Shown here piece by piece: positions 1 through 64,000 of a stretch of 64,000 nucleotides of DNA. The stretch comes from Magnetococcales bacterium HCHbin5 (lineage in GTDB: Bacteria > Pseudomonadota > Magnetococcia > Magnetococcales > Magnetaquicoccaceae): contig PEAG01000002.1 of assembly GCA_002753505.1 (NCBI GenBank), positions 62,001 through 126,000 of the forward strand, written 5' to 3'. The notes under the pieces are model-generated. The model ran no database searches. It worked only from the letters and a program-made list of their open reading frames with translations, and was not told the origin of the DNA. The first letter of the stretch is position 1; each line of letters begins with the position of its first letter. The translations under genes were made by a program, and so were the position numbers.

Positions 1-647
1 TGACGGGTCATGATCAATTCGAGCATGACATAGTTGGTCAGGAGAATGTCAGGCGGGCATTCAGCAATTTTCTGACGATCTTGCTCGGACTCCTGCCCTG
101 TGTAGCGGGCGAAAGTGACAGGTTCCTGGTTGGGTGCATAACCCACGTGGAGAAACCTCTCCAACTCCTCCTTCTGGCTGTTGCAAAGGGCATTCATCGG
201 GTAAACCACAATGGCCGAGATGCCCACCTGTTTTTTTACCGCTTTCTGACGCAGGACGTGGTCAACGATGGGGATGAAATAGGCGAGAGATTTGCCGGAA
301 CCCGTTCCGGTCGTCAAGACATAACTCTCCCCCTGTTGGGCAATGCGGATAGCCTCTTCCTGATGCTTGTGTACCCTCATCGGAATGCCGAGGGAACCAG
401 GCTCCTTCCGGGTGCGGAAAATGTTCCGGCATTCCGGGTGCAGGAGTCCCTCGGCGACCAGATCGTCAATCCAGCCTCCCGACACAAAACTTGGGTTCAG
501 CTGGATGAGAGGGGCTGGCCAGAAACGGCCTTTTCCATACACCTTATCGACATAAGCCTTCATGTCGCTGGCCAGGATTTTGGTAAAACTGCGGGAGAAT
601 TGCTCGTATTGATCGATCAATTTTTTTCGGAACTCGAACACGTCCAT
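1..647 (-). CDS. DEAD/DEAH-box helicase, N-terminal part (runs off window)
   Basis: The minus strand is open from ATG at 647 to the left edge, giving 215 residues of a longer protein. Residues 91-100 (RVHKHQEEAI) look like a helicase Q-motif region. Residues 113-120 (TGTGSGKS) are Walker A, and VVYPMNAL at 147-154 is motif Ia. ARYTGQES follows at 180-187, then PPDILLTNYVMLEL at 198-211. This block order, and the opening MDVFEFRKKLIDQY, are known from the large DUF1998-type helicases that include YprA-like proteins and DrmA of DISARM. The DEAH box and DUF1998 region would lie outside the window. It could belong to an antiphage island, but no DISARM partner gene is visible here. Confidence 0.85.
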   Translation of the reverse strand, partial: MDVFEFRKKLIDQYEQFSRSFTKILASDMKAYVDKVYGKGRFWPAPLIQLNPSFVSGGWIDDLVAEGLLHPECRNIFRTRKEPGSLGIPMRVHKHQEEAIRIAQQGESYVLTTGTGSGKSLAYFIPIVDHVLRQKAVKKQVGISAIVVYPMNALCNSQKEELERFLHVGYAPNQEPVTFARYTGQESEQDRQKIAECPPDILLTNYVMLELIMTR

Positions 648-766
648 CAGGCAATCTCCCGATGCAGCCGATACGACTTGTTTGCAGGAAAAAAAGAGAC
701 GATGCCCCTCATTCCCAACCCCTCACGGGAACCAGTCTAACGCAATTCAACGATTGAAAACAGGCC

Positions 767-1189
767 CTAGGTTTTTTCCTCCAGCAATTCAAACAGACCG
801 TACAGGGTACTCATCACCCAGACTATGGGCCGCCCACCCAGGGCAACAGCCGGTTGTGGTTTGGAGATGGGCAAAAAGCCGTGGGTACGGCACCGACGCA
901 GGCTTTCCGACAAGTCGGGCACGGAGTAGCACAGGTGCAGCAACTTGACCCCCTTTTGCAGGCTGAGTGCCACGGGGGATTGCGCATCCCATGGCTCCAC
1001 CAACTCCAGCAATTGATCGTGGATGCGCACAAACGCGACCCGTACCCGCTGAATGGGATCATCCACGGCAACCCCGGCTCCACATACGGATTCGATGGAG
1101 GCCGTCACCAAACCGGTATGGTGATAACGGGCACCGGGACCGAACAGATCCAACGCCTGGATGGGTAGATCCACGGAATGAAAGGTCAT
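767..1189 (-). CDS. VOC-superfamily (glyoxalase / methylmalonyl-CoA epimerase-like) protein
   Basis: This 140-residue protein starts at an ATG whose bases overlap the stop of the FkbH gene (ATGA, 1186-1189), so it is the last gene of the methyltransferase-ACP-FkbH operon. YHHTGLVTASIES near the N-terminus supplies the first-strand His, and LLHLCYSVPDL near residue 95 resembles the second betaalphabetabetabeta module of VOC proteins. VMSTLYGLFELLE at the end fits the metal-ligand Glu strand. VOC enzymes act on vicinal oxygen substrates. Epimerase-like members sit beside acyl-carrier pathways, but the substrate cannot be read from the sequence. A longer frame upstream (to 1285) overlaps FkbH and is not needed. 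Confidence 0.7.
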   Translation of the reverse strand: MTFHSVDLPIQALDLFGPGARYHHTGLVTASIESVCGAGVAVDDPIQRVRVAFVRIHDQLLELVEPWDAQSPVALSLQKGVKLLHLCYSVPDLSESLRRCRTHGFLPISKPQPAVALGGRPIVWVMSTLYGLFELLEEKT

Positions 1190-2907
1190 GATTCCCCCCT
1201 GTTGTTTTCCTGGAACGTGGATGCCGAGGTGCCATCCAGCAGCTGGATATGGGCTGGTGCCGGGTAAACCCGATCGACCGGCCACTCAAAACGGTGGGGA
1301 TCCTCGGCAGCCTGCTCAAACCCGCTGCGTTGCCAGAACGCGAGGCACGGGCCATTTTTGGGTGTTTCGAGATGGCGTACGACAATCCGTTTTGCCCCGG
1401 ATGCCCGGGCCATCTCCCACACATGTCTGGTCATGCACTCCTCTATCTTTTTACCCATGACCCGGCAACTGAGGATAAAATCCACCACCGTGGCCACCTC
1501 GCCAGCACACTCCAGACTGACAATGCCCGTCAGCCCGGCACTGCCAAATCGGTCGGCAACACGGAATATGTGCAGCATTCGACCCTCTCCCTCGCTCCAT
1601 GCGGCCAGTTGCGGTTCGGCAAGTCGGCGGGTCGTCAGGTTCATCTGGTTGGTTTTGTTGAACAGTTGGGCGGTGCGTTGCCGGTTGGAGGCGGAGAACC
1701 GCTCCACAGTGACGGTGATTTCCAAACGGTTCAGCCAATCGTCCAGCGAGTCCACCGTCTGCCGCATCTGCTGCCGCTGCCGCTCTGCAACGTACATCTG
1801 CGTCCGCTCCACATCCTCTGTGCTCAACGCAGGAATAGCGAAACAGTCCAACGACTCCAGGGTGGTCCGATAGGCCATTTTGCTGGTCGGCCATTCCGGG
1901 ACCAGAATTTCCGGCAGCGCATCCCGTACCCGTGCCCGTTCCACCGGGTTGTCATCGATGAACACCACCGACTGCAGCCCAAGGTTGAGTTCAGCCGTCA
2001 ACGCCAACAGGTTGGCTGCCTTGTCGTCCCAGTTGATGCGCCAACCGGCAAAATCATCGAGTTTCAGGACCATCTCTGGATGTTTTGCTATTGCCTCCAG
2101 GGCAATCTTTTCGGTGTTTTTGGAGACAATGGCCAGCAAAACCCCCTTGCGGGTCAGGTTTTTCAGGGCGTGTTGAAAATCCACAAAGGCCTCGCCCTCT
2201 GGATCATGTCCACCCAGTCGCAACCGTTCCCAGCCATCATCACCGACAATGCCACCCCACAGGGTGTTGTCCAGATCCAGCACGATCAGCTTGCGCGAGC
2301 CACCATACAGGCCGATCAATGCGGCAATCACGGCATGGGCGGCGGCCTTGAATACGTGGCTGCCAAAGGGCACTTTGGCCAGGTACCACATTTTGGGATC
2401 AAAGCAGAGGGCATCGGTGGCAGCAAACCAACGACCGGCGTCGAGCAGATAGAGATTGCTGACGGCAGCCAGGCGTTCCGCGAGGCGCAGGTTCATGCGC
2501 ATCAGCAGATTGGTCAGCCCCAATCCCTCCTGCATCTCCAGCAGGCCGTGGCCGACAAAGGAGCGGGGGAGTACCCAGGTAGGCACAAACAGCAACTCTA
2601 CACCCTCGGCATGGCGGGCCAACAGGGCGGCGAACAGATCCACCTCCGCCAGTACGGTGGCCACATCGACCCGCTCGAACGCTTTCGCTCGCCGGTAGCC
2701 ATCGCTGATCGATTCCGGTCTGGTCCAAACCAGGGCGACATGGCAGCCACCGTCATCGACGCTGCCTGATAAAACCGGCATCACCTGGCCAAAAGGAGCT
2801 GTTTGTACGCTGCCGACCATACCCCCGGGATGGCTGCGCAGGCAACCCGCCATGATCTCCATGTTGAAGTCGGAAATCAGCAGCAACCGTGCCGCTCTGC
2901 TCCCCAT
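1186..2907 (-). CDS. fkbH: FkbH-like HAD-IIIC phosphatase/acyltransferase (glyceryl-ACP forming type)
   Basis: This 573-residue protein has the FkbH layout: an SGNH-like N-terminal region, a HAD core with VLDLDNTLWGGIVGDDG (nucleophile and acid Asp pair), and a GNAT-like C-terminus (ARASGAKRIVVRHL, GFEQ). In polyketide and related pathways FkbH proteins dephosphorylate 1,3-bisphosphoglycerate and load glycerate onto an ACP. The dedicated ACP gene lies immediately upstream, which supports that chemistry. I chose ATG 2907, which has GGTGG about 9 nt upstream and follows the ACP stop. A GTG at 2928 would overlap the ACP gene by 17 bp. The product is coupled to the VOC gene by ATGA overlap. The identity of the final product is inference. 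Confidence 0.88.
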   Translation of the reverse strand: MGSRAARLLLISDFNMEIMAGCLRSHPGGMVGSVQTAPFGQVMPVLSGSVDDGGCHVALVWTRPESISDGYRRAKAFERVDVATVLAEVDLFAALLARHAEGVELLFVPTWVLPRSFVGHGLLEMQEGLGLTNLLMRMNLRLAERLAAVSNLYLLDAGRWFAATDALCFDPKMWYLAKVPFGSHVFKAAAHAVIAALIGLYGGSRKLIVLDLDNTLWGGIVGDDGWERLRLGGHDPEGEAFVDFQHALKNLTRKGVLLAIVSKNTEKIALEAIAKHPEMVLKLDDFAGWRINWDDKAANLLALTAELNLGLQSVVFIDDNPVERARVRDALPEILVPEWPTSKMAYRTTLESLDCFAIPALSTEDVERTQMYVAERQRQQMRQTVDSLDDWLNRLEITVTVERFSASNRQRTAQLFNKTNQMNLTTRRLAEPQLAAWSEGEGRMLHIFRVADRFGSAGLTGIVSLECAGEVATVVDFILSCRVMGKKIEECMTRHVWEMARASGAKRIVVRHLETPKNGPCLAFWQRSGFEQAAEDPHRFEWPVDRVYPAPAHIQLLDGTSASTFQENNRGES

Positions 2908-2911
2908 CACT

Positions 2912-3193
2912 TCATTCCACCCGTTCACAAATGAGCTGAATCAGATCGCCTATGCTCAACCGTTCCGTACTCTTTTCCAGAACCCATTCAATCAGATCCA
3001 ACCGCCGATTAAACTGTGCCTCAACCTGCAGTTCAATCGTCACGATCAGGTTGGCGATCCACAGGGAGTCCAACACGCCGCCTTCCCCCGCGAGCAGGGT
3101 TTCCGGTGCGGTCGAAATCCGTTGCTCTGCTGCCCGCATTGCATTGATCTCCTCGATCGCTGCCGAAACAAGGGCAATAATTTTTTGTTGCAT
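2912..3193 (-). CDS. Acyl carrier protein
   Basis: This is a 93-residue ACP-like protein. The phosphopantetheine site is the Ser in GGVLDSLWIANLIV (about residue 43), matching the D-S-L motif with a following hydrophobic helix. It starts at ATG 3193 with AAAGGAG about 10 nt upstream, 5 bp after the methyltransferase stop, and ends just before FkbH. Size and gene order are typical of stand-alone ACPs that partner FkbH enzymes. It would need a phosphopantetheinyl transferase encoded elsewhere. It is the likely carrier of a glyceryl unit. No ketosynthase is present in this window. Confidence 0.85.
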   Translation of the reverse strand: MQQKIIALVSAAIEEINAMRAAEQRISTAPETLLAGEGGVLDSLWIANLIVTIELQVEAQFNRRLDLIEWVLEKSTERLSIGDLIQLICERVE

Positions 3194-3198
3194 GGTCG

Positions 3199-4257
3199 CT
3201 ACGCTCCTTTGATCTGTCCCGATTCCGCAGCCACCGGATTGTTGTCCCTGTTGAGGTCGGTTGCAGCCCTCTTTTCCCCGATGATGACAGAGGAGAGGGT
3301 GAAGTGGCCTGTTATCGCCTGTTCAACGGTATAACCGGTCATTGGCAGCTGTTGTTCCCTGAGGATCATAAAACCGCACTGCTGGACAAAGGCGCGCACC
3401 TCATCGGGATGACGCCACAGATACAGGTGATCGGGTGCCGGGCTGTTGATGGGGATATTGATAAAAATGCGCCCACGGGGTCGAAGGCTTTTGTAGAGGG
3501 TCTCCAGTGCGACCCACGGTGTTTCCAGATGTTCAAGCACCTCACTGATGACGACAGCATCAAAACTTTCCAGTGCGGTCGGGGCTTTGAGCACATCCTG
3601 CTGCACCAGTTCGAGGGGTTGGCGGATGGACAGCTTTGCAACGGCGCACTGGGTGGCCTCGATACTCGCGCGGCTCCACTCCCAACCGGTCAGTGAGGTA
3701 AAACCACCCTCCCGGGCAGCAAAATAGAGAAACAGCCCATGCCCGGGGCCGACCTCCAGGTAATCACCTCCCGCTGTATATTCTGCAAGAAAGGCAGTCC
3801 GGAACAGCTCGATTGCCATGGCATGGTTGTGCCAGAAGATTTGTGACAACAGCAGACCACGAACATGGCGCGCCATGTGAAGATCATTCCCGTAGAGCTG
3901 CTGATGCACGGCATCGAATGTTTTCAGTCTGTAAGAGCCATGCCGCAAAAAATAGACCTGTTCAACGCTCAACCGGTTGCACATCCAGTGGTAGTCTGCA
4001 CAAGAGCGATCCAGTTCATCCTCGATCAGAACCAGCACGAGACCGGAGAGCTCCTCGCACCGGGCCAGGGACAAGGGATCCATGCCTGCGAAACGTTTTT
4101 CCAGGAAGGCCGCATGGGCCGGCCACTCTCTCAATTGGCTCTGAATGATTTGCGACAGGCATGGAAATTCGGCGACACTTTCAAAAAGCTGACGGCTCAA
4201 GGCGACATTTCTCCAACCGACGACGTTTCCGTTCCCCACTCGAACAACCCGGGTCAA
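3199..4257 (-). CDS. Class I SAM-dependent methyltransferase
   Basis: This is the first gene of the operon with ACP and FkbH. DYLEVGPGHGLFLYFAA is SAM motif I and SFDAVVISEVLEHLETP is the acidic motif II/III region, followed by GRIFINIPINSPAPDHLYLW. The roughly 170 residues before the fold are not recognised and may bind the substrate or ACP. The frame given begins at TTG 4257, which lacks a good ribosome site. A second TTG at 4200 has GGAG about 10 nt upstream and is a serious alternative start, giving 333 residues. The role is probably O- or C-methylation of the ACP-bound or sugar product made by the neighbouring genes; this is inferred from context. Confidence 0.82.
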   Translation of the reverse strand: MTRVVRVGNGNVVGWRNVALSRQLFESVAEFPCLSQIIQSQLREWPAHAAFLEKRFAGMDPLSLARCEELSGLVLVLIEDELDRSCADYHWMCNRLSVEQVYFLRHGSYRLKTFDAVHQQLYGNDLHMARHVRGLLLSQIFWHNHAMAIELFRTAFLAEYTAGGDYLEVGPGHGLFLYFAAREGGFTSLTGWEWSRASIEATQCAVAKLSIRQPLELVQQDVLKAPTALESFDAVVISEVLEHLETPWVALETLYKSLRPRGRIFINIPINSPAPDHLYLWRHPDEVRAFVQQCGFMILREQQLPMTGYTVEQAITGHFTLSSVIIGEKRAATDLNRDNNPVAAESGQIKGA

Positions 4258-4412
4258 TCGACTTCGGACAGGATGCGCATTGGACCCAAAAAAAGCAATA
4301 AAAAAAGGTAACTATTCAGTACCATGCATCAAAAAAATCCTTGACATGGTTTTTCGCAGCTTTTTGAAAACCCGCACACAGATTGTGAGGTGTTGCCTGC
4401 AGTCGATCTGTC

Positions 4413-4805
4413 TCAGTCTGTTGTCAGGTGCGTGGCAATCCAGGTTGCCAATTCTGTTTCTCCCAGGGTTCCTTGAGCCAAGGAAAGGAAGATGCGGTAT
4501 TTTTCTGCGTTTTCCGCAACAAGCCTTTTGCCGTTCAAACGCAGAAAGAGGTGACAAATGACGTAGGCTACCCGCTTGTTACCATCCACGAACGGGTGAT
4601 TTCTGGCGATTCCGAATGCATAGCTGGCAGCCAGTTCTGCCAGTGTTGGTGCTGGATCGCCATAGGCATGCTGGTTGATTGGTCTGGCCAGTGCGGATTC
4701 CAGCAAACCCTCATCACGGATACCGTCGCCACCTCCATGTTCCGCCAATTGGTGTTTATGGATGGCCAGTGTCACATTTTTTTCGACCCAGATGGGTACT
4801 CTCAT
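4413..4805 (-). CDS. doc: Death-on-curing (Doc) family Fic-fold toxin
   Basis: This is a 130-residue protein of Doc length. It carries the Fic/Doc signature HPFVDGNKRVAY, with the catalytic His, and earlier conserved GIRDEGLLESAL and AYGDPAPTLAELAASYAF segments. Doc toxins phosphorylate EF-Tu and halt translation. The start is ATG 4805, 4 bp after the stop of the AbrB-type antitoxin gene; the open frame before it is out of context. The order antitoxin then toxin, and the tight spacing, define a type II module. All visible active-site residues are intact, so the toxin is probably functional. Confidence 0.92.
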   Translation of the reverse strand: MRVPIWVEKNVTLAIHKHQLAEHGGGDGIRDEGLLESALARPINQHAYGDPAPTLAELAASYAFGIARNHPFVDGNKRVAYVICHLFLRLNGKRLVAENAEKYRIFLSLAQGTLGETELATWIATHLTTD

Positions 4806-4809
4806 CGGT

Positions 4810-5034
4810 TTACTCGGATAATTTGCGAAGAACGTCACGCTCTTCTCGCATGATCTCTTCGGCCATTTCCATCTGTTTGGCGAATTCGGGATCATAGGGG
4901 GTTAATTCAATGCCTCCCCTTGTTTCCAACACATACAACGTATCCCCCTTTTCAACCCGAAGTCTGGCGAGAATCTCTTTGGGGAAAACGACACCGGTCG
5001 AGTTGCCGATGGCTGTCAAACGCAAGGTTTTCAT
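4810..5034 (-). CDS. AbrB/MazE-family antitoxin
   Basis: This 74-residue protein opens with LTAIGNSTGVVFPKEILARL, the SpoVT-AbrB swapped-hairpin DNA-binding fold, followed by VEKGDTLYVLE. The C-terminal tail (KQMEMAEEIMREERDVLRKL) is a charged helix suited to wrapping a toxin. ATG 5034 has AGGAGA at good spacing. It is the first gene of the toxin-antitoxin operon and is expected to repress its own promoter and neutralise the Doc protein made 4 bp downstream. Classical P1 Doc pairs with Phd; this one pairs with an AbrB-type protein instead. Confidence 0.9.
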   Translation of the reverse strand: MKTLRLTAIGNSTGVVFPKEILARLRVEKGDTLYVLETRGGIELTPYDPEFAKQMEMAEEIMREERDVLRKLSE

Positions 5035-5057
5035 TCAACCTGTCTCCTTTTTCCGGC

Positions 5058-5066
5058 ATTATAACA
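5058..5066 (-). promoter_or_regulatory. Candidate extended -10 promoter of the AbrB/Doc operon
   Basis: On the minus strand a perfect TATAAT (plus-strand 5058-5063) is preceded by TGT, giving the extended -10 form TGnTATAAT. It lies about 24 bp upstream of the antitoxin ATG. No good -35 box is visible, which is normal for extended -10 promoters. This is a pattern match only. Confidence 0.5.
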
Positions 5067-5128
5067 AACGTAAGAACACCTATCTATCTGTTTTGAAGGA
5101 TACGTAGCAAAAGAGGCACGCAAAAGTG

Positions 5129-6187
5129 TCAGCCCCCTTTGTGCCGGGCTCCCTGGCATCCATCGACCAGGGAGGCATCCGCTTTGGGGCTCTCGGTGGT
5201 GGTTTGTGTGAGATAAAATTCCGTCAGGGTCTGTCCGCTGAAATCCTGTGCAGCCGACGCAAACAGGGCCTCCAGATCTGCGTACAAACGGTCAATCTCC
5301 CGCTCGGTGCGAAAAGTCGGGCTGCCGCCGGGCATCAACTCCGAAGAGTGCAGAATAAATTCGGCGTACGGCTCCTTGCGCCTTTTGATGGTCTGGAGCA
5401 GGGAGAGCATCTCTCGCCGGTTGTTGCCATTTGGTCGCAACCATCGTACTGTCGGCAGACGCTGCAGCAGGCGCAGGCACACCGCACAGTGGCGTCGCAG
5501 TCGATGCTCGAACGGGCCTGTTTTTTGGCGCAGTGCGTGGAAGGGTGTGGTCCGGATGGTGACCGGCACCTGCAACAGACCGGATGCCCCTGGTCGCTGA
5601 ATGGCCGTCAGATCCATGAGATAACACCCTTCGGGAAAGAGGCGATAATCGGTGCCGCCGTTGCCTCCGGGATGGCCCGGCGTGCCTTGCCAGGAGATGT
5701 GGGGCGTCACCGAACAGTCCACCGCATAACCGTTTTGCACCAGCAGATGGGCGTACTGTGCGTTGAAGGCCCAGCGACCGGCCCGATGGCTGCGCATTTT
5801 TTGGCCAAAAACCGATTCCAGCAGCTCGGTCAGATAGCGAATCTTGGCGGCCATCACCGGCAGCGGGTATTCGATCAGGTAGGGGTGGAAACGCATGTCA
5901 TCGTCGGTCAAACGGAAGCTCAACGGCGGCGAGTTCCAGGCGTGCAGATGCATGCCCACCTCGCCCGTTTTCCGTGCCAGCAGATCCCGGGCAAACTCCT
6001 GATAGCAGGGATCCATGACCATTTCATAATTGGTCAACCAGGTGGGGCGCAAACCATATTGTTCACACAGGGATTGGAAACGGGGCAGATGGCGGGCATT
6101 GTGGGTCGTGATGGTGCGCGGCGCACGCCAAAGATAGTCTCCCTCGGTGTCAATGGTGATCAAAAATGCGGGTCTGTGCATGGGCAT
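5129..6187 (-). CDS. Polysaccharide deacetylase-like protein (WalW-type)
   Basis: This is a 352-residue protein. FLITIDTEGD at residues 8-17 supplies the metal-site Asp typical of the CE4/polysaccharide deacetylase barrel. EVGMHLHAWNSP supplies the His pair, and RSHRAGRWAF matches the motif 3 Arg segment. No signal peptide is seen, so it is cytoplasmic or membrane-associated. It lies in a polysaccharide synthesis region. The family removes N-acetyl or related acyl groups from sugars; the exact substrate is unknown. The start is ATG 6187, with another ATG two codons later. No strong Shine-Dalgarno sequence is visible. Confidence 0.82.
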   Translation of the reverse strand: MPMHRPAFLITIDTEGDYLWRAPRTITTHNARHLPRFQSLCEQYGLRPTWLTNYEMVMDPCYQEFARDLLARKTGEVGMHLHAWNSPPLSFRLTDDDMRFHPYLIEYPLPVMAAKIRYLTELLESVFGQKMRSHRAGRWAFNAQYAHLLVQNGYAVDCSVTPHISWQGTPGHPGGNGGTDYRLFPEGCYLMDLTAIQRPGASGLLQVPVTIRTTPFHALRQKTGPFEHRLRRHCAVCLRLLQRLPTVRWLRPNGNNRREMLSLLQTIKRRKEPYAEFILHSSELMPGGSPTFRTEREIDRLYADLEALFASAAQDFSGQTLTEFYLTQTTTESPKADASLVDGCQGARHKGG

Positions 6188-6228
6188 AGCGGGCGGCTCA
6201 GCAAGGTGCCAAAGGGGGTGTCAACAGG

Positions 6229-7269
6229 CTACTCATCCAGGAATGGGCGACGCAGCCCGTTGTCGCTCCAATCAAAATTGATCAGCCAATCCCGGCACGC
6301 CTCTTCCTGGATGAGGGGATGGCGCAAGGCACCCATGACAAAGGTGCAGGGTTGACGCCAGTCATGAAAACCGAAGCGGCGAAACAGGCGTTGCATGACG
6401 GAATGGCTGCTGCACAGCCTCATCTCCCGCGGGACCAGGTCGTGTTCGGTGACAGCCGCCAGGGCCAGCAGCACACCACAGGCCAACAGTACCGGGTCCA
6501 CTCCATCGCATTGACTGACCAGCAACTGTTCCGGGCTCTCTTTCAGCACCACATAACCGACGGTCTCCCTGCCGTACAGGATACGGAACAGACGGTAACA
6601 AACAAAGGGTAAACCGGTGGCATAACGCCATTGCAAATAGGCCAGAGAGGGGGAAAACCGGAAACGGAACGGGGTGGTTGTCGGCAGCATCTCTGCCTGG
6701 AAGGTCTGCTCTTCCCGGATCGCCACGCCAGAACCGGCTGCCGACAGAGAGCCGCTTTGGCGAAGAATGGCCTCCCTTTTATCGGCAAGTTTGATGGTGG
6801 GCAACAGCGGGGCGAGGCTGCGTTTGGCCAGAGCACGCCAGGAAAAATCGGTTGGATCGATGTGAAAACGTCTGTTGGCCAGCAACTGGGGCACGGGGGG
6901 AAAATAGTGCCACCCATTTTGCCGTATGATTTGATGTATCGCCTGACTGCCGCCCAGGGCCAGGGTATAGGGGGCGGCCTTCAACCAGCACAAAAACTGG
7001 AACCCGCCAAAACCGGGCAGGAAGGCCACATTGTTGCTGGCGGTTGCCACCTGTATCACATTGTTTTGGTATGTAAAGTCAACAATATCGATGCCGATGA
7101 TGCCGGCCAGCTCCTCCCTGTCGTTCAGAAAGAGGTGGAGACGACAGTGGCCGGAACCATAGTACCAGTCCACAAAGTGGCGGTGGGTCAATACAGCGGG
7201 AAAAAAGGGGTGGTCCCGCCTCTGGAGCAACAGCTCATAATGGGTCGGATTGTATGGAATGATTTGCAC
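6229..7269 (-). CDS. GNAT/FemAB-like acyltransferase of a polysaccharide cluster
   Basis: The proposed product has 346 residues, starting at GTG 7269 with a G-rich stretch just upstream. The frame stays open to 7764, but the extra 165 codons overlap the divergent glycosyltransferase and look non-coding. RFRFSPSLAYLQWRYATG in the second half is typical of GNAT-like proteins from exopolysaccharide clusters, where a P-YL-WRY segment precedes the last module. GYVVLKES and LLACGVLLALAAVTEHDL fit an acyltransferase fold. No catalytic residues can be assigned. It follows the deacetylase gene closely in map order and is transcribed upstream of it. The function is inferred. Confidence 0.55.
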   Translation of the reverse strand: MQIIPYNPTHYELLLQRRDHPFFPAVLTHRHFVDWYYGSGHCRLHLFLNDREELAGIIGIDIVDFTYQNNVIQVATASNNVAFLPGFGGFQFLCWLKAAPYTLALGGSQAIHQIIRQNGWHYFPPVPQLLANRRFHIDPTDFSWRALAKRSLAPLLPTIKLADKREAILRQSGSLSAAGSGVAIREEQTFQAEMLPTTTPFRFRFSPSLAYLQWRYATGLPFVCYRLFRILYGRETVGYVVLKESPEQLLVSQCDGVDPVLLACGVLLALAAVTEHDLVPREMRLCSSHSVMQRLFRRFGFHDWRQPCTFVMGALRHPLIQEEACRDWLINFDWSDNGLRRPFLDE

Positions 7270-7467
7270 AGCGCATCTTCCCCCCCCGGTCAGGAAATCC
7301 ACTCCTCGTCTCCGCTTCCGAGTGTATAGTTGTTCATTTTTTATGGCAAGCAGAGAAAAATATTGACCCGGGCCGGACGGTAAGCCCATCATGGCGGTGC
7401 GGTGCGTGCCCCTGCACGGGTGACGCCCGTATCGAACAGACCATGACCATATATTAGGTTCCCTCGC

Positions 7468-9624
7468 ATGAATGATGAAGCCGCAGACCGTTTGGCTATC
7501 GATGCCGCTTTTGCGGTACTGCCCTGGCCCCGGGGTCAAGGCGGTCATCAAAGGATGCTGCGCCGCTTTATCCGGTCGGCGCGCATGCGCTATTACCGGG
7601 TGGCTCCCCTGTCGTTGCTCTCCAGGCAACAGCCGTGTCTGCTCGACCTGGGGCACCCGCAGCAGGCGCGGTTGTTGGATTCCCGTCGACCGGTGATCTA
7701 CCGGGCACCGGACCTCTGTTTGCCAGCCTCCGTTCAACCCGACGCCATGGCTCAGGGTGACCATGCCCGCATTCGCGATGCACTGATGCGGGCCGATTTT
7801 ATCCTGTACCAGAGCCGGTTATCCAAACAGCGCATGGATGCACTCCACCTCCCTGCGGAGGGGCGTTGGGCGATCGTTCCCAATGGGGTATGTCTGAACC
7901 ATTTTTCGCCAGACCCTATCGGGCGACAGCGGCAGGCCGGGCAACCCCCGGTTCTGGGGGTCGTCGGGCCTGGCTGCCACCACGCTTGGCTGACGCTGCT
8001 GTTGGCAATGAGCAGAAGGCTGACGGTGCGGCCCCACCTGCTGCTGGTGGGCAGGTTTGATCCGGATTGCCAACGGGTATTGGATCAGGCCCTTTTGGAT
8101 CCCTGTTGGCAGCAGGTCATTGAATATGTGCCACGGCTGTCCGAGCTGGAGTGGGTCTCGTATTACCGGCGCATGGATTGCCTGCTGCATCCGGCGACAG
8201 GAGAGGCCGCACCCCACGAGGCGATCGAAGCACTGGCGTGCGGTGTGCCCGTGCTGTGTCCTGAGACGGCAGGCAGTGTCGAATGGATCGGGAACGGTGG
8301 GATGGTTGTACCCAACCCGGAGCCCGATGAGCCCTGGGGGGAGGGGTTGCAGGCGGCTGTGGCGGCAGGGGTGGAACGGCTGTTGGAAGATCTGCCCGCG
8401 CTGCGACGGCAGGCGCGGTTGCAGGCTGAAAAGGAAAACAATATTGAGATTATGACCCCGCTCTACCTGCGTGGGATGGGCCTGCCGCCCGGGGGGCCAT
8501 CCCGGGGGTGGAAATACACCGCCGTGCGTTCGATCGGGCAACTGTGTTACCCCTTTAGCCGCAGGGTGCGGGTCAACGGCAATGGTCGGCCCCGGATTGG
8601 TCTGGTGCTGTGGGATTGGAACATGGGGGGCATCGCCTCCTGGATGTTTCGGGTGGCGGCCGCCATGCCGGAGTTTGAGTTCCATTTTATTGCCACCCAT
8701 CTGGAGTTGCACGCCAGCCGTTGCGATGCGGTGGGCCGTTTTGCCTATACCCCGGGTTTCTGGCCCCTGGTGCGCTACCTGCGGCAGCACAACATTGACC
8801 TGCTACAGGCATCCAACAATCGTTGGCCGGTGGATGCGGCCAAGGTTGCCGGGGTGCCCAAAATTATTGAAAGGACGGATGGCACCGGTTCCTGTTGTCG
8901 GATTGCCAAGGGGGATTTGGACTGGGTGATCGTCTCTGCCGGGGGAACGGAGCCCTATATTCGCCGTTTTTGGCCTCAGGTGCCGACACAAGTGATTCGC
9001 AACAGTGTGGATTTGTCGGAGGTGGATGCCGCTCAACCACTGCGGAGTGCCGGCACCGATCAGGTGGTGATTGGCCGTTGTTCCCGTTTTGGCTGGGGCA
9101 AGCGGATGGACCTGTTGATCGATGCCATGACCGTGCTGGTGGAGCGGGGGCGGCCGGTGCAGTTGGTTCTGGCGGGGGAGGATTCCAAACTCTCTGGAGC
9201 CGCCTCTGCCGAATACAACCTGCGCCAGCAGGCGGCCCCGTTGGGTGACAAAGTCCACTTTTTTGGACGTACGGATACCCCGCTGGCACTGGCGCATGGG
9301 TTTGACATTGCCGTTTGCAGCTCCAACCCGTTCAACGAGGGGATTCCAAACTCCCTGATTGAGCCGATGGCCTGCGGCAAACCCGTGGTGGCAACCGATA
9401 TTGATCAGGTGTCGGAGTTGGTGGTTGATGGGGTCAACGGTTTTTTGGTGCCACCGGGCAACGCCATGGCGTTGGCCGATGCCCTGGACCGACTGGTAAC
9501 CGATCCCTCTTTGCGGAGGCAGATGGGGCAGGCGGCACGGCGTACCGTTGAAGAACGGTTTTCCTTTACAGTAGCGTTGGACCGTTACCGTACTCTCTAT
9601 AGGCGACTGCTGGATCTGTCCTGA
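7468..9624 (+). CDS. Two-module GT-B glycosyltransferase
   Basis: This 718-residue protein contains two glycosyltransferase-like halves. The N-terminal half (1-330) has WAIVPNGVCLNHF and later EAIEALACGVPVLCPETAGSVEWI, the nucleotide-sugar binding helix of GT4-like enzymes. The C-terminal half (370-718) repeats the fold with GLVLWDWNMGGIASWMF, then KIIERTDGTG, and NSLIEPMACGKPVVATDIDQVSEL with the E-x7-E type signature. The two halves may add successive sugars. It is divergent from the acyltransferase gene and followed by a decayed copy of its own 3' end at 9641-9725. Cytoplasmic, polysaccharide assembly. The ATG at 7468 has only a weak ribosome site. Confidence 0.88.
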   Translation: MNDEAADRLAIDAAFAVLPWPRGQGGHQRMLRRFIRSARMRYYRVAPLSLLSRQQPCLLDLGHPQQARLLDSRRPVIYRAPDLCLPASVQPDAMAQGDHARIRDALMRADFILYQSRLSKQRMDALHLPAEGRWAIVPNGVCLNHFSPDPIGRQRQAGQPPVLGVVGPGCHHAWLTLLLAMSRRLTVRPHLLLVGRFDPDCQRVLDQALLDPCWQQVIEYVPRLSELEWVSYYRRMDCLLHPATGEAAPHEAIEALACGVPVLCPETAGSVEWIGNGGMVVPNPEPDEPWGEGLQAAVAAGVERLLEDLPALRRQARLQAEKENNIEIMTPLYLRGMGLPPGGPSRGWKYTAVRSIGQLCYPFSRRVRVNGNGRPRIGLVLWDWNMGGIASWMFRVAAAMPEFEFHFIATHLELHASRCDAVGRFAYTPGFWPLVRYLRQHNIDLLQASNNRWPVDAAKVAGVPKIIERTDGTGSCCRIAKGDLDWVIVSAGGTEPYIRRFWPQVPTQVIRNSVDLSEVDAAQPLRSAGTDQVVIGRCSRFGWGKRMDLLIDAMTVLVERGRPVQLVLAGEDSKLSGAASAEYNLRQQAAPLGDKVHFFGRTDTPLALAHGFDIAVCSSNPFNEGIPNSLIEPMACGKPVVATDIDQVSELVVDGVNGFLVPPGNAMALADALDRLVTDPSLRRQMGQAARRTVEERFSFTVALDRYRTLYRRLLDLS

Positions 9625-9640
9625 AATATTTACCCTTTGT

Positions 9641-9725
9641 TACCGTTAAAGAACGGGTTTCTTTTACAGTAACGATAGGTCGTTACTGTACGCTCTATAG
9701 GCGACTGCTGGATGTATCCTGAAAC
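9641..9725 (+). pseudogene. Diverged duplicate of the glycosyltransferase 3' end
   Basis: These 85 bp match 9543-9627, the last codons and stop of the glycosyltransferase, at 72 of 85 positions by my alignment (offset 98 bp). The reading frame is preserved. The copy still encodes VTVKERVSFTV, then RYCTLYRRLLDVS and a TGA, where the intact gene has RTVEERFSFTV and RYRTLYRRLLDLS. It is best read as the tail of a second, deleted glycosyltransferase gene. The next gene's proposed ATG (9712) lies inside this relic. Confidence 0.75.
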
Positions 9726-10425
9726 GTTTGCTCCCTATCATTGTGCGGCTGGAGTGCCACCGATTCCCGGCGGGGCCATGTTTACAGGCCGGGAGGGGCG
9801 GTCCCGCTTTGTTGCACACCATTTTGCCCCATTGTGGAACGGTTCGGTGTTGGATGTCGGCTGTTTTAAACGTGAGCTGCGCGCCCACCTGCCGACCGGT
9901 TGTTTTTATGTGGGCATCGATCTGATGGGCCAACCCGACCTGGTGGTCAACCTGGACCGGGGCCATATCCCCTTTGCCGACGCCTCATTCGATGTTGTTG
10001 TCTGTGTGGATGTGCTGGAACATCTGGAGTGTATCCATCAGGTTTTTGACGAGCTGCTGCGGGTCTCCAGCAACCGGGTGCTGGTGAGTCTGCCCAACTG
10101 CTGGCATGGCAACTGGCGTTGGTTGTTGCCCGGCGCGCCACGCCATTCGGGCAAATATTATGGTTTGCCGGCACAACGGCCACCGGACCGGCATCGCTGG
10201 TTTTTCAACACCATCGAGGCGGTGGAGTTTTTGCGTATTCGCAGCAAACAGGCCGGGGCAGAGCTGGAATATCTTGATTTCAGCATGTCGGCATCTCCGG
10301 GGCGGCGTTGGCTCATGCGGCATCTGCTGGGCAAAGATCATTGGGCCTGGTCAGCCGCAGCCGTTTGGGCTGTCATCAAAAAAGGCTCCCCCTGTTCTGT
10401 ACAGCCAATGGATGGGCCGTGCTGA
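9712..10425 (+). CDS. Class I SAM-dependent methyltransferase
   Basis: This 237-residue protein carries SVLDVGCFKREL (motif I, with Cys-Phe instead of the usual Gly run), FYVGIDLMG and FDVVVCVDVLEHLE, the usual Asp-rich motif III. RVLVSLPNC and the late RHRWFFNTIEAVEFL segment are typical of methyltransferases found with sugar polymer genes. The first ATG at 9712 lies in the decayed glycosyltransferase tail. A second ATG at 9778 follows GGCGGGG and would give 215 residues, still with the whole fold. It converges on the next methyltransferase with only 3 bp between stop codons. The substrate is unknown. Confidence 0.8.
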   Translation: MYPETFAPYHCAAGVPPIPGGAMFTGREGRSRFVAHHFAPLWNGSVLDVGCFKRELRAHLPTGCFYVGIDLMGQPDLVVNLDRGHIPFADASFDVVVCVDVLEHLECIHQVFDELLRVSSNRVLVSLPNCWHGNWRWLLPGAPRHSGKYYGLPAQRPPDRHRWFFNTIEAVEFLRIRSKQAGAELEYLDFSMSASPGRRWLMRHLLGKDHWAWSAAAVWAVIKKGSPCSVQPMDGPC

Positions 10426-10428
10426 TTG

Positions 10429-11352
10429 TCAGGTTTCTGCCGGAGCGAACAGGCGCGGCATGTGGTTGTGTATCGGGTATTCGTGGTGACACGAGGGGCA
10501 GAGAATAAGCTCTGCCGAGCAGATCAGGTCGACGGCGTGGCAGGCCGGGCAGCGCAGCAGGTGGGATATGTCCAGATTTTTGTTGCGACCGTGTTGGGAA
10601 AGCATGGTCCGCAACCCGTTCAGCACCCGGTTTTTTAGCGTCGGTCCCGACTCGGCCTCTGTCTTGGCCTGTGCAGACTCCTGGTACTCCCAGCTGGCGT
10701 CGTCCTCGGGGTTGAGTACGACAAACTGGATCTTGTCCTGCCAATAATAGCGCACATGAAAAGCGAAGGGGTGGCGTGGAATCGCTCGGCCCGTCAGCGG
10801 AAAGCGTGCCGTCGTCAGCAGGGGTTTTAACCGGTGTTCGTAGAGCTCCGTCAAGTCGGGATCGCTGACCCACGCCACCTTTTTGCGGATCAGCAAGGTC
10901 TCATTGCGCAGGGTGATTTCCAGTTTGTGGAAACGATGGGGGTTGATCCGTTCATAAAATGCGTCGGGCACCTCGATATAACCCGCCTTGGCCACCCGTT
11001 GCAGCTCTTCAAGAAAACGTGCCGGGTCGGAAGAGTGTTCCAGTACATGGGAGGCAATCACAAAATCGAACGCCTTGTCCCGGAAAGGCAGATTTTCCAC
11101 CAGACCCAGCACGGTGGGGCGATCCATTACCAGCGGAACCCAATAGCGTTCACCGGATGTCTCGTAGGCATCGAGCAGCAGATTGGAGCGTGCATAGGGG
11201 TTGCCCCCGGATCCCACTTCCAGTACCAGGGCCTCCTTGGCAACAGGGCAGTGCAGACGGCGCAACGACCAGGCGATCCCCTCAAAGCCCAGGCGTTTGA
11301 ACAATCGCATAAGCCAAGATTCACTGGTAAAATGCGATGTCCCATACGCCAT
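10429..11352 (-). CDS. SAM-dependent methyltransferase with C-terminal zinc ribbon
   Basis: This 307-residue protein starts at ATG 11352 behind GGGGAGAG. ALVLEVGSGGNPYAR is SAM motif I, and FDFVIASHVLEHSSDPARFL is the motif II/III region. The C-terminal 45 residues carry LLRCPACHAVDL then LILCPSCHHEYPI, two CxxC knuckles resembling a Trm112-like ribbon fused to the methylase. This fusion occurs in methyltransferases of surface polysaccharide loci. The likely role is methylation of a sugar or of the growing chain. It is transcribed away from the preceding gene and in the same direction as the two GT4 genes further right. Confidence 0.82.
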   Translation of the reverse strand: MAYGTSHFTSESWLMRLFKRLGFEGIAWSLRRLHCPVAKEALVLEVGSGGNPYARSNLLLDAYETSGERYWVPLVMDRPTVLGLVENLPFRDKAFDFVIASHVLEHSSDPARFLEELQRVAKAGYIEVPDAFYERINPHRFHKLEITLRNETLLIRKKVAWVSDPDLTELYEHRLKPLLTTARFPLTGRAIPRHPFAFHVRYYWQDKIQFVVLNPEDDASWEYQESAQAKTEAESGPTLKNRVLNGLRTMLSQHGRNKNLDISHLLRCPACHAVDLICSAELILCPSCHHEYPIHNHMPRLFAPAET

Positions 11353-11469
11353 GACTCTCTCCCCTGAAATATTGTATGATGCACACCCCGACAGGGCAAT
11401 GTATCGGTATCCATTTGCTTTGGCAAGAATAAAATCGATGGGTTGCGGAGAGGGTGTTCCGGGTTTCCG

Positions 11470-12636
11470 TTACGGATCCCGCAACAGCTGTTGGTAGTGC
11501 GCCAGATGCTCTTTGGCGATGCGGCCTGTTTCATAACGGCGCACCGTGGCCAGGCCGCCAGCCACCAATCGTTGCCGCAGTTCGCTATCCAGCCAGAGGC
11601 GATGCGTGGCCTGGGCAACCGCTTCCGGTTGATCCAACGGCACCAACAGACCATTGACCTCGTGCTGGACCAGATCCCGGGTGCCGAACACTTGGGTGGC
11701 AATCAGGGGGATGCCGCTGGCCATGGCCTCCAGGGCGACCATCGGCATCCCTTCCCGTTCGCTTAACAGCCATACCACACCGGCTGCGCGGATCAATTCA
11801 GGAACATCACGTCGCACGCCCAGAAAAATGACCCGTCCCGCCAGGGGGGGCTGTTGGGCCTGATGCTCCAGTCGTGACCGCTCTGCCCCATCTCCTGCCA
11901 CCCACAACTCGGCCGCCGGGGCGTGTTCCAGCCAAGCGCGAAGGGCCAGGAGACCCATGTGGACCCGCTTTAGCGGGTAGAGGGTACCCACCATGATGGC
12001 CCGCTCCGGCAGGGTTGACCGATACGGGGCGGGGTGGCAGGCCGTCAGATCCACCGGATTGGGCTGGATAAGGATGGTATGGGGCTCCTGCTGCAGCCCC
12101 TGAGCCTGATGATGGGCCACCGAAGGGGAGACTGCCAACAGGCGACAGCGAGCGGCAGCGATGGCGCGGGTGTACAGCAGACGCCGCCAGCGCGAGGGTA
12201 AATCGTCGGCTGTCAGGCAGGGATCCCGCCCGTGGGCGGTATAGAGTGTCTTCGCACCCGCTGCACGGGCAGCCGCTCCGCCCCAAACCAGGCTGTGCAT
12301 GAGGTGAAAATGGGCGATGTCCGGTTTGAGGGTGCGGAAAAAATGCCACAGTTGGCGGCGGATGCGCCAATGCCGATCCTGGCGGTAAAAACGGATCGGG
12401 CCCTGCTCATAGAGGGCAAGCCGATGGATGTGGACACCACTGTTGGCCAATTCGTCCTGATATTCGCAGCGGGGACCGATCACCACCAGGTGAACCTCAA
12501 CCCCCAGGTGGGCCAGACTGCGGCACAAGGCGGCCACCACGGACTCTGCTCCGGCCCGGCGCATGTCCGGCAGCACCATGGCCAATCGGATCGCTTGGCC
12601 GTTTTTTGGCGGGTCCGGATCATGGGCAGCCGTCAT
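11470..12636 (-). CDS. GT4-family glycosyltransferase
   Basis: This 388-residue GT-B enzyme has MVLPDMRRAGAESVV at the acceptor-side start, then RAIMVGTLYPLKRVHMGLLAL in the middle. The donor-binding helix is EREGMPMVALEAMASGIPLIAT, with the conserved Glu pair. It ends with a C-terminal crossover helix. The start ATG at 12636 overlaps the stop of the upstream glycosyltransferase (ATGA), so the two are translationally coupled. Predicted cytoplasmic retaining glycosyltransferase for polysaccharide assembly; sugar and linkage unknown. Confidence 0.88.
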   Translation of the reverse strand: MTAAHDPDPPKNGQAIRLAMVLPDMRRAGAESVVAALCRSLAHLGVEVHLVVIGPRCEYQDELANSGVHIHRLALYEQGPIRFYRQDRHWRIRRQLWHFFRTLKPDIAHFHLMHSLVWGGAAARAAGAKTLYTAHGRDPCLTADDLPSRWRRLLYTRAIAAARCRLLAVSPSVAHHQAQGLQQEPHTILIQPNPVDLTACHPAPYRSTLPERAIMVGTLYPLKRVHMGLLALRAWLEHAPAAELWVAGDGAERSRLEHQAQQPPLAGRVIFLGVRRDVPELIRAAGVVWLLSEREGMPMVALEAMASGIPLIATQVFGTRDLVQHEVNGLLVPLDQPEAVAQATHRLWLDSELRQRLVAGGLATVRRYETGRIAKEHLAHYQQLLRDP

Positions 12637-13859
12637 CGGCTGGCGTCCTGAATCAGTTGATGCCAGGCGGTCAGGGCAATGGTGCGGTCAAATCGCTCCA
12701 TGAACAGTTGGCGGGCGGCCTCTCCCATCTGCTGGCACAGCCGGGGGTTGTCTGCCCAGGCAACCAGTTGCCGGGCTACGGCCTGGCTGTCACCCACACG
12801 GCAGGTCACACCGCAGCCAGCCGCCTGCAACAGGGGCGGGATCTCCCCCTGCTGATCCCCAATGTAGAGCGTGGGCCGACCGGCTGCCAGGATGCCATAC
12901 CACTTGCTGGGTACAATCAACCCCTCCAGGCTTGGCAACAGGGAGAGCCAATGGATGTCCGGCAGCGTCAGGCTGTAGGGAAGCATGGCACGCGGCTGGT
13001 AGGGTTGCAGCAGAATATTGGTCAATTGTGCGGTTTTGATGCGTGCGGCCAAACGGGCCTGTCCCGCTCCCCCGCCGATAAACAGAAAGCGGATTCTGGG
13101 GTGCTGTTTGAGCTGCTCGGCGGCGGCCAGCAGGGTGTCCAGTTCGTGGGCTCGGCCCAGATTGCCGGAATAGCCCACGACAAAAAAATCTGTGAGCCCC
13201 CACGCTGTTCGCAGCGGGTTTTCCTCGGCTCTTATCGGGGTGATGGTTTGACCATCGGACCAGTTGTGGATGACACGAATCCGTTCCGCCGGGATCGCCT
13301 CGCCGCGCAACCGTTCAGCCATCCGGTCACCCAGCACCACATTCCGGCTGGCCTGTTGCCAGGTGTGGTTGCGCCACCGTTGCAGCAGGCGTATACCCTG
13401 TCTGCCGAGTGGCCGCACGCCCAGGAGCGTCGCCACTTCGGGGAAAACATCCTGGTTCCAGGTCAGCAGCGCGGCGTGACGGAGCCGGATGACGGGCCAC
13501 TGGGTAACGGCCAGCAGTGGGGGATCGGTCAACACCACGACCAGATCCTTTGGCCTGGCCCAACGGAACAGCATGAGCGCAGCACTCAGGTGGAAGGTGA
13601 GATAGTCGATGGCGCGGCCCGGCAAAAAGTGGCGACCAAACCGGGAACTCCAGACGCGATGCACCTGGACAGCATCGACTGTCTCTTCGCTGGGCAGACG
13701 ATCCAGCGGATCATCATAACGCATGCGGCTGGTGATGACATGCACAGGAATACCCCGATGGGCCAGATCGACAGCCAGGTCAGAGAGCAACTGACTGGTC
13801 GCCGAATGGTCCGGGGCAAAAAAACGGTTGAGAAAAATAATTTTTCTGGAACAGTGCAT
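12633..13859 (-). CDS. WbuB-like GT4-family glycosyltransferase
   Basis: This 408-residue protein begins IIFLNRFFAPDHSATSQLL, the opening shared by WbuB-type N-acetylfucosamine transferases. LLTWNQDVFPEVATLLG and ERIRVIHNWSDGQTI are further family signatures, followed by VGYSGNLGRAHELDTLL and a C-terminal donor site near GLIVPSKWYGILAAGRPTLYI. It ends with the ATGA overlap that couples it to the next glycosyltransferase. WbuB relatives add amino-deoxy sugars in O-antigen or exopolysaccharide synthesis; the donor here is not established. No strong Shine-Dalgarno sequence is visible before ATG 13859. Confidence 0.85.
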   Translation of the reverse strand: MHCSRKIIFLNRFFAPDHSATSQLLSDLAVDLAHRGIPVHVITSRMRYDDPLDRLPSEETVDAVQVHRVWSSRFGRHFLPGRAIDYLTFHLSAALMLFRWARPKDLVVVLTDPPLLAVTQWPVIRLRHAALLTWNQDVFPEVATLLGVRPLGRQGIRLLQRWRNHTWQQASRNVVLGDRMAERLRGEAIPAERIRVIHNWSDGQTITPIRAEENPLRTAWGLTDFFVVGYSGNLGRAHELDTLLAAAEQLKQHPRIRFLFIGGGAGQARLAARIKTAQLTNILLQPYQPRAMLPYSLTLPDIHWLSLLPSLEGLIVPSKWYGILAAGRPTLYIGDQQGEIPPLLQAAGCGVTCRVGDSQAVARQLVAWADNPRLCQQMGEAARQLFMERFDRTIALTAWHQLIQDASR

Positions 13860-13950
13860 GGCAGCAGAGTGATCCTGTCCGTTGATGGCGGAGACAATCA
13901 GAATTATCCAATGAATAAATATTTTTTCAATGGTTGATGGAGAGTGTGTG

Positions 13951-15501
13951 ATGACACAAACCGATGATCCCGGTTCATGGCGCAGGTTTTTCAGGTATGC
14001 TCTGCTGTGGATTGTGACGGTATCGGCCGGTGGGGAGCCGGTTGCTGCCCCGTCAACCGCTCAGCCAGCCTATAGCACATCCGCACATCTGCTCTACCCG
14101 GACAGGGATCTCAAGCCCGCTGCCAGCCGATTGACCGGGGCGGATTGGCTTAAAATCATTCGGGAGCGGATACCACCCCTGACGCATGAGCGGGGCAAAC
14201 GGTGGCCGTTGATTTTTATCGCGGGTGTCGGGTTCGAGCCGTTGTCGGTGGCAGAGATACGGATGTTGTTGGAAAGGGGGATCACCCAGCACCTGGAGCT
14301 GAAAAGTTCCGCCATCGCCGCCGCCCGTCGACTCAAAGAGGCAGGCGCGCCCGTCATCCTGTTTGATGGCCGCAATGGCGCGTGGCCCTACAATCTGGAA
14401 AAAGACAAAAGCCAGTGGGCCCATCAATATCCCGACGCCCTGAAGGTGGATGAGCATTGGCGGGATCTGCCCTCGCCAGCCCTGTTTCGCGGTTGGGCGG
14501 TGGCCGCCGATCAGCTGCGTGCCACCCTGAACCGGTTTCGCCAGGAGCAGATACCGGTGGATGCCATCTGGCTGGATTATGAAAATGAGCCCAGCATGGC
14601 CAACTATTTTGCCACGATCCTCTCTCCCAACAGCCGCGCCTTGTTGCCCGAGTCGGCATTGGCCAACGAAAAGGCCTTTCGCCTCTATTGTCGCCAATTG
14701 TGGGTGCAACTGCTGTCAACCTATGTGGCGGGACCGGCACGGGAAATATTTCCCCGTCTCTCCATCACCAATTGGGTTGTGACCCTCTCTTCCGTGGAGC
14801 AGCCGGTGCTGGACTGGACCAATGAACCCCATCCCCCCATGGGGCCCACCCTGTTTACGGCGACCAATCCGATCGCCTATGGCATTGACACCGCTTTTCT
14901 CGCTTTATGGCAAAAAGAGTTTGTTCTCGATCAGGAGCATGTCGACCAGTTTTATACCCACATCCTGCTGCGGCAAATATCGGCAGACAGCTCCAATCGC
15001 CAGCAACAGGCTCCCTACATGGCGTCCATACCCTGGGTGGGTCGCTGGGTGGCAGACCATCCAGGCAAGAAGGTACCCATCATGAGTCGGGAACGCTATC
15101 GGGAGGTGTTGCGCCACCTGTGGTTGCGGGGCATTGACGGGATGCAGGTGTTCAATCCGATCCATGCACAGGACAGGGTGGGCATGGCAATCGCCGAGGT
15201 GGAGGATACCACCGCCGTCTACAACGAGATGCTGGGCTACCGGGAGTTCCTGGAAAAGGGTACCCCGATCAACCTGAACTATCCGGCGATCCAGTCCGAG
15301 GGTGCCCTCTGGTCGGGGTTGCGCTACCAGGACGAGGCGATTGTGCGGGTTTTTTGGCAGGGAACCGCGATTGGATTGTTGGAGATTGAACCATGGCCAG
15401 GCAGCAAGGTGACCTTGAGCAATCCCCTGCGCGGCGCGACATACCGCTTGCACCGTGAAAAAAAAGACGATACAATTCAAATTGTTTCTGTAAATCGTTG
15501 A
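13951..15501 (+). CDS. Exported glycosidase-like TIM-barrel protein
   Basis: I place the start at ATG 13951 behind GGAGAG; the frame also opens at 13930. The 516-residue product has a signal-like segment (FFRYALLWIVTVSAGGEPVAA). WLIFIAGVGFEPLS-like strands, APVILFDGRNGAWPYNL and VDAIWLDYENEPSM follow, the last placing an Asp and two Glu at a strand end as in glycoside hydrolase barrels. The C-terminal 70 residues look like a beta-sandwich. I do not recognise a named GH family. It heads an operon with a Sel1-repeat and a FecR-domain protein and lies next to polysaccharide genes, so a polymer-trimming role is plausible but unproven. Confidence 0.6.
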   Translation: MTQTDDPGSWRRFFRYALLWIVTVSAGGEPVAAPSTAQPAYSTSAHLLYPDRDLKPAASRLTGADWLKIIRERIPPLTHERGKRWPLIFIAGVGFEPLSVAEIRMLLERGITQHLELKSSAIAAARRLKEAGAPVILFDGRNGAWPYNLEKDKSQWAHQYPDALKVDEHWRDLPSPALFRGWAVAADQLRATLNRFRQEQIPVDAIWLDYENEPSMANYFATILSPNSRALLPESALANEKAFRLYCRQLWVQLLSTYVAGPAREIFPRLSITNWVVTLSSVEQPVLDWTNEPHPPMGPTLFTATNPIAYGIDTAFLALWQKEFVLDQEHVDQFYTHILLRQISADSSNRQQQAPYMASIPWVGRWVADHPGKKVPIMSRERYREVLRHLWLRGIDGMQVFNPIHAQDRVGMAIAEVEDTTAVYNEMLGYREFLEKGTPINLNYPAIQSEGALWSGLRYQDEAIVRVFWQGTAIGLLEIEPWPGSKVTLSNPLRGATYRLHREKKDDTIQIVSVNR

Positions 15502-15536
15502 CCTGATGTGACCGCAGACGAAGGGTGGAAAAGCGC

Positions 15537-16562
15537 ATGATCTCCAGATCCGGGAAGCTTCTGCCACACATGTCGATTCTCTTGCTGCTTGTTCTGACCC
15601 ACTGGTCCCGTATCGCCGTGGGAGAGGAGCCCACGCCGCAGCAACCGCTGGATCAGACCGAACAGGGTCATGTGGAGGCATGGCTGGAGAAGGGGTATGC
15701 GCTTCTGCGTGGACGTGACGCCTCTCCGGATGCTGCGGCCGCTATCCCGTGGCTGCGGAAGGCCGCTGAACAGGGCAACGGCATGGCTCAAATCCAACTG
15801 GCTGAACTGTACGTCACCGGCCAGGGCGTTGCACCGGACACCAAAGCGGCCATACGCTGGTATCAGATGGCCGCTGAACAGGGGATTGCCACGGCACAAT
15901 TTTATTTGGCTGAACTCCATTTCCGGGGTGAGGAGGGGAGCCTGGGGATTCAGGAGGCCGTACGGTGGTATGGCAAGGCGGCGGAACAGGGTATCGCCAT
16001 CAGCGCGGTCAAGCTGGCTGACATTCTGATCAATGGCGAGGGAGTGGAGCCGGACCCGGAGGAGGCCATGCGCTGGTACCGCAAGGCGGCGGATCTGGGC
16101 AATACCGACGCCTGTTTGGCCTTGGCCTATCGCTACTACAACGGCTTTGGTGTGGAGAAAGATCCGTTGATGGCCATGCGCTGGTATCTGCAGGCCGCTG
16201 AGCAGGGCAACGCCGAGGCACAGCTTAAACTGGCCTACCAATATTACAGCGGCCGTGGTGTCCCGAAAGATGACAGGTCGGCCTTTCAATGGTTTCGCCG
16301 GGCGGCGGAGCAGGGGTTGGCTGAGGCGCAGTTGGGTCTGGCCGGTCTTTATGCCTATGGGCAGGGGACGGATCGGGACTATGTGGCAGCCTATGTCTGG
16401 TTCAACTTGGCCGCGACCGGCGACGAGGCAGACGAGTTGACCAAACGGGCCCGTGCCGGGCGCGCAATGGCGGCCAAACAGTTGACCCCCGACCAGTTGG
16501 CCGATGCCCAACGGCTGGCGGCTGAGCGGTTTTTTAATCGACGACCCAGTGAACAACCATGA
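15537..16562 (+). CDS. Sel1-repeat (TPR-like) exported protein
   Basis: This is a signal peptide (SILLLLVLTHWSRIAVG) followed by about seven 36-residue Sel1 units. Each has an A-x-RWYxxAAEQG helix and an A-x-LAxLY-x-G-x-GV turn. Sel1 arrays are helical scaffolds for protein-protein contact, usually periplasmic when exported. ATG 15537 lies 11 nt after AAGGG; the GTG at 15525 is directly abutted by that sequence, so it is less likely. The stop overlaps the FecR-domain gene start (ATGA, 16559-16562), so the two products are probably made in fixed ratio and may interact. Confidence 0.88.
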   Translation: MISRSGKLLPHMSILLLLVLTHWSRIAVGEEPTPQQPLDQTEQGHVEAWLEKGYALLRGRDASPDAAAAIPWLRKAAEQGNGMAQIQLAELYVTGQGVAPDTKAAIRWYQMAAEQGIATAQFYLAELHFRGEEGSLGIQEAVRWYGKAAEQGIAISAVKLADILINGEGVEPDPEEAMRWYRKAADLGNTDACLALAYRYYNGFGVEKDPLMAMRWYLQAAEQGNAEAQLKLAYQYYSGRGVPKDDRSAFQWFRRAAEQGLAEAQLGLAGLYAYGQGTDRDYVAAYVWFNLAATGDEADELTKRARAGRAMAAKQLTPDQLADAQRLAAERFFNRRPSEQP

Positions 16563-19500
16563 AGACAATAGGGAGGCTCTCCCTGCTGGTTGCGCTGCTG
16601 CTATGGTTGGCATGGCTGTCGGTGGCCCAGGCGGCCGGGGAGGAGTCGCCACGCCATATCGGTCGGGTCATGCAATTGACCGGTCAGGTGTTCGGTCGTG
16701 TGGACCAGGCAGATCCGGTGGCCCTGCAGGTGAACGGCGAGTTGTTCGCCGATGAAGAGTTGACCACCCAGGCCCAATCCTCTCTGACCATCCAGTTTCG
16801 CGATGGTTCCACGTTTGCTGTTGGCCCCGATGCCAAAGTCATCCTCAATAAACTTCTCTTCAACCCCTTGGCCAGCCAATTGCAGAACAGCGTCAAGGTG
16901 GAAAAGGGGGCTTTTCGTTATACCTCCGGCTTTGCCGTCAAGAGTGCCAACGTCGCCATCAAAATGCCCAATATTTCGATCGGCGTACGGGGCACAGTGG
17001 CGGAAGGGTTGGTGGATTCGACCCTGCCCACCTTTTTTGCCATCCCCAAGGGGAGCGGCGTCCTCAGCAATGCGGCGGGTGAACAACCGGTGCAGGAGGG
17101 GGACGCCCTGGCCGCATTGGCGGATCAGCCTCCACCCAGACCAAGTGACATACCCGCTGCTGTCGCGGCCCAGGCAATACAACTGCTACAGGCAGAGGTG
17201 GGTGAGACCTTACCCATCGGCCAACCGTTGACCGAGGCGCAGCGGTTGGCCGATGCCATGGCCAACCAGATTCCCATGGCCGAACAGTTGGCTGGTTTCA
17301 ACTCGACACCTGGACCGAAAGAGGGGTGGATCCAGATGGGGGTGGGGGAGATAATCCGCCGTCTGATCCGTGGGCTGGATTGGCTTATCAACCAGTTTAA
17401 TCGGCTGGATGAGTGGCTCTCCACCGGTTTGCAGCGGGTTCTGGCCGAGGTTTCTCTGGTGCGCTCGGCACTAGCCCTCTCCTCGGATCAATTGAGTGGC
17501 GGTGCCCTTTCGTTGTTGACACAGGCGGCAAAGGTTGGTCTCCTGACGGGTGGAGATGCCCCCGTGAGTGCGGCACAGCAGGTCCAACAACAGGCATTTC
17601 GCCAGGAGGCTGAGCAACAGATACCTGATGCCGCCGCCCTGTTGGAGCAACATCGTCAGCAACAGCAGGCCAACAACTGGGAGAACAGCAAGCGGGGTAC
17701 CCAATCGGTGATTGGTGGGGCCGCCCTGGTGGCCAAGGATGATCTGGATATTGCCGGTATCGTGCAGGCGGCGGTTCAAGCCTCCTCAGGGGGGCAGGAG
17801 ATGGCTGCCGTCATAGTCAGCAGTGCCATGTCGGCCAAGGGCAAGACAGATTCAGCCGATGCGGCTGCCCACATTGTCTCGGCCGCATGCCGGGCGGATC
17901 CGAATATTGCGCAAACTGCGGCATCCAGCGCGGTAAGCAGTCTGTCCCAGGTTGACCGGAAAGAGTCGGCGGCCGTTATTGCCAGTGTGGCAGCTTCGAT
18001 TGCGCCCCAGAGTGCGGCACAGATTGCGGCGGCGGTTACTGCGGTTGCTGGCAAAGAGGTTGCGGGAGATATTGCCGCCTCGGTCAGCGCGGTGGTCAAA
18101 GCGGAGGGCGCAGCGATTGCGGCGGCGGTGGCCCAGGTGGCCGGACCTGAGAGTGCGGCTGAGGTGGCGGCAGCCGTGGTGCGCATGGTCGGTGCCAAGG
18201 AGGCTGCCCAGGTGGCGGGGGCGGTGGCCCAGGTCTCCGGGGCGCAGGCGGCGGTGGGGATTGCGGCGGCGGTGGCAAAATTGGCGGGCAGTGCCTCGGC
18301 GGAGATTGCCCAATCGGTCATAAAATCGGTGGGCATCAATTCGGTTCAAGCTGCTGCCGAGATGGCCGCTGCCCTGCTGGCGGTGACCGGCCGTCAGGAT
18401 GCAACTGCCCTGCTGGCGGTGGTATCCAAAGCGACCGGTATCAGTGCAGGCGAGGTAGAGGGGGCACTGGAGAGTGCCAAAAGCTCCAGGATTGTACAGG
18501 AAGCCATATTGACAGCCAAATCTGCTGAGACCAGGGCGGAGCAGTCTGAAAAGCAGGCACAGATCGCGGTGCAAAAGGTGGCTGTTACGGATCAGATCGC
18601 CAAAGATGTCGAGAAACGTCTTGAAGAGGCCTCCAAACCGGTGCCGTCTGTATTGCCCGAGCCGGTAAAGCCGGACAGTTCGCCTTCTGCTTCCGCGCCT
18701 GCTTCGACCTCCTCCCCGGCAGCGTCTTCGGCAGTGGGTGGGGATCGTTCCGGTGCCGGGTCGACTACGTCTGGAGGGGAGCAGATCAAGGAGGCTGCCC
18801 GCAGTTCAGCAGCAGAGGGCAGGAACCAGCAATCCGCCCAGGCTGTTGCCGAACGACAGATGTCGCAGGCCGTGGCCAGCGGTCAATCGGCACTCGAAAT
18901 TTTGAACGATGCGATCAAATCCGGTTCCATGACGATGGAACAAGCGGTGGCTTCTGCTGTGGATGCGGGTCTGGATCCTGCGGCGGTGACCAAGGCTGCG
19001 ATCACTTTGGGTGGTGATTCAGAAAAGATTGTTACCGCCGTGATCGAAGCCGGTGGTTCAGCCAGCGTGGTGGCCTCTGCGGCCATTCAGGCAGGAGGCG
19101 ATGCGGACAAGGCTCTTGCAGCGGCGTTGAATACGGGAGGCAGTGCCCGCGAGGTGGCCATGGCGGCCATTCAGGCAGGGGGCAATAGTGAGTCAGTGAT
19201 TTCGGTCGCTGTTCGGAGCGGCATGGCGGAACAACAGGTGATGTCGTTGGCTGTGCAATCGGGAGCCCGTGTCGAAGATGTGGCCCAATCCATGGTTCGG
19301 GCGGGAGGTGATGTCAAAGAGGTTGTCACGTTGGCTATACGATCGGGTGGTGCCGGTGATGCGGTGACCGCTGCCGTCATTGCCGGGGGAGGGGATGCGC
19401 GGCAGGTGGTGTCGGCTGCCATTCAGTCGGGAGGCGATGCCGGTCAGGTGACATCTGCGGCCATCAAGGCGGGTGGCAACGCGGGCGAAATCACTGCGGG

Positions 19501-19738
19501 TGCCATAGCCGCAGGCGGGTTGGTGCGTTTGGTGGTGGCTTCGGCCATTGCGGCCGGAGGCAGTGCAGCGGACGTGGTGATGGCGGCCAGTGTGCAGGCC
19601 CCTGACCAGGTCAAAAGCGCAGTGGAATCGGCCATCTCATCTGGTGTTGATCCGGGAGCCGCCCGCGCAGCCGGAACAGCAGGTCAATCCGTGGGGGAAC
19701 AACCCGTCAAGACGATCAAATCCGCCAGCCCATCCTGA
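16559..19738 (+). CDS. FecR-domain protein with two long internal repeat arrays
   Basis: This 1059-residue exported protein starts with a signal peptide (LSLLVALLLWLAWLSVAQA). A FecR domain follows at about residues 35-165, with GRVMQLTGQVFGRV, LTIQFRDGSTFAVGPDAKVIL and NISIGVRGTVAEGL. This FecR type is periplasmic and is known in several proteobacterial adhesin and caspase-like architectures. The rest is Ala-rich. Residues 489-617 form about eight 16-residue units. Residues 665-785 are a charged helix and a Ser/Pro/Ala linker. Residues 801-1010 form fifteen 14-residue units. It is coupled to the Sel1 gene by ATGA overlap. The repeats look like helical solenoids. No enzymatic site is seen and the function is unknown. 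Confidence 0.8.
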   Translation: MKTIGRLSLLVALLLWLAWLSVAQAAGEESPRHIGRVMQLTGQVFGRVDQADPVALQVNGELFADEELTTQAQSSLTIQFRDGSTFAVGPDAKVILNKLLFNPLASQLQNSVKVEKGAFRYTSGFAVKSANVAIKMPNISIGVRGTVAEGLVDSTLPTFFAIPKGSGVLSNAAGEQPVQEGDALAALADQPPPRPSDIPAAVAAQAIQLLQAEVGETLPIGQPLTEAQRLADAMANQIPMAEQLAGFNSTPGPKEGWIQMGVGEIIRRLIRGLDWLINQFNRLDEWLSTGLQRVLAEVSLVRSALALSSDQLSGGALSLLTQAAKVGLLTGGDAPVSAAQQVQQQAFRQEAEQQIPDAAALLEQHRQQQQANNWENSKRGTQSVIGGAALVAKDDLDIAGIVQAAVQASSGGQEMAAVIVSSAMSAKGKTDSADAAAHIVSAACRADPNIAQTAASSAVSSLSQVDRKESAAVIASVAASIAPQSAAQIAAAVTAVAGKEVAGDIAASVSAVVKAEGAAIAAAVAQVAGPESAAEVAAAVVRMVGAKEAAQVAGAVAQVSGAQAAVGIAAAVAKLAGSASAEIAQSVIKSVGINSVQAAAEMAAALLAVTGRQDATALLAVVSKATGISAGEVEGALESAKSSRIVQEAILTAKSAETRAEQSEKQAQIAVQKVAVTDQIAKDVEKRLEEASKPVPSVLPEPVKPDSSPSASAPASTSSPAASSAVGGDRSGAGSTTSGGEQIKEAARSSAAEGRNQQSAQAVAERQMSQAVASGQSALEILNDAIKSGSMTMEQAVASAVDAGLDPAAVTKAAITLGGDSEKIVTAVIEAGGSASVVASAAIQAGGDADKALAAALNTGGSAREVAMAAIQAGGNSESVISVAVRSGMAEQQVMSLAVQSGARVEDVAQSMVRAGGDVKEVVTLAIRSGGAGDAVTAAVIAGGGDARQVVSAAIQSGGDAGQVTSAAIKAGGNAGEITAGAIAAGGLVRLVVASAIAAGGSAADVVMAASVQAPDQVKSAVESAISSGVDPGAARAAGTAGQSVGEQPVKTIKSASPS
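18023..18409 (+). repeat. Coding repeat array, 16-residue period
   Basis: Residues 489-617 of the FecR-domain protein repeat about eight times with a 15-16 residue period (one unit is 19). The consensus is roughly [IV]AAAVAxVxGxxAAAE. Copies are diverged at DNA level. The strong Ala/Val/Gly bias suggests packed short helices. Confidence 0.75.
18959..19588 (+). repeat. Coding repeat array, fifteen 14-residue (42-bp) units
   Basis: Residues 801-1010 of the FecR-domain protein split cleanly into fifteen 14-residue units with no gaps. The consensus is [IV]x[AS]GG[DNS]AxxVxxAA. The 42-bp units have diverged in DNA but keep exact length, which suggests selection on protein geometry rather than recent slippage. 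Confidence 0.85.
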
Positions 19739-19772
19739 ACGGATGCCCGGTCAAATGGGGAGGGTTGGACCA

Positions 19773-20924
19773 CTAACGCAGCGTTTTCAGGTATAAAATA
19801 ACCTGCCAGATCTCGTCCCTGTTCAGAATGGCGCGGAATTGGGGCATGTGGCCACCAAAGGCGTTGCCTCCCTCAGCGACGATCCAGAACAGGTAGGCAT
19901 CTCTTTCCAGCAGCCCGTCCCCAGCCCACCCCAATGTATTGGACGGAAAGCTCAAGGCAAAGGCGTCCGGTCCATCATTGCGGCCATTGTCACCGTGGCA
20001 TCGCGCACAATTATCCACAAAGATCTTTCTGCCTGCATATATGTTTTCCTGAACCATTGGTACGGGATTGGCCAATAGATTGGTCGAAACACAACTTGTC
20101 TTAAGATATTCTCTGCAATAATAATCCTTCATGCCGCTCTTGAAAAAGACTTCAATCTTTTTGTCTGTTTTTTTATCATTTTTATCGGATTTGTCCACCG
20201 CACTGTCCTGGATTGTGCGGTGCGTTTCTTTCGCTGTTTGCCATAACAAAGAGTCGCTAAAATGAAAACTTACATAAGTCAGCAAGAGCACTACGGCCGC
20301 AGCCAGGAAAAGAGAAACCGAATGGCTGCGTCTCTTGGCAACCGGCTCAGGGTCATGATCGTCATCCGATAAATCGGCATGGGAGTCGGGAGGTTTAGCG
20401 GTGGTTCCGGTGGGAACAACCCTTTTTTCGGCTCTTTGTTGCACCCCTGGAGGTTTGCCCTGTCCGACTCCATACAGCAAAGACTCAATTTGCAGGTTAA
20501 CAGCCAGACCACCATCGGTCAGCAGCAGCCGATACAATTTAATCAGCGGGTTATGGGCAATGACCCCCTCTTGTAGCAAGACCAGAAAAAAATCAATTAT
20601 ACATGAGATCTCTGTAGAAATTGTGGCACGCGCGACACCCTTTTTCAGTTGCCACTGGAAATAAGCAATCACATCCTCTTCTGAGACTGCATTTACCCGT
20701 TTTCCCAGTTTATAAACAAAAATCAGGAATGGAAAAATGATTTCAAAATGATTGGCAAGGGTTGCTTCATCAAGATATTTCTGGGCAACCATGTTGTAAA
20801 GACTACAGATGCTCCGCAACTCCTCCTGGTGTCGGGCCGGGATGGATTGAAACGTTCCATCTGTCCGACTGACAGCAAGAAGTTTGTCGATCAATCTGCG
20901 CGGATGCTGCAACTGGGTTTTCAT
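19773..20924 (-). CDS. Membrane-anchored c-type cytochrome with recombinase SAM-like N-terminal domain
   Basis: This 383-residue protein starts at ATG 20924 behind GAGG. Residues 45-128 resemble the SAM-like core-binding domain of tyrosine recombinases: a helix pair, then SEEDVIAYFQWQLKKGVARA, TISTEISCIIDFFLVLL and VIAHNPL. A charged linker follows, then a membrane helix at about 202-222. The C-terminal domain is a mono-haem cytochrome c with CARCH at 306-310 and axial Met probably at 360 in GGHMPQF. No catalytic recombinase domain exists, so recombinase activity is excluded. The cytoplasmic half may bind DNA or protein while the haem sits in the periplasm; this is inference. No obvious operon partner. 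Confidence 0.8.
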   Translation of the reverse strand: MKTQLQHPRRLIDKLLAVSRTDGTFQSIPARHQEELRSICSLYNMVAQKYLDEATLANHFEIIFPFLIFVYKLGKRVNAVSEEDVIAYFQWQLKKGVARATISTEISCIIDFFLVLLQEGVIAHNPLIKLYRLLLTDGGLAVNLQIESLLYGVGQGKPPGVQQRAEKRVVPTGTTAKPPDSHADLSDDDHDPEPVAKRRSHSVSLFLAAAVVLLLTYVSFHFSDSLLWQTAKETHRTIQDSAVDKSDKNDKKTDKKIEVFFKSGMKDYYCREYLKTSCVSTNLLANPVPMVQENIYAGRKIFVDNCARCHGDNGRNDGPDAFALSFPSNTLGWAGDGLLERDAYLFWIVAEGGNAFGGHMPQFRAILNRDEIWQVILYLKTLR

Positions 20925-21482
20925 TCAGAATTCCTCTGGGTGTGGCTCTTTTTCGATGGCGCAGTTTCAAGCGAACTTGCTCGTACCCGCGCATACTGCT
21001 TGATCACCTGAACAATCATTATCACCAGCTGCCGTTTTCTGTCCGGGGTGACTACCCCTGTCGGTATAGAATTTGTGTTTCATGGATGAATGCAAGTTGC
21101 CAATGGGATCGTGCCTTGTGCGGAGACAGCAGAAGACTGTTTCCTTCGTCTCGGTATGCGCGTCGCTGTATTTCATTATAGCAATAGCGTTTATCTTGTC
21201 TACCGTGGATGACGCTTTTTCATGCCTTCCCGGGGTTGGATGCCGGTTTTGGATCTTGCTTGACACTGGTTGAAACTGAATGGTAGGGTGGGAGGCTGAG
21301 ATGTATATGTCGTGGCTGGTTTCCAGGGAGACCCGACCATCGTGTAAGTCAGGCGGCACTCCTGAAGGGCGGTCGATTGGAGACCGTAGACTGGGTTGCA
21401 GGCCGTGCATACAACTCATTGAACAGGTGCAGCAGGACATAGCAGCCTCCCGCAGGCAAGTGATGAGATATCCGTCCATTCC
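20925..21482 (+). other. Intergenic stretch without a supported gene
   Basis: About 560 bp between the cytochrome gene and the trkH remnant. Short frames exist on both strands, but none has recognisable motifs plus a ribosome site. The minus strand stays open over much of it, but the translation is low-quality and continues antisense to trkH. It looks like decayed sequence, consistent with the adjacent truncated gene. Confidence 0.5.
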
Positions 21483-21863
21483 ATGAATTATTCTTCTGTT
21501 GCCAATGTTTTCGGTACCTTGTTGATTGTGATCGGCAGCTCTATGCTGCTGCCGGCCGTCTGTTCGATCTATTACAGGGAAGACGACCTGAATGCCATCG
21601 TCGTTTCTTCCTTCCTCATCATCTGCCTGGGTATTCCCCTGAGATGGATTTTTCGTAACCATCACCTTCTCAATATTCGGGATGGCTTGTTTATAGCCAC
21701 CTTTGGTTGGATTGCCATCTCTGCCTTCTCGGCCATTCCCTTTATGATTCATGGTTCCATCCCGTCGTTGCGGGCGGAATGTCGTTGTTTGATGCCCATG
21801 CGGGTCCGGCCCGTGCCTTCCCCGATGCCCGGTCCCAATCGGGCAATGAACAAAGCGGCATGA
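21483..21863 (+). pseudogene. trkH: Truncated TrkH/KtrB potassium-uptake protein
   Basis: The first 95 or so residues match the TrkH opening: MNYSSVANVFGTLLIVIGSSML, then YYREDDLNAIVVSSFLII, and LNIRDGLFIATFGWIAISAF ending AIPFMIHGSIPS. An intact TrkH is about 480 residues and continues with the first selectivity-filter loop. Here similarity stops near 21767 and an unrelated Arg/Pro-rich tail runs to a stop at 21863. There is no good ribosome site. A functional potassium channel is not possible from this fragment. The adjacent maeB gene is intact. Confidence 0.75.
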
Positions 21864-21973
21864 AAAAATCAGCCAAACCACCGCAGTCACCACGACGAAC
21901 AAGAGGCCTCGTAATCGATACAGTGAAAAATTTGCGTGCAATGTGAATAGAATCCAGTTTCGGGAGCCTTGTG

Positions 21974-24265
21974 ATGGCGGATGACAACCTGTACGAAAGC
22001 GCGTTGCAATACCACCGGGGGGTGCCGGCCGGCAAGTTGACCATCACCCCGACAAAACCCCTGACCACTCAAAGAGATCTGGCACTGGCATACTCTCCCG
22101 GTGTGGCGGCGGCCTGCCATGCCATCACGAACAATCCCAACGAAGCAACCAACCTGACAACACGCGCCAATCTGGTGGCGGTCATCTCCAATGGTACCGC
22201 TGTTCTGGGGCTGGGAAATATTGGTCCGCTGGCCAGCAAACCGGTCATGGAGGGAAAGGCGGTCCTGTTTAAAAAATTTGCCGGGATCAATGTCTTTGAC
22301 CTTGAGGTGGCAGAGACCGACCCGGACCGGTTTGTCGAGATTGTCGCCAGCCTGGAGCCCACCTTTGGCGGTATCAATCTGGAGGATATCAAGGCCCCGG
22401 AGTGCTTCGAGATTGAAGCCAAGCTCCGCAAACGGATGAAAATCCCGGTCTTCCATGATGACCAGCATGGCACGGCCATCGTGGTGGCCGCAGCCGTTCT
22501 GAGCGGTCTGAAGGTGGTGGAAAAACGGATGGACTCCATTCTGCTGGTGGTTTCCGGGGCCGGGGCCGCAGCGACAGCCTGTCTCAATCTGCTGCTGGAA
22601 ATGGGGCTGCCCAAAGAGAACATTGTCGTGGCCGACCGACAGGGCGTCATTCGCCGGGACCGTCCGGGTCTCACCCCGCAAAAGGCTGTATTTGCAACCG
22701 GACGCAATCTCCATACCCTGGCAGAGGCCATTGCGGATGCCGATGTTTTTTTGGGGCTTTCCGGTCCCGGCATCCTGACCCGGGAGATGGTGATAAAGAT
22801 GGCCCCCAACCCTCTGGTCCTGGCCCTGGCCAATCCCACCCCGGAAATTTTACCAGAGGTTGTCAAGGCCGTTCGTCCCGATGCCGTGATGGCCACCGGA
22901 CGCTCCGACTATCCCAACCAGGTCAACAATGTTCTCTGTTTTCCCTTCCTGTTCCGCGGAGCCCTGGATGTGGGTGCCACCGAGATCAACCAGGCAATGA
23001 AACAGGCTTGTGTGCAGGCCCTGGCCGATTTGGCCACGACAACGGTGCCGGATGTGGTCGCCTTTGCCTATGCCGGGGAAAAGCTGGTTTTTGGTCCGGA
23101 CTATTTTATCGTCAAGCCCTTTGATCCCCGCTTGATCGTGGTATTGGCCTCCGCCGTTGCCAAAGCCGCGATGGAGAGCGGTGTCGCCACCCGTCCCATT
23201 GCCGACCTCACCCTTTACCGCCAGCAATTGTTTGAATTTGTCTCACACTCTGGACTGGTGATGCGTCCCATTTTTGAACGGGCCCGCCGCAATCCCAAAC
23301 GGGTCGCTCTGGCCCATGCAGAGGAGGAGCGGGTGTTGCGCGCCGCCCAGCAGATGATCGATGATCAAATCGGACGTCCCGTTCTGGTGGGTAGTGCCCC
23401 GGTGATCCAGGAAAAATTGGTGACGCTTGGACTCGAAATGCGGCCAGGAGAAAATGTTGACCTGATTGATCCGGCGACGGATCCTCGCTACGAGCATCTG
23501 TGCACGGAATACCATCTGCTCATGGAAAGAAACGGTTGTACGCCCGACAATGCACGTCAGTTGGTACGGGAATCCAGCACGATTGTTGCCGCCCTGCTGG
23601 TGCGGCGGGGCGAGGCCGATGCCATGCTGTGTGGTGCCGTCGGTCTGATCAGTGCCCACATCCGGGTGGTCCGGGACGTGATCGGTCGCAGTGAGGGCAT
23701 TCGTTATTTCAGTGCGTTGAGCGGGATCATTCTGGACAAAGGGGTTTTCTTTATCTGTGATACCAACGTGATTGCCGATCCAACCGCAGAACAGGTGACG
23801 GACATGACCATTCGTGCCGCCCGGCAGGTGGCCCGTTTTGGTATGACTCCCAAGGTGGCCCTGCTCTCCTCCTCCAGTTTTGGTTCCTACCGGGCCCCCA
23901 GCACCCTCAAGATGCGGCAGGCCCTGGAGATGATCCGGCAACAGGCCCCGGATCTGGAGGTGGAGGGTGAGATGCGCGCCGATGCTGCCCTGTCTGAGGA
24001 GATTCGTCGGGCCATTTTTCCCAATTCCCGTTTGAAGGGTCAGGCCAATCTGCTCATCATGCCCAATCTGGATGCCGCCAACATCACCTTCAATATGTTG
24101 CAAATATTGGGAGAGGGTGTTGTGATCGGTCCCATCCTGCTGGGACCGGCCCGCCCGGCCCACGTTTTGCCGCCGACGGTCTCCGTGCGGGGATTGGTCA
24201 ACATGGCAGCCTATGCTGTCGTGCAGGCCCAGGAGTCCGGTGCCCCGACCGTCCCTGACAGATAG
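21974..24265 (+). CDS. maeB: NADP-type malic enzyme with phosphotransacetylase-like domain (MaeB)
   Basis: This 763-residue protein matches MaeB length (E. coli about 759). The malic N-terminal part contains [14 protein letters not shown] and [11 protein letters not shown]. The nucleotide-binding part has [18 protein letters not shown]. From about residue 430 a phosphotransacetylase-like domain follows, with [20 protein letters not shown] and [15 protein letters not shown]; in this family it is regulatory. The reaction is malate to pyruvate plus CO2, feeding the pyruvate dehydrogenase encoded downstream. ATG 21974 sits about 7 nt after GGGAG; the GTG three bases earlier is too close. It converges with the glutamate dehydrogenase gene. 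Confidence 0.95.
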
Positions 24266-24333
24266 GCGACCATGGGGGGGGCAGGCATGCGCCAACACAA
24301 CTATAAATGTTTTATTTTTTTTGTATTTACCTG

Positions 24334-25626
24334 TCAACGCGCCGTGCCCAGAAAATATTCCTTGGCACCCTGTGCGTTCATGGCGGTACTGATACGGCCC
24401 AGGGCATGCAGATAGGCGGCGGTGCGCAGACAGATTCCCTTCTCCTGGGCAATCTCCCAGATGCAATGGGCCTCTCGTGCCATGCGTTCATCCAGGCGAT
24501 TGTTCACCTCCGCCTCGCTCCAGTAGAGCCCGGAACGGTTTTGAACCCATTCAAAATAGCTGACCGTCACCCCACCCGCATTGACAAGTATGTCGGGAAC
24601 CACTTGAATGCCCCGTTTTTCCAAAATCTGGTCACCCTCATAATCGGTGGGGCCATTGGCCACCTCGAAAAGAACCCGGGCGCGAATCCGCTCTGCATTG
24701 GCCGCCGTAATCTGCCCCTCCAGGGCAGCAGGAATCAATACGTCCACGTCCAACTCCAACAGATCGGCATTGCTGATGGTGGCGTGCTCCTTGATGTGAC
24801 AGACCGATCCTTGGCAATAGATCGCCTTGAGAGCCCGGGTCTCCTCCTTGGCCTGCCTGACCGAGGGAATATCCAGCCCTTCGGGCGCATATATGCCACC
24901 GACAGAGTCGCTGACGGCCACCACCTTGTAGCCCGCCGCATAAAGAAAACCGGCCAGGATGGAACCCGCGTTGCCAAAGCCCTGAATGGCAACCCGAATC
25001 GAAGCGGGATCCTTGAACCCCATTTTTGGCAGCAGGGTTTGCAAAGTGACAAAAGCCCCGCGACTGGTTGCCTCTTCCCGACCCAGACTTCCCCCCATGC
25101 TCAACGGTTTGCCAGTCACCACCCCCGGTTGAAAGGATCGCTTGATGATGCTGTACTGATCCATCATCCAGCCCATGATCATGGCATTGGTATAGACATC
25201 GGGGGCCGGGATATCCACCTCCGGCCCAATCAGATCGGCTATGGCATTGACATACCCTCGGGAGAGCCGCTCCAACTCCATCCGGGAGAGCTTTTTGGGG
25301 TCAACCTGTACCCCGCCCTTGCCCCCCCCAAAAGGCAGATCAAGGGCAGCACACTTGAAGGTCATCCAAAAGGCCAACGACTGCACTTCGTCCAGGGTGA
25401 CATTGGGGTGAAACCGCACCCCCCCCTTGGTCGGGCCCCGGGTATCGTCATATCGGACCCGATAGCCCTTGAACACTTTCAAGGTTCCATCGTCCATGCG
25501 AACCGGGATGCGGACAACCAGGCTGGATTTGGGCATTGTCAACCGCTCGCGGGCATCGTCGGAAATGGTGATATACCCCAGTGCCTTTTCCAACTGTTTG
25601 GCGGCGTCATCCAATAAACTCGACAT
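24334..25626 (-). CDS. gdhA: Glu/Leu/Phe/Val-family (glutamate) dehydrogenase
   Basis: This 430-residue enzyme starts at ATG 25626 behind GGGAG; the open frame to 25719 lacks support. [13 protein letters not shown] and [14 protein letters not shown] carry the substrate and catalytic Lys residues. [14 protein letters not shown] is the Rossmann dinucleotide site, and [20 protein letters not shown] is a family signature. The length and short insert pattern fit the hexameric, about 420-residue class found in many bacteria, often NAD-dependent. It interconverts glutamate and 2-oxoglutarate plus ammonia, linking nitrogen to the carbon metabolism encoded around it. Cofactor preference cannot be read with certainty. 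Confidence 0.93.
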
Positions 25627-25995
25627 GGTATGAATCTCCCAAAAATAAAAGTGGGCGGGCTCTGAACGGAACCATGAATGATCCGGTCCAGAGTTGTGAT
25701 AACTACCTCCCTGCGTCAACCTTACAGGAGGAATCGAGGTGTGTCAAACAGGAAGGATTGACCATGGTACCCCCCAAATTCCAAATCGTTTGCGCTGGCC
25801 GCCCTGCACCGCCTGTCCAATAAAGACGTTGACAAATGGTGGTCAGCGGTCAAGAATCAAACCCGCTTGCGGTGCGCACGCTGCCCCTTCGGGTCGTCTT
25901 GCGGTGTAACGCGAACACTGCGCCTTTGCCTGGTGCGGTGGCCGTCTGCTTGTTGAATCGAGGTGGTCGGGCCGCCGGTACGAAAAAGGGGAAAC
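25627..25995 (+). other. Intergenic region between gdhA and aceE
   Basis: About 370 bp between divergent genes. It contains the candidate aceE promoter listed separately. A 19-codon frame (ATG 25764, preceded by GAAGGA) could be a leader peptide but has no supporting feature. No riboswitch-like fold or operator palindrome was evident by eye. Confidence 0.5.
25829..25857 (+). promoter_or_regulatory. Candidate sigma70-type promoter of the aceE-aceF-lpdA operon
   Basis: TTGACA at 25829-25834 is a perfect -35 box. After a 17-bp spacer, AAGAAT at 25852-25857 matches four of six -10 positions. It lies about 140 bp upstream of aceE, leaving a long untranslated leader. Pattern match only. Confidence 0.45.
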
Positions 25996-28671
25996 ATGAA
26001 TCAACCCAAAGAGATGCAACCCATGGACGCAACCGAACTTGAGACCCGTGAATGGCGGGAATCATTGGATTATGTTTTTCACCACGGCGGTGCCGACCGG
26101 GTTGTCAGCTTGTTGCGCATGTTGCAGACCCACGCCAAAACCCTGGGAGTGGAGATCCCTTTTTCGGCCAATACGCCTTTTCTCAATACCATTCCGTTGG
26201 ACAAACAGCCGCCGTTTCCTGGCAATCGTGACCTGGAACGGCGCATCAAAAGCCTGGTCCGCTGGAATGCCATGTCGATGGTGGTCCGTGCCAACAAGGA
26301 GGAGCATGGCATTGGCGGACACATTGCCACCTACGCCTCTGCCGCCACCCTTTACGAGGTCGGCTTCAACCATTTTTTTCGTGGACCGGACGACCCCTGC
26401 GGTGGCGATTTTGTCTTTTTTCAGGGCCATGCCGCCCCTGGCATCTATGCCAGGGCCTACCTGGAGGGACGCCTTGGCGAGCGGGATCTGATCCATTTCC
26501 GCCGGGAGTTGGACCCTGAAGGGGGGCTCTCCTCCTATCCTCATCCCTGGCTGATGCCCAACTTTTGGCAGGTGCCCACCGTTTCCATGGGGTTGGGGCC
26601 CATCATGGCGATCTATCAGGCCCGCTTCCTGCGCTACATGGAGGATCGTGGCCTGTTGCAGGCAACCGACAAAAAAATCTGGGCCTTCCTGGGCGATGGC
26701 GAAACCGACGAGCCCGAATCCCTGGGTGCCATCAGCCTGGCAGCGCGGGAAAAACTGGACAACCTGATCTTTGTGATCAACTGCAACCTGCAACGGCTGG
26801 ACGGCCCTGTGCGTGGTAACGGTCAGATCATTCAGGAGTTGGAGGCCGATTTCCGGGGCGCAGGCTGGCATGTCATCAAGGTGATCTGGGGCTCAGACTG
26901 GGATCCCCTCTTGGCCCAGGATCATGAGGGATTGCTGCAACAACGTCTGGCGGAGTTGGTCGACGGCGAGTATCAGCGGCTCTCCATTGCCGGCGGTGAT
27001 TATGTCCGGCAGCACATTTTTGGCGGGGATCCTCGTCTGCTGGCGATGGTGGCCCACCACTCCGACGATCAACTGAGCCGAATGCGCCGCGGCGGCCACG
27101 ACCCGGCCAAGGTCTACGCAGCCTACAAGGCAGCGGTGACCCACCGCGGTCGCCCCACCGTCATCCTGGCCATGACCATCAAAGGCTATGGGCTGGGAGA
27201 GAGTGGCGAAGCAACCAACGTTACCCATTCCCGGAAAGAGCTTTCCGAAGAGGAGATGCGCAGCTTCCGTTCCCGTTTTGGCGTGCCGCTCTCGGATGAG
27301 GAGGTTCACCGCATGCCATTTTACAAACCCGACGAGGAGAGTGAAGAGATACGCTATCTCAAAACCCATCGCAAAAAATTGGGGGGCTTTCTGCCTTGTC
27401 GTCGGCCTGGTATCCATCGACTGCCCGCTCCGGAGGCCGGGCTGTTTGAGGAGTTTTATCAGGAGAGCGGCTCCCGTCCCGTCTCCACCACCATGGCTTT
27501 TGTCCGCATGCTCACCAAGTTGCTGAAAGATCCAGGCATCGGCAAGAGAATTGTCCCCATCGTTCCGGATGAGGCTCGCACCTTTGGCATGGAGAGTCTG
27601 TTTCGCCAATGTGGCATCTACTCCCACCCGGGCCAGCTCTACGAGCCGGTGGATGCACAAAGCCTGCTCTATTACAAGGAGATGCGGGAGGGGCAAATCC
27701 TGGAAGAGGGGATCACGGAATCGGGAGCCATGAGCTCTTTTATCGCTGCCGGCAGTGCCTATGCCAACCATGGGGTCAGCATGATTCCCTTTTTTATCTA
27801 TTACTCCATGTTTGGTTTCCAGCGCATGGGCGATCTGGCGTGGGCAGCGGCCGATATGCGGACCCGGGGCTTTTTGCTGGGTGGAACAGCCGGGCGCACC
27901 ACCCTGCTGGGAGAGGGGTTGCAACACCAGGATGGCAACAGCCACCTGCTCGCCCTGCCGATTCCCACCTTGATGGCCTATGATCCGGCCTACGCCTGTG
28001 AGCTGGCCATCATCATCGAAGAGGGTATCCGCCGCATGTATGTGGAAGAGGAAGATATTTTCTACTACATCACGGTCATGAACGAAAACTATCCGCAACC
28101 TGCCCTGCCGGCTGGGGCAAAAGAGGGGATTTTAAAAGGGATTTACCTGTTCAAAGCCGCGGACGCCCCCCCCGCTGCACCCGGGGTGCAACTTTTTGGC
28201 AGCGGTGCGATTCTCAACGAGGCCGTGGCCGCACAACAGTTGCTGGCTGATTACGGGGTCGCCGCCAACGTCTGGAGCGTGACCAGTTACAAGGCGTTAC
28301 AGCAAGAGGCCCGGATGACCGAACGCTGGAACCGTCTGCACCCGGGCGAAACCGCCCGCATCCCCTATCTTACCCAAACCCTGCAAGGCCATGTCGGTCC
28401 GGTCATCGCGGCGACCGATTATGTGTCGGCTCTGTCGGACATGGTCGCCAAATGGGTTCCCGAGGGGTTGGTCAGCCTGGGAACCGATGGCTTTGGCCGC
28501 AGCGACCGGCGCGCTGCGTTGCGGGATTTTTTTGAGGTGGATCGGCGACACATCACCTTAACCGCCTTGAGTACCCTGCACCGACGCGGTCAACTGGCGG
28601 TCGAAGTGGTTCAACAGGCGATGAATCAACTGGAAATCGATCCGGGCCGACCTGATCCGGCCACTCTTTAG
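25996..28671 (+). CDS. aceE: Pyruvate dehydrogenase E1 component, homodimeric type
   Basis: This 891-residue protein is close to E. coli AceE (887). ATG 25996 follows AAGGGG. FVFFQGHAAPGIYARAYLEG and IWAFLGDGETDEPES are the thiamine diphosphate fold with the GDG motif. TIKGYGLGESGEATNVTHS and EEGITESGAMSSFIAAGSAY lie in the middle and pyrimidine-binding domains. The transketolase C-like domain ends the chain. It decarboxylates pyruvate and reductively acetylates the lipoyl group of E2, encoded 49 bp downstream. First gene of a complete E1-E2-E3 operon. Confidence 0.97.
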   Translation: MNQPKEMQPMDATELETREWRESLDYVFHHGGADRVVSLLRMLQTHAKTLGVEIPFSANTPFLNTIPLDKQPPFPGNRDLERRIKSLVRWNAMSMVVRANKEEHGIGGHIATYASAATLYEVGFNHFFRGPDDPCGGDFVFFQGHAAPGIYARAYLEGRLGERDLIHFRRELDPEGGLSSYPHPWLMPNFWQVPTVSMGLGPIMAIYQARFLRYMEDRGLLQATDKKIWAFLGDGETDEPESLGAISLAAREKLDNLIFVINCNLQRLDGPVRGNGQIIQELEADFRGAGWHVIKVIWGSDWDPLLAQDHEGLLQQRLAELVDGEYQRLSIAGGDYVRQHIFGGDPRLLAMVAHHSDDQLSRMRRGGHDPAKVYAAYKAAVTHRGRPTVILAMTIKGYGLGESGEATNVTHSRKELSEEEMRSFRSRFGVPLSDEEVHRMPFYKPDEESEEIRYLKTHRKKLGGFLPCRRPGIHRLPAPEAGLFEEFYQESGSRPVSTTMAFVRMLTKLLKDPGIGKRIVPIVPDEARTFGMESLFRQCGIYSHPGQLYEPVDAQSLLYYKEMREGQILEEGITESGAMSSFIAAGSAYANHGVSMIPFFIYYSMFGFQRMGDLAWAAADMRTRGFLLGGTAGRTTLLGEGLQHQDGNSHLLALPIPTLMAYDPAYACELAIIIEEGIRRMYVEEEDIFYYITVMNENYPQPALPAGAKEGILKGIYLFKAADAPPAAPGVQLFGSGAILNEAVAAQQLLADYGVAANVWSVTSYKALQQEARMTERWNRLHPGETARIPYLTQTLQGHVGPVIAATDYVSALSDMVAKWVPEGLVSLGTDGFGRSDRRAALRDFFEVDRRHITLTALSTLHRRGQLAVEVVQQAMNQLEIDPGRPDPATL

Positions 28672-28720
28672 GGACGCCAGGCTCCAATGGTGGAGAGGAT
28701 GCAGAATGTGGGGAGATAGG

Positions 28721-30031
28721 ATGCGCAGGCCATTCAAGCTGCCAGAGCTGGGAGACAACATAGAGGGTGTCGAGATCATCGCTGTCCTGGTGGCGGCAGG
28801 GGAGAAGGTTGCAGCGGGCAGATCGCTGCTGGAAGTGGTGACCGACAAAGCGGTATTTGAGATCCCGGCCGATGAGGAGATGATTGTCACCGAGATTCTG
28901 GTCCGCTCGGGGGATCGGGTTGGGGTGGGAGAGTCCCTGTTTATCGTGAGCCCGACTGCAGCAGACACCCCACCGGCAACGGAGAGCGCAATAGCGGTCG
29001 TGACAACGGAGTCGGCTCCCCCCCTGCCATCGGAGTCCGCCGCGACTGTGCCTGTTGTCGAACCACCAACAGCGGCAACCGGGCTCCCCAAGGGGGTTCT
29101 GGTCCCGGCCGCTCCCTCTGTGCGGCGCGAGGCCCGCGCATTGGGCGTCCCGATTGAGCAGGTTCCCGGGACAGGCCCGCAGGGTCGAATTTCCATCGAT
29201 GATGTGCGCCAGTTTGTCAAACAACGCAACCTGGCCAGCCCGGAACGGCCTGGAAATACCCAGCCAGCCTCGCCGGAGGGCCCGGCCATCCCCTCCCAGG
29301 TCGCCCTGCCCGATTTTACCCGCTGGGGCAAGGTCAGTCGCGAAAAAATGGGCCCATTGCGTCGGGCGACCGCCCACCATCTGGCGGCAACCTGGAGTAC
29401 GCTGCCCCAGGTCACCCAGTTTGATCAGGCCGACATCACCCCGTTGGAACTGGTACGCAAACGGTTGACAGCGCATGTGGAAAAGGCGGGCGGTGGCAAA
29501 CTTTCCCTGACCGCCATTCTGCTCAAAATCGTCGCCGGGGCACTGAAAGCATTTCCCACTTTTAACGCCTCGCTGGATCTGCGTACAGACGAGCTTATCC
29601 TGAAACAGTATGTGCATATCGGGGTGGCTGTCGATACGCCAGAGGGATTGATCGTTCCGGTTGTTCGCGATGTCGATCACAAAAACATCACCCAGCTTGC
29701 CATCGATCTGGCGACACTCACCCAGAAGGCGCGCACGCGAAAATTGATGCCGGAGGAGATGAGTGGTGGCTGTTTCACCCTCTCCAATCTGGGCACTGTT
29801 GGCGGTGTCGGCTTTACACCCATTGTCCGTCATCCCGAAGTGGCCATCCTGGGCGTGGCCCGCAGCGGGATCGAGGCCAGATTTGCGGAGGGGGCCTTTC
29901 AACCCCGTCTCATGCTGCCGCTGAGCCTCTCTTACGACCATCGGGTGGTGGATGGTGCGGATGGGGCGCGCTTTCTGCGTTGGATTTGCGAGGTATTGGA
30001 AGAACCCATGCGGATCGCCCTGGAAGGGTGA
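28721..30031 (+). CDS. aceF: Pyruvate dehydrogenase E2, dihydrolipoamide acetyltransferase
   Basis: This 436-residue E2 has a single lipoyl domain; the lipoylated Lys lies in EVVTDKAVFEIPADE near residue 45. A Pro/Ala/Thr-rich linker follows, then an E3/E1-binding domain (PSVRREARALGVPIEQVPG, GRISIDDV). The catalytic domain ends with LSYDHRVVDGADGARFL, containing the HxxxDG active site. ATG 28721 is preceded by GGGGAGATAGG, better than the in-frame ATG at 28706. It has only one lipoyl domain, against three in E. coli. It transfers acetyl to CoA and forms the core of the complex. Confidence 0.95.
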   Translation: MRRPFKLPELGDNIEGVEIIAVLVAAGEKVAAGRSLLEVVTDKAVFEIPADEEMIVTEILVRSGDRVGVGESLFIVSPTAADTPPATESAIAVVTTESAPPLPSESAATVPVVEPPTAATGLPKGVLVPAAPSVRREARALGVPIEQVPGTGPQGRISIDDVRQFVKQRNLASPERPGNTQPASPEGPAIPSQVALPDFTRWGKVSREKMGPLRRATAHHLAATWSTLPQVTQFDQADITPLELVRKRLTAHVEKAGGGKLSLTAILLKIVAGALKAFPTFNASLDLRTDELILKQYVHIGVAVDTPEGLIVPVVRDVDHKNITQLAIDLATLTQKARTRKLMPEEMSGGCFTLSNLGTVGGVGFTPIVRHPEVAILGVARSGIEARFAEGAFQPRLMLPLSLSYDHRVVDGADGARFLRWICEVLEEPMRIALEG

Positions 30032-30065
30032 CAATCCGGCAGCACTGGTTGTTGGAGCTTGATTC

Positions 30066-31484
30066 ATGAATGAGACAAAAGATGTCGTCGTCATCGGCGG
30101 TGGTCCCGGGGGATACGCTGCTGCATTTTTGGCCGCCAGCTATGGTTTTCGGACCACCCTGGTCGATATGCGTTCCACGCCGGGTGGCGTCTGTCTCCAT
30201 TGCGGCTGTATTCCCAGCAAAGCGTTGCTGCATGCGGCCAAGCTGCTGACGGACGCACGGGAAGCGATGGAGATCGGGATCGATTTTGGCCAACCCAGGG
30301 TGGAGATCGACAAAATTCGGCTCTGGAAAGAGCGGGTTGTCTCCCAATTGACAACCGGGCTGAGTCAACAATGCCTCAGACGGGGGGTGACCTTTATCCA
30401 GGGGCAGGCGACCTTCCTGGGCTCCAACCAGATCGCCATTCTCAAACCGGACGGGCAGCAATCCGAGTTGCTGTTTGATCACTGCATCCTTGCCACCGGC
30501 TCCCGCCCCACGCCGCTGCCCGGCATTCCATTGCAATCGCCCCGAGTGATGGACTCTACCGCTGCATTGGCGTTTGAGCAAATTCCGGAGCGATTGCTGG
30601 TGGTCGGGGGTGGCGTGATCGGGCTTGAGTTGGGTTCGGTCTACGCCACCTTTGGCAGTCGGGTGACCATTGTCGAGATGAGCCCGACGCTGCTGCCGGG
30701 CGCGGATCGGGATCTGGTGCGGGTGGTTGCCAAGCGTCTCGAAAAGCTGACCGAATCCATCAGGCTGGAAAGCAAAGTGACGGCCCTGGTGGAGCGAGCC
30801 GATGGCCTTCTCGCCACCCTCGAGAACAGCGCAGGTCAGGCGGAGGAGCTCCACTTTGACCGGGTACTGGTTGCCATCGGTCGGTTGCCCAACTCCGAAA
30901 ACCTGGGGCTGGAGAAGACCCGGGTTCGGCTGGAGCGCGGTCTGGTGCAGGTGGATCGTGCCATGCGCACGGCTGATCCAGCCATTCTGGCGATCGGTGA
31001 TGTGGTTGGTGGACCCATGCTGGCACACAAGGCTGCCCATGAGGCCCGGATTGCGGTGGAGGTGTTGGCGGGCAAAAAGGCCCAATTTGATCCGCGGGCC
31101 ATTCCTGTCGTCGCTTTTACTGATCCCGAGGTGGCGTGGGCCGGTTTGACGGAAACAGAGGCCAAAAAACAGGGCATCCCGGTGAAGGCGGTACGTTTTC
31201 CGTGGGGGGCCTCCGGTCGGGCACACACCCTGGGACAGGTGGATGGCTCCACCAAATTAATTGTTGACCCCGAAACGGAACGGGTGTTGGGCATTGGCAT
31301 GACGGGACCGGGAGCAGGGGAGATGATTTCGGAAGGGGTACTGGCCCTGGAGATGGGTGCCACGGTGCGTGATCTGGCAGAGACCATCCACCCCCATCCC
31401 ACCCTGTCCGAAACGGTGATGGAGGCAGCAGAGGTCTTTTTTGGTCACAGTGTCCACTATTTTACCCCAAGGCAAAACCGATAA
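30066..31484 (+). CDS. lpdA: Dihydrolipoamide dehydrogenase (E3)
   Basis: This 472-residue flavoprotein disulfide reductase has an FAD site at VVIGGGPGGYAAAFLA. The redox disulfide is in GGVCLHCGCIPSKALL (C43 and C48), with an extra Cys at 46. LLVVGGGVIGLELGSVYATFG is the NAD site, and IHPHPTLSETVMEAA carries the C-terminal His-Glu dyad. It reoxidises the E2 lipoyl group. ATG 30066 has GGAG about 8 nt upstream and lies 34 bp after aceF, so the operon is complete. The closest alternative, E3 of another dehydrogenase, is unlikely in this context. Confidence 0.96.
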   Translation: MNETKDVVVIGGGPGGYAAAFLAASYGFRTTLVDMRSTPGGVCLHCGCIPSKALLHAAKLLTDAREAMEIGIDFGQPRVEIDKIRLWKERVVSQLTTGLSQQCLRRGVTFIQGQATFLGSNQIAILKPDGQQSELLFDHCILATGSRPTPLPGIPLQSPRVMDSTAALAFEQIPERLLVVGGGVIGLELGSVYATFGSRVTIVEMSPTLLPGADRDLVRVVAKRLEKLTESIRLESKVTALVERADGLLATLENSAGQAEELHFDRVLVAIGRLPNSENLGLEKTRVRLERGLVQVDRAMRTADPAILAIGDVVGGPMLAHKAAHEARIAVEVLAGKKAQFDPRAIPVVAFTDPEVAWAGLTETEAKKQGIPVKAVRFPWGASGRAHTLGQVDGSTKLIVDPETERVLGIGMTGPGAGEMISEGVLALEMGATVRDLAETIHPHPTLSETVMEAAEVFFGHSVHYFTPRQNR

Positions 31485-31718
31485 ATTATTTTTTGTTTGT
31501 CAAAGAGGCAAATTGTTCCGAAACAGATCTCAAGCAGGTTGCTCTCCCCTTTAACCATCGCGGCGCAGGACGGTAGTCAAAGTCGGTTTCCGGGTTCGAT
31601 ACCGCAGGATGCAGTGGCTGGCAGGAGTGGGTGGATTGGCTGCAGACGGGTTTTGCTGTGGCATTTTTTTGCGGGAATGGCTATCGATGAAAAATGATGA
31701 TTTCAGGAAACATGGTGC

Positions 31719-32303
31719 ATGATTTTAGATGACCCTTCCGTCCACGAACTGATTCGTCAACGTTGGTCCCCACGCGCTTTTGACGGTCTGCGTGCGGTTG
31801 ACCGGGGGGAGGTCATGACACTGCTGGAGGCGGCTCGCTGGGCACCTTCTTGTTACAATACCCAGCCATGGCGGTATATTGTCGCCCTGCGGGAAAACAA
31901 GGCTGCATTTGATCGTATTCTGGCTTGCCTGGTGGATGTCAACCAGGTTTGGGCCAAGGAGGCGGCAGTGCTGATGATCTCCCTGGCCCGGAAGCTGCAC
32001 GACCACAACGGCAAACCCAACCGTTGGGCATGGCATGATGTTGGGGCTGCCAATGCGCAGCTGACCCTTCAAGCCACAGCGATGGGGTTGGTTGTTCATC
32101 AGATGGCGGGGTATGACCCTGAGGCGGTCCGCAGGCTCTACTCCTTGCATGACCTGTTTGATCCCGTGACCATTCTTGCCCTGGGATATCCTGGCTCACC
32201 CGAGCAGCTGGATGGGCCCTTGCGCGACCGGGAGTTGGCACCGAGACAACGCAAATCGATGGAAAAAATCGCTTTCAATGGCGAGTGGGGAAAGCCGTTG
32301 TAG
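31719..32303 (+). CDS. Nitroreductase-family FMN protein
   Basis: This 194-residue protein has the nitroreductase opening VHELIRQRWSPRAFD, the FMN-binding EAARWAPSCYNTQPWRYIV, and the later LTLQATAMGLVVHQMAGYD segment. These match the single-domain NfsB/FRP-like fold, which uses FMN and NAD(P)H to reduce nitro compounds, quinones or other acceptors. It is preceded by AGGAAA and separated from lpdA by about 230 bp, so it is likely an independent unit. The physiological substrate is unknown. Confidence 0.88.
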   Translation: MILDDPSVHELIRQRWSPRAFDGLRAVDRGEVMTLLEAARWAPSCYNTQPWRYIVALRENKAAFDRILACLVDVNQVWAKEAAVLMISLARKLHDHNGKPNRWAWHDVGAANAQLTLQATAMGLVVHQMAGYDPEAVRRLYSLHDLFDPVTILALGYPGSPEQLDGPLRDRELAPRQRKSMEKIAFNGEWGKPL

Positions 32304-32517
32304 GGTTGGTGCCTGCAAGTACGCTCTTGTCGCCTCTCTCTCGCCGCCCAACACCCTCCCTCTGCCGTTCGACGGCAACTTGACATGTGCCAGTCGTCCT
32401 TTTTATCTGTGGCACCCGGATTGCTTGCACGTTCATCATCACGATAATGTGGTACGCCTCTCATGATGGAGGTGACCGGTTTTGATGGCTGTGCTCCAGG
32501 GGAAAAGGGGAAACAAG

Positions 32518-33009
32518 ATGAATGTGCTGCCTGTTGCCGAGGCTGGCAAAGGGGTTGGTGTGGATCATGCGAAAATTATCCGTCCCATCAAGCATGATAA
32601 ATTGACCCGTGTGGCCTCAGCCCGGTCCTTTGATGTGGGTTGGAGCTGGGTGGAACGGTCCGAAAAAAAACAGCCCCCGAACAGATCGCGTTATGGTGTC
32701 AACAAAACGGCTTTCGCCCAGTCTGATCTTGCGGCCCCACTCCCCCCATCGATGGACGAACCTTCAGATGCAGAGTCGTCTCAAGGGAGTCTCCAGCCCG
32801 AAACGGCTCAATCGAACCCGTCCCATTCAGACACGTTGGGGGCCGCAGGCCCGTCAAAGGGAGAAATTCCGGCAGATGATGGACTGCTTCGTTGGACGTT
32901 GGCCAGACTGGAAGAGGAAAATGCATTCCTGCGCAGTCGTTTGATCGCTTCGGAAGAGAATGTCAAAACCTTGATCAGCCTGATGGCGGTCAACAGAGAC
33001 CATAACTGA
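32518..33009 (+). CDS. Hypothetical protein with C-terminal coiled coil
   Basis: This 163-residue protein begins at ATG 32518 after AGGGGAAACAAG; the frame opens at 32482, but that start lacks a ribosome site. The middle is rich in Ser, Pro and Gln and probably disordered. The last 45 residues (LLRWTLARLEEENAFLRSRL onward) form a heptad-like helix. No enzyme motif is visible. It converges with the response-regulator gene at 33093. I do not recognise a family. Confidence 0.6.
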   Translation: MNVLPVAEAGKGVGVDHAKIIRPIKHDKLTRVASARSFDVGWSWVERSEKKQPPNRSRYGVNKTAFAQSDLAAPLPPSMDEPSDAESSQGSLQPETAQSNPSHSDTLGAAGPSKGEIPADDGLLRWTLARLEEENAFLRSRLIASEENVKTLISLMAVNRDHN

Positions 33010-33092
33010 CACTGCTGTTCAGGGGGCTGGACCGCTCCCAATGCCTGCCATGCGCGAATGACAACCAGAGGATGTGGAGCGGTTGATTCCGG

Positions 33093-33827
33093 TCAACGTT
33101 TCTGCAAGGCGTTGGGGTTCAATTGATAGCCGTAGCCCGATACGGTCATGATGAGAGTTCCCCCCTGGCCTGCCTGCTCCATTTTTTGACGCAGTCGGCA
33201 AATGATGGAATCCACAGTACGATTCTGGGGCGGATCCTGACGCCGGGAGATGGCATCTTTCAACTGTTCCCTCGACACCACCGCACCGCGAGCCTTGATA
33301 ATGGTGGCCAGACAGTTGAATTCCCCTCGCGTCAAAACCACCCACTCCCCCCGCGCCGTCGTCAGACGTCGTTGAGCAAAATCCAGCACAAATCCCTCAA
33401 ACGGGATAATGGCAGCAGGCATATCGACAAGGGTGCTGCCTTGACTGGCAGATTTGGCATTGCGATGGAGAATATTCTGGATTTTAGCGATCAACTCCCG
33501 TGGATGGAACGGTTTGATAATATAATCATCGGCCCCCAGTTCAATACCCGCCAACCGATCCTGCTCACCGCTTCGGGATGAGATGACAAACAGGGGCAGA
33601 TTGGAGTAATGGCGAATTTTTCTGAGTACGACCAGCCCATCTTCATCAGGCAGATTCAGATCCAACAGGACACAATCCGGTTTTTTTTGTTCAAAGGCCG
33701 CAAAAAAATCTGTCGATGTGGCACAAGCAATCACCCGGAACCCTGATTTTTCCAGGTAGGAACTCATCAAAAATCGCATGCTGTCATCGTCCTCCAACAG
33801 GCATATCAAGGGGGTACTTTGGTGCAT
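33093..33827 (-). CDS. OmpR/PhoB-type response regulator
   Basis: This 244-residue protein has a receiver domain with LLEDDDSM acidic pocket, CVLLDLNLPDEDGL phospho-Asp site and IIKPFHPRELI Lys. A winged-helix output domain follows (EFNCLATIIKARGAVVSREQL, NRTVDSIICRLRQKM, TVSGYGYQL). ATG 33827 has GAGGAG upstream. It is divergent from two large hybrid kinases starting at 34102, whose HPt domains could feed it, although a cognate pair cannot be proven from position alone. It acts as a phosphorylation-dependent transcription factor. Confidence 0.93.
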   Translation of the reverse strand: MHQSTPLICLLEDDDSMRFLMSSYLEKSGFRVIACATSTDFFAAFEQKKPDCVLLDLNLPDEDGLVVLRKIRHYSNLPLFVISSRSGEQDRLAGIELGADDYIIKPFHPRELIAKIQNILHRNAKSASQGSTLVDMPAAIIPFEGFVLDFAQRRLTTARGEWVVLTRGEFNCLATIIKARGAVVSREQLKDAISRRQDPPQNRTVDSIICRLRQKMEQAGQGGTLIMTVSGYGYQLNPNALQKR

Positions 33828-34101
33828 TGTATAAAACTCCTCGTCCTGACAAGGCGTCCATTTTTCCTATTCATCAACAATTTATCAGCATTTCATACAT
33901 TATTCATCAATAATGGTGATGCATTGCTCATTATTATGCTCTGTTTTGTTCCTGAAACCTGTCAAAATGCATCAAGGTCAAGCTGGAACATCGGTTTGGT
34001 TGGGAGCAGGCACACCTCCCCCCCGCAGCCTGGAAAAAGTTGCGACATCCCCTGCATCTGGAACGTTTTATGGGTACCAATAGCAATTGCGGGTCGGCTC
34101 C

Positions 34102-37100
34102 ATGAATCTTACAATGTCATCTGCTGTGCCGTACTGGGTACAGCTGTTCAGACTGTGGTCGGTCATACTATGCACTGCTCTGCTGCCCAGGTCGGGAAAT
34201 GCGGATCCGATGCCACATCCCATGCAGATCGCTCCGCAGATGAACGGTCTCTTTGCATCACAACATCTGCTGATTCTGGAAGATCCTGATCGTTCCCTGA
34301 CCCTGGCGGATCTGACCCAACCCGCCACCGCAGCACGCTTCCAACCAGGAGGAAAGGTCACCAGTCAGGGCATCACCCGTTCGGCCTGGTGGGTGCGCGT
34401 GGATGTGGTCAACCCGACCGACCGTCCCATCTCATGGTTGTTGCAAGCACTCAACCCACTGCTGGACTATCTGGATCTCTACCATCTGATAGATGACCAT
34501 CCCGTTGAGGTATGGCACATGGGAGACCATCGCCCATTTTCGGCCCGCCCCATCCCCTTTGCCAGTCCTATTGTTCCTCTGGAGACCCCGGCCCGCACAA
34601 CGAGCCACATCTATCTGCGCTACGCATTTCAGACGGTGGGCATTGTCGATACCGAGATTTTGCTGTGGACGCCCACAGAATTTGCCCATTATCGCGACTG
34701 GCATGGCATGTTGACCGGGTGTTATACGGGCAGTTTGCTGTTCATGGCGTTGTATAACCTGTTTATTTTTATCGCCACCCGCATGCGGGCTTATCTGTGG
34801 TATGTGGTTTACATGGGCATGTACATGATTACCGGCCTGGCCATCACAGGGGAAGGACATCGTTTTTTTTATACCCATTCGGCCTGGCTGACAGAACTGA
34901 TGCCCAATTTTTCCATCATGCTGAGCATGGCATTCGCCATGCAGTTCAACCGCACATTTCTGAATCTTCCCACTTTGGCCCCCCGGACGGATCGTTTTTT
35001 TATTCTGTTGATGACCACCTTTTTCTGCGCGACGGTGTTGATATTGCTGGGATATAAACAGATTGCCCTGACAATTGCCTTTTTGGCTGCGGCCATCGTG
35101 ATCCTCTGCCTGCCACTCATCGGAGGGTGGTTGTGGTGGCGGGGCTACAAAGGGGCCAGACTGTTGACCATGGCCTGGGCCATCGTGCTGACCGGCGCAG
35201 CGATCAGTTTGGGACGCTTTGTGGGCTACGTGCCCACTTCACACTGGACGCTATGGAGCGGGCGTTTAGGGATCTGGATAGAGGCGATACTGCTCTCCCT
35301 GGCCTTGGCGGACCAGATCAATATTTTGCGTCAGGAGAAAGATCAGGCCACCCAAAGAGAAAGAGAAGCGATTTTACTGGCAAAAAATGAGTTGGAAAGC
35401 AAGGTGACCGAGCGTACTCTGGACTTGCAAGTTGCCAAACAAAAAGCCGATGCCGCCAATCAGACCAAAAGCCTTTTTTTGGCCAACATCAGCCACGAAA
35501 TTCGCACTCCCATGAATGCCATTATCGGCACTACCCATCTCGTTTTAAAAACACCCATAACCGAACGGCAACAAAAATATTTGCTCATCATGCAAAACGC
35601 CGCCCACCTGCTTTTGCAGATGATCAATGATATTCTTGATTTTTCCAAATTTGAAGCCGGTGAATTAAAAATAGAGCGGATACCATTCCATCTGCACACG
35701 TTGATTGAGAAGACTCTCCGGCTCATGGAGGGCAAGGCGGATGAAAAGGGGCTGGAATTTTTGCTGCGCTGCCACGTCCGATCGGATCTCCAGTTGATCG
35801 GTGATCCGTTGCGACTCCAGCAAATTTTACTCAACCTGCTCGCCAACGCCATCAAATTTACCCATCAGGGTGAGATCTCCCTCGGTATCGAACCGGTTCA
35901 TGAAACCCCTGTTGCGGTCCGCCTGCGATTTTGGGTGCAGGATTCCGGCATCGGCATAAGCCAGGCACAAATAAACTCTCTGTTTCAGCCTTTTTCCCAG
36001 GCCGACATCTCCCATGCCCGCAAATATGGTGGCACCGGCCTGGGTTTGGCCCTCAGCCAGCGGTTGGCCACGGTCATGTCTGGCATCATAACGGTCGAGA
36101 GTGAAATCGGAATGGGCAGCACATTCAGTCTGACAATACCCTTTGAGATCAGCAAAACAGCGGCACAGAGAGCGATCATACCCGTAACAGAAGATGTGCG
36201 CTCTCTGCGCATCCTGTTGGTTGATGACCATGAGAGTGCGCGCACTGTGTTGAGTGAGATGCTGGAAAGCTTTGCGTTTGAGGTTACGGCGATCGATTCC
36301 GGCTTCACTGCGCTGAAATTGTTGGAAGAGTCTACAAAAAACGCAGAGACTCCATGTTACGATCTGATATTGCTGGATTGCCAAATGCCCCACATGGATG
36401 GTTTGGAGACGGCCCGCCGCATCCATGCTGAAATTCCCCTTCCCCCGCCACCCACCATTCTCATGGTGTCGGCCTGTCAGCGGGAGGAGGTGATCGAACA
36501 AGCTGAATCCATGGGATTGGCGGGCTATCTGCACAAGCCGGTCACCCCGTCAGAACTGTTTGACACGATCATGGGTGTGCTGGGTGGCAGTCGCCTGTTA
36601 TACCCCCACACCATTGCCCAAGCCGCCTGGAACGTGGAGCGAGAAGAGATCAGGGAGATCCAGGGAGCCCGGGTACTGCTGGTGGATGATATTCCCCTGA
36701 ACCAGGAGATTGCACAGGAATTTCTGGAGGGTTACGGGTTGATCGTAACGCGGGCGGGCGGTGGTCAGGAGGCCATCACACAACTGCAAAACCAGACCTT
36801 TGACCTGTTGCTGATGGATATCCAGATGCCCGATATGAATGGTCTCCAGGCCACACAGGCGATACGTCATCAGTGGCCGACGCGACGATTGCCCATCATC
36901 GCCATGACCGCCCATGCCCTGGCCGACGACAGGCGGATGTGTCTGGAAGCCGGCATGGACGATTATATCACCAAACCCATCGATCCCAGGCAATTGCTTC
37001 GCGTACTCAGCCGTTGGATTCAGACCGGAGCCCAGGCAACGGACAAGACGACAACACCCCCGGCAGATCACAGCGTGCAAGAGAGTCTCCCCCTCCTGCC

Positions 37101-37704
37101 CACAGAACTGCCGGGCATTCACTTGGCCGCAGCTCTGCAGTTGGTTCATGGCAATCAGCGCGTGATGTATCACTCTCTGACCGCTTTCAGGCGGGATTAT
37201 GCCGACATCGCCGCCCGGATTGAGAAAGCGTGGCGGGATCAACAGCCCGCAGAGGCCAAGCGTCTGCTCCACACCATCAAAGGCCTGGCGGGCAATATGG
37301 GGATGGTTGATCTGCACAGATTGGCCACCCGCCTGGATGCTGCGTTGCGGCAGGATCAGGCTGACCGGACGCTGTTTATCGCTTTTTCTGCCGAAATGAA
37401 CAGGGTGATAGAGGGGCTGAATGGTCTGGGAACACGGAATATACCCCCTGCATACTCACAGCAAGGGTTCGACCTGAACCTGTTTGAGAGCCAATGCCAG
37501 GAGTTGTTCACCCTGTTGGCAGAGGGTGATTTTACCGCACCGGATCGACTTCCCGTTCTGGCTGACACGTTGCGAGGCCGAGCGGTCCCCCTGTTTGCCC
37601 AACTGGAGGCCCAGACCATGGCCTTTGCCACGACAGAGGCCATGGCCACGCTCAAGACCCTGCAACAGGCCATCCGGCAGCAACACCGACAACCATCGCC
37701 ATGA
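34102..37704 (+). CDS. 7TMR-DISM hybrid histidine kinase with two receivers and HPt
   Basis: This protein is about 1200 residues, starting at ATG 34102 (the frame opens at a TTG five codons earlier). A signal-like helix is followed by a 7TMR-DISMED2-like periplasmic domain (about 45-190) and seven membrane helices (about 210-410). A coiled coil and HisKA follow, with H465 in ANISHEIRTPMNAI, then HATPase with NLLANAIKFT and [10 protein letters not shown]. Receiver 1 has D759 (LILLDCQMPHMDG) and receiver 2 has D906 (LLLMDIQMPDMNG). An HPt carries H1057 (LLHTIKGLAGNMG). All key residues are intact. DISM sensors usually bind carbohydrate-like ligands. It is coupled by ATGA overlap to the next kinase. 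Confidence 0.92.
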   Translation: MNLTMSSAVPYWVQLFRLWSVILCTALLPRSGNADPMPHPMQIAPQMNGLFASQHLLILEDPDRSLTLADLTQPATAARFQPGGKVTSQGITRSAWWVRVDVVNPTDRPISWLLQALNPLLDYLDLYHLIDDHPVEVWHMGDHRPFSARPIPFASPIVPLETPARTTSHIYLRYAFQTVGIVDTEILLWTPTEFAHYRDWHGMLTGCYTGSLLFMALYNLFIFIATRMRAYLWYVVYMGMYMITGLAITGEGHRFFYTHSAWLTELMPNFSIMLSMAFAMQFNRTFLNLPTLAPRTDRFFILLMTTFFCATVLILLGYKQIALTIAFLAAAIVILCLPLIGGWLWWRGYKGARLLTMAWAIVLTGAAISLGRFVGYVPTSHWTLWSGRLGIWIEAILLSLALADQINILRQEKDQATQREREAILLAKNELESKVTERTLDLQVAKQKADAANQTKSLFLANISHEIRTPMNAIIGTTHLVLKTPITERQQKYLLIMQNAAHLLLQMINDILDFSKFEAGELKIERIPFHLHTLIEKTLRLMEGKADEKGLEFLLRCHVRSDLQLIGDPLRLQQILLNLLANAIKFTHQGEISLGIEPVHETPVAVRLRFWVQDSGIGISQAQINSLFQPFSQADISHARKYGGTGLGLALSQRLATVMSGIITVESEIGMGSTFSLTIPFEISKTAAQRAIIPVTEDVRSLRILLVDDHESARTVLSEMLESFAFEVTAIDSGFTALKLLEESTKNAETPCYDLILLDCQMPHMDGLETARRIHAEIPLPPPPTILMVSACQREEVIEQAESMGLAGYLHKPVTPSELFDTIMGVLGGSRLLYPHTIAQAAWNVEREEIREIQGARVLLVDDIPLNQEIAQEFLEGYGLIVTRAGGGQEAITQLQNQTFDLLLMDIQMPDMNGLQATQAIRHQWPTRRLPIIAMTAHALADDRRMCLEAGMDDYITKPIDPRQLLRVLSRWIQTGAQATDKTTTPPADHSVQESLPLLPTELPGIHLAAALQLVHGNQRVMYHSLTAFRRDYADIAARIEKAWRDQQPAEAKRLLHTIKGLAGNMGMVDLHRLATRLDAALRQDQADRTLFIAFSAEMNRVIEGLNGLGTRNIPPAYSQQGFDLNLFESQCQELFTLLAEGDFTAPDRLPVLADTLRGRAVPLFAQLEAQTMAFATTEAMATLKTLQQAIRQQHRQPSP

Positions 37705-40349
37705 ATGATTTGAAGAGGAGTCCCCCGTTGATGCGCGATACCATTCGCCCTAAAATTTTGCTTGTCGAAGATGAGCAACATAACATTGTTGTCCTGGGAA
37801 GTGCATTGAGGCATCTGTATCAGGTCAATGTTGCCACTTCTGGCGAACAGGCCCTGGAAAAACTGGCCACCCCCCCCTATCCAGACATGATCCTGTTGGA
37901 TATTGTCATGCCGGGCATCAGTGGCTTTGCTGTTTGTCAATCCTTGAAACGCAATCCAGGGACCGCCGATATTCCCATTATTTTTATTACCGCCAAGGAT
38001 TCCGAGGCGGATGAGACCATGGGATTTGACTTGGGAGCGGTCGACTTTATCAGTAAACCCATACGTCCTGCCATCGTGAGTGCCCGGGTCCAGACCCATT
38101 TGGCCATACAGGCAAAAAACCGGGAAATTGCCAAAGGGGGCGCACTGCTGCGTGCCACTCTTGAATCCACCCGCGACAGCATCTTATCCATAGGAAGTCA
38201 TGGGGAGATTACCCATTTCAACGACAATTTTTCTCGCCTGTTTACCCTGTCTCCCGATACCCTGTTGCAAGGTGATGGGGACCGTTTGCTGGCAGAGATA
38301 TCTACCCAACTGAACAATCCCCACATTTTTCAAAAAAAATGGGCGCAGCCCCATCCGCGATCCGCAGCAGAGGGCGGTATCTTATACTGCAAGGATGGTC
38401 GTGCCATTGCGTGTTACTCTGTTCCTCTGCAGCAGCAGGGTGCGGTGGTTGGCCAGGTCTGGAATTTTTCCGATGTGACCCAGCAAAAATTTTATGAATC
38501 ACAACTTTTGCAAGCCCGGCAGGCCGCCGAAGCGGCCAACGAGGCCAAAAGCACCTTTCTGGCCTCCATGAGCCATGAAATCCGTACTCCCCTCAACGGA
38601 ATCCTGGGAATGGCAGAGCTTTTGATGGATATCGGGCTGCCCGCTCCTGGACAGGAGTATACCCAAACCATTCTTAACTCTGGTCGGGCACTGATGGCCA
38701 TCATCAATGATATTCTGGACTATTCCAAAATGGAGGCAGGCAAGCTGCAGTTGGAGTCCATCCCCTTCAGCCTGTATCAGTTGTTGCGTGATTTGACCAT
38801 CCTGTTTGGAGAGTTGGCCAGAAAACAGTCCATCCAATTTGAGCAACAGTTGGACAGAAGGTTGCCGGACTGGCTGTTGGGTGATCCCACTCGGCTGCGG
38901 CAGATTTTGGTCAACCTGCTCTCCAACGCTGTCAAATTTACCAAACGGGGCAAAGTGACCCTCACCGCTGTACCTATCATGGACCCGAACAAGGGGACAG
39001 TGGTACAGTTTGAGGTGCGCGATACCGGTATCGGCATTCGCCCGGAACAATTTGCCAAAATTTTTCAATCCTTCGAGCAGGCAGACAGCTCCACCACCCG
39101 CCAGTATGGCGGCACGGGATTGGGGTTGGCCATTGCCCAACGGTTGGTGCATCTGCTGAATGGCGAGATTGAGGTCGAGAGCAGAGAGCAGGTGGGCAGC
39201 CTCTTTCGTGTTGTGTTGCCGTGCCAATCCTGCGCAGCCCCGCAACAGCAGCCAGCCACAGCACCCCTTCATGCACTGCAACACTTACCACTCGGCGCAA
39301 AAATTTTGGTGGCAGAAGATGACCCCATCAACCAGGCTGTCATTCAGGGAATGTTGAAACGGTTTGCGCTGCAAGTGGATTTTGCAAGCCAAGGTCGTCA
39401 GGCGATGGCCATGTTGACAGACCGTGCCTATGATCTGGTTCTGCTGGATTGTCAGATGCCGGAAATGGATGGCTATGCAGTCTGTCGGGCCTTTCGGGAT
39501 CTCGAGAGGTATCGAGGTCGACATACGCCGGTTGTGGCACTGACAGCCTTTGCCATGCAGGGGGATCGGGAAAAATGTTTGGCGGCGGGCATGGATGACT
39601 ATCTACCCAAACCGATCTCGCAACAGGAGATTCATTCAACCCTGCTGCGTTGGCTCTCCGGGAAGCCTGCCCCACAATCCGATCCAACCAGACCTGATCC
39701 AGCACCCCCCCCGATTCTGGATCATGCCATGTTCCGCCTGCACGCCGCATCATTGGGTGCAGATTTTGAGAAGGTGATCACCCAATTTTTGCAACTGCTT
39801 CCCCAACGCATCCAAGCCATCCAGCGGGCTTTGGAGAACAACCATCCAAACGAAATGGCACGGGTTGCCCATGCGTTGCGTGGCAGCAGCAGCCAGATGG
39901 GGGCCATCAGCTTGGCACAGTGTGCGTGCACTCTGGAAACAATCGCCCTCCAGAGATCTCTGCATGGGGCTGAGGCCTGGATCCCGATCCTGGAGAACGA
40001 ACAAACACGCCTGATCAACGCCATCGTCACAGAACGGCGTCTGGCCCACTTCCTCCAGGATTTGGGTGATGCGGATTTTAAAGTATTTATCCAAATGGCC
40101 AGCAAGTCAGTGATAGAATTAACCCAGCGCATACAGGACGGCATTCACCGTGGCAAGCGGCAACAGGTTAAGGAGGCGGCGACTGAGTTGACGGGAATTG
40201 CAGGCAGCTATGGTCTGGCAGAGGTGGAACACTCGGCTGCGGAGATCAAAGCGTGGCAGGGCAAAGGGGCGTTGCAGACAATACATCCCCGGTTGGAAGC
40301 ATTGCAAACCGCTGTACAGCGGACGGTCGCTCTTTTGGATACCTATTGA
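37701..40349 (+). CDS. Soluble hybrid histidine kinase: REC-PAS-HisKA-HATPase-REC-HPt-HPt-like
   Basis: This 882-residue protein has no membrane helix. The N-terminal receiver has D67 ([10 protein letters not shown]). A PAS-like region (about 150-260, [13 protein letters not shown]) precedes HisKA with H292 ([13 protein letters not shown]). HATPase follows with [10 protein letters not shown] and [10 protein letters not shown], then a second receiver with D583 ([13 protein letters not shown]). The HPt has H724 in [13 protein letters not shown]. The last 90 residues resemble another HPt, but the phospho-His position is T828 in [13 protein letters not shown]. It starts inside the stop of the DISM kinase, so the two kinases are co-translated and probably form one relay. 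The N-terminal receiver suggests it is itself a phosphoryl acceptor. Confidence 0.9.
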
Positions 40350-40487
40350 CCCCAGACTTCTGCGATTGTTTGAAAATTTTAAATAATAATGAGTGTAATC
40401 AAAATGTTGTCGTGCATGGAGCCTTGTCCCTGCACTGCACTGGGGACCGTGACGGTTTTCAACCCCCTGCAACAAGAGGAACGTCGG

Positions 40488-41258
40488 ATGCCAACGTGGA
40501 TCAATGTGCTGTTTTGGAGTGTGTTGCTTCTCTTTCCCCTGCCGATGGATGCCAAGGAGAGTCTGTTTACGCTGCAACAGCGGCAGCAGTTGGCGACAAA
40601 GGTGGAAACACTATTGGTGGAGAAAAAGGTACAGGTTGCCCTGCTGGCCCGCATGGGCCGACCGCTGGCAGAGATGCCAGCCGGGATGCATTTTACCCAC
40701 GTCGGTTTTGTGGTGGATACAGCCCCCTCCAGCCAGGAGACGCAGACGGCCTCACGCTATATCACCTATAACATGTACCAGCAGGAGGATCAGCCCGATG
40801 TCAGTGCCCTGGAACAGGACACTCCGCTTGCCTTTTTTGCCCATGTTGCGGAGCTGGAAGCCGGTTTGATCATTCCCTCCCCCGGGTTGCAGAAGCGTCT
40901 GCTGACGGTCATTCACTCTGCCACTTACCAGGCTCTGCACGATCCCCGCTATTCACTGATCGCCAACCCCTACACCCTGGGAAAACAAAACTGCACCGAA
41001 TTTGTCCTGGATGTGATCAGTGCCGCCCTCTATCAAACCACCGATATTCAGCAAATCAAGGCCCAGGAACAGACCCATTTCACCGCCCAGCGGATCCACG
41101 TTTCCCCTTTCAGGCTCTATCTGGCTGCCCTTTTCAAGGCGGAAATATCCCTCTCTGACCAGTCGGATCCGCCTGTGACAGCGACGTTTGAAACAATCGG
41201 CAGCTTCCTGCAGCAAAATGACACCCAGACAGAACGGCTGACCGTGCGGCACGACTGA
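40488..41258 (+). CDS. DUF2145-like exported protein (permuted NlpC/P60-type)
   Basis: This 256-residue protein begins at ATG 40488 with GAGGAA upstream and a signal peptide (WINVLFWSVLLLFPLPMDA). MHFTHVGFVV places a His at 71 and GKQNCTEFVLDVI places a Cys at 169. That His-before-Cys order is typical of circularly permuted papain-like folds such as the YaeF/YiiX group and DUF2145. It is likely a periplasmic thiol hydrolase or amidase. It lies beside the convergent cell-wall amidase gene. The substrate is unknown, and the DUF assignment is from pattern memory. Confidence 0.65.
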   Translation: MPTWINVLFWSVLLLFPLPMDAKESLFTLQQRQQLATKVETLLVEKKVQVALLARMGRPLAEMPAGMHFTHVGFVVDTAPSSQETQTASRYITYNMYQQEDQPDVSALEQDTPLAFFAHVAELEAGLIIPSPGLQKRLLTVIHSATYQALHDPRYSLIANPYTLGKQNCTEFVLDVISAALYQTTDIQQIKAQEQTHFTAQRIHVSPFRLYLAALFKAEISLSDQSDPPVTATFETIGSFLQQNDTQTERLTVRHD

Positions 41259-41262
41259 AAAC

Positions 41263-42429
41263 TTATGCCAACGCGACGGAACGGAAAAAGGCCTCTGTCC
41301 CGTTGGTCAATGCCCTGACCAGTGCTTCCTGATGCTCTCTCTTGCGCAATTGAATCTCTTCATCCCGATTGGACAGGAAAGCCATCTCCACCAGGACGGA
41401 CGGAATATCAGGCGACTGCAGAACAGCAAACCCAGCCTGTTTGACAGATCGGAAGTGCAGCTGCAAAGCCGGAACCCTTTTGAGCGAGGTCAAAAGGGTA
41501 TTGCCATAACTCATGGCGCGATTGCGAGCATCCCGTTGCGAGAGATCCATCAAAATATCCCGCAACTCGGGATCGGCCACCTCTCCCAGATCCACCCCGC
41601 CAATCAGGTCGGCACTGTTTTCACGCTCAACCAGCATGCGCAACGCCCGATCCGGTTCCGGTCGCCCCTGCTCTGAGAGACAATAAACTGACGCCCCCCG
41701 GGCCGAGGCAATGCGGAAAGCGTCAGCATGCAGACTGACAAACAGATCCGCCCCATGTTGGCGGGCGATGGAAACCCGTTTCCGCAACGGGACAAAATAA
41801 TCATCCGTGCGGGTCAAGTGCGCCTGATAACCGGAAGCTGTCAGCTCATGGCGCAGCTTGTGCGCCACCTCCAGGGTAACCGTTTTTTCGTAGGTACCTC
41901 CCAAACCGATGGCACCCGGATCCTCGCCGCCATGGCCAGGATCAATGACGATGACCGGCTCCCTTTTTTTGCTCTGGGAGACCAGGACAGGTTGCTCTTT
42001 TTCCATCGCTTCGACATCGGCCTGCTGCAGCTCAATGACCAACCGGGGCGGTTTGCCACCGACGGATTTGAGCAAAAATGCCCGTGGCGAGACCCTCTTT
42101 TTCAGACTGAAAGCCAGTTGAACCGTGCCCGATCCCCCTTGACTCAACGCTGCACCCGCAACGATGGCGTCCTCTATTTTGAGTGCAGAGGGGTCCACAA
42201 GCCATTGGACATTTTTGATTTTGATGGTGATCTGTCGGGCGTCAGCGTCATTGTACAGCGAATAGCGAACCTTTTTGTCCAGGTCGAACACAATGCGGGT
42301 ATGCTCCGGGTCGGTCCACAAGCGCATATGACTCACACGACTGGGTGTGCCGGCCTGCAATACCGAAACAGGCAATACCAAACCTGTTGCAGATAAAAAT
42401 ATGGCTTTCAATAACGCTCGCCGTACCAT
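41263..42429 (-). CDS. amiC: N-acetylmuramoyl-L-alanine amidase with AMIN domain
   Basis: This is a 388-residue periplasmic amidase. The start at ATG 42429 follows GGGAGATGGGCGGCA and gives a twin-arginine-like signal (VRRALLKAIFLSATGLV). An AMIN domain (about 32-140) targets the septum or peptidoglycan. The Amidase_3 domain has zinc ligands H166 (DPGHGGEDPG), E181 (YEKTVTLEVA) and H234 (SLHADA), with catalytic E348 in VLVEMAFLSN. It cleaves the amide between MurNAc and L-Ala during cell separation. The frame continues upstream to 42546 without a better start. It is divergent from ubiG. Confidence 0.92.
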   Translation of the reverse strand: MVRRALLKAIFLSATGLVLPVSVLQAGTPSRVSHMRLWTDPEHTRIVFDLDKKVRYSLYNDADARQITIKIKNVQWLVDPSALKIEDAIVAGAALSQGGSGTVQLAFSLKKRVSPRAFLLKSVGGKPPRLVIELQQADVEAMEKEQPVLVSQSKKREPVIVIDPGHGGEDPGAIGLGGTYEKTVTLEVAHKLRHELTASGYQAHLTRTDDYFVPLRKRVSIARQHGADLFVSLHADAFRIASARGASVYCLSEQGRPEPDRALRMLVERENSADLIGGVDLGEVADPELRDILMDLSQRDARNRAMSYGNTLLTSLKRVPALQLHFRSVKQAGFAVLQSPDIPSVLVEMAFLSNRDEEIQLRKREHQEALVRALTNGTEAFFRSVALA

Positions 42430-42684
42430 TGCCGCCCATCTCCCAATACGCCATTTTACGCAAATTTGATCCGCATACTGCCGCATAGCTACCCATGCGG
42501 GTTTATGATACACTGCTTGCCGTGCTTCATGCGCCAGCCCATCCATGTATGCACCGTTAACGAAGCAAGAACCGGGCCTATATTGAGCCCTTTCCGCTGT
42601 ACACCACCGGCATCAGGGCAGCAACCTGTTGTAGTCGCGGGGGTGTTCCGCGCTGCACATTCCAAAATGATGAGGGAGAAATTC

Positions 42685-43398
42685 ATGGACACGGTAGATT
42701 CAGAGGAGATCGCCAAGTTTGAACGTATTGCCCATGAGTGGTGGGAACCCGATGGAAAATTTAAAATGCTGCATCAAATCAATCCGTTGCGATCTGGTTA
42801 TATCTGCGCCCGGTTGACCGGCTCGGAGCAGGGAGATTTGACGGGGGTAAAGATTCTGGATATTGGTTGTGGTGGTGGAATCCTGGCTGAGGCTTTGGAT
42901 CGGAGGGGGGGAACCGTGGTGGGCATTGATCGCTCAGAACGGATTATCGGAGCCGCCAAAGCACACCAGCAGGTGAGTCGTTCCAAAGTGGATTACCGGG
43001 TACAAGCGGCGGAACTCCTGGCCACCGAAGAGCCCCACAGCTTTGATGTGGTACTCGCCATGGAGGTGCTGGAACATGTGCCGGATGTGGAAGAGTTTAT
43101 CAAACACTGTGCCGCGCTCCTCAAGCCGGGCGGTTGTTTTTTCTTTGCCACCCTCAACCGAACGCTGCAATCCTGGGCCACCGCCATCATTGGTGCGGAA
43201 TATATCCTCGGTTGGCTGCCACGGGGAACCCACAGCTATGGCAAGTTTGTGCGCCCTTCGGAGTTGGACCAGTCATTGCGCCGGGTGGGTATTCAGCTGC
43301 GCGACCTGCGGGGCATGTCCTACAACCCGTTGAACAACACCTTTTATTTGAGCCAAAACCCCCAAATCAACTATTTGGGTTTTGGTCGACGTGACTGA
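42685..43398 (+). CDS. ubiG: 3-demethylubiquinol 3-O-methyltransferase UbiG
   Basis: This 237-residue protein is close to E. coli UbiG (240). It opens with EIAKFERIAHEWWEPDGKF and PLRSGYI, the UbiG substrate region. VKILDIGCGGGILAEAL at about 56-71 is SAM motif I, and VVLAMEVLEHVPDV is motif III. It methylates two hydroxyls in ubiquinone synthesis at the membrane surface. ATG 42685 follows GAGGGAGAA; the long upstream open frame to 42466 is not used. Its end overlaps the RluD gene start by 8 bp. Confidence 0.95.
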   Translation: MDTVDSEEIAKFERIAHEWWEPDGKFKMLHQINPLRSGYICARLTGSEQGDLTGVKILDIGCGGGILAEALDRRGGTVVGIDRSERIIGAAKAHQQVSRSKVDYRVQAAELLATEEPHSFDVVLAMEVLEHVPDVEEFIKHCAALLKPGGCFFFATLNRTLQSWATAIIGAEYILGWLPRGTHSYGKFVRPSELDQSLRRVGIQLRDLRGMSYNPLNNTFYLSQNPQINYLGFGRRD

Positions 43399-44443
43399 GA
43401 ATACTCTGCAACCCGTGCAGGATGGCGGACCACGCCGACTGCTGCTTCACAGCACGCCAGCGGTGGTGGGCGAACGGGTGGACAAGGCGTTGGCTCTGCT
43501 GGACCAATCCCTGAGTCGTACCATGGTGCAACGCCTGATTGCCGCCGGAGTGGTGTTTCGGCATGCCGCTGCCCAGGCCGCAGATGGCCCCTCCCCGCAA
43601 GCCGCGCTCCCGGTGCAGGAGGCCACAGAAAAGGTGCGCAGCGGGGAGTGGTTTGAACTGCTCATCCCGGCTGCCGTACCCTTGGAGGTGGTTGCCGAGG
43701 CGGTCCTGTTGTCCATTGTCTACGAGGATGATGACCTGTTGGTGGTCAACAAGCCGGCTGGGATGACCGTCCATCCGGGAGCTGGTCCCAGTGCCTGGGG
43801 CGGTACCCTGGTCAACGCTTTGTTGCACCATTGCCGGGGCTCCCTGTCAGGGATTGGAGGCGTCATCCGACCGGGTATCGTCCATCGTCTGGATAAAGAG
43901 ACCAGCGGTCTGTTGGTGGTTGCCAAAAATGACCGAACGCATCAGCATCTGTCGGAACAGTTCAAGGCTCACTCCACCTCCCGCCAGTATTGGGCCGTTG
44001 TCCGGGGCAGGCCACAGCCCGCTCAGGGAGAGATCCATGCCCCCATTGGTCGACATCCCAAAGAGCGTCAAAAGATGGCCGTGGTTTCCAAAGGTCGCCA
44101 TGCCGTTACCCACTACAGGCTCCTGGAAAGTTTTCCGGCCTTCTCGCTGCTTGCCTGTCGTCTTGAAACAGGTCGCACCCATCAAATTCGGGTCCACATG
44201 GCCCACAAGGGCCACCCCTTGCTGGGTGACCCCGTCTACAGTCGGCCATTTGCCCCGCCCAACTCCTGGCCCGCACCGCTGCGGGACTGTATTACCGCAT
44301 TTAACCGCCAAGCCTTGCATGCCGCCCAGCTGGGTTTCACCCATCCTGCCACCGGCCAACGGCTGCACTTTGAGGTAGAGGCCCCGGCCGATTTTCAGCA
44401 ACTGTTGGCAACGTTGCGACAGCTGTCGACTCTGCCTTCCTGA
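43391..44443 (+). CDS. rluD: RluD-type large-subunit pseudouridine synthase
   Basis: This 350-residue protein has an S4-like RNA-binding domain near 25-95 (ERVDKALALLDQSLSRTMVQ) containing an extra roughly 20-residue insertion. The catalytic domain carries IVHRLDKETSGLLVVAK, with catalytic D168. LETGRTHQIRVHMAHKGHPLLGD is the second family signature. RluD modifies 23S rRNA uridines in helix 69. GTG 43391 overlaps the ubiG stop; a TTG at 43382 is also possible. RluC/RluD distinction is from overall layout, so the site specificity is a family inference. Confidence 0.9.
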   Translation: MTENTLQPVQDGGPRRLLLHSTPAVVGERVDKALALLDQSLSRTMVQRLIAAGVVFRHAAAQAADGPSPQAALPVQEATEKVRSGEWFELLIPAAVPLEVVAEAVLLSIVYEDDDLLVVNKPAGMTVHPGAGPSAWGGTLVNALLHHCRGSLSGIGGVIRPGIVHRLDKETSGLLVVAKNDRTHQHLSEQFKAHSTSRQYWAVVRGRPQPAQGEIHAPIGRHPKERQKMAVVSKGRHAVTHYRLLESFPAFSLLACRLETGRTHQIRVHMAHKGHPLLGDPVYSRPFAPPNSWPAPLRDCITAFNRQALHAAQLGFTHPATGQRLHFEVEAPADFQQLLATLRQLSTLPS

Positions 44444-44500
44444 TTTGGCAGCCAGAGACGGACAGGGGGGAATGAGAAAAATCGCGCAGACATTAGTGCT

Positions 44501-44530
44501 TTGCAATCAGTCGGCATATCCCGATATAAT
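44501..44530 (+). promoter_or_regulatory. Candidate sigma70-type promoter of the TolC-RND operon
   Basis: TTGCAA at 44501-44506 and a perfect TATAAT at 44525-44530 are separated by 18 bp. They lie about 150 bp upstream of the TolC-like gene, downstream of rluD, in the right orientation. Pattern match only, but the -10 box is exact. Confidence 0.55.
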
Positions 44531-44682
44531 GCACGCAACCCGGGATGACCGTTGCCTTGGAGCGTTTTTTTGCGTCACGGTCACGTCTGTGAGTCGCTGG
44601 TTGGGTCACCAGATGGCATTGCCAAGGGTTGGTGATACACAACCACCAAGCTCGAACGTTGGATCATTTTGGAGCCTTTTCC

Positions 44683-46002
44683 GTGAACAAAACAAGATTT
44701 TCTATCCGTGAAGTTGCCATCACCGCCAGTATGATGCTGTTGACCAGCTCTGCGGCTCACGGGGAGGATTTATGGCAAATCTATACCCTGGCGGTGCAAC
44801 ACGACGCCGGATTGGCCGTCGCTGGCGAAAAAAAGACAATGGGCATGGAGGCGGTTCCGCAAGGGTTGGCCTCGCTGCTACCCAATGCCTCGTTGACGTT
44901 GCAACAGAGCGCGGTGAGCCTGCAAAAGCCGATCCATGACCAGTATGGTCAGGGCGGCTATGCCCTTAATTTTCAACTGCCTGTTTTTCACTGGGAAAAA
45001 ATTCAGGGCTATCAACAGGCCAAAAAGGAAGAAAAGAGGGCACTGGTTGCCTACGCGGCAGCCGAACAGGCCTTGGTGATGCGCACGGCGCAACTCTACT
45101 ACGATGCCCTGTCATCCATCGATACCCTGCAATTTGCCCTGGCCGAAAAGGAGGCCATGACCCAACGGTTGAAAAGCACCAAGGCCCGGTTGGAAGTTGG
45201 AACCGCTGTGATGACCGATATGCATGATGCCCAGGCGGCGTTTGATCTGGCAGAGACAGGCGTCATCCGTGCCAAGGATCAACGGCAGGGCCGCTTTGAG
45301 GCCTTGGAGGAGGTTGTGGGACAACCGGTTAGCCAATTGGCTCCGTTGAAGAGTGAAATTCCATTGGTCAAACCGGACCCGGCAGAGGTTGATCGTTGGG
45401 TGGAGAAGGCACAAACGGAAAACCTGACCCTGCGTCTGGCTCAATTGGAGCGGGAAATTGCGGAGAGCGGTGCCCAGGCGGCCTGGGCTGGGCATCTGCC
45501 TGCGGTAGATGTGATGGCGGCACACACCTATTCGGATAGTGGTGCCCTGCCACAGTTTGACGGCGGAACGCTGCGCAGTAACAGCGTGACCGTGCAGATG
45601 ACCCTGCCACTGTATGCCGGCCAGGGAGTCTCCTCCAAGGTGCGTCAGGCCAAGGCGGGTGAGAGTATGGCCCAACAGGCGGAAGAGATGACCCGGCGTC
45701 AGGTGATACGCCAGACCCGTGATGGTTATCGGGGCGTGTTGTCTGCCATCGCCCAGATTCAGGCCACCCGGCAGGTGTTACGCTCCTCTCAAAGCAATCT
45801 GGAAACCACGGAAGCGGGCTATGAGGCGGGGATTCGGACCATGACCGATGTGCTGGCTTCCCAGCGGGAGCTGTTTCGCGCCAAACGGGACCATGCCCAG
45901 GCCAGATATGGATACATTTTGCAAACAATCGGTTTAAAACATGTCGCCGGGTTGCTCTCTGATCAGGATCTGAAAGCCGTTAACGCATGGAACCAAAACT
46001 GA
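44683..46002 (+). CDS. TolC-family outer-membrane efflux protein
   Basis: This 439-residue protein begins at GTG 44683 with GGAG about 10 nt upstream, followed by a signal peptide (REVAITASMMLLTSSAAHGE). Two repeated halves of long helices, with the YYDALSSIDTLQFALAEKEA and TEAGYEAGIRTMTDVLASQ segments, match the outer-membrane-factor family; TLMDVL-like endings of this kind are typical. It forms the trimeric channel through which the RND pump below exports its substrate. It is the first gene of a six-gene operon; the next gene is 50 bp away. Confidence 0.9.
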   Translation: MNKTRFSIREVAITASMMLLTSSAAHGEDLWQIYTLAVQHDAGLAVAGEKKTMGMEAVPQGLASLLPNASLTLQQSAVSLQKPIHDQYGQGGYALNFQLPVFHWEKIQGYQQAKKEEKRALVAYAAAEQALVMRTAQLYYDALSSIDTLQFALAEKEAMTQRLKSTKARLEVGTAVMTDMHDAQAAFDLAETGVIRAKDQRQGRFEALEEVVGQPVSQLAPLKSEIPLVKPDPAEVDRWVEKAQTENLTLRLAQLEREIAESGAQAAWAGHLPAVDVMAAHTYSDSGALPQFDGGTLRSNSVTVQMTLPLYAGQGVSSKVRQAKAGESMAQQAEEMTRRQVIRQTRDGYRGVLSAIAQIQATRQVLRSSQSNLETTEAGYEAGIRTMTDVLASQRELFRAKRDHAQARYGYILQTIGLKHVAGLLSDQDLKAVNAWNQN

Positions 46003-46052
46003 ACCGTCGTATTTTTGGGCCATATTAATCCGTTATTTTGTGAGGTTGCACC

Positions 46053-47111
46053 ATGGCAAAACTGTTTTTGACAATGTTTTCCCTCTGTTGGATCGCCGCC
46101 TGGCCGCAGGATGGCTTGACCGCGACGGCGGAGGCATTGCCTTTTGCAACGGATCGGGTGGTGGAGCGTGTTGTACCCGACGAACTGGTTTTGGAGGGAA
46201 CCGTCGAGGCGGTCAATATGGCAACAGTCACAGCCAAGACCAGCGGCACGGTGACCGAAATCAATTTTGATGTGAATGACTTTGTCAAGGAAGGCACCGT
46301 CTTGTTGCGTTTTCATGGCAACATAAACCAGGCTGGACTGCTGCGAGCCAAAGCGGGATTGTCCGGGGCGGCGGCCAATCTGGTTCAGGCCGAACGGGAG
46401 TATCAGCGGCTGAGTACGTTGTTTGAAAAAAAGATGATCACCGCCTCCCAGATGGATCAGGCCAAGGCGGCCTGGGAAGCGGCCAAGTCCGGGGTGGATG
46501 CGGACAAGGCTTTGGTGGCGACAGCCAGTGAGAGTGTTTCCGACACAATTGTGCGGGCTCCCTACAGCGGATATGTGGTCAAACGATTTATCCAATTGGG
46601 AGAGACGGCCAACGTGGGCACACCGCTTTTTACCGGCATGTCTCTCGACAGCCTGCGGGTCCAAACTTCCGTTCCCCAATCTTGGATGCCGAAAATACGC
46701 AGTCACAACCAGGCCGAGGTTCTGCTCGCCGACAACAAGCGTATCAAAGCAAAATCATTGATATTTTTTCCGTATGCAGACGAGAAAAGCCATGATTTCA
46801 TGGTTCGGGTCGAGCTGCCGCCCAATATGGAAGGGGTCTATCCAGGCACTTTGGTCAAAACCATCTTCAAGATAGGGGAGAGCAAACGGCTGCTGCTGCC
46901 GGCCGCTGCCCTGGTGCAACGGGGTGAATTGACCGCTGTCTATGTTGTCAATGGGCAGCAGTTGACCTTGCAGCCGGTGTTGGCGGGTGCTGTGCGAGCG
47001 GATGGTTTGATTGAGATGATTTCCGGTCTTCATGCGGGAGACGAGGTTGCACTGGACCCGGTACGGGCCGGTCAATATCTGCAAGCAAAACGGCCGGGTG
47101 GTGCATCATGA
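46053..47111 (+). CDS. RND periplasmic adaptor (membrane fusion protein)
   Basis: This 352-residue protein has a signal peptide followed by the split lipoyl domain: NMATVTAKTSGTVTEINFDV with VKEGTVLLRF, then the second half DTIVRAPYSGYVVKRFIQLGE. The helical hairpin lies between (about 95-165). A beta-barrel and MP domain finish the chain. It links the RND pump to the TolC channel. It overlaps the pump gene by ATGA (47108-47111). The short hairpin and overall length are normal for HlyD/AcrA relatives. Confidence 0.92.
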   Translation: MAKLFLTMFSLCWIAAWPQDGLTATAEALPFATDRVVERVVPDELVLEGTVEAVNMATVTAKTSGTVTEINFDVNDFVKEGTVLLRFHGNINQAGLLRAKAGLSGAAANLVQAEREYQRLSTLFEKKMITASQMDQAKAAWEAAKSGVDADKALVATASESVSDTIVRAPYSGYVVKRFIQLGETANVGTPLFTGMSLDSLRVQTSVPQSWMPKIRSHNQAEVLLADNKRIKAKSLIFFPYADEKSHDFMVRVELPPNMEGVYPGTLVKTIFKIGESKRLLLPAAALVQRGELTAVYVVNGQQLTLQPVLAGAVRADGLIEMISGLHAGDEVALDPVRAGQYLQAKRPGGAS

Positions 47112-50100
47112 CTCCACAAAAAGATCTGGGTATCGCTGGCACTCTTGCCCAAAAATTTCAAAATTCAGAGATTACCCCCCTGATTGCCCTGGTGGGGTTG
47201 CTGCTCGGTCTCTTTGCGGTATTGATCACCCCCAAAGAGGAAGAGCCGCAGATCTCGGTTACCTTTGCCAATATTTTTATCCCCTTCCCCGGAGCCTCTG
47301 CCAAAGAGGTGGATCGGGTGGTGTCGGTACCTGCCCAGCAAATTTTATCAGAGATTGACGGGGTAAAAAATATCTATGCCGTGTCCCGTCCTGGCATCTC
47401 CATTCTCACGGTACGCTACGAGGTGGGCGAAGATCGAACTGCCGCCATATTGCGTATTTATAACGCTATTTTTTCCAATCAGGATTTTTTGCCTCCCGGC
47501 CTCGGTGTCGGGCAGCCGCTGGTGAAACCCAAGGGCATTGACGATGTACCCATCGTCACCCTGACCCTCTGGTCGGACAATCCGGATCGGACCACCGCCG
47601 ACCTCACCCGCATTGCCCACAGCCTGGAAGCGGAGTTGAAACGGGTGCCGGGTACCCGCAATGTCTACACCACCGGGGGGCAGCAGCGCATTGCCCATGT
47701 TCTGTTGGATCCCCAAAAATTATCCGGCTATGGGATCTCCCTGGCGGATCTGGAACGCACCCTGGGAGGTGCCAATTATTCTCGCAATGTGGGCAATATC
47801 ACTCAAAACAACCTGTCCATTCCGGTACAAGCCGGCACCTTTATGAGTACCGCCGACGAGGTGGCCGATCTGGTGGTGGGTTTTCACAATGGCGCGCCCC
47901 TCTATTTGCGTGATGTGGCCCAGGTAACGATGGAAACCGATCAACCGGAAACCTATCTTTGGTTTGGAACCGGGCTGGGTGCAGAGAAAAAGGGGATTGT
48001 GCCGCGGGGAGAATTTCCCGCAGTCACCCTGTCTGTGGCCAAAAAAGCGGGCACCAATGCCGTGGCGATCGCCAAGGGGGTGATTGATCAGGTGGAGCAA
48101 CTGCGGGCGCACCTGATCCCAGCGGATGTTCACGTCACTGTGACCCGCGACTATGGCATAACTGCCGATGCCAAGGCCAGCAAGTTGATGGGGAAACTGG
48201 GCTTTGCAACCTTTTTTGTGGTCGTTCTGGTGTTGCTGGCCATGGGTTGGCGAGAGGCCATTATTGTCGGCAGTGCGGTCATTCTCACCTTGGCGTTGAC
48301 CCTGTTTGCCAACTGGGCCGTGGGCTTTACCTTGAACCGGGTCTCCCTGTTTGCCTTGATCTTTTCCATCGGTATTTTGGTGGATGATGCCATTGTGGTG
48401 GTGGAAAATGTCCATCGGCACATGGGGTTGAGTAAAAAAACATTGCTGGAGATCATCCCGGAGGCGGTGGGAGAGGTCGGGGGTCCAACCATCCTGGCCA
48501 CCTTTACGGTGATTGCCGCCCTGTTGCCGATGGCATTTGTCACCGGCCTCATGGGCCCCTACATGAGTCCCATTCCCATCAATGCCAGCATTGGCATGTT
48601 GCTCTCCTTGATGGTGGCCTTTGTTGTGACTCCGTGGCTCTCCTACAAGGGGTTGCGCAGTGTTGCGGCGCATCATCAGCATGAGGCGGGGGGGAATGAG
48701 GAGGTTTCCCCGCGTATGCTTGCTTTTTTTACAAGTATTTATCGTCCCTTTATTCTGAGTTCCCGCTTTGCTGTCAACCAGCTGCTGCTGGGCCTGCTGG
48801 TTCTGATTTTGATTACCGGCTCCTTGTGGTTGGCAGTCAATCAAAGCGTGGTGATGAAAATGCTGCCCTTTGACAACAAGTCGGAATTTCAGGTGGTTGT
48901 CGATATGCCAGAGGGCACCACCCTGGAGGAGACGGCTGGCGTGGTGCGGCAACTGACCGCCTATCTGGCTACGGTTCCAGAAGTAACCGACTATGAAGCC
49001 TATGTGGGTACCTCTTCGCCGGTAGGGTTCAATGGCCTGGTTCGGCAGTATTATTTGCGCTCCGGCGACAATGTGGCCGACATTCAGGTCAACCTGACGG
49101 ACAAACACGATCGTACCCGCAAGAGTCACGAGATTGCCCGCTCCATACGGGATCCTTTACAGGAGATTGGCCTGCGGTTGCACGCCAACGTGAAGGTGGT
49201 GGAGGTTCCTCCGGGCCCTCCCGTTCAATCTCCTTTGGTCGCAGAGGTATATGGTCCTGATTATGATGGTCAGATCCGGGTCGCGCGGTCTGTGCGGCAG
49301 GCGTTTGAAAAGACAACCGATATTGTTGATGTGGACGACAGCATTGAATCGACGGGTCAGCGACTGATTGTTCAGGTGGATCGACAGAAGGCGGCATTGT
49401 TGGGGATCTCTCAGCAGGCGGTGTCGGATCTGCTTGTAACCGTCTTGCACGGCTCGGATGTCAGCTTTTTGCACCGTGAAGATGTCAAGTTTGCCGTTCC
49501 GGTGCGAATGGAACTGCCCATCGCTTCCAAGGCCGATCTGACCGCCATTCTCTCTTTGCCGATCAAGAGCGGTTCCGGTACCATGGTTGCGTTGTCGGAA
49601 ATCGCGACTGTTGAGACGGCTCCGTTGGAAAATGCCATTTATCACAAGGATCTGGTAAAGGTTGTCTATGTCACCGGGGATATGGCAGGGCATCTGGACA
49701 GTCCCTTGTATGGCATGATGGATATTATTCACGCTATACAAAAACTGACGGTTGAGGGTGGTCAGGCAATTGTTCAGAAATTTATTGAACAGCCCAAGAC
49801 CCCGTATCAGTACAGCATCAAGTGGGATGGAGAGTGGCAGGTCACCTATGAAACCTTCCGCGATATGGGTATTGCCTATGCGGTTGGTCTGCTCATGATC
49901 TATCTGTTGGTGGTGGCCCAGTTCCAATCCTATCTGGTTCCCTTGATCATCATGGCCCCCATTCCCTTGACTGTCATTGGGGTTATGCCGGGTCACGCCA
50001 TTCTGGGGGCCCAGTTTACGGCAACCTCCATGATTGGCATGATCGCCCTGGCAGGCATCATCGTGCGCAACTCCATTTTGTTGGTGGATTTTGTCAACGA

Positions 50101-50392
50101 AGAGGTGGCAATCGGGATGCCATTCCGCGAGGCGGTGATCAGAGCCGGGGCCATTCGTTCCAAGCCGATTGTTCTGACCGGGCTGGCAGCCATGTTGGGG
50201 GCCTTTTTTATCCTGGATGACCCCATCTTTTCCGGCTTGGCCATCTCTCTGATTTTTGGCATCTTGATCTCAACCATTCTGACTCTGCTGGTGATCCCCT
50301 TGATGTATTACACCTTGATGCATAATCGACTGGGGGTGGCGCAGACCGCCACAGTGGCCGGGGCCGCGCATCCGGAGAGCCTGCACCGATGA
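47108..50392 (+). CDS. RND-family efflux pump permease
   Basis: This 1094-residue protein has two repeats of six membrane helices and large periplasmic loops. IGILVDDAIVVVENVHRHMG is RND TM4 with the proton-relay Asp pair. TFTVIAALLPMAFVTGLMGPYM and the late IALAGIIVRNSILLVDFVNEE are further family signatures. PFPGASAKEVDRVVSVPAQQIL opens the porter domain. The sequence type is nearer to HAE-1/CusA-like transporters than to SecDF. The substrate is not evident. Both ends overlap neighbours by ATGA, coupling it to the adaptor and to the first Met-rich protein. Confidence 0.94.
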   Translation: MTPQKDLGIAGTLAQKFQNSEITPLIALVGLLLGLFAVLITPKEEEPQISVTFANIFIPFPGASAKEVDRVVSVPAQQILSEIDGVKNIYAVSRPGISILTVRYEVGEDRTAAILRIYNAIFSNQDFLPPGLGVGQPLVKPKGIDDVPIVTLTLWSDNPDRTTADLTRIAHSLEAELKRVPGTRNVYTTGGQQRIAHVLLDPQKLSGYGISLADLERTLGGANYSRNVGNITQNNLSIPVQAGTFMSTADEVADLVVGFHNGAPLYLRDVAQVTMETDQPETYLWFGTGLGAEKKGIVPRGEFPAVTLSVAKKAGTNAVAIAKGVIDQVEQLRAHLIPADVHVTVTRDYGITADAKASKLMGKLGFATFFVVVLVLLAMGWREAIIVGSAVILTLALTLFANWAVGFTLNRVSLFALIFSIGILVDDAIVVVENVHRHMGLSKKTLLEIIPEAVGEVGGPTILATFTVIAALLPMAFVTGLMGPYMSPIPINASIGMLLSLMVAFVVTPWLSYKGLRSVAAHHQHEAGGNEEVSPRMLAFFTSIYRPFILSSRFAVNQLLLGLLVLILITGSLWLAVNQSVVMKMLPFDNKSEFQVVVDMPEGTTLEETAGVVRQLTAYLATVPEVTDYEAYVGTSSPVGFNGLVRQYYLRSGDNVADIQVNLTDKHDRTRKSHEIARSIRDPLQEIGLRLHANVKVVEVPPGPPVQSPLVAEVYGPDYDGQIRVARSVRQAFEKTTDIVDVDDSIESTGQRLIVQVDRQKAALLGISQQAVSDLLVTVLHGSDVSFLHREDVKFAVPVRMELPIASKADLTAILSLPIKSGSGTMVALSEIATVETAPLENAIYHKDLVKVVYVTGDMAGHLDSPLYGMMDIIHAIQKLTVEGGQAIVQKFIEQPKTPYQYSIKWDGEWQVTYETFRDMGIAYAVGLLMIYLLVVAQFQSYLVPLIIMAPIPLTVIGVMPGHAILGAQFTATSMIGMIALAGIIVRNSILLVDFVNEEVAIGMPFREAVIRAGAIRSKPIVLTGLAAMLGAFFILDDPIFSGLAISLIFGILISTILTLLVIPLMYYTLMHNRLGVAQTATVAGAAHPESLHR

Positions 50393-50940
50393 ACCTCTCG
50401 CTTGAACAGCATGAGGCGTTGCGTCAATCTGTCACCCATTTCCGGGATGCCATGAATGTACGCAGTCGCTTGAACTTGCGGGTGGCCATCCGTGTGACCG
50501 CCATCCTGCGGGTTGGCATGATCAGCCTGGGGGTGGTGGCCATCATCTTTCTCTTTTTGCTGCTGGTGTTGACGTCAAAAATCACCTACATGATTGATGT
50601 GATCGATACCATGAACAGCCAGTTCACCTCCATGTCCAGGGATATGGGGGAGATGCGAACGGTCATTGTCCAGATGGATCAATACATGGCAACGATGCCG
50701 GTGATCGTACAAGAGGTGGATGCCATGAAGGGGACGGTCTCCGCTCTGAATGGCCATATCAACGATATTGCTACCAGGATGCAGAAAATTGACCAGGGTT
50801 TGACCAGTATCACCACCCATGTTGGCAACATGACGGCGACTTTTCGGGTGATGGATGGCTCCGTCCATGGCATTGGTCGAGATGTCAATCGCATCTCCCG
50901 TCCGATGAAGCTGTTCAACAACATGTCACCGCTGCCGTAA
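50389..50940 (+). CDS. Met-rich membrane-anchored helical protein, copy A
   Basis: This 183-residue protein overlaps the pump stop by ATGA. One membrane helix (MISLGVVAIIFLFLLLVL, about 44-62) is followed by about 117 residues with 14 Met, in a coiled-coil-like pattern (DTMNSQFTSMSRDMGEM). It ends with DVNRISRPMKLFN and a Pro tail. The orientation would put the helical part in the periplasm. It is related to the next gene in layout and in the C-terminal DVNxxxRP motif. No known enzyme motif; the co-translation suggests it assembles with the pump. Similar proteins are sometimes mislabelled as translation factors. Confidence 0.75.
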   Translation: MNLSLEQHEALRQSVTHFRDAMNVRSRLNLRVAIRVTAILRVGMISLGVVAIIFLFLLLVLTSKITYMIDVIDTMNSQFTSMSRDMGEMRTVIVQMDQYMATMPVIVQEVDAMKGTVSALNGHINDIATRMQKIDQGLTSITTHVGNMTATFRVMDGSVHGIGRDVNRISRPMKLFNNMSPLP

Positions 50941-50974
50941 GCGATCCCAATCAGCGTTTGTCAGGAGATGCACT

Positions 50975-51541
50975 GTGAATCAGGATGAGGAGATTCAGAC
51001 TACGGTTGATACAGTGATACAAACCCTCGAAAAGTTTGAATCCGAGATGCGGTTGATCGATGTCATGGCGACCAAAATTTCCAAACGCACAAGCCGTTTG
51101 ATCTCGGTGGTGCTGACCATTCTGGCGACCAGTGGCGTCATCATTTTATATTTGGTGGCCAATTTGACCGGCAACATGAGTACCATGATCGAGAGCATGA
51201 ACACCATGTACAACCATTTCGGGTTGATGTCAAAAAACATGCACACCATTACGACGTCGGTCAGTAGCATGGGACAAAACATTCAGGGCATTCCGGCGAT
51301 TGCGGGTTCGATGCAGCAGATGAATGGCGATGTCAAAGGGATGAGCAGTTCGGTTGCGGGCATGACACGCAACATAAAGTCGATGGAGCAAAATATTGGC
51401 CTGATTGACAAGGGCACCTGGGAGATGAGCGGGCGGTTCGTCTCGGTTACTGGTGCTGTCAACCATATGAATTATGACGTGAATCAAATGGCCAGACCCA
51501 CGGATATGGTGAGCCCGTTTGGCTGGATGATACCACCCTGA
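50975..51541 (+). CDS. Met-rich membrane-anchored helical protein, copy B
   Basis: This 188-residue protein starts at GTG 50975 with GGAG 8 nt upstream. A short acidic N-terminus, one membrane helix (LISVVLTILATSGVIILYLVA), then about 125 residues with 17 Met (NMSTMIESMNTMYNHFGLM). The end DVNQMARP followed by a Trp-Met-Pro tail parallels copy A. The two genes look like an old duplication with low sequence identity. Periplasmic coiled coil anchored in the inner membrane is the likely topology. The function is unknown; genetic linkage to the RND pump is strong. Confidence 0.75.
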   Translation: MNQDEEIQTTVDTVIQTLEKFESEMRLIDVMATKISKRTSRLISVVLTILATSGVIILYLVANLTGNMSTMIESMNTMYNHFGLMSKNMHTITTSVSSMGQNIQGIPAIAGSMQQMNGDVKGMSSSVAGMTRNIKSMEQNIGLIDKGTWEMSGRFVSVTGAVNHMNYDVNQMARPTDMVSPFGWMIPP

Positions 51542-51587
51542 ATGGTTGGCCTTCCCACTCCTTATCCCAGGACCAGGTGACAGCAAC

Positions 51588-52388
51588 ATGCAGAGCGAAA
51601 TTACCGTACAAAAACTGTTCACTGCCTTGTCAAACAGGGAATTTGTCCTGCACTATCAACCGTTAATGGACACAGATTCCGGGGGATTGTCCGGTGTTGA
51701 GTCCCTGCTGCGCTGGCAGCATCCGGCCAGCAAATCGGTGGTGTTGGCCAGCAAGCTGGTGCCATTTCTGATGCAGGACGACTCCCTTGCGGTCGCCCTG
51801 GATGATTGGGCGGTGCGTGCGGCGTTGACCCAGGGGGGGGAGTGGCAACAGCAGGGTTTTGCTTTTGGTTCCATTGCCGTCAATGTACTTTCCTGGTATC
51901 GGGGGGATGCCTTTGTGGCCATGATAACAAAGGCCCTCTCGACAACAGCCCTTCATCCCGGGCAGTTGACTCTGGATGCCCATGATACCGTGCTTTCTGC
52001 GGGTCCATTGGGCGTGTTGATGCGTGTCATGCACGAACTGGCTCAGCGCGGTGTCACGCTTGCCATAGACAACTTCAGTTGGACGCCTGCACATGTCGAA
52101 AAGGTGATGCAGCTTCCGGTTCAGTTTGTCAAGGTGAAGGCCGAGCAGTGGGCTGTCTTGATGGCTTCCGACCGTGCTGCCATGGTCAAGAAAGAGATTC
52201 GGATGTTACAGAAGGGTGGCATCCGGGTGGTAGCCGTAGGTGTTGAATCGGCAGACAAGCAAACGGAACAGTACAAATCGGGAATTCGCCTTTTTCAGGG
52301 CAATTTTTACAAGAGCCCTCTTACCGCCAAACAGCTCACCTGCCTGCTGGATCTTGTCCAAAGAACCAAACAGGCCTATCAACTCTGA
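51588..52388 (+). CDS. Degenerate EAL-domain protein
   Basis: This 266-residue protein consists of one EAL-like domain (FVLHYQPLMDTDSGGLSGVES). The signature EALLRW is ESLLRW. The LExTE motif is LTLDAHD, the metal-binding DDFGTG is DNFSWT, the KID motif is KVK, and EGVE is VGVE. Several residues required for c-di-GMP hydrolysis are therefore missing. The protein is more likely a c-di-GMP or protein-binding relative. ATG 51588 follows AGGTGA; the frame opens earlier at a TTG. It is the last gene of the RND operon and ends before a strong hairpin. Confidence 0.8.
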   Translation: MQSEITVQKLFTALSNREFVLHYQPLMDTDSGGLSGVESLLRWQHPASKSVVLASKLVPFLMQDDSLAVALDDWAVRAALTQGGEWQQQGFAFGSIAVNVLSWYRGDAFVAMITKALSTTALHPGQLTLDAHDTVLSAGPLGVLMRVMHELAQRGVTLAIDNFSWTPAHVEKVMQLPVQFVKVKAEQWAVLMASDRAAMVKKEIRMLQKGGIRVVAVGVESADKQTEQYKSGIRLFQGNFYKSPLTAKQLTCLLDLVQRTKQAYQL

Positions 52389-52437
52389 CCCAAGATGGTG
52401 GGGGTCCGGGAACCGTCATGGCCCTCAGCAGAGTACC

Positions 52438-52475
52438 CCATCCCACCCCCACCGGATAGGGTAGGGGTGGGGTGG
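52438..52475. terminator. GC-rich hairpin between convergent genes
   Basis: A 16-bp stem with two weak pairs (52438-52453 with 52460-52475) encloses a 6-nt loop. It lies between the EAL gene and the convergent SulP gene, 50 bp beyond the EAL stop. No T-run follows on either strand, so it is a probable but not textbook terminator serving both directions. Confidence 0.6.
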
Positions 52476-52515
52476 AATCCGTGATCGGGAAAGGGTGAGA
52501 CCGGTCAGGATGCGT

Positions 52516-54642
52516 TCACGCCATGTTGTGCGAAGAAGAGGGCCGGAGGGGGTCGTCAATGTGGGTGGTCTCACGGGCAAAAATGGCGTCCAGGGCCATG
52601 TCGGCTGTGGCAAAGCAGTGGTCCTGGCCAATATTGTCCAACAATCCGGTGGCACGCATGACATCCAGCACCTGCTTCTTGAGGCCGGAAAATATCATCT
52701 CTATTCCCTGCTCTTTCAGGCGATCTTTGATACTGTGAATAATCTCTTCGCCGGAGGAGTCGATGTCGTTTATGCCGTCACCAACAATCAGGATGTACGA
52801 CACGCTTGGATGTTCGGCGATGGCATGCAGTACGGCATCTTCAAAATAGGCAACGTTGGCAAAATAGAGCCGACCATCAAAGCGGATTGCCGTTACCAGA
52901 GAGGAGACGGGCAAATTGTTGACCTTGGCATCTCGCAATGTGCCATCCTGACAACGGCCCAGAATGGCAACCCGGGGTTTCATGGTGTGGTAGAGGAACA
53001 GACACAAAGACAACACCGTGCCGACCATGATTCCCTTGTCCAGGTGGGGAGCCGCTACCAGCGTTACCACGAAGGTGACCAGAACCACCAGACCATCGAT
53101 TCGACTGGCCTGCCAAGTATGCTTGATGGCGGTAGGCGTGATCAGGCTGCTGGCGGCAAACAGGATGATGACCGCCAGGACTGCCTTGGGCAGGTGGTAC
53201 AGATAGGGGGTAAGAAACAGCAAGGTGACCGCCACAAAAACACCATTGAACACCATGGCGAAGCCGGTCTTGGCACCTGCCTGCAGGTTGATGGCCGAAC
53301 CGGTAAAGGAGCCGCAGGCGGGATAAGCCTGGAAAAAGGCCCCGCCAATATTGGCAATGCCCTGCCCGATCAACTCCTGATTGGGGTCAATCAACTGCTT
53401 GGTCCGGGTGGACATCGCCTTGGCCATTGAAATGGACTCCATGAAGGCCACCAGGGAGATGATCAACGCTGAAGTAAGCAGGACCAGAACAGAATCCAGG
53501 TCCAGTTTGGGCAGGCGGAAACCGGGCAAGCCGGCGGGAATGGTGCCCACCACGTCGCCGCCACTGCTCATTTGCAGTTCATCCTTGCTGATTTTTTTGA
53601 CATGCCAGGTGCGACCGTCGGTGGCCACACCGGGGGGGACGCTACCTTGCAGATAATAGATTGCCCGGCCCTTTTCCAACTCTTTGGCGCGTTCAAAACG
53701 CATTTTGTTGAGCTGGCTTTGGCTGAGGTGATTGGATTTGCGCAACGCATCCAAATCCAGATTCAACATGTTGATGGAGTGATTCAGGTCGATAACTGCC
53801 CGGGCATCACCCTCCTTGGCAGCGGCCCGCAACTGGGCCGACTGGGTGGTAAACTCTCCCATCAGATCGGTGATGCGTTGATCGGCGTTGGCGATGCCGG
53901 TGACCAGGTTGCGCACTGCCGCGGTTGCAATCTGCTCAGGAGCTCCCTTCTCCTTATGGGCAAAACCCAGGAACTGACTCAGCAGGGCGGTGATCACCAC
54001 CACCAGCAGGACACTGGGTTTGGCCAGGATGGAAATTTTTTTCAAGCCGACCATCAGCACCATGGCCAGCAATGACATGGCCAAGGTCGGGAGGTGGGTT
54101 TGGGGCAGATAGGAGAACATCTCCCACATATCTTTCAGGAAGGAGTCGCTCCGTCCTTTGGGGATGCCCAGCAGCATATCGAGTTGGGAGAGGGCGATGA
54201 TGATGGCGGCGGCATTCATGAAGCCGAGGATGACCGGATGGGAGACAAAATTGACAATGGTGCCGAGCTTGACGACACCCAGGAGCAATTGGATCACGCC
54301 GACCAGCAGGGCCAACAGCAGGGCAAGCCCAACAAATTCATCCGAGAGCGGCACGGCCAGGGGGGTGACAGCGGCGGCGGTCATCAACGAGACCACGGCG
54401 ACGGGACCGGTAGCCAGTTGGCGGCTGGAACCCCAAAGCGCACCCAGGAAGGCTGGCACCAAAGCGGTGTAGAGACCAAAGTAAACAGGCAATCCAGAGA
54501 GCTGGGCATAGGCCATGGCTTTGGGAACCAGGACCAGAGCACCGGTAATACCGGCGATGAGGTCATCTCGCAGGACAACGGATCGGATCGGAAACCAATT
54601 CAAAAAGGGCAGCAGACGCATAACAACACCGTTGGCAACCAT
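52516..54642 (-). CDS. SulP-family anion transporter with STAS domain and an unusual insert
   Basis: This 708-residue protein starts at ATG 54642 behind GAGAGG. The SulP opening DLIAGITGALVLVPKAMAYAQ and LYTALVPAFLGALWGSSRQL is followed by the membrane core, with GGAFFQAYPACGSFTGSAIN in the second half. A STAS domain ends the chain, with DGINDIDSSGEEII near its ligand loop. Between helices at about residues 229-370 lies a roughly 130-residue hydrophilic, heptad-rich insert not normal for this family. SulP proteins carry sulfate, bicarbonate or dicarboxylates; the substrate here is unknown. The TauE gene and a two-component system lie alongside. Confidence 0.9.
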   Translation of the reverse strand: MVANGVVMRLLPFLNWFPIRSVVLRDDLIAGITGALVLVPKAMAYAQLSGLPVYFGLYTALVPAFLGALWGSSRQLATGPVAVVSLMTAAAVTPLAVPLSDEFVGLALLLALLVGVIQLLLGVVKLGTIVNFVSHPVILGFMNAAAIIIALSQLDMLLGIPKGRSDSFLKDMWEMFSYLPQTHLPTLAMSLLAMVLMVGLKKISILAKPSVLLVVVITALLSQFLGFAHKEKGAPEQIATAAVRNLVTGIANADQRITDLMGEFTTQSAQLRAAAKEGDARAVIDLNHSINMLNLDLDALRKSNHLSQSQLNKMRFERAKELEKGRAIYYLQGSVPPGVATDGRTWHVKKISKDELQMSSGGDVVGTIPAGLPGFRLPKLDLDSVLVLLTSALIISLVAFMESISMAKAMSTRTKQLIDPNQELIGQGIANIGGAFFQAYPACGSFTGSAINLQAGAKTGFAMVFNGVFVAVTLLFLTPYLYHLPKAVLAVIILFAASSLITPTAIKHTWQASRIDGLVVLVTFVVTLVAAPHLDKGIMVGTVLSLCLFLYHTMKPRVAILGRCQDGTLRDAKVNNLPVSSLVTAIRFDGRLYFANVAYFEDAVLHAIAEHPSVSYILIVGDGINDIDSSGEEIIHSIKDRLKEQGIEMIFSGLKKQVLDVMRATGLLDNIGQDHCFATADMALDAIFARETTHIDDPLRPSSSHNMA

Positions 54643-54864
54643 GGCAATCCTCTCACCAGAACCTGTCAATGAAAACGACACAGCGGGGGCGCAGAAAAAC
54701 GGCGCAGGCCCCCAATTAGCGAAACCAATCCCTATACCATGGAGAAACCCCATCGTCAAGAGAATCCGCCGCCCTGGTGGGACAGTAGTAGAGGTACAAC
54801 CGCTGATGAGAGGAAGTGCAGCAAAATTTGGCTTAAATGGGCATAGGCAATCTTTCCATGTTGA

Positions 54865-55734
54865 TCAATAATTCAGGTGATCCAGGTAGCCGGGCAACAC
54901 GAACAACTGGCTGATCAGAATGATCCCCATTGCGAGGCCCAGCACCAGTCGGACTGTGCGCGGTGGCAGGTGGGTTCTGCTGACCGCGCTGAGTTGGATG
55001 CCGAGCAGTGAACCGAGCAATAGCAGCAAGGTGATGCCCAGGTGCAGATGGCCAAGCGCATACAGAACCAAAACTCCGATCAGGCTGCTCCAGGCGGAGA
55101 CGAGCAGATCGGTTCCCGAGGCGACCAGCACCGGGATGTTCAGCCAACGTACCATGGCAGGGACAGCGACCACGCCGCCGACAGCGACGGCTGCGGTTGC
55201 CAAGCCGTTCGACAGGCCGATGCGGGCAAGCTGAACCGCGGAAAAGCGCGGCGACGACAGCGATGGGGGATGGCGGTCGGTAGCTGGTTCCTGTGGGACG
55301 GGGCTGGTGTGACCCATAACGTGCCGCATGGCCCGCCCCCCCAGCCAAACCATGACCACGATCATGGCCACGGAGAGGCAGAGATTGGAGGCAGCGACGC
55401 CGACCTGGGTTTGAACGAAGTGTTGGAACGCTACCCCGCCAAGTACGCCTGCTGCGGCCCAGAGTGCCAGGCGAACACCCAGACCTTCATTCACCTGACC
55501 CAATCTGCCACGGTGAGCAGCTCCGATCAGCAGTTTGGGTACCCGCTGGGCCATGGTGCTGGAAATGGCGGTCAGGCCCGGGATGCCCATGCTCATCAAG
55601 AGAGCCGGCAGCAGGAGGGCCCCATCAGAGCCAACAAAACGACTGGCCAGGCCACTGAAAAACCCGACGCTCAGCAACGCCAGTGCCTGTCCGGGCTCGA
55701 CGGCCAACAGGGAAAACAGAGCCGCTGTTTCCAC
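54865..55734 (-). CDS. TauE/SafE-family permease
   Basis: This 289-residue protein has about eight membrane helices. GFFSGLASRFVGSDGALLLPALL resembles the N-terminal TauE/SafE repeat, and GLATAAVAVGGVVAVPAMV the second. The family exports sulfite or sulfoacetate-like organosulfur anions, or related anions. I place the start at GTG 55734, which has a perfect AGGAGG 9 nt upstream; the frame opens at 55767. It is transcribed toward SulP with a 220-bp gap, so the two may be separate units. A sulfur-anion role is a family inference. Confidence 0.82.
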   Translation of the reverse strand: METAALFSLLAVEPGQALALLSVGFFSGLASRFVGSDGALLLPALLMSMGIPGLTAISSTMAQRVPKLLIGAAHRGRLGQVNEGLGVRLALWAAAGVLGGVAFQHFVQTQVGVAASNLCLSVAMIVVMVWLGGRAMRHVMGHTSPVPQEPATDRHPPSLSSPRFSAVQLARIGLSNGLATAAVAVGGVVAVPAMVRWLNIPVLVASGTDLLVSAWSSLIGVLVLYALGHLHLGITLLLLLGSLLGIQLSAVSRTHLPPRTVRLVLGLAMGIILISQLFVLPGYLDHLNY

Positions 55735-55988
55735 CCCAACTTGCCTCCTTGTCCAATTTTGACCCACCCTCCGTCGGCGGCTATCGCAGAAAGTGTTCCG
55801 TATTGTTTATGCTAGTGAAAACAATGTGTTGTGTGATATGCTTCAGGGATGATCACTGCATTTGTTGAATTTTGCAACACTTCCTGGCCTGGTATCGTCT
55901 GCCGGACACCTGTCAACACTCGGTGCCTTGCCAGAAAAGTGATGGATATACGACAAGATAAAAATCATTGCACGATGTTGTTCGTGTG

Positions 55989-56001
55989 TTGCATAATGCA
56001 A
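55989..56001. promoter_or_regulatory. 13-bp perfect palindrome before the sensor kinase gene
   Basis: TTGCATAATGCAA ends about 30 bp upstream of the kinase ATG (56032). It is a perfect palindrome (5-bp arms around TAA) and could be an operator for a dimeric regulator or part of a promoter. No second copy was found near SulP. Confidence 0.35.
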
Positions 56002-56031
56002 TCCTTTCTTTTTCTCCGGGCAGGAAAGGCT

Positions 56032-57516
56032 ATGCGAAACAGCTCTCTGCAAATGAAGGTTGTGTTGGGCTACTATGCCATCAGTGCCATTGCCATCTCC
56101 CTTTCCCTGTTCACCCTGATGGAACTGCGCCTCGTTGAACGGCGGGTGGAGGGGGGCGAGATGGTCAGTGGACTGTTGAACAATGTGTTGGAAATGCGCC
56201 GGTTTGAGAAAAACTGGCTGCTCTACCGGCAGCAGGCGGATGTCGATCAAATATTGGATTATGCTGCCTTGCTGCAACAGACATTGAATACGTCGGCCAT
56301 CGCTGCCCTGGTGGGCAGTGGGCAGATTCAGCAGATTCAGGCGATGTTGACAGCCTACGCGCATCTGGTGGCCGATGAGATCCGGGACCACCCGTCACAC
56401 TTGCCGATGGCGGAGTTGGAACATCGCCTGCGGGCATTGGGCAAAGCGTTGGTCAATGAGGCCGAGGAGATTGCCGAACGTGAGCGTTTCCTGATTCGCA
56501 GTGCCTTGGAGCAGCATCGGGCCATGCTGTTGCTGGCTCTGGTGGCTGTCATCGTGATGATCACCTGGCTGGGACGCACTTTGTCGCGTATGGTGGTGAC
56601 CCCTCTCAAACAGATGGAGGTGAGCATGGCTGGCATTGTGGCTGGCGATTTGTCCTCCCTGCGCATTCCTTCCGAAGATCGGGAGATCCGTTCGCTGACC
56701 GCTGCGTTTAACCGGGTGTTGGAAGAGTTGGCCTTGCGCCACAAACACCTGTTGCGTTCGGAAAAACTGGCAGCCATGGGCACGCTGCTCTCCGGGGTGG
56801 CGCATGAGCTCAACAACCCGCTTGCCAATATTTTGACCTCCTGCCAGATTTTGCAGGAGGAGTTGCATGGTGATGAGGGCGATTTTCAGCAGGAGTTGCT
56901 GACTCAGATTGATCTTCAGGTGCAGCGGGCGCGCAATATTGTCCGTTCGTTGCTGGATTTTGCCAGAGATCGTCCTTTTTATCGGGAGGCTGTCGGACTG
57001 GCTGAATTGCTGCGAGATGTGGTGCGTTTCAACAAGGGCAATATACCTCCAACCGTATCGGTCAAGGTGGAGGTGCCCGATGATCTGTATCTGTCGGGTG
57101 ATCGGCAACGACTGCAACAGCTTTTTATCAACCTGCTGGTCAACGCTGTGGAAGCGATTCCAGGGCAAGGCGTGGTCCGGCTGTATGCCCGGCTGCCAAC
57201 CCAGAGACTACTCCAGAGCGATGATCCTTTGGCCGTCTCCTGCCGACGTTTGCGGGATCGTCCCTGGGTGGAGCTTCAGGTGCAAGACAGCGGGAGTGGA
57301 GTGGATCCTGAGCATCTGGAGCGGATTTTTGACCCCTTTTTCACCACCAAACCGGTTGGGAAGGGGTCGGGTCTTGGTTTGGCTGTGGTGTTTGAAATCG
57401 TTGAAGAACACGAAGGGGCCATTCTGGTCGAAAGCCAACCCGGTCAGGGGACACTGTTTCGGTTGTGTCTGCCACAGGCCGATCCGGACTCTGTTCATGC
57501 GGCGAGGTTGCCATGA
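56032..57516 (+). CDS. NtrB/ZraS-like sensor histidine kinase
   Basis: This 494-residue membrane kinase begins at ATG 56032 after AGGAAAGG; the frame opens 61 codons earlier without support. TM1 lies at about 10-30 and TM2 at about 164-182, with a helical periplasmic domain between and a HAMP-like linker. HisKA has H258 in [13 protein letters not shown], the His-Glu-Leu-Asn type typical of kinases that partner NtrC regulators. HATPase has [20 protein letters not shown]. The stop overlaps the start of the NtrC-type regulator gene (ATGA). It probably senses an envelope or anion signal. Confidence 0.92.
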
Positions 57517-58925
57517 CCACTGACCAGCAGGTGCTGATTGTCGATGATGAAACCATTGCCGTACGCAATTTGTCCCACGTCATGCGCAAGGCGGGATACA
57601 CAGTAACCGCACTCAACAATGGGGCGGAGGCTCTCGCCTTGCTGGATCGGCAGCCATTTGATGTGGTGCTGACCGATCTGCGCATGGAGGGGGTGGATGG
57701 CATGGCAGTGTTGCAAAAAAGTCGGGATAAATGGCCTGACTGTGAGGTCGTATTGATCACCGGTTACGCTACTCTGGAGTCAGCGGTCACGGCGATGCGG
57801 CAGGGAGCTTTTTTTTATATTGCCAAGCCGTTTCGCCTGGAAGAGGTGCGCAAGGTGGTCGCGGAGGCGATGGAAAAGGTCCGCTTGCGCCGAGAGAACC
57901 GCCATTTGAAAGCGCAATTGCAGAGTTATCAATTTCCAGGGGGAATCATCAGTCGGGATCCTGCCATCATGAGACTGATGGAGATTGTCCGGCAGGTGGG
58001 ACCAACCGGGTGCAACGTCTTGATCACGGGAGCAAGTGGTGTTGGCAAGGAGTTGTTTGCCCGTTATTTGCACCAGCATGGTCAACGGCCGGAGGCACCT
58101 TTTTTGGCAGTCAACTGTGGGGTGTTTACCGAAGAGTTGCTGGCCAACGAGCTGTTTGGGCATGAAAAGGGGGCCTTTACCGGGGCGACCGCCAGCAAGG
58201 TGGGTCTGGTGGAGTCGGCCAATGGTGGCGTGCTTTTTCTGGATGAAATTACTGAAATGAGTCCATCGATGCAGGTTAAACTGCTGCGGGTGGTGCAGGA
58301 ACGGGAAATCATGCGGGTGGGTGGGGTTCGTCCGATACCCATCGAGGTCAGGTTTATCGCGGCCACCAATCGGCCCGTTCAGGAGGCCGTTGCAGAGGGA
58401 CGCTTGCGCGCGGATCTTTATTATCGTCTGAATGTGGTGACGCTGGACATTCCGCCCCTCCATCAACGACGTGGGGATATTGCTTTGTTGGCAGACCATT
58501 TCCTGGCACGGGCGGCCCGGCGGATGGGTAAACCTGTACGCTCTTTTGCGGTCGAGGCGATGGCCTTGTTGCAGGGCCATGATTTTCCGGGCAATGTCCG
58601 TGAGCTGGAAAATCTGGTGGAGCGGGCTGTTGCGTTGTGCAATGGTGAGTTGCTGACGCCTGCCCATCTGCCCGATACCCTGACAGCTCTTCCCACCTCA
58701 TCCTTTCAACCGCTGCTGCTGCCAGGGCAACGCAAGGCGACCCTGGAAGAGCTGGAGTCCCGTTATATTCGCTGGGTATTGGCCGAAACACATGACAATC
58801 AGACTCTGGCAGCCGAGATTCTTGGCATCGACCGGGTCTCTTTGTGGCGCAAATTAAAACGGATGATGGGGACGGAACAGCAGTCAGAGCGGATTGACAA
58901 AAGGGCCGACAGTGCCACCATCTAA
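57513..58925 (+). CDS. NtrC-family sigma54-dependent response regulator
   Basis: This 470-residue protein has a receiver with D55 in VVLTDLRMEGVDGM and Lys in IAKPFRLEEV. The AAA+ domain has Walker A GASGVGKE at 173-180 and the GAFTGA loop at 220-225 that contacts sigma54. GVLFLDEITEM is Walker B. A C-terminal Fis-type helix-turn-helix follows (LAAEILGIDRVSLWRKL). All activation motifs are intact. It is cotranslated with the kinase. Its targets may include the adjacent SulP, TauE or UspA-like genes, but I could not find a convincing -24/-12 promoter by eye. Confidence 0.95.
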   Translation: MTTDQQVLIVDDETIAVRNLSHVMRKAGYTVTALNNGAEALALLDRQPFDVVLTDLRMEGVDGMAVLQKSRDKWPDCEVVLITGYATLESAVTAMRQGAFFYIAKPFRLEEVRKVVAEAMEKVRLRRENRHLKAQLQSYQFPGGIISRDPAIMRLMEIVRQVGPTGCNVLITGASGVGKELFARYLHQHGQRPEAPFLAVNCGVFTEELLANELFGHEKGAFTGATASKVGLVESANGGVLFLDEITEMSPSMQVKLLRVVQEREIMRVGGVRPIPIEVRFIAATNRPVQEAVAEGRLRADLYYRLNVVTLDIPPLHQRRGDIALLADHFLARAARRMGKPVRSFAVEAMALLQGHDFPGNVRELENLVERAVALCNGELLTPAHLPDTLTALPTSSFQPLLLPGQRKATLEELESRYIRWVLAETHDNQTLAAEILGIDRVSLWRKLKRMMGTEQQSERIDKRADSATI

Positions 58926-59156
58926 CAACGGGTGGCAAAGGGTACCGGCAACACGATTGGCCAACCTGCCTCCAGCAAGCCATTGCGTTTTGCAACATCA
59001 AGCGATACTCCATCTGACCGTATATTTACAATATATTGTTATTAAATGATAAATTAATTGGAATGAATTGTGCGGGTACTCCTTGCAGCACAGGTTGACT
59101 TTGTTCTTCAGCCGATTCGTCTCCCGGCAACGTTGAATCAACTTTGGAGTTTTCCC

Positions 59157-59471
59157 ATGTCCTACCCAGTTCATTCTTTCACTGTCATTGAGTTCCAGGA
59201 TGCTTCGCCAGAGGAGATGCGTGACCTGTTGGAACTCGCCCGCCAGACTTCGGCCGAAGTGCGCCTGGTCAATCCATACGATTGCCAGGACAACCGGCGT
59301 TCGCTGCACAGTCTGCTTGCCGACGTGGAGCGCGGTTGGCTGGTTTCAGCGGTCCGGTCGACCCAACAAAATCGCCAGGCACATCCGTATTGGCTTTCTC
59401 GATTGGCCCGGCGATGGGCGGAGCAATTGGCCGCCACGGTCACCAAACTCTTCGTTGTGCGAACCTGCTGA
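59157..59471 (+). CDS. Small hypothetical protein
   Basis: This 104-residue protein starts at ATG 59157 with GGAG about 9 nt upstream. It has an acidic N-terminal half (DASPEEMRDLLELARQTSAEV) and a basic, Trp-containing C-terminal half (PYWLSRLARRWAEQL). No membrane helix or enzyme motif is visible. It follows the NtrC-type regulator after 231 bp, preceded by an AT-rich stretch with the palindrome ACAATATATTGT at 59028-59039. I do not recognise a family. Confidence 0.55.
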   Translation: MSYPVHSFTVIEFQDASPEEMRDLLELARQTSAEVRLVNPYDCQDNRRSLHSLLADVERGWLVSAVRSTQQNRQAHPYWLSRLARRWAEQLAATVTKLFVVRTC

Positions 59472-59695
59472 CCACCACTGCCCTGCCATGGTCGGGACGG
59501 TTTCCTGCCGTTTCGGCTATCCTGCTGCGCAGCGGTAAGCCTCGCTGCAAAACGTCTCTTGTTTCTTGACCCAGGATCGGGTAGTGTCACACTGCAGAGG
59601 CGGCGAGCAAGGCCCGAGTGGCGGCTTCTGCCATGCCTCAGGCCGGCTTCGTTGTGTGCCATTCTCCAACTGAGAGCAGTCAGGAAACAGAGACC

Positions 59696-60202
59696 ATGAA
59701 CCGGCCCCGGGATATCCGTCGGCGCATTCTCGTCGTGGTGGAGTCGGTCAACGACTGGGGGCAGTTGCTCGCCTGGGCCCGGACATTCATCAATCCCCAC
59801 GACTCCGTGCTGGTCGCCATGCTGTGTGAGCATCACGGCGGCTATGAAAGCGATGCGGTTCCCTTTCTGTCCCACACCGATTTTCTCCAGCAGACCGAAC
59901 AGGATCTCCGGGAGCGCATCCGCCCGCTGCTGCTCCAGTTGGAGTTGCCTTTTGCCTCCTTCCGTTTACTGGAAGGGGCCGCCAATCAAACGGTTGCAGA
60001 ACTGGCTACTCTCTGGGTCGCGGAGTTGATCCTGACCAGAAGTGAACTTGCCCGTCGTATTCAGGGTTATGGTGGATTTTTGGGCTTGGTGGCTCCCGTC
60101 CCGCTTCCCTGTCCTCTGCTGACCCTCTCCACTCCTCCTTGCACCCATTGGACCCGCTGGCTGGCACGCTTGCAGGCTTGGTTGGCCCAGGAGAACTCTT
60201 GA
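59696..60202 (+). CDS. Universal-stress-protein-like protein
   Basis: This 168-residue protein begins at ATG 59696 after AGGAAA; the frame opens at 59618. RRRILVVVESVNDWGQLLAWARTF and a beta strand SVLVAML resemble the start of UspA folds. GAANQTVAELATLWVAELILT could be the last helix-strand pair. The usual G-x2-G-x9-G-S/T ATP loop is not seen, so nucleotide binding is doubtful. It converges with the hybrid kinase gene. UspA-like proteins often accompany SulP transporters. The assignment is moderate. Confidence 0.5.
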   Translation: MNRPRDIRRRILVVVESVNDWGQLLAWARTFINPHDSVLVAMLCEHHGGYESDAVPFLSHTDFLQQTEQDLRERIRPLLLQLELPFASFRLLEGAANQTVAELATLWVAELILTRSELARRIQGYGGFLGLVAPVPLPCPLLTLSTPPCTHWTRWLARLQAWLAQENS

Positions 60203-60288
60203 TCCTTGTTCCGAATCTTGTCATTGATCCGTTTGGGGAGCAGCATGCCGCGAAGTTGGACGAGCATGTGGGGTTCATGGTCCATGCG

Positions 60289-62610
60289 TCACGGCCTGGC
60301 ATAGCGTTCTATCAACTCTATCAGGGCCTTTTTCTTGATTGGCTTGGTCATGTGAGCATCACAGCCGGCTCTCAGGGTTTGAGCCATGTCCTCCTGCAAG
60401 GCGTAGGCGGTCAAGGCCACAATGGGAAGCCTGGACAACCCCTGTTGTTCCTCAATCCCGCGCCAGGCACGAGTGGCGGTATATCCATCCATGACGGGCA
60501 TCTGCATGTCCATAAGTACCAGATCAAAGGATGATTGGCGCATCCTGTCTATGGCGACCACGCCATTTTCCGCCGTCTGAAGTTCGTAGGTATCGTCTTT
60601 TAAAAAGGTTTTTATCAACAACCGGTTGTCCTCAGAGTCATCCACCAGCAGAATTCGCCACGGACGATTGATCCTGCTGGCAGCTGCAACCGTTGTCCAT
60701 GTCAAGTCACCTGTCGGGACGTTGTGCAAGAGCAGCGCATGCTCGATAGCGCGAATCAGATCGAGACGCCGAATCGGCTTGATCAGGTAGTATCGTACCC
60801 CCATTTCATGGCAGCGTTGAAGCTGCCCTTCCTGTTCGGATGTTGCCAGCAGGATTGGCAGCCCGGGATGGCCAGCCGCTTTCCAACACTCCAGCAGTTG
60901 GAAACCATCCAGTCCCGGCATGCACAAGTCCAGCAGCAGCAAGTGGAAGGGGCTTCCCAGGGAAAATGCCGCTTCCATTTTTCTCAGGGCCGTGAGGCCA
61001 TCGTTTGTTTCATCAACCCATCCGCCCATCCGTTCCAGCATTTCTCGCAAAACCAATCGGCTCTCTGGAGTGCCATCCGCCACCAGAATTCGCGTTCCCT
61101 TCAGGTCCGGGAGTGGTTCAGCAACGGCCTGATGGGCGCGGGTAAAAGGAATGTTGATCTGAAATACCGTTCCCTGGCCGTGGTGGCTTTCCACCTGGAT
61201 GGTACCTGCCATTTTTTCCACCAACCGTTTGACAATCGACAAGCCCAACCCGGTGCCCCCGAAACGACGGGTGATAGAGCTGTCGGCCTGGACAAAGTTC
61301 TCGAAAATTATTGACATTTGTTCCTCGGAGATGCCGATTCCCGTGTCCTCCACCCGGAAAGAGATGAGTTCCTGTTCCGATTCCAACAGGGAATGGACAT
61401 CACGCGCGCACTCGAAGCGGATTGACCCCCGTTCGGTAAACTTGATGGCATTGCTTAAGAGATTAAGGAAAATCTGCCGCAACCGGCTGGGATCTCCTTC
61501 AATCCATTCCGGAACTCCCGGTTTGACATGACGGATCAATTGCAGACCCTTGGCACTGGCCCGTTGTTCCATGATGTCGCATACCACATGGATCTCCTCG
61601 GCAGGATTGAACGGAATGCGCTCCAGAGTCAGTTGTCCGGCCTCGATTTTGGAGAGATCAAGAATATCGTTAATGATCCCCAGCAGGTTTTCCCCTGCCG
61701 AGCGGAATACTTGGACAAATTTGCGTTGGTCAGCCTGCAGTTGGCTTTCCCACAGCAGGTCTGCCATGCCCAGAATGGCGTTCATCGGGGTGCGGATCTC
61801 ATGGCTCATGTTGGCCAGAAAGTCGCTTTTGATGCGGCTGGCCTCTTCAGCACGCAGACAGGCATCCTTGAGGGCGTTCTCCGCGCGCCGGCGTTCCGTG
61901 ATGTCCCGGGAAAAGACAAAGAGCAGGCCATTGGAGATGGGGGAGAACGAAACGGAAATCTCCGCATCGAATATGCTCCCATCTTTGCGCCGGTGCCGTG
62001 TTTCAAATCGGTCGCTGCCCTTTTCGATCACCTTTTGGATATGCCGTTGTACCTCGTCAGTCGATTCCGCACTCTCCAGATCAGCGATGTGCATGGCCAA
62101 AAGCTCGGAACGGCTGAATCCCGAAATTTGCTGGTAGGCTTCATTGACTTCCAGAATTTTTCCGGCCAGATCTGTCATCCAGAAGCCATCGATTGAGGTC
62201 TCCAGTGCCGTTTTGAATTGCATCTCCTGGAGTTTCATGCGCAGATGATTGTGTATCCGGGCACGAACCAGCGGCGGACTGATGGGCTTATGAATAAAAT
62301 CGATCGCACCCATTTCCAACGCACGGGTTTCAGATTCGATGTCGGTCCGGGCGGTGACAAAGAGGATTGTGGCTGCCTGGGTTGTGGAGTCAGCCTTCAA
62401 CGCGCTGCAGGTTTCAAAGCCGTCCATTCCCGGCATATGGGCATCAAGCAGTATGATGTCCGGCTGCTTTTCACGTGCCTTGGCAAGCGCAGCGGCCCCA
62501 TTGGCGGCATAATGCAATGTGCCCAGGTTGGCCAGGACGGGCATCAGGCTGCGGATGAAGAGAGGGTCATCATCGACCAGCAGAATCGTTGGTTTCCATA
62601 CTGTTTTCAT
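60289..62610 (-). CDS. Soluble hybrid histidine kinase: REC-PAS-HisKA-HATPase-REC-REC
   Basis: This 773-residue protein starts at ATG 62610; the frame opens at GTG 62649. Receiver 1 has D56 (IILLDAHMPGMDG). A PAS domain (about 140-255) reads FKTALETSIDGFWMTD. HisKA has H270 in [13 protein letters not shown], and HATPase has NLLSNAIKFT and GGTGLGLSIV. Receiver 2 opens RILVADGTPESR, with only one of the usual paired Asp, but keeps LLLLDLCMPGLDG. Receiver 3 is complete (LVLMDMQMPVMDG). No HPt is present, so phosphotransfer must go to another protein. The 95-bp repeat starts 28 bp upstream of its ATG. Confidence 0.92.
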   Translation of the reverse strand: MKTVWKPTILLVDDDPLFIRSLMPVLANLGTLHYAANGAAALAKAREKQPDIILLDAHMPGMDGFETCSALKADSTTQAATILFVTARTDIESETRALEMGAIDFIHKPISPPLVRARIHNHLRMKLQEMQFKTALETSIDGFWMTDLAGKILEVNEAYQQISGFSRSELLAMHIADLESAESTDEVQRHIQKVIEKGSDRFETRHRRKDGSIFDAEISVSFSPISNGLLFVFSRDITERRRAENALKDACLRAEEASRIKSDFLANMSHEIRTPMNAILGMADLLWESQLQADQRKFVQVFRSAGENLLGIINDILDLSKIEAGQLTLERIPFNPAEEIHVVCDIMEQRASAKGLQLIRHVKPGVPEWIEGDPSRLRQIFLNLLSNAIKFTERGSIRFECARDVHSLLESEQELISFRVEDTGIGISEEQMSIIFENFVQADSSITRRFGGTGLGLSIVKRLVEKMAGTIQVESHHGQGTVFQINIPFTRAHQAVAEPLPDLKGTRILVADGTPESRLVLREMLERMGGWVDETNDGLTALRKMEAAFSLGSPFHLLLLDLCMPGLDGFQLLECWKAAGHPGLPILLATSEQEGQLQRCHEMGVRYYLIKPIRRLDLIRAIEHALLLHNVPTGDLTWTTVAAASRINRPWRILLVDDSEDNRLLIKTFLKDDTYELQTAENGVVAIDRMRQSSFDLVLMDMQMPVMDGYTATRAWRGIEEQQGLSRLPIVALTAYALQEDMAQTLRAGCDAHMTKPIKKKALIELIERYARP

Positions 62611-62638
62611 CGCCCACCCCACCCGTAACGGCCATCTC

Positions 62639-62733
62639 TGGTCGTTCACTATTCGTCACGGAGTTGTTTTGCTCAGCAACAATAACGATCAATCATTTCG
62701 AGTGCCTGAGCGAGTTCCAGCTCTCTCATCGCC
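62639..62733. repeat. Direct repeat, left copy
   Basis: These 95 bp match 63906-64000 at 93 positions in the same orientation. The copy covers the last codons, stop and 34 bp of 3' flank of a minus-strand gene. The right copy is cut by the window edge, so the true repeat may be longer. Confidence 0.9.
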
Positions 62734-62849
62734 CGTGCCAACAGTTGGGCACGCTCCTTGCCGATCCGTTCGGTCAGGGCCGGAGCGATCTGGTCGTACA
62801 CGCCCAGTGCTTCCAGGTTGTCATCACGCAACAGGAAAATCAAGTGTTC
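62673..62849 (-). pseudogene. 3'-terminal fragment of a duplicated gene
   Basis: The minus strand encodes 58 codons ending in a stop at 62673-62675. The product runs EHLIFLLRDDNLEALGVYDQ, then ALTERIGKERAQLLARAM and QALEMIDRYCC. An in-frame TAA lies immediately upstream and no start is present. The end of this peptide is repeated at 63940-64000, where the reading frame continues beyond the window. The pattern (LRDD-N-EALGVYDQ) resembles C-termini of long sensor-kinase proteins; that family assignment is tentative. Confidence 0.7.
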
Positions 62850-62865
62850 TTATAACGGTTTCCAA

Positions 62866-63072
62866 CTACCTAGCTTGCAAGCGTTTATTCAGGATCTTGG
62901 CACCCTGGCCCGCAATCATGCGGGCCAGGGTGCCATCAGGAGCAGCATGGATTATGGCTCAGCCGGCACGAATGGCGTTGGTTATTTGGACCTGCTGAAA
63001 CCTGCTGGGGGTATCAGCCAAATACTCCCTTTTTGGCGAAAGTCGGTTGTACTTGGGATTGACGATGCTCAT
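62866..63072 (-). pseudogene. Small gene interrupted by an in-frame TGA
   Basis: From ATG 63072 (GGGGG upstream) the minus strand reads 37 residues (MSIVNPKYNRLSPKREYLAD and onward to NAIRAG), then TGA at 62959-62961. The same frame then stays open for 30 more codons (AIIHAAPDGTLARM, AGQGAKILNKRLQAR) to TAG at 62866-62868. The two parts look like one continuous 68-codon protein with a nonsense change, perhaps from TGG. It lies 26 bp downstream of the VapC gene. The family is not recognised. It could instead be a genuine 37-residue protein. Confidence 0.5.
62899..62934. repeat. Perfect inverted repeat (15-bp arms, 6-nt loop)
   Basis: GGCACCCTGGCCCGC at 62899-62913 is exactly complementary to 62920-62934 around the loop AATCAT. 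It lies downstream of the toxin-antitoxin genes on the minus strand, within the C-terminal part of the interrupted frame. It could be a terminator without a T-run, or a recombination or mobile-element end. Confidence 0.7.
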
Positions 63073-63098
63073 GAATTACCCCCAGACTCTGTCACAGA

Positions 63099-63572
63099 TC
63101 ACCACTGATTGTCTTGTTCGGGTTTCCCTGGTGTGGTCAAGCGGATGTGCTGGCCGAAGCGGCGGAAATCGGCCAGGTTGTAGGTGGACAGGGTCGGAAT
63201 ATTGTGGGCCAGCATGGTGGCGACAATGTTGGCGTCGTGTACCTGTTTGCCACCACAAGGGATTTCGGAAACCAGGCGCAGCAGTTGGTCATCGCTCTCT
63301 TCTGTCTCGTCAAGAACGGTCCACGCCTGTCTGAATGCGGTGACAAGGGAGACGATTTTATCCATCGGAATCCGTGGGGTAAAGGATTGTGGACGGGACA
63401 GAACGGCCATAAACTCGCGCAGCACCTGTCGGTTGATCACCATTCTCGTGCCCGCATCCTCCTGAAGCTGGAGGAATGCTACACACTCTGAATGCCGTGA
63501 CGAATCGGCCACGCTGGCATGGACAAGAATGTTTGTGTCGAGAAACAGGAGATCAACGCCCATCGTCGCCAT
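63099..63572 (-). CDS. vapC: PIN-domain toxin (VapC-like)
   Basis: This 157-residue protein has the PIN opening LLFLDTNILVHASV with the first catalytic Asp. NRQVLREFMAVLSRP holds the conserved Glu, and KQVHDANIVATMLAHNIPTL holds the next Asp. TYNLADFRRF closes the fold, with a further acidic residue. VapC toxins are ribonucleases that cut tRNA or rRNA. ATG 63572 follows GGGAGG; a second ATG at 63563 is less well placed. It overlaps the antitoxin gene by 20 bp. All visible catalytic acids are present. Confidence 0.9.
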   Translation of the reverse strand: MATMGVDLLFLDTNILVHASVADSSRHSECVAFLQLQEDAGTRMVINRQVLREFMAVLSRPQSFTPRIPMDKIVSLVTAFRQAWTVLDETEESDDQLLRLVSEIPCGGKQVHDANIVATMLAHNIPTLSTYNLADFRRFGQHIRLTTPGKPEQDNQW

Positions 63573-63780
63573 ATATCGCCTCCCGCCTCAAATCCATGCT
63601 GTCATTCCAGGAATCGACATGAATAGGCTTCAGCCATTCCGCAACCGGGGGGCGTCTCTTTGGGATTGACGATTGACGGTTCGGAGTGGTTTCCAGGTGG
63701 CCAATAAAGTTTAAAACCTCCGCTGCTTTATCTTCAGGCAACTGCCGGGCGCGTTGACAAATCTCTTCGACCATGGTCAT
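63553..63780 (-). CDS. vapB: Antitoxin of the PIN module (DUF2281/VapB-like)
   Basis: This 75-residue protein starts at ATG 63780 with AAGGAG at good spacing. The N-terminal helix pair (MVEEICQRARQLPEDKAAEV, LNFIGHLE) is typical of DUF2281-type antitoxins. The Pro-rich middle and WNDSMDLRREAIYGDD tail would wrap the toxin. It precedes and overlaps the PIN gene, the normal order for these operons. The promoter is presumably in 63781-63905, which also contains a short decayed-looking frame. Confidence 0.82.
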   Translation of the reverse strand: MTMVEEICQRARQLPEDKAAEVLNFIGHLETTPNRQSSIPKRRPPVAEWLKPIHVDSWNDSMDLRREAIYGDDGR

Positions 63781-63905
63781 CGGGTGGTCTCCTTCACACG
63801 GTTATTCTGGTTGTCAGCGATAAACTCTTGAAACCGTTTGGTCCAAAAGGATGCGCCTTTGTGATCCGTTCATATCCCTGCATTGGGTAGCGTTTTGCCA
63901 CCTTA

Positions 63906-64000
63906 TGGTCGTTCACTATTCGTCACGGACTTGTTTTGCTCAGCAACAATAACGATCAATCATTTCGAGTGCCTGAGCGAGTTCCAGCTGTCTCATCGCC
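63906..64000. repeat. Direct repeat, right copy (cut by window end)
   Basis: Right copy of the 95-bp repeat at 62639-62733; the two differ at two positions. It contains the 3' end of the minus-strand gene that continues past the edge. Spacing between copies is 1267 bp and the interval holds the toxin-antitoxin genes. Confidence 0.9.
63940..64000 (-). CDS. C-terminal end of a gene continuing past the window
   Basis: The last 20 codons of a minus-strand gene are visible, ending MRQLELAQALEMIDRYCC and a TGA at 63940-63942. The same ending occurs in the fragment at 62673-62849. This copy is probably the intact parent gene. Its identity needs sequence beyond the window; a sensor-kinase-like protein is possible. 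Confidence 0.6.
   Translation of the reverse strand, partial: AMRQLELAQALEMIDRYCC

Follow-up and report, generated by a model that had tools for sequence, protein, structure and literature searches.

To our knowledge, little is understood, apart from a few capsules, of how secreted exopolysaccharide (EPS) remains on the Gram-negative cell. Several described systems come close to the locus reported here. Composite OPX/beta-barrel export, which we call VPS type where a short OPX protein goes with a beta-barrel, is exemplified by EpsY/EpsX of Myxococcus xanthus and by VpsN/VpsM of Vibrio cholerae, the latter named as an OPX/beta-barrel couple in one account (PMC9601211). In the PEP-CTERM/exosortase (EpsH) system, exported proteins carry a short C-terminal signal and are tied to an EPS locus; EPS-linked C-terminal sorting is, going by the account of that system, a known kind of process (PMC1569441). 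O-oligosaccharyltransferases are described as acting on serines in Ala/Pro-rich or C-terminal contexts, with the pilin enzymes TfpO and TfpM modifying a C-terminal Ser or Thr (PMC3643930, PMC12645811), and O-oligosaccharyltransferase genes often adjoin the gene of the acceptor (PMC3643930, PMC12645811). FecR/PupR regulators, finally, have a FecR periplasmic domain.

Here we compare with these systems a protein of 1059 residues encoded in a 64,000-nucleotide stretch of DNA (the window), which is part of a 4.19 Mb draft genome. The host is a magnetotactic-type bacterium. The core EPS operon of this genome contains the same kinds of gene as VPS-type systems (OPX, BBP2_2 beta-barrel, Wzc-like co-polymerase and VpsP family); the tagged repeat proteins and the tag itself are extra to such systems, and a term search for FecR through the main text of both PMC9601211 and PMC9603273 found nothing. 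The likeness to PEP-CTERM lies in a short C-terminal signal, an exported protein and an EPS locus, and exosortase-associated EPS models match the core genes with scores under their cut-offs, but the PEP motif with its membrane helix and basic tail is absent, and member tails lack a hydrophobic segment by eye. As with TfpO/PilO and TfpM, an enzyme with a Wzy_C domain goes with an exported protein whose C-terminus bears a Ser; unlike pilins, the candidate acceptors are predicted short-helix solenoids with a constant Ser at position −3 (third from the C-terminus). The FecR periplasmic domain is shared with FecR/PupR, but it is preceded by neither a cytoplasmic anti-sigma part nor a membrane helix, and no ECF sigma factor neighbours it among the proteins scanned; on this architecture we reject an ordinary anti-sigma FecR. 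We tentatively read the protein as a rod-like component, exported and anchored, of a VPS-type Wzx/Wzy EPS system, with the tag Ser as a possible glycan-attachment site.

Architecture and neighbourhood

The open reading frame (Table 1) starts at an ATG that overlaps the stop of the upstream Sel1-repeat gene. A preliminary description of this DNA had called the product an exported FecR-domain protein. The frame is real and its FecR domain (PF04773) is matched in Pfam at residues 67–148 above the gathering score (E = 1.3e-7); for export the one support is a signal-peptide-like start read by eye, from which we infer an envelope location. Pfam matched no repeat family anywhere in the protein, neither Pfam nor NCBIfam matched array 2 to a known repeat family, and the arrays matched no known enzyme families.

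Table 1. Coordinates of the protein, its parts and its neighbours in the window.
Feature	Position	Strand	Basis
Gene for the FecR, two-array, ASPS-tagged, putatively exported protein, 1059 aa	16559..19738	+	full-length homologues L033–L040
Signal-peptide-like start, residues 1–25	16559..16633	+	sequence reading by eye
FecR-type beta domain, residues about 35–186	16661..17116	+	Pfam, model strands, fold matches
Array 1, consecutive 13–18-residue helices, residues about 433–591	17855..18331	+	period near 15.7, model
Pro/Ser/Ala/Gly-rich linker, residues about 693–760	18635..18838	+	composition; pLDDT <50 at facing model ends
Array 2, helix-turn units of strictly 14 residues, residues 773–1010	18875..19588	+	autocorrelation, model, motif parse
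C-terminal tag ASPS, residues 1056–1059, Ser at −3	19724..19735	+	tail conservation in relatives
Sel1-repeat protein, directly upstream	15525..16562	+	PF08238 E 8.3e-62
Exported glycosidase-like protein	13930..15501	+	weak TIM-barrel hint, PF01055 E 0.018, below cut-off
Phage-integrase SAM-like N-terminus + cytochrome c, convergent neighbour	19773..20924	−	PF13442 E 4.6e-11, PF13495 E 5e-4
Two glycosyltransferase genes	11470..13859	−	PF00534 and related families

The immediate neighbours recur beside related genes (L and G numbers denote loci and genomes). The Sel1-repeat gene is kept upstream in all five same-genus homologue loci, and in L082, L098 and L127 a Sel1-repeat relative directly adjoins the tagged repeat gene; Sel1 is a common repeat, so this recurrence is weaker evidence. 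The glycosidase-like gene is likewise kept in five of five same-genus loci, with homologues beside the core Wzy_C gene treated below (L091, L146) and beside or near FecR or tag genes (L045, L047, L027). In L031 and L032, homologues of the cytochrome neighbour are convergent with a gene for a stand-alone 14-mer protein, and in L089 one lies next to core Wzy_C; glycosyltransferase homologues stand upstream in L035 and L036. A scan of 14 other proteins of the window found no sigma-factor family.

Repeat periods and divergence

Autocorrelation of BLOSUM62 residue scores, set against 300 shuffles, peaked at lags 28, 14 and 42 over residues 781–1040 (z 12.6, 12.5 and 10.8; highest shuffle 4.2) and at lags 16, 31 and 47 over residues 461–640 (z 6.0, 5.7 and 5.5; highest shuffle 4.6). 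Array 2 is therefore exact and array 1 a mixture of 15- and 16-residue units with a mean of ~15.7, so that, of the two exact-period arrays previously described, the strict 14-residue one stands and the other does not. A motif parse of the window protein yielded 19 units with an inner spacing of exactly 14 and one 15-residue step near either end; because shuffles average 6.1 units in this parse, the evidence is the spacing and not the unit count.

At the DNA level the copies are diverged, as had been claimed: mean unit–unit identity is 0.47 (0.52, 0.56 and 0.33 at codon positions 1, 2 and 3, the third being lowest), and Tandem Repeats Finder reported no period-42 or period-48 array. Compared with the two closest homologues (63–67% identity in the region), units at the same position are 0.65–0.68 identical, against 0.34–0.35 for other positions. 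Since units match their positional counterparts best, the array is old and inherited unit by unit: a protein repetition under selection, and no product of recent tandem duplication. Among homologues the 14-residue spacing is conserved, with 203 exact gaps of 14 across 23 proteins; four stand-alone relatives (L083, L084, L085 and L099) are degenerate. The number of units does differ among relatives, a variation that the preliminary description had proposed to look for: two-array relatives have about 17–20, stand-alone relatives outside Magnetococcales have 5–8, and three genomes of another genus have one extra unit of exactly 14 residues.

Predicted structure

In an AlphaFold2 model of residues 746–1059 (8 sequences, mean pLDDT 89.1), each 14 residues of array 2 are predicted as a 10-residue helix and a 4-residue loop, with the array blocks at pLDDT about 92–96; two more capping units reach about residue 1045, and the last 14 residues are of low confidence. 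The model of residues 26–700 (10 sequences, mean pLDDT 82.1) has a beta domain with strands at model positions 10–161, a low-confidence middle and then consecutive helices mostly of 13–18 residues. Array 1 appears there as single helices at model positions 408–566 (pLDDT about 85–96), its last stretch predicted as one 30-residue helix. Both arrays are thus predicted to be ordered short helices and not disordered, which, with the conserved 14-residue spacing, argues for the selection on a length-strict helical solenoid that had been suggested from the sequence; the fibre-like alternative in that suggestion is not supported. Together the arrays are predicted to form a rigid spacer.

For array 2, a Foldseek search of the PDB gave only three designed proteins at E ≤ 0.001 among the 50 matches listed (TMq 0.12–0.23) and no natural fold at that threshold, the weaker matches allowing for a shared fold. 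VIA-align likewise ranked designed proteins first, with Z 10.1 against array 2 and Z 15.1 against the N-terminal model, and natural helical families followed at Z about 4–7, which may reflect a common arrangement only. In a Foldseek comparison with viral structures, the matches were all weak and ankyrin-like, the best having E 0.01 and TMq 0.21. A profile of the protein matches the designed alpha-toroids dTor_12x31L (5byo, E 2.8e-15) and dTor_9x31L (4yxz, E 1.2e-10) over array 2. The toroids and array 2 are both idealised short helical repeats, but the former repeat, by their names, every 31 residues instead of 14 and are absent from the 50 Foldseek matches listed; as they are man-made, the likeness is resemblance, not kinship. 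Array 2 is a natural case, predicted with high confidence, of a strict 14-residue one-helix repeat, a geometry otherwise found mainly in design.

The beta domain aligns best with the PupR domain (6ovk; Z 13.3, 138 aligned, rmsd 3.1) and with the anti-sigma factor BDI_1681 (4m0h; Z 12.5). Part of it also shares the fold of 5ix9, a 'Cell surface anchoring domain' that serves an RTX ice-binding adhesin as its retention module (rmsd 1.6 and Foldseek TMt 0.76 across 63 columns, though with E 0.21; VIA-align Z 6.4). Unlike that adhesin, the protein has a Sec-type start and no match to an RTX family in Pfam.

Relatives and the C-terminal tag

The protein was matched in 51 of 61 genomes (the window genome and 60 relatives), mostly through the FecR domain alone. 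Close homologues on named contigs belong to Magnetococcales, including Candidatus Magnetaquicoccus inordinatus UR-1, and by sequence the relatives place the protein in that group. A phage origin was rejected, because none of 64 pattern matches in viral contigs codes for a relative. The two-array form occurs in nine genomes (the window and L033–L040), and every one of its tails ends in SPS.

Each array is also found alone as an exported protein. Array 2 stands by itself behind a signal-peptide-like start both within Magnetococcales (L030, L031, L032) and outside them (L072, L080–L085, L097–L100); a protein like array 1 alone was found in L147 (period 15, z 12.8), and further tagged proteins with a 15-residue period in L134, L143 and L150. 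FecR with array 1 and without array 2 comes in two kinds, one tagged, the other untagged with long extra domains that are cadherin-like by eye. FecR domains of Magnetococcales also lie inside very large open frames.

The shared tail consists of just four residues, preceded by a Gly-rich or polar linker. All 32 members that were found by homology and have a readable end, the window protein among them, carry Ser at −3, as do none of six FecR relatives with cadherin-like tails; Ser occurs there in 64 of 405 genes called in the neighbouring stretches, members included. Tails are mostly ASPS or PSPS, and also ASDS, ASPA, ASPG, GSPS, LSPS, VSGA, ASAS, ASGS and ASGN: the last residue varies between Ser, Gly, Ala and Asn, and only the Ser at −3 is constant. 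The tail of L047 was read past a masked run, in another frame. Outside the count stand L029, which is broken into two frames, the second piece ending in ASPS; L048 and L049, both cut by a contig end; and L127, L131, L134, L143, L147 and L150, whose tags were recognised later at core loci by pattern or by eye. The tag, the stand-alone relatives of either array and the EPS-locus context all go beyond the preliminary description.

Exopolysaccharide loci

The search that found the stand-alone 14-mer proteins used repeat homology, not genomic context. An EPS export or ligase gene lies in the fetched stretch of 13 of these 14 genes, and a BBP2_2 beta-barrel gene in that of 11. Around the 14-mer gene of L031 and L032 the only such genes are Wzy_C and a VpsP-like gene; L082 is without EPS export or ligase genes and without BBP2_2, and has sugar-nucleotide (by eye), WecA-like and Sel1 genes, together with a FecR-like gene that is separate and split and whose PF04773 match lies below cut-off (E 3.7e-4). 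Poly_export was found in five of seven genomes searched, each with a copy at most 7 kb from the 14-mer gene, and not in G445 or G603. FecR/array-1 genes without array 2, tagged or contig-cut, sit among core EPS genes in 11 of 12 cases (the miss is L029), against none of the six untagged, cadherin-tailed FecR relatives.

For two-array genes, no core EPS genes lay within the first stretches fetched; the core is 9–43 kb away on the same contig in all four genomes with contigs >50 kb, and five shorter contigs with a two-array gene hold no core EPS gene. In the window genome the core is at about 27.0–35.4 kb of G000:C111 and the two-array gene at 78.6 kb, 43 kb apart. That core (L086) comprises WecA-like, BBP2_2, double OPX (367 aa, two Poly_export stretches), Wzc, VpsP-like (NF038257 VpsP E 4e-17, below cut-off) and Wzy_C genes, with Pfam matches to PF02563, PF10082, PF02706/PF13807 and PF04932. 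It is a VPS-like OPX/beta-barrel gene set, with the OPX gene next to that for the beta-barrel and accompanied by genes for Wzc-like, VpsP-like and Wzy_C proteins. From locus context and co-occurrence we infer that the 1059-residue protein is associated with EPS; because relatives of both arrays share the tag and adjoin EPS-export genes, it may help to hold or handle surface polysaccharide.

A ligase-like Wzy_C family

The Wzy_C proteins of these cores form a distinct family, scoring 503–611 bits with the core model, where the other Wzy_C proteins that these genomes encode reach 49 at most; G005 (202 bits) and G025 (123 bits) score lower. At E ≤ 1e-30 the family is present in 27 of 48 Magnetococcales genomes, including all 21 with a homology-found tagged protein (hypergeometric P 1.3e-8, a value that ignores kinship). 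Among the other six, tagged proteins were found later at the core locus of G041 and G043, the end is cut off in G032, and no tagged protein was seen in G022, G030 and G025. Co-occurrence also holds inside the genera g1, g2 and g14: core Wzy_C is present in only 2 of 11 g2 genomes, and these two are also the ones with the 14-mer gene. Core Wzy_C directly adjoins the tagged gene in L030, L072 and L080.

Among Gammaproteobacteria, core Wzy_C (at least 340 bits) was found in 24 of 369 genomes, including all five with 14-mer proteins (P 7.7e-7). Tagged repeat proteins were recognised in no more than 8 of the 24, the weak case G058 counted; either the two need not go together or further acceptors escaped the search. 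A constant tagged partner for core Wzy_C was thus not upheld in this class: the tagged-protein model matched 7 of 27 core-Wzy_C genomes, one of which is G823 (L138), where the related exported protein directly before Wzy_C ends in VSESMP and not in the tag. In G058 the model match lies elsewhere in the genome, and at its locus (L131) the exported neighbour of Wzy_C ends in ASNN and has no clear period.

The profile of the core enzyme matches the WaaL-type ligase 7tpg (E 9.6e-7), sharing the HAHND region; its Wzy_C domain is PF04932 (E 1.4e-18), and TIGR03097, 'putative O-glycosylation ligase', matches below cut-off (E 6e-10). Pfam found neither PglL_A nor Wzy_C_2, two domains of PglL-class O-oligosaccharyltransferases, at E ≤ 0.01 in L086:5010-6443; TfpO and TfpM likewise are described without them (PMC12645811). 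Core Wzy_C could be an O-antigen ligase or a polymerase.

Discussion

In the reading that we tentatively favour, the protein would pass through Sec export to the periplasm, as its signal-like start suggests, and its FecR-type beta domain would anchor it at the envelope. The two predicted short-helix solenoids would then serve as a rigid spacer of settable length, and a flexible C-terminus would present the tag ASPS. The core Wzy_C ligase-like enzyme might attach a glycan, perhaps the EPS itself, to the tag Ser, a conjecture made by analogy with the O-oligosaccharyltransferases whose genes adjoin those of their acceptors. The protein would thereby tether or organise EPS at the surface.

A more general form of this proposal we regard as unlikely: that the Ser tag, free of a transmembrane segment, on exported solenoids of short helices (14, 15 or 16 residues) is an acceptor for a dedicated Wzy_C ligase encoded in the operon, so that EPS made by a VPS-like system would be carried covalently by an envelope-anchored protein rod. 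The tag in that reading has the form [small]-Ser-[Pro/Gly/Asp]-[small]. As the last residue is not always Ser, a TfpO-like modification of the terminal residue does not fit all members.

The main rival to a glycan on the tag is docking on the export barrel. The protein would be a non-covalent EPS-binding matrix or periplasmic guide whose tag docks, without any glycan, on the BBP2_2/OPX translocon or on a protease; we think this rather doubtful, yet deserving of weight. Tagged genes often adjoin the BBP2_2 gene directly (L083, L084, L085, L097, L098, L099, L100), and the lack of any enzyme-family match for the arrays fits a matrix or guide. In G027 and G038 the tagged gene lies with beta-barrel and OPX genes and core Wzy_C is far away in the genome, which would make the export barrel a possible functional partner. 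Tagged genes nevertheless track core Wzy_C in presence and absence through all 21 tagged Magnetococcales genomes, which is not decisive because Wzy_C alone was so profiled, and in three loci they stand directly beside it.

It is improbable that the protein is a generic surface spacer or adhesin whose proximity to EPS genes reflects incidental clustering of envelope functions. The 43 kb that separate it from the core operon in the window genome, and the five shorter contigs without a core gene near the two-array gene, speak for such a spacer; this explanation is already weakened by the recurrence of EPS linkage in unrelated lineages, by the cadherin-tailed negative control and by a presence/absence pattern that fits core Wzy_C. 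Least probable of all is that the FecR domain senses the state of the envelope or EPS as in FecR/PupR, with ligand-binding solenoids and a regulatory EPS link, for although PupR and BDI_1681 are its closest folds, the protein has a signal-peptide-like start and no cytoplasmic anti-sigma part, the other window proteins scanned include no sigma-factor family, array-only relatives are tagged but have no FecR domain, and such domains also occur in very large open frames.

Among the titles and abstract openings surveyed, which covered few subscription journals, we recognised no paper on this protein or tag, and within the same scope we found no description of short-helix solenoids, a transmembrane-free Ser tag and a link to the core Wzy_C family. 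Together, a small, recognisable tag and one ligase-like family give protein-carried EPS a candidate that is open to direct test, both in Magnetococcales and in other bacteria.

Tail and neighbourhood of the FecR/array-1 proteins

At six loci (L041, L042, L043, L044, L025 and L050), FecR and array 1 are followed by repeats that appear cadherin-like by eye. The C-terminal Ser tag is absent from all six proteins, which end in TP or AP in five cases and in TK in L025, and no core exopolysaccharide (EPS) genes lie near their genes. These cadherin-tailed proteins are a separate, second use of the FecR/array-1 front end.

The window encodes a single protein fusing a phage-integrase SAM-like N-terminus to cytochrome c. 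Its homologues adjoin the stand-alone 14-mer gene (L031, L032) and core Wzy_C (L089). Of the two small exported proteins at locus L138, which end in VSESMP and VSEFTP in place of the tag, the former is similar to the start of the 14-mer family. Beyond the window, the window genome's core EPS locus (L086) encodes OPX as one 367-aa chain with two Poly_export stretches.

Coordinates of features by locus (L) or genome (G; G000, window genome)
Feature	Position
SAM-like/cytochrome c protein	window 19773-20924 (-)
VSESMP protein, immediately ahead of core Wzy_C	L138:8481-8960
VSEFTP protein, immediately ahead of core Wzy_C	L138:7697-8275
OPX	L086:9689-10789
FecR-type domain, 19352-aa open frame	G038:C1:384923-385327
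FecR-type domain, 11725-aa open frame	G027:C1:1370605-1371195
FecR-type domain, 3251-aa open frame	G000:C198:6405-6977

Given these three very large FecR-bearing frames, the FecR-type domain may serve exported giant proteins of Magnetococcales as a general module.

Follow-up and report, generated by a model that had tools for sequence, protein, structure and literature searches.

Magnetotactic cocci steer toward the oxic-anoxic boundary. Before a recent study of Magnetospirillum no aerotaxis chemoreceptor had been experimentally identified in magnetotactic bacteria (PMC12442639). The bipartite receptor described there, CetA2/CetB2, senses redox changes through protein contact, but it is FAD-dependent and has neither the cytochrome c nor the recombinase fold of the proteins described here. 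Another comparison is with the Geobacter chemoreceptors GSU0935 and GSU0582, in which a membrane part likewise couples a periplasmic c-haem to a domain for cytoplasmic signalling (PMC3460858). These receptors sense with a PAS fold and have an MCP as output, whereas the family described here combines a class-I cytochrome c with phospho-receiver (REC), hemerythrin or core-binding (CB) heads. The CB domain is the part of tyrosine recombinases that binds the recombination site (PMC8138268). The recombinase fold in another use is known from MrpR (YopR), the master repressor of SPbeta (PMC10516654), but there the resemblance extends over the entire recombinase fold and DNA is bound, whereas the protein studied here keeps the CB domain alone and has lost its basic residues.

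The window, a stretch of 64,000 nucleotides, belongs to a Magnetococcales genome of 4.19 Mb that is 99% complete (G000). The gene occupies exactly positions 19773-20924 of the minus strand, which also carries all features of the protein given below. It encodes 383 residues from an ATG start, with a Shine-Dalgarno-like AGAGGA 7 nt upstream (20932-20937). The ORF, Pfam and the family alignment give the order CB domain, linker, membrane helix and cytochrome c. The catalytic domain of the recombinases, with its RKHRH residues and Tyr nucleophile, is absent; past residue 135 there are only the linker, the membrane helix and the cytochrome. The linker, residues 136-200 (20325-20519), is charged and of low confidence in the AF2 model (pLDDT mostly below 60). 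This domain order had been read from the sequence in the original prediction, and Pfam, the ORF and AF2 bear it out. An assembly join, a frameshift or a misread was ruled out as its origin, because a search for more proteins with the same domain order found 13 further ones in related genomes. A local integrase gene fragment or a replacement of XerC/D was also ruled out; the genome has two complete Xer genes elsewhere.

The recombinase-like head was examined with profiles and with structure comparison. Phage_int_SAM_4, the Pfam profile of the phage-integrase N-terminal SAM-like domain, matches residues 48-118 (5.4e-4), and the NCBIfam profile of XerD, TIGR02225, matches residues 49-130 (1.5e-4), both below the curated cut-off. 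When an alignment of 16 related N-terminal domains was compared with an alignment of XerD-type recombinases from Magnetococcales, hhalign gave a probability of 91 (P 1.1e-6), while 40 column-shuffled head alignments reached a probability of at most 3. The AF2 model of the head has five helices (residues 30-47, 53-72, 82-94, 99-118 and 128-135), and pLDDT is above 90 for most of residues 30-130. With this model the first 26 places of a Foldseek search of the PDB were all tyrosine recombinases, although the best E-value is weak, 0.19; the matches include XerA, the Tn1549 integrase, Cre, the lambda integrase and XerD. An hmmsearch of the PDB sequences with the head alignment gave insignificant matches only, Cre among them. 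A chance match between helical domains was ruled out by the shuffled alignments and by the uniformity of the Foldseek result, with no unrelated helical domain in the first 26 places. Since hhalign, AF2 and Foldseek agree, the fold of residues 30-135 (20520-20837) is confirmed as that of a tyrosine-recombinase CB domain, and the SAM-like core originally proposed for residues 45-128 stands. The head shares the helical fold and the conserved DL...G...NP pattern with XerC/XerD, XerA, Cre and the lambda and Tn1549 integrases, but its protein differs from them in having no catalytic domain, in the replacement of near-invariant basic residues, and in being membrane-anchored.

The loss of these residues bears on an early suggestion, that of a DNA-tethering or redox-controlled DNA-binding protein whose CB domain would attach chromosomal DNA to the membrane. 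In the XerD proteins of Magnetococcales, the CB domain has seven positions at which 84-100% of the sequences show Arg or Lys. Residues of this kind contact DNA in the Cre and XerD structures. Among the 16 cytochrome-linked CB domains, six of the seven positions never carry a basic residue, and the seventh does so in 31%. Asp is invariant at one position (16 of 16; Asp111 in the window protein, codon at 20592-20594), which is mostly Arg in the local XerD proteins. The loss of these near-invariant residues and the invariant Asp make DNA binding of the Xer type unlikely. The net charge of the cytochrome-linked domains averages about zero, but this is not decisive by itself: the average for the CB domains of XerD is more acidic still, and overall charge fails to tell the two groups apart. 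That the fold belongs to a DNA-binding domain, and that catalytically dead recombinases such as MrpR of SPbeta can act as repressors (PMC10516654), speak for a tether, which we nevertheless regard as very improbable.

The same domain also recurs in a second membrane family, which further weakens the tethering idea. These proteins (L104-L118 and L120-L123, from several Magnetococcales genera) have a zinc ribbon-like N-terminus, one or two CB domains, a membrane helix and MORN-type repeats; the MORN match was checked with Pfam in L109, and L121 has ankyrin repeats instead. Because the CB module is found repeatedly next to the inner face of the membrane, combined with varying outer parts, it looks like an adaptor and not like a sequence-specific DNA binder.

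The C-terminal part of the window protein is a class-I mono-haem cytochrome c domain, residues 284-383 (19776-20075). PF13442 (4.6e-11) and PF00034 (1.1e-10) match residues 296-382, both over the cut-off. The haem-attachment CxxCH (residues 306-310, 19995-20009) and the distal Met, in the invariant Met360-Pro361 (19842-19847), are conserved throughout the family alignment, as expected of a class-I cytochrome c, and Met360 is the likely axial ligand. Such invariance points to a six-coordinate haem for electron transfer, and direct sensing of a gas becomes less likely. A membrane-anchored class-I c-haem domain is also found in CcoP, subunit III of the cbb3 oxidase, and Pfam Cytochrome_CBB3 matches the window protein; however, the protein has one haem only and scores 25.4 bits with the NCBIfam ccoP model, far below the cut-off of 179.95, and is thus not a CcoP equivalog. 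Between membrane and cytochrome lies an extension, residues 257-283 (20076-20156), with the consensus YFYxxxxxxYYCxxYLxxxC and invariant C270 and C278.

A single membrane helix was predicted at residues 202-220; hydropathy, the positive-inside count and an AF2 helix at 201-227 give a signal anchor of about residues 201-223 (20256-20324). Over 21 relatives there are 81 Lys and Arg residues on the N-terminal side of this helix and 28 on the C-terminal side, which argues that the head is cytoplasmic and that extension and cytochrome are periplasmic. Attachment of c-haem takes place in the periplasm. The window genome has CcmF, of cytochrome c maturation, and the haem is probably attached covalently in that compartment.

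When the C-terminal part was searched against 48 Magnetococcales genomes, 19 proteins in 13 of them were found to have the same membrane helix, two-cysteine extension and cytochrome. The protein had been regarded as an oddity without any described system, and a literature search for its domain combination gave no match; it appears instead as one member of a modular Magnetococcales family. Fourteen of the 19 heads are CB domains, three are REC domains (1.4e-21 to 3.9e-19), one is a hemerythrin (2.3e-12) and one protein, a paralogue encoded in the window genome itself, has no recognisable head. There are also two more distant CB-headed members and one head-less one (L038, L039 and L040). In alignments read by eye, the phospho-Asp, Thr/Ser and Lys of the REC heads are retained, as is the ligand pattern of the hemerythrin head. 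A tree of the cytochrome part implies at least five changes of head; the hemerythrin head nests within a clade of CB heads with moderate support (86/86). Several head types can occur inside a single genome (G000, G005, G028, G030 and G042), a likeness to receptor families. In the hemerythrin-headed protein (L045, 2617-3702, minus strand) the seven-ligand pattern of bacteriohemerythrins is apparently complete by eye, and its oxygen-binding centre and haem centre would lie on opposite sides of the membrane.

In a search of genome contigs with the cytochrome alignment, the named matches were from Magnetococcales only, while a search of genome contigs with the single protein and a search of viral contigs gave no match. 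A sample of 398 genomes of the phylum contains cytochromes of a similar kind, and none outside Magnetococcales has the full two-cysteine extension. Plasmids gave matches to the cytochrome part only, and the three inspected are free-standing cytochromes near cation-transport and metal-related genes. Several near-complete Magnetococcales genomes, the single-contig G027 among them, also lack a family match, so Magnetococcales as a whole do not depend on the family.

We suggest, with a probability of about 0.5, that the window protein belongs to a family of membrane-anchored redox receptors found in Magnetococcales, in which the CB-derived head serves as a protein-protein module. The fixed input would be a periplasmic His/Met cytochrome c, its redox state set either by the respiratory chain or by a donor or acceptor from outside, and the single membrane helix would join it to an exchangeable cytoplasmic head, here a former recombinase CB domain and in the paralogues a phospho-receiver or a hemerythrin. 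The state of the haem, or an assembly driven by the periplasmic part, may then alter the contacts of the head with cytoplasmic proteins. The recombinase-derived head would be a module for protein contacts, perhaps for self-association, and no DNA binder. The computation establishes the architecture, the fold, the family, the exchange of heads, the loss of basic residues and the phosphorelay genes next to REC heads, while the covalent haem, the topology, the direction of the signal, the partner and the output in this model are inferred. That the same membrane helix, extension and cytochrome are found with four head states speaks for a receptor. Against it, the CB head has no fused output domain or kinase. 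A known signalling domain on the cytoplasmic side is present in the REC-headed paralogues, though not in the CB head itself.

Gene neighbours were read from the genome stretches with a simple ORF picker. The REC-headed L035 and L048, from two families, adjoin genes for a stand-alone receiver and for a hybrid histidine kinase that includes Hpt, so that at least two REC-headed genes have phosphorelay neighbours. Because of these neighbours and the exchange for REC and hemerythrin heads, the redox-sensor half of the original prediction gains support, while its DNA-tethering half does not. When neighbourhoods were compared, no partner was conserved next to all CB-headed genes. Four members from the genus of the window genome, the head-less G000 paralogue included, adjoin an exopolysaccharide cluster with Wzy, Wzz/kinase, Poly_export and BBP2_2. 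That paralogue (L041, 8660-9568, minus strand, on G000:C111) lies between an MCP gene and the cluster.

These last genes fit the main rival explanation, in which the protein is a membrane-anchored periplasmic electron carrier whose cytochrome shuttles electrons, and the head would serve for anchorage or positioning, for instance at an exopolysaccharide or respiratory assembly, and would have no signalling role. In the full-length model the C-terminal part matches cytochrome c552 (PDB 9vr0, 7o9u) and cytochromes of alternative complex III, as an ordinary class-I carrier would, and the window genome holds a paralogue with no recognisable head. A receptor would be hard to tell from a simple membrane-anchored electron carrier whose head is a scaffold. 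This explanation leaves the repeated exchange for REC and hemerythrin heads and the phosphorelay neighbours unaccounted for, and we consider it possible but rather unlikely.

Another explanation starts from the tail-to-tail neighbour in the window, a candidate partner at 16559-19738 on the plus strand, which is a secreted protein of 1059 residues with a FecR domain (1.3e-7) and AGG-type repeats. It is conceivable that the head oligomerises or acts as a scaffold together with this protein and the cell envelope (exopolysaccharide or surface layer), while the cytochrome supplies or senses electrons for chemical reactions of the envelope. Relatives of the repeat part are also tail-to-tail with a CB-headed gene in G008 and G013, which together with G000 makes three genomes of two genera, but the version in G008 and G013 is short and has no FecR domain. 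Long FecR/AGG-repeat relatives occur in eight other Magnetococcales genomes, mostly also with the cytochrome family. Overall the family (13 genomes) and the repeat (12 genomes) coincide in 11, though related genomes are not independent; in G003 and G028 both are on the same contig. In most genomes, however, the two genes are not linked; the cytochrome family occurs in G002 and G030 where the repeat is missing, and in G006 the repeat is present but the cytochrome family is not. We find this envelope scaffold improbable.

Returning to the redox receptor, periplasmic cytochromes with swappable cytoplasmic heads are a concrete candidate for redox sensing in Magnetococcales and, if the reading is true, the DNA-binding fold of a recombinase has been re-used away from DNA. 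A broader proposal, which we put forward tentatively and hold to be somewhat doubtful, is that the CB fold serves, independently of DNA, as a cytoplasmic domain for signalling or as an adaptor in both the cytochrome c receptors and the zinc ribbon-CB-membrane helix-MORN/ankyrin family, and that these may make up an undescribed system by which magnetotactic cocci respond to redox conditions or oxygen.

Two observations were made beside the genes of the family. In the window, an ORF of 126 residues at 21483-21863 on the plus strand ends just before a malic-enzyme gene; Pfam gave no match to it, and its initial portion looks by eye like the beginning of a TrkH potassium transporter, so that a truncated TrkH remnant is only a guess. 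In G002 (L044, 6944-9671, minus strand), the CB-headed gene adjoins what appear by eye to be the genes for the large and small subunits of a [NiFe] hydrogenase.
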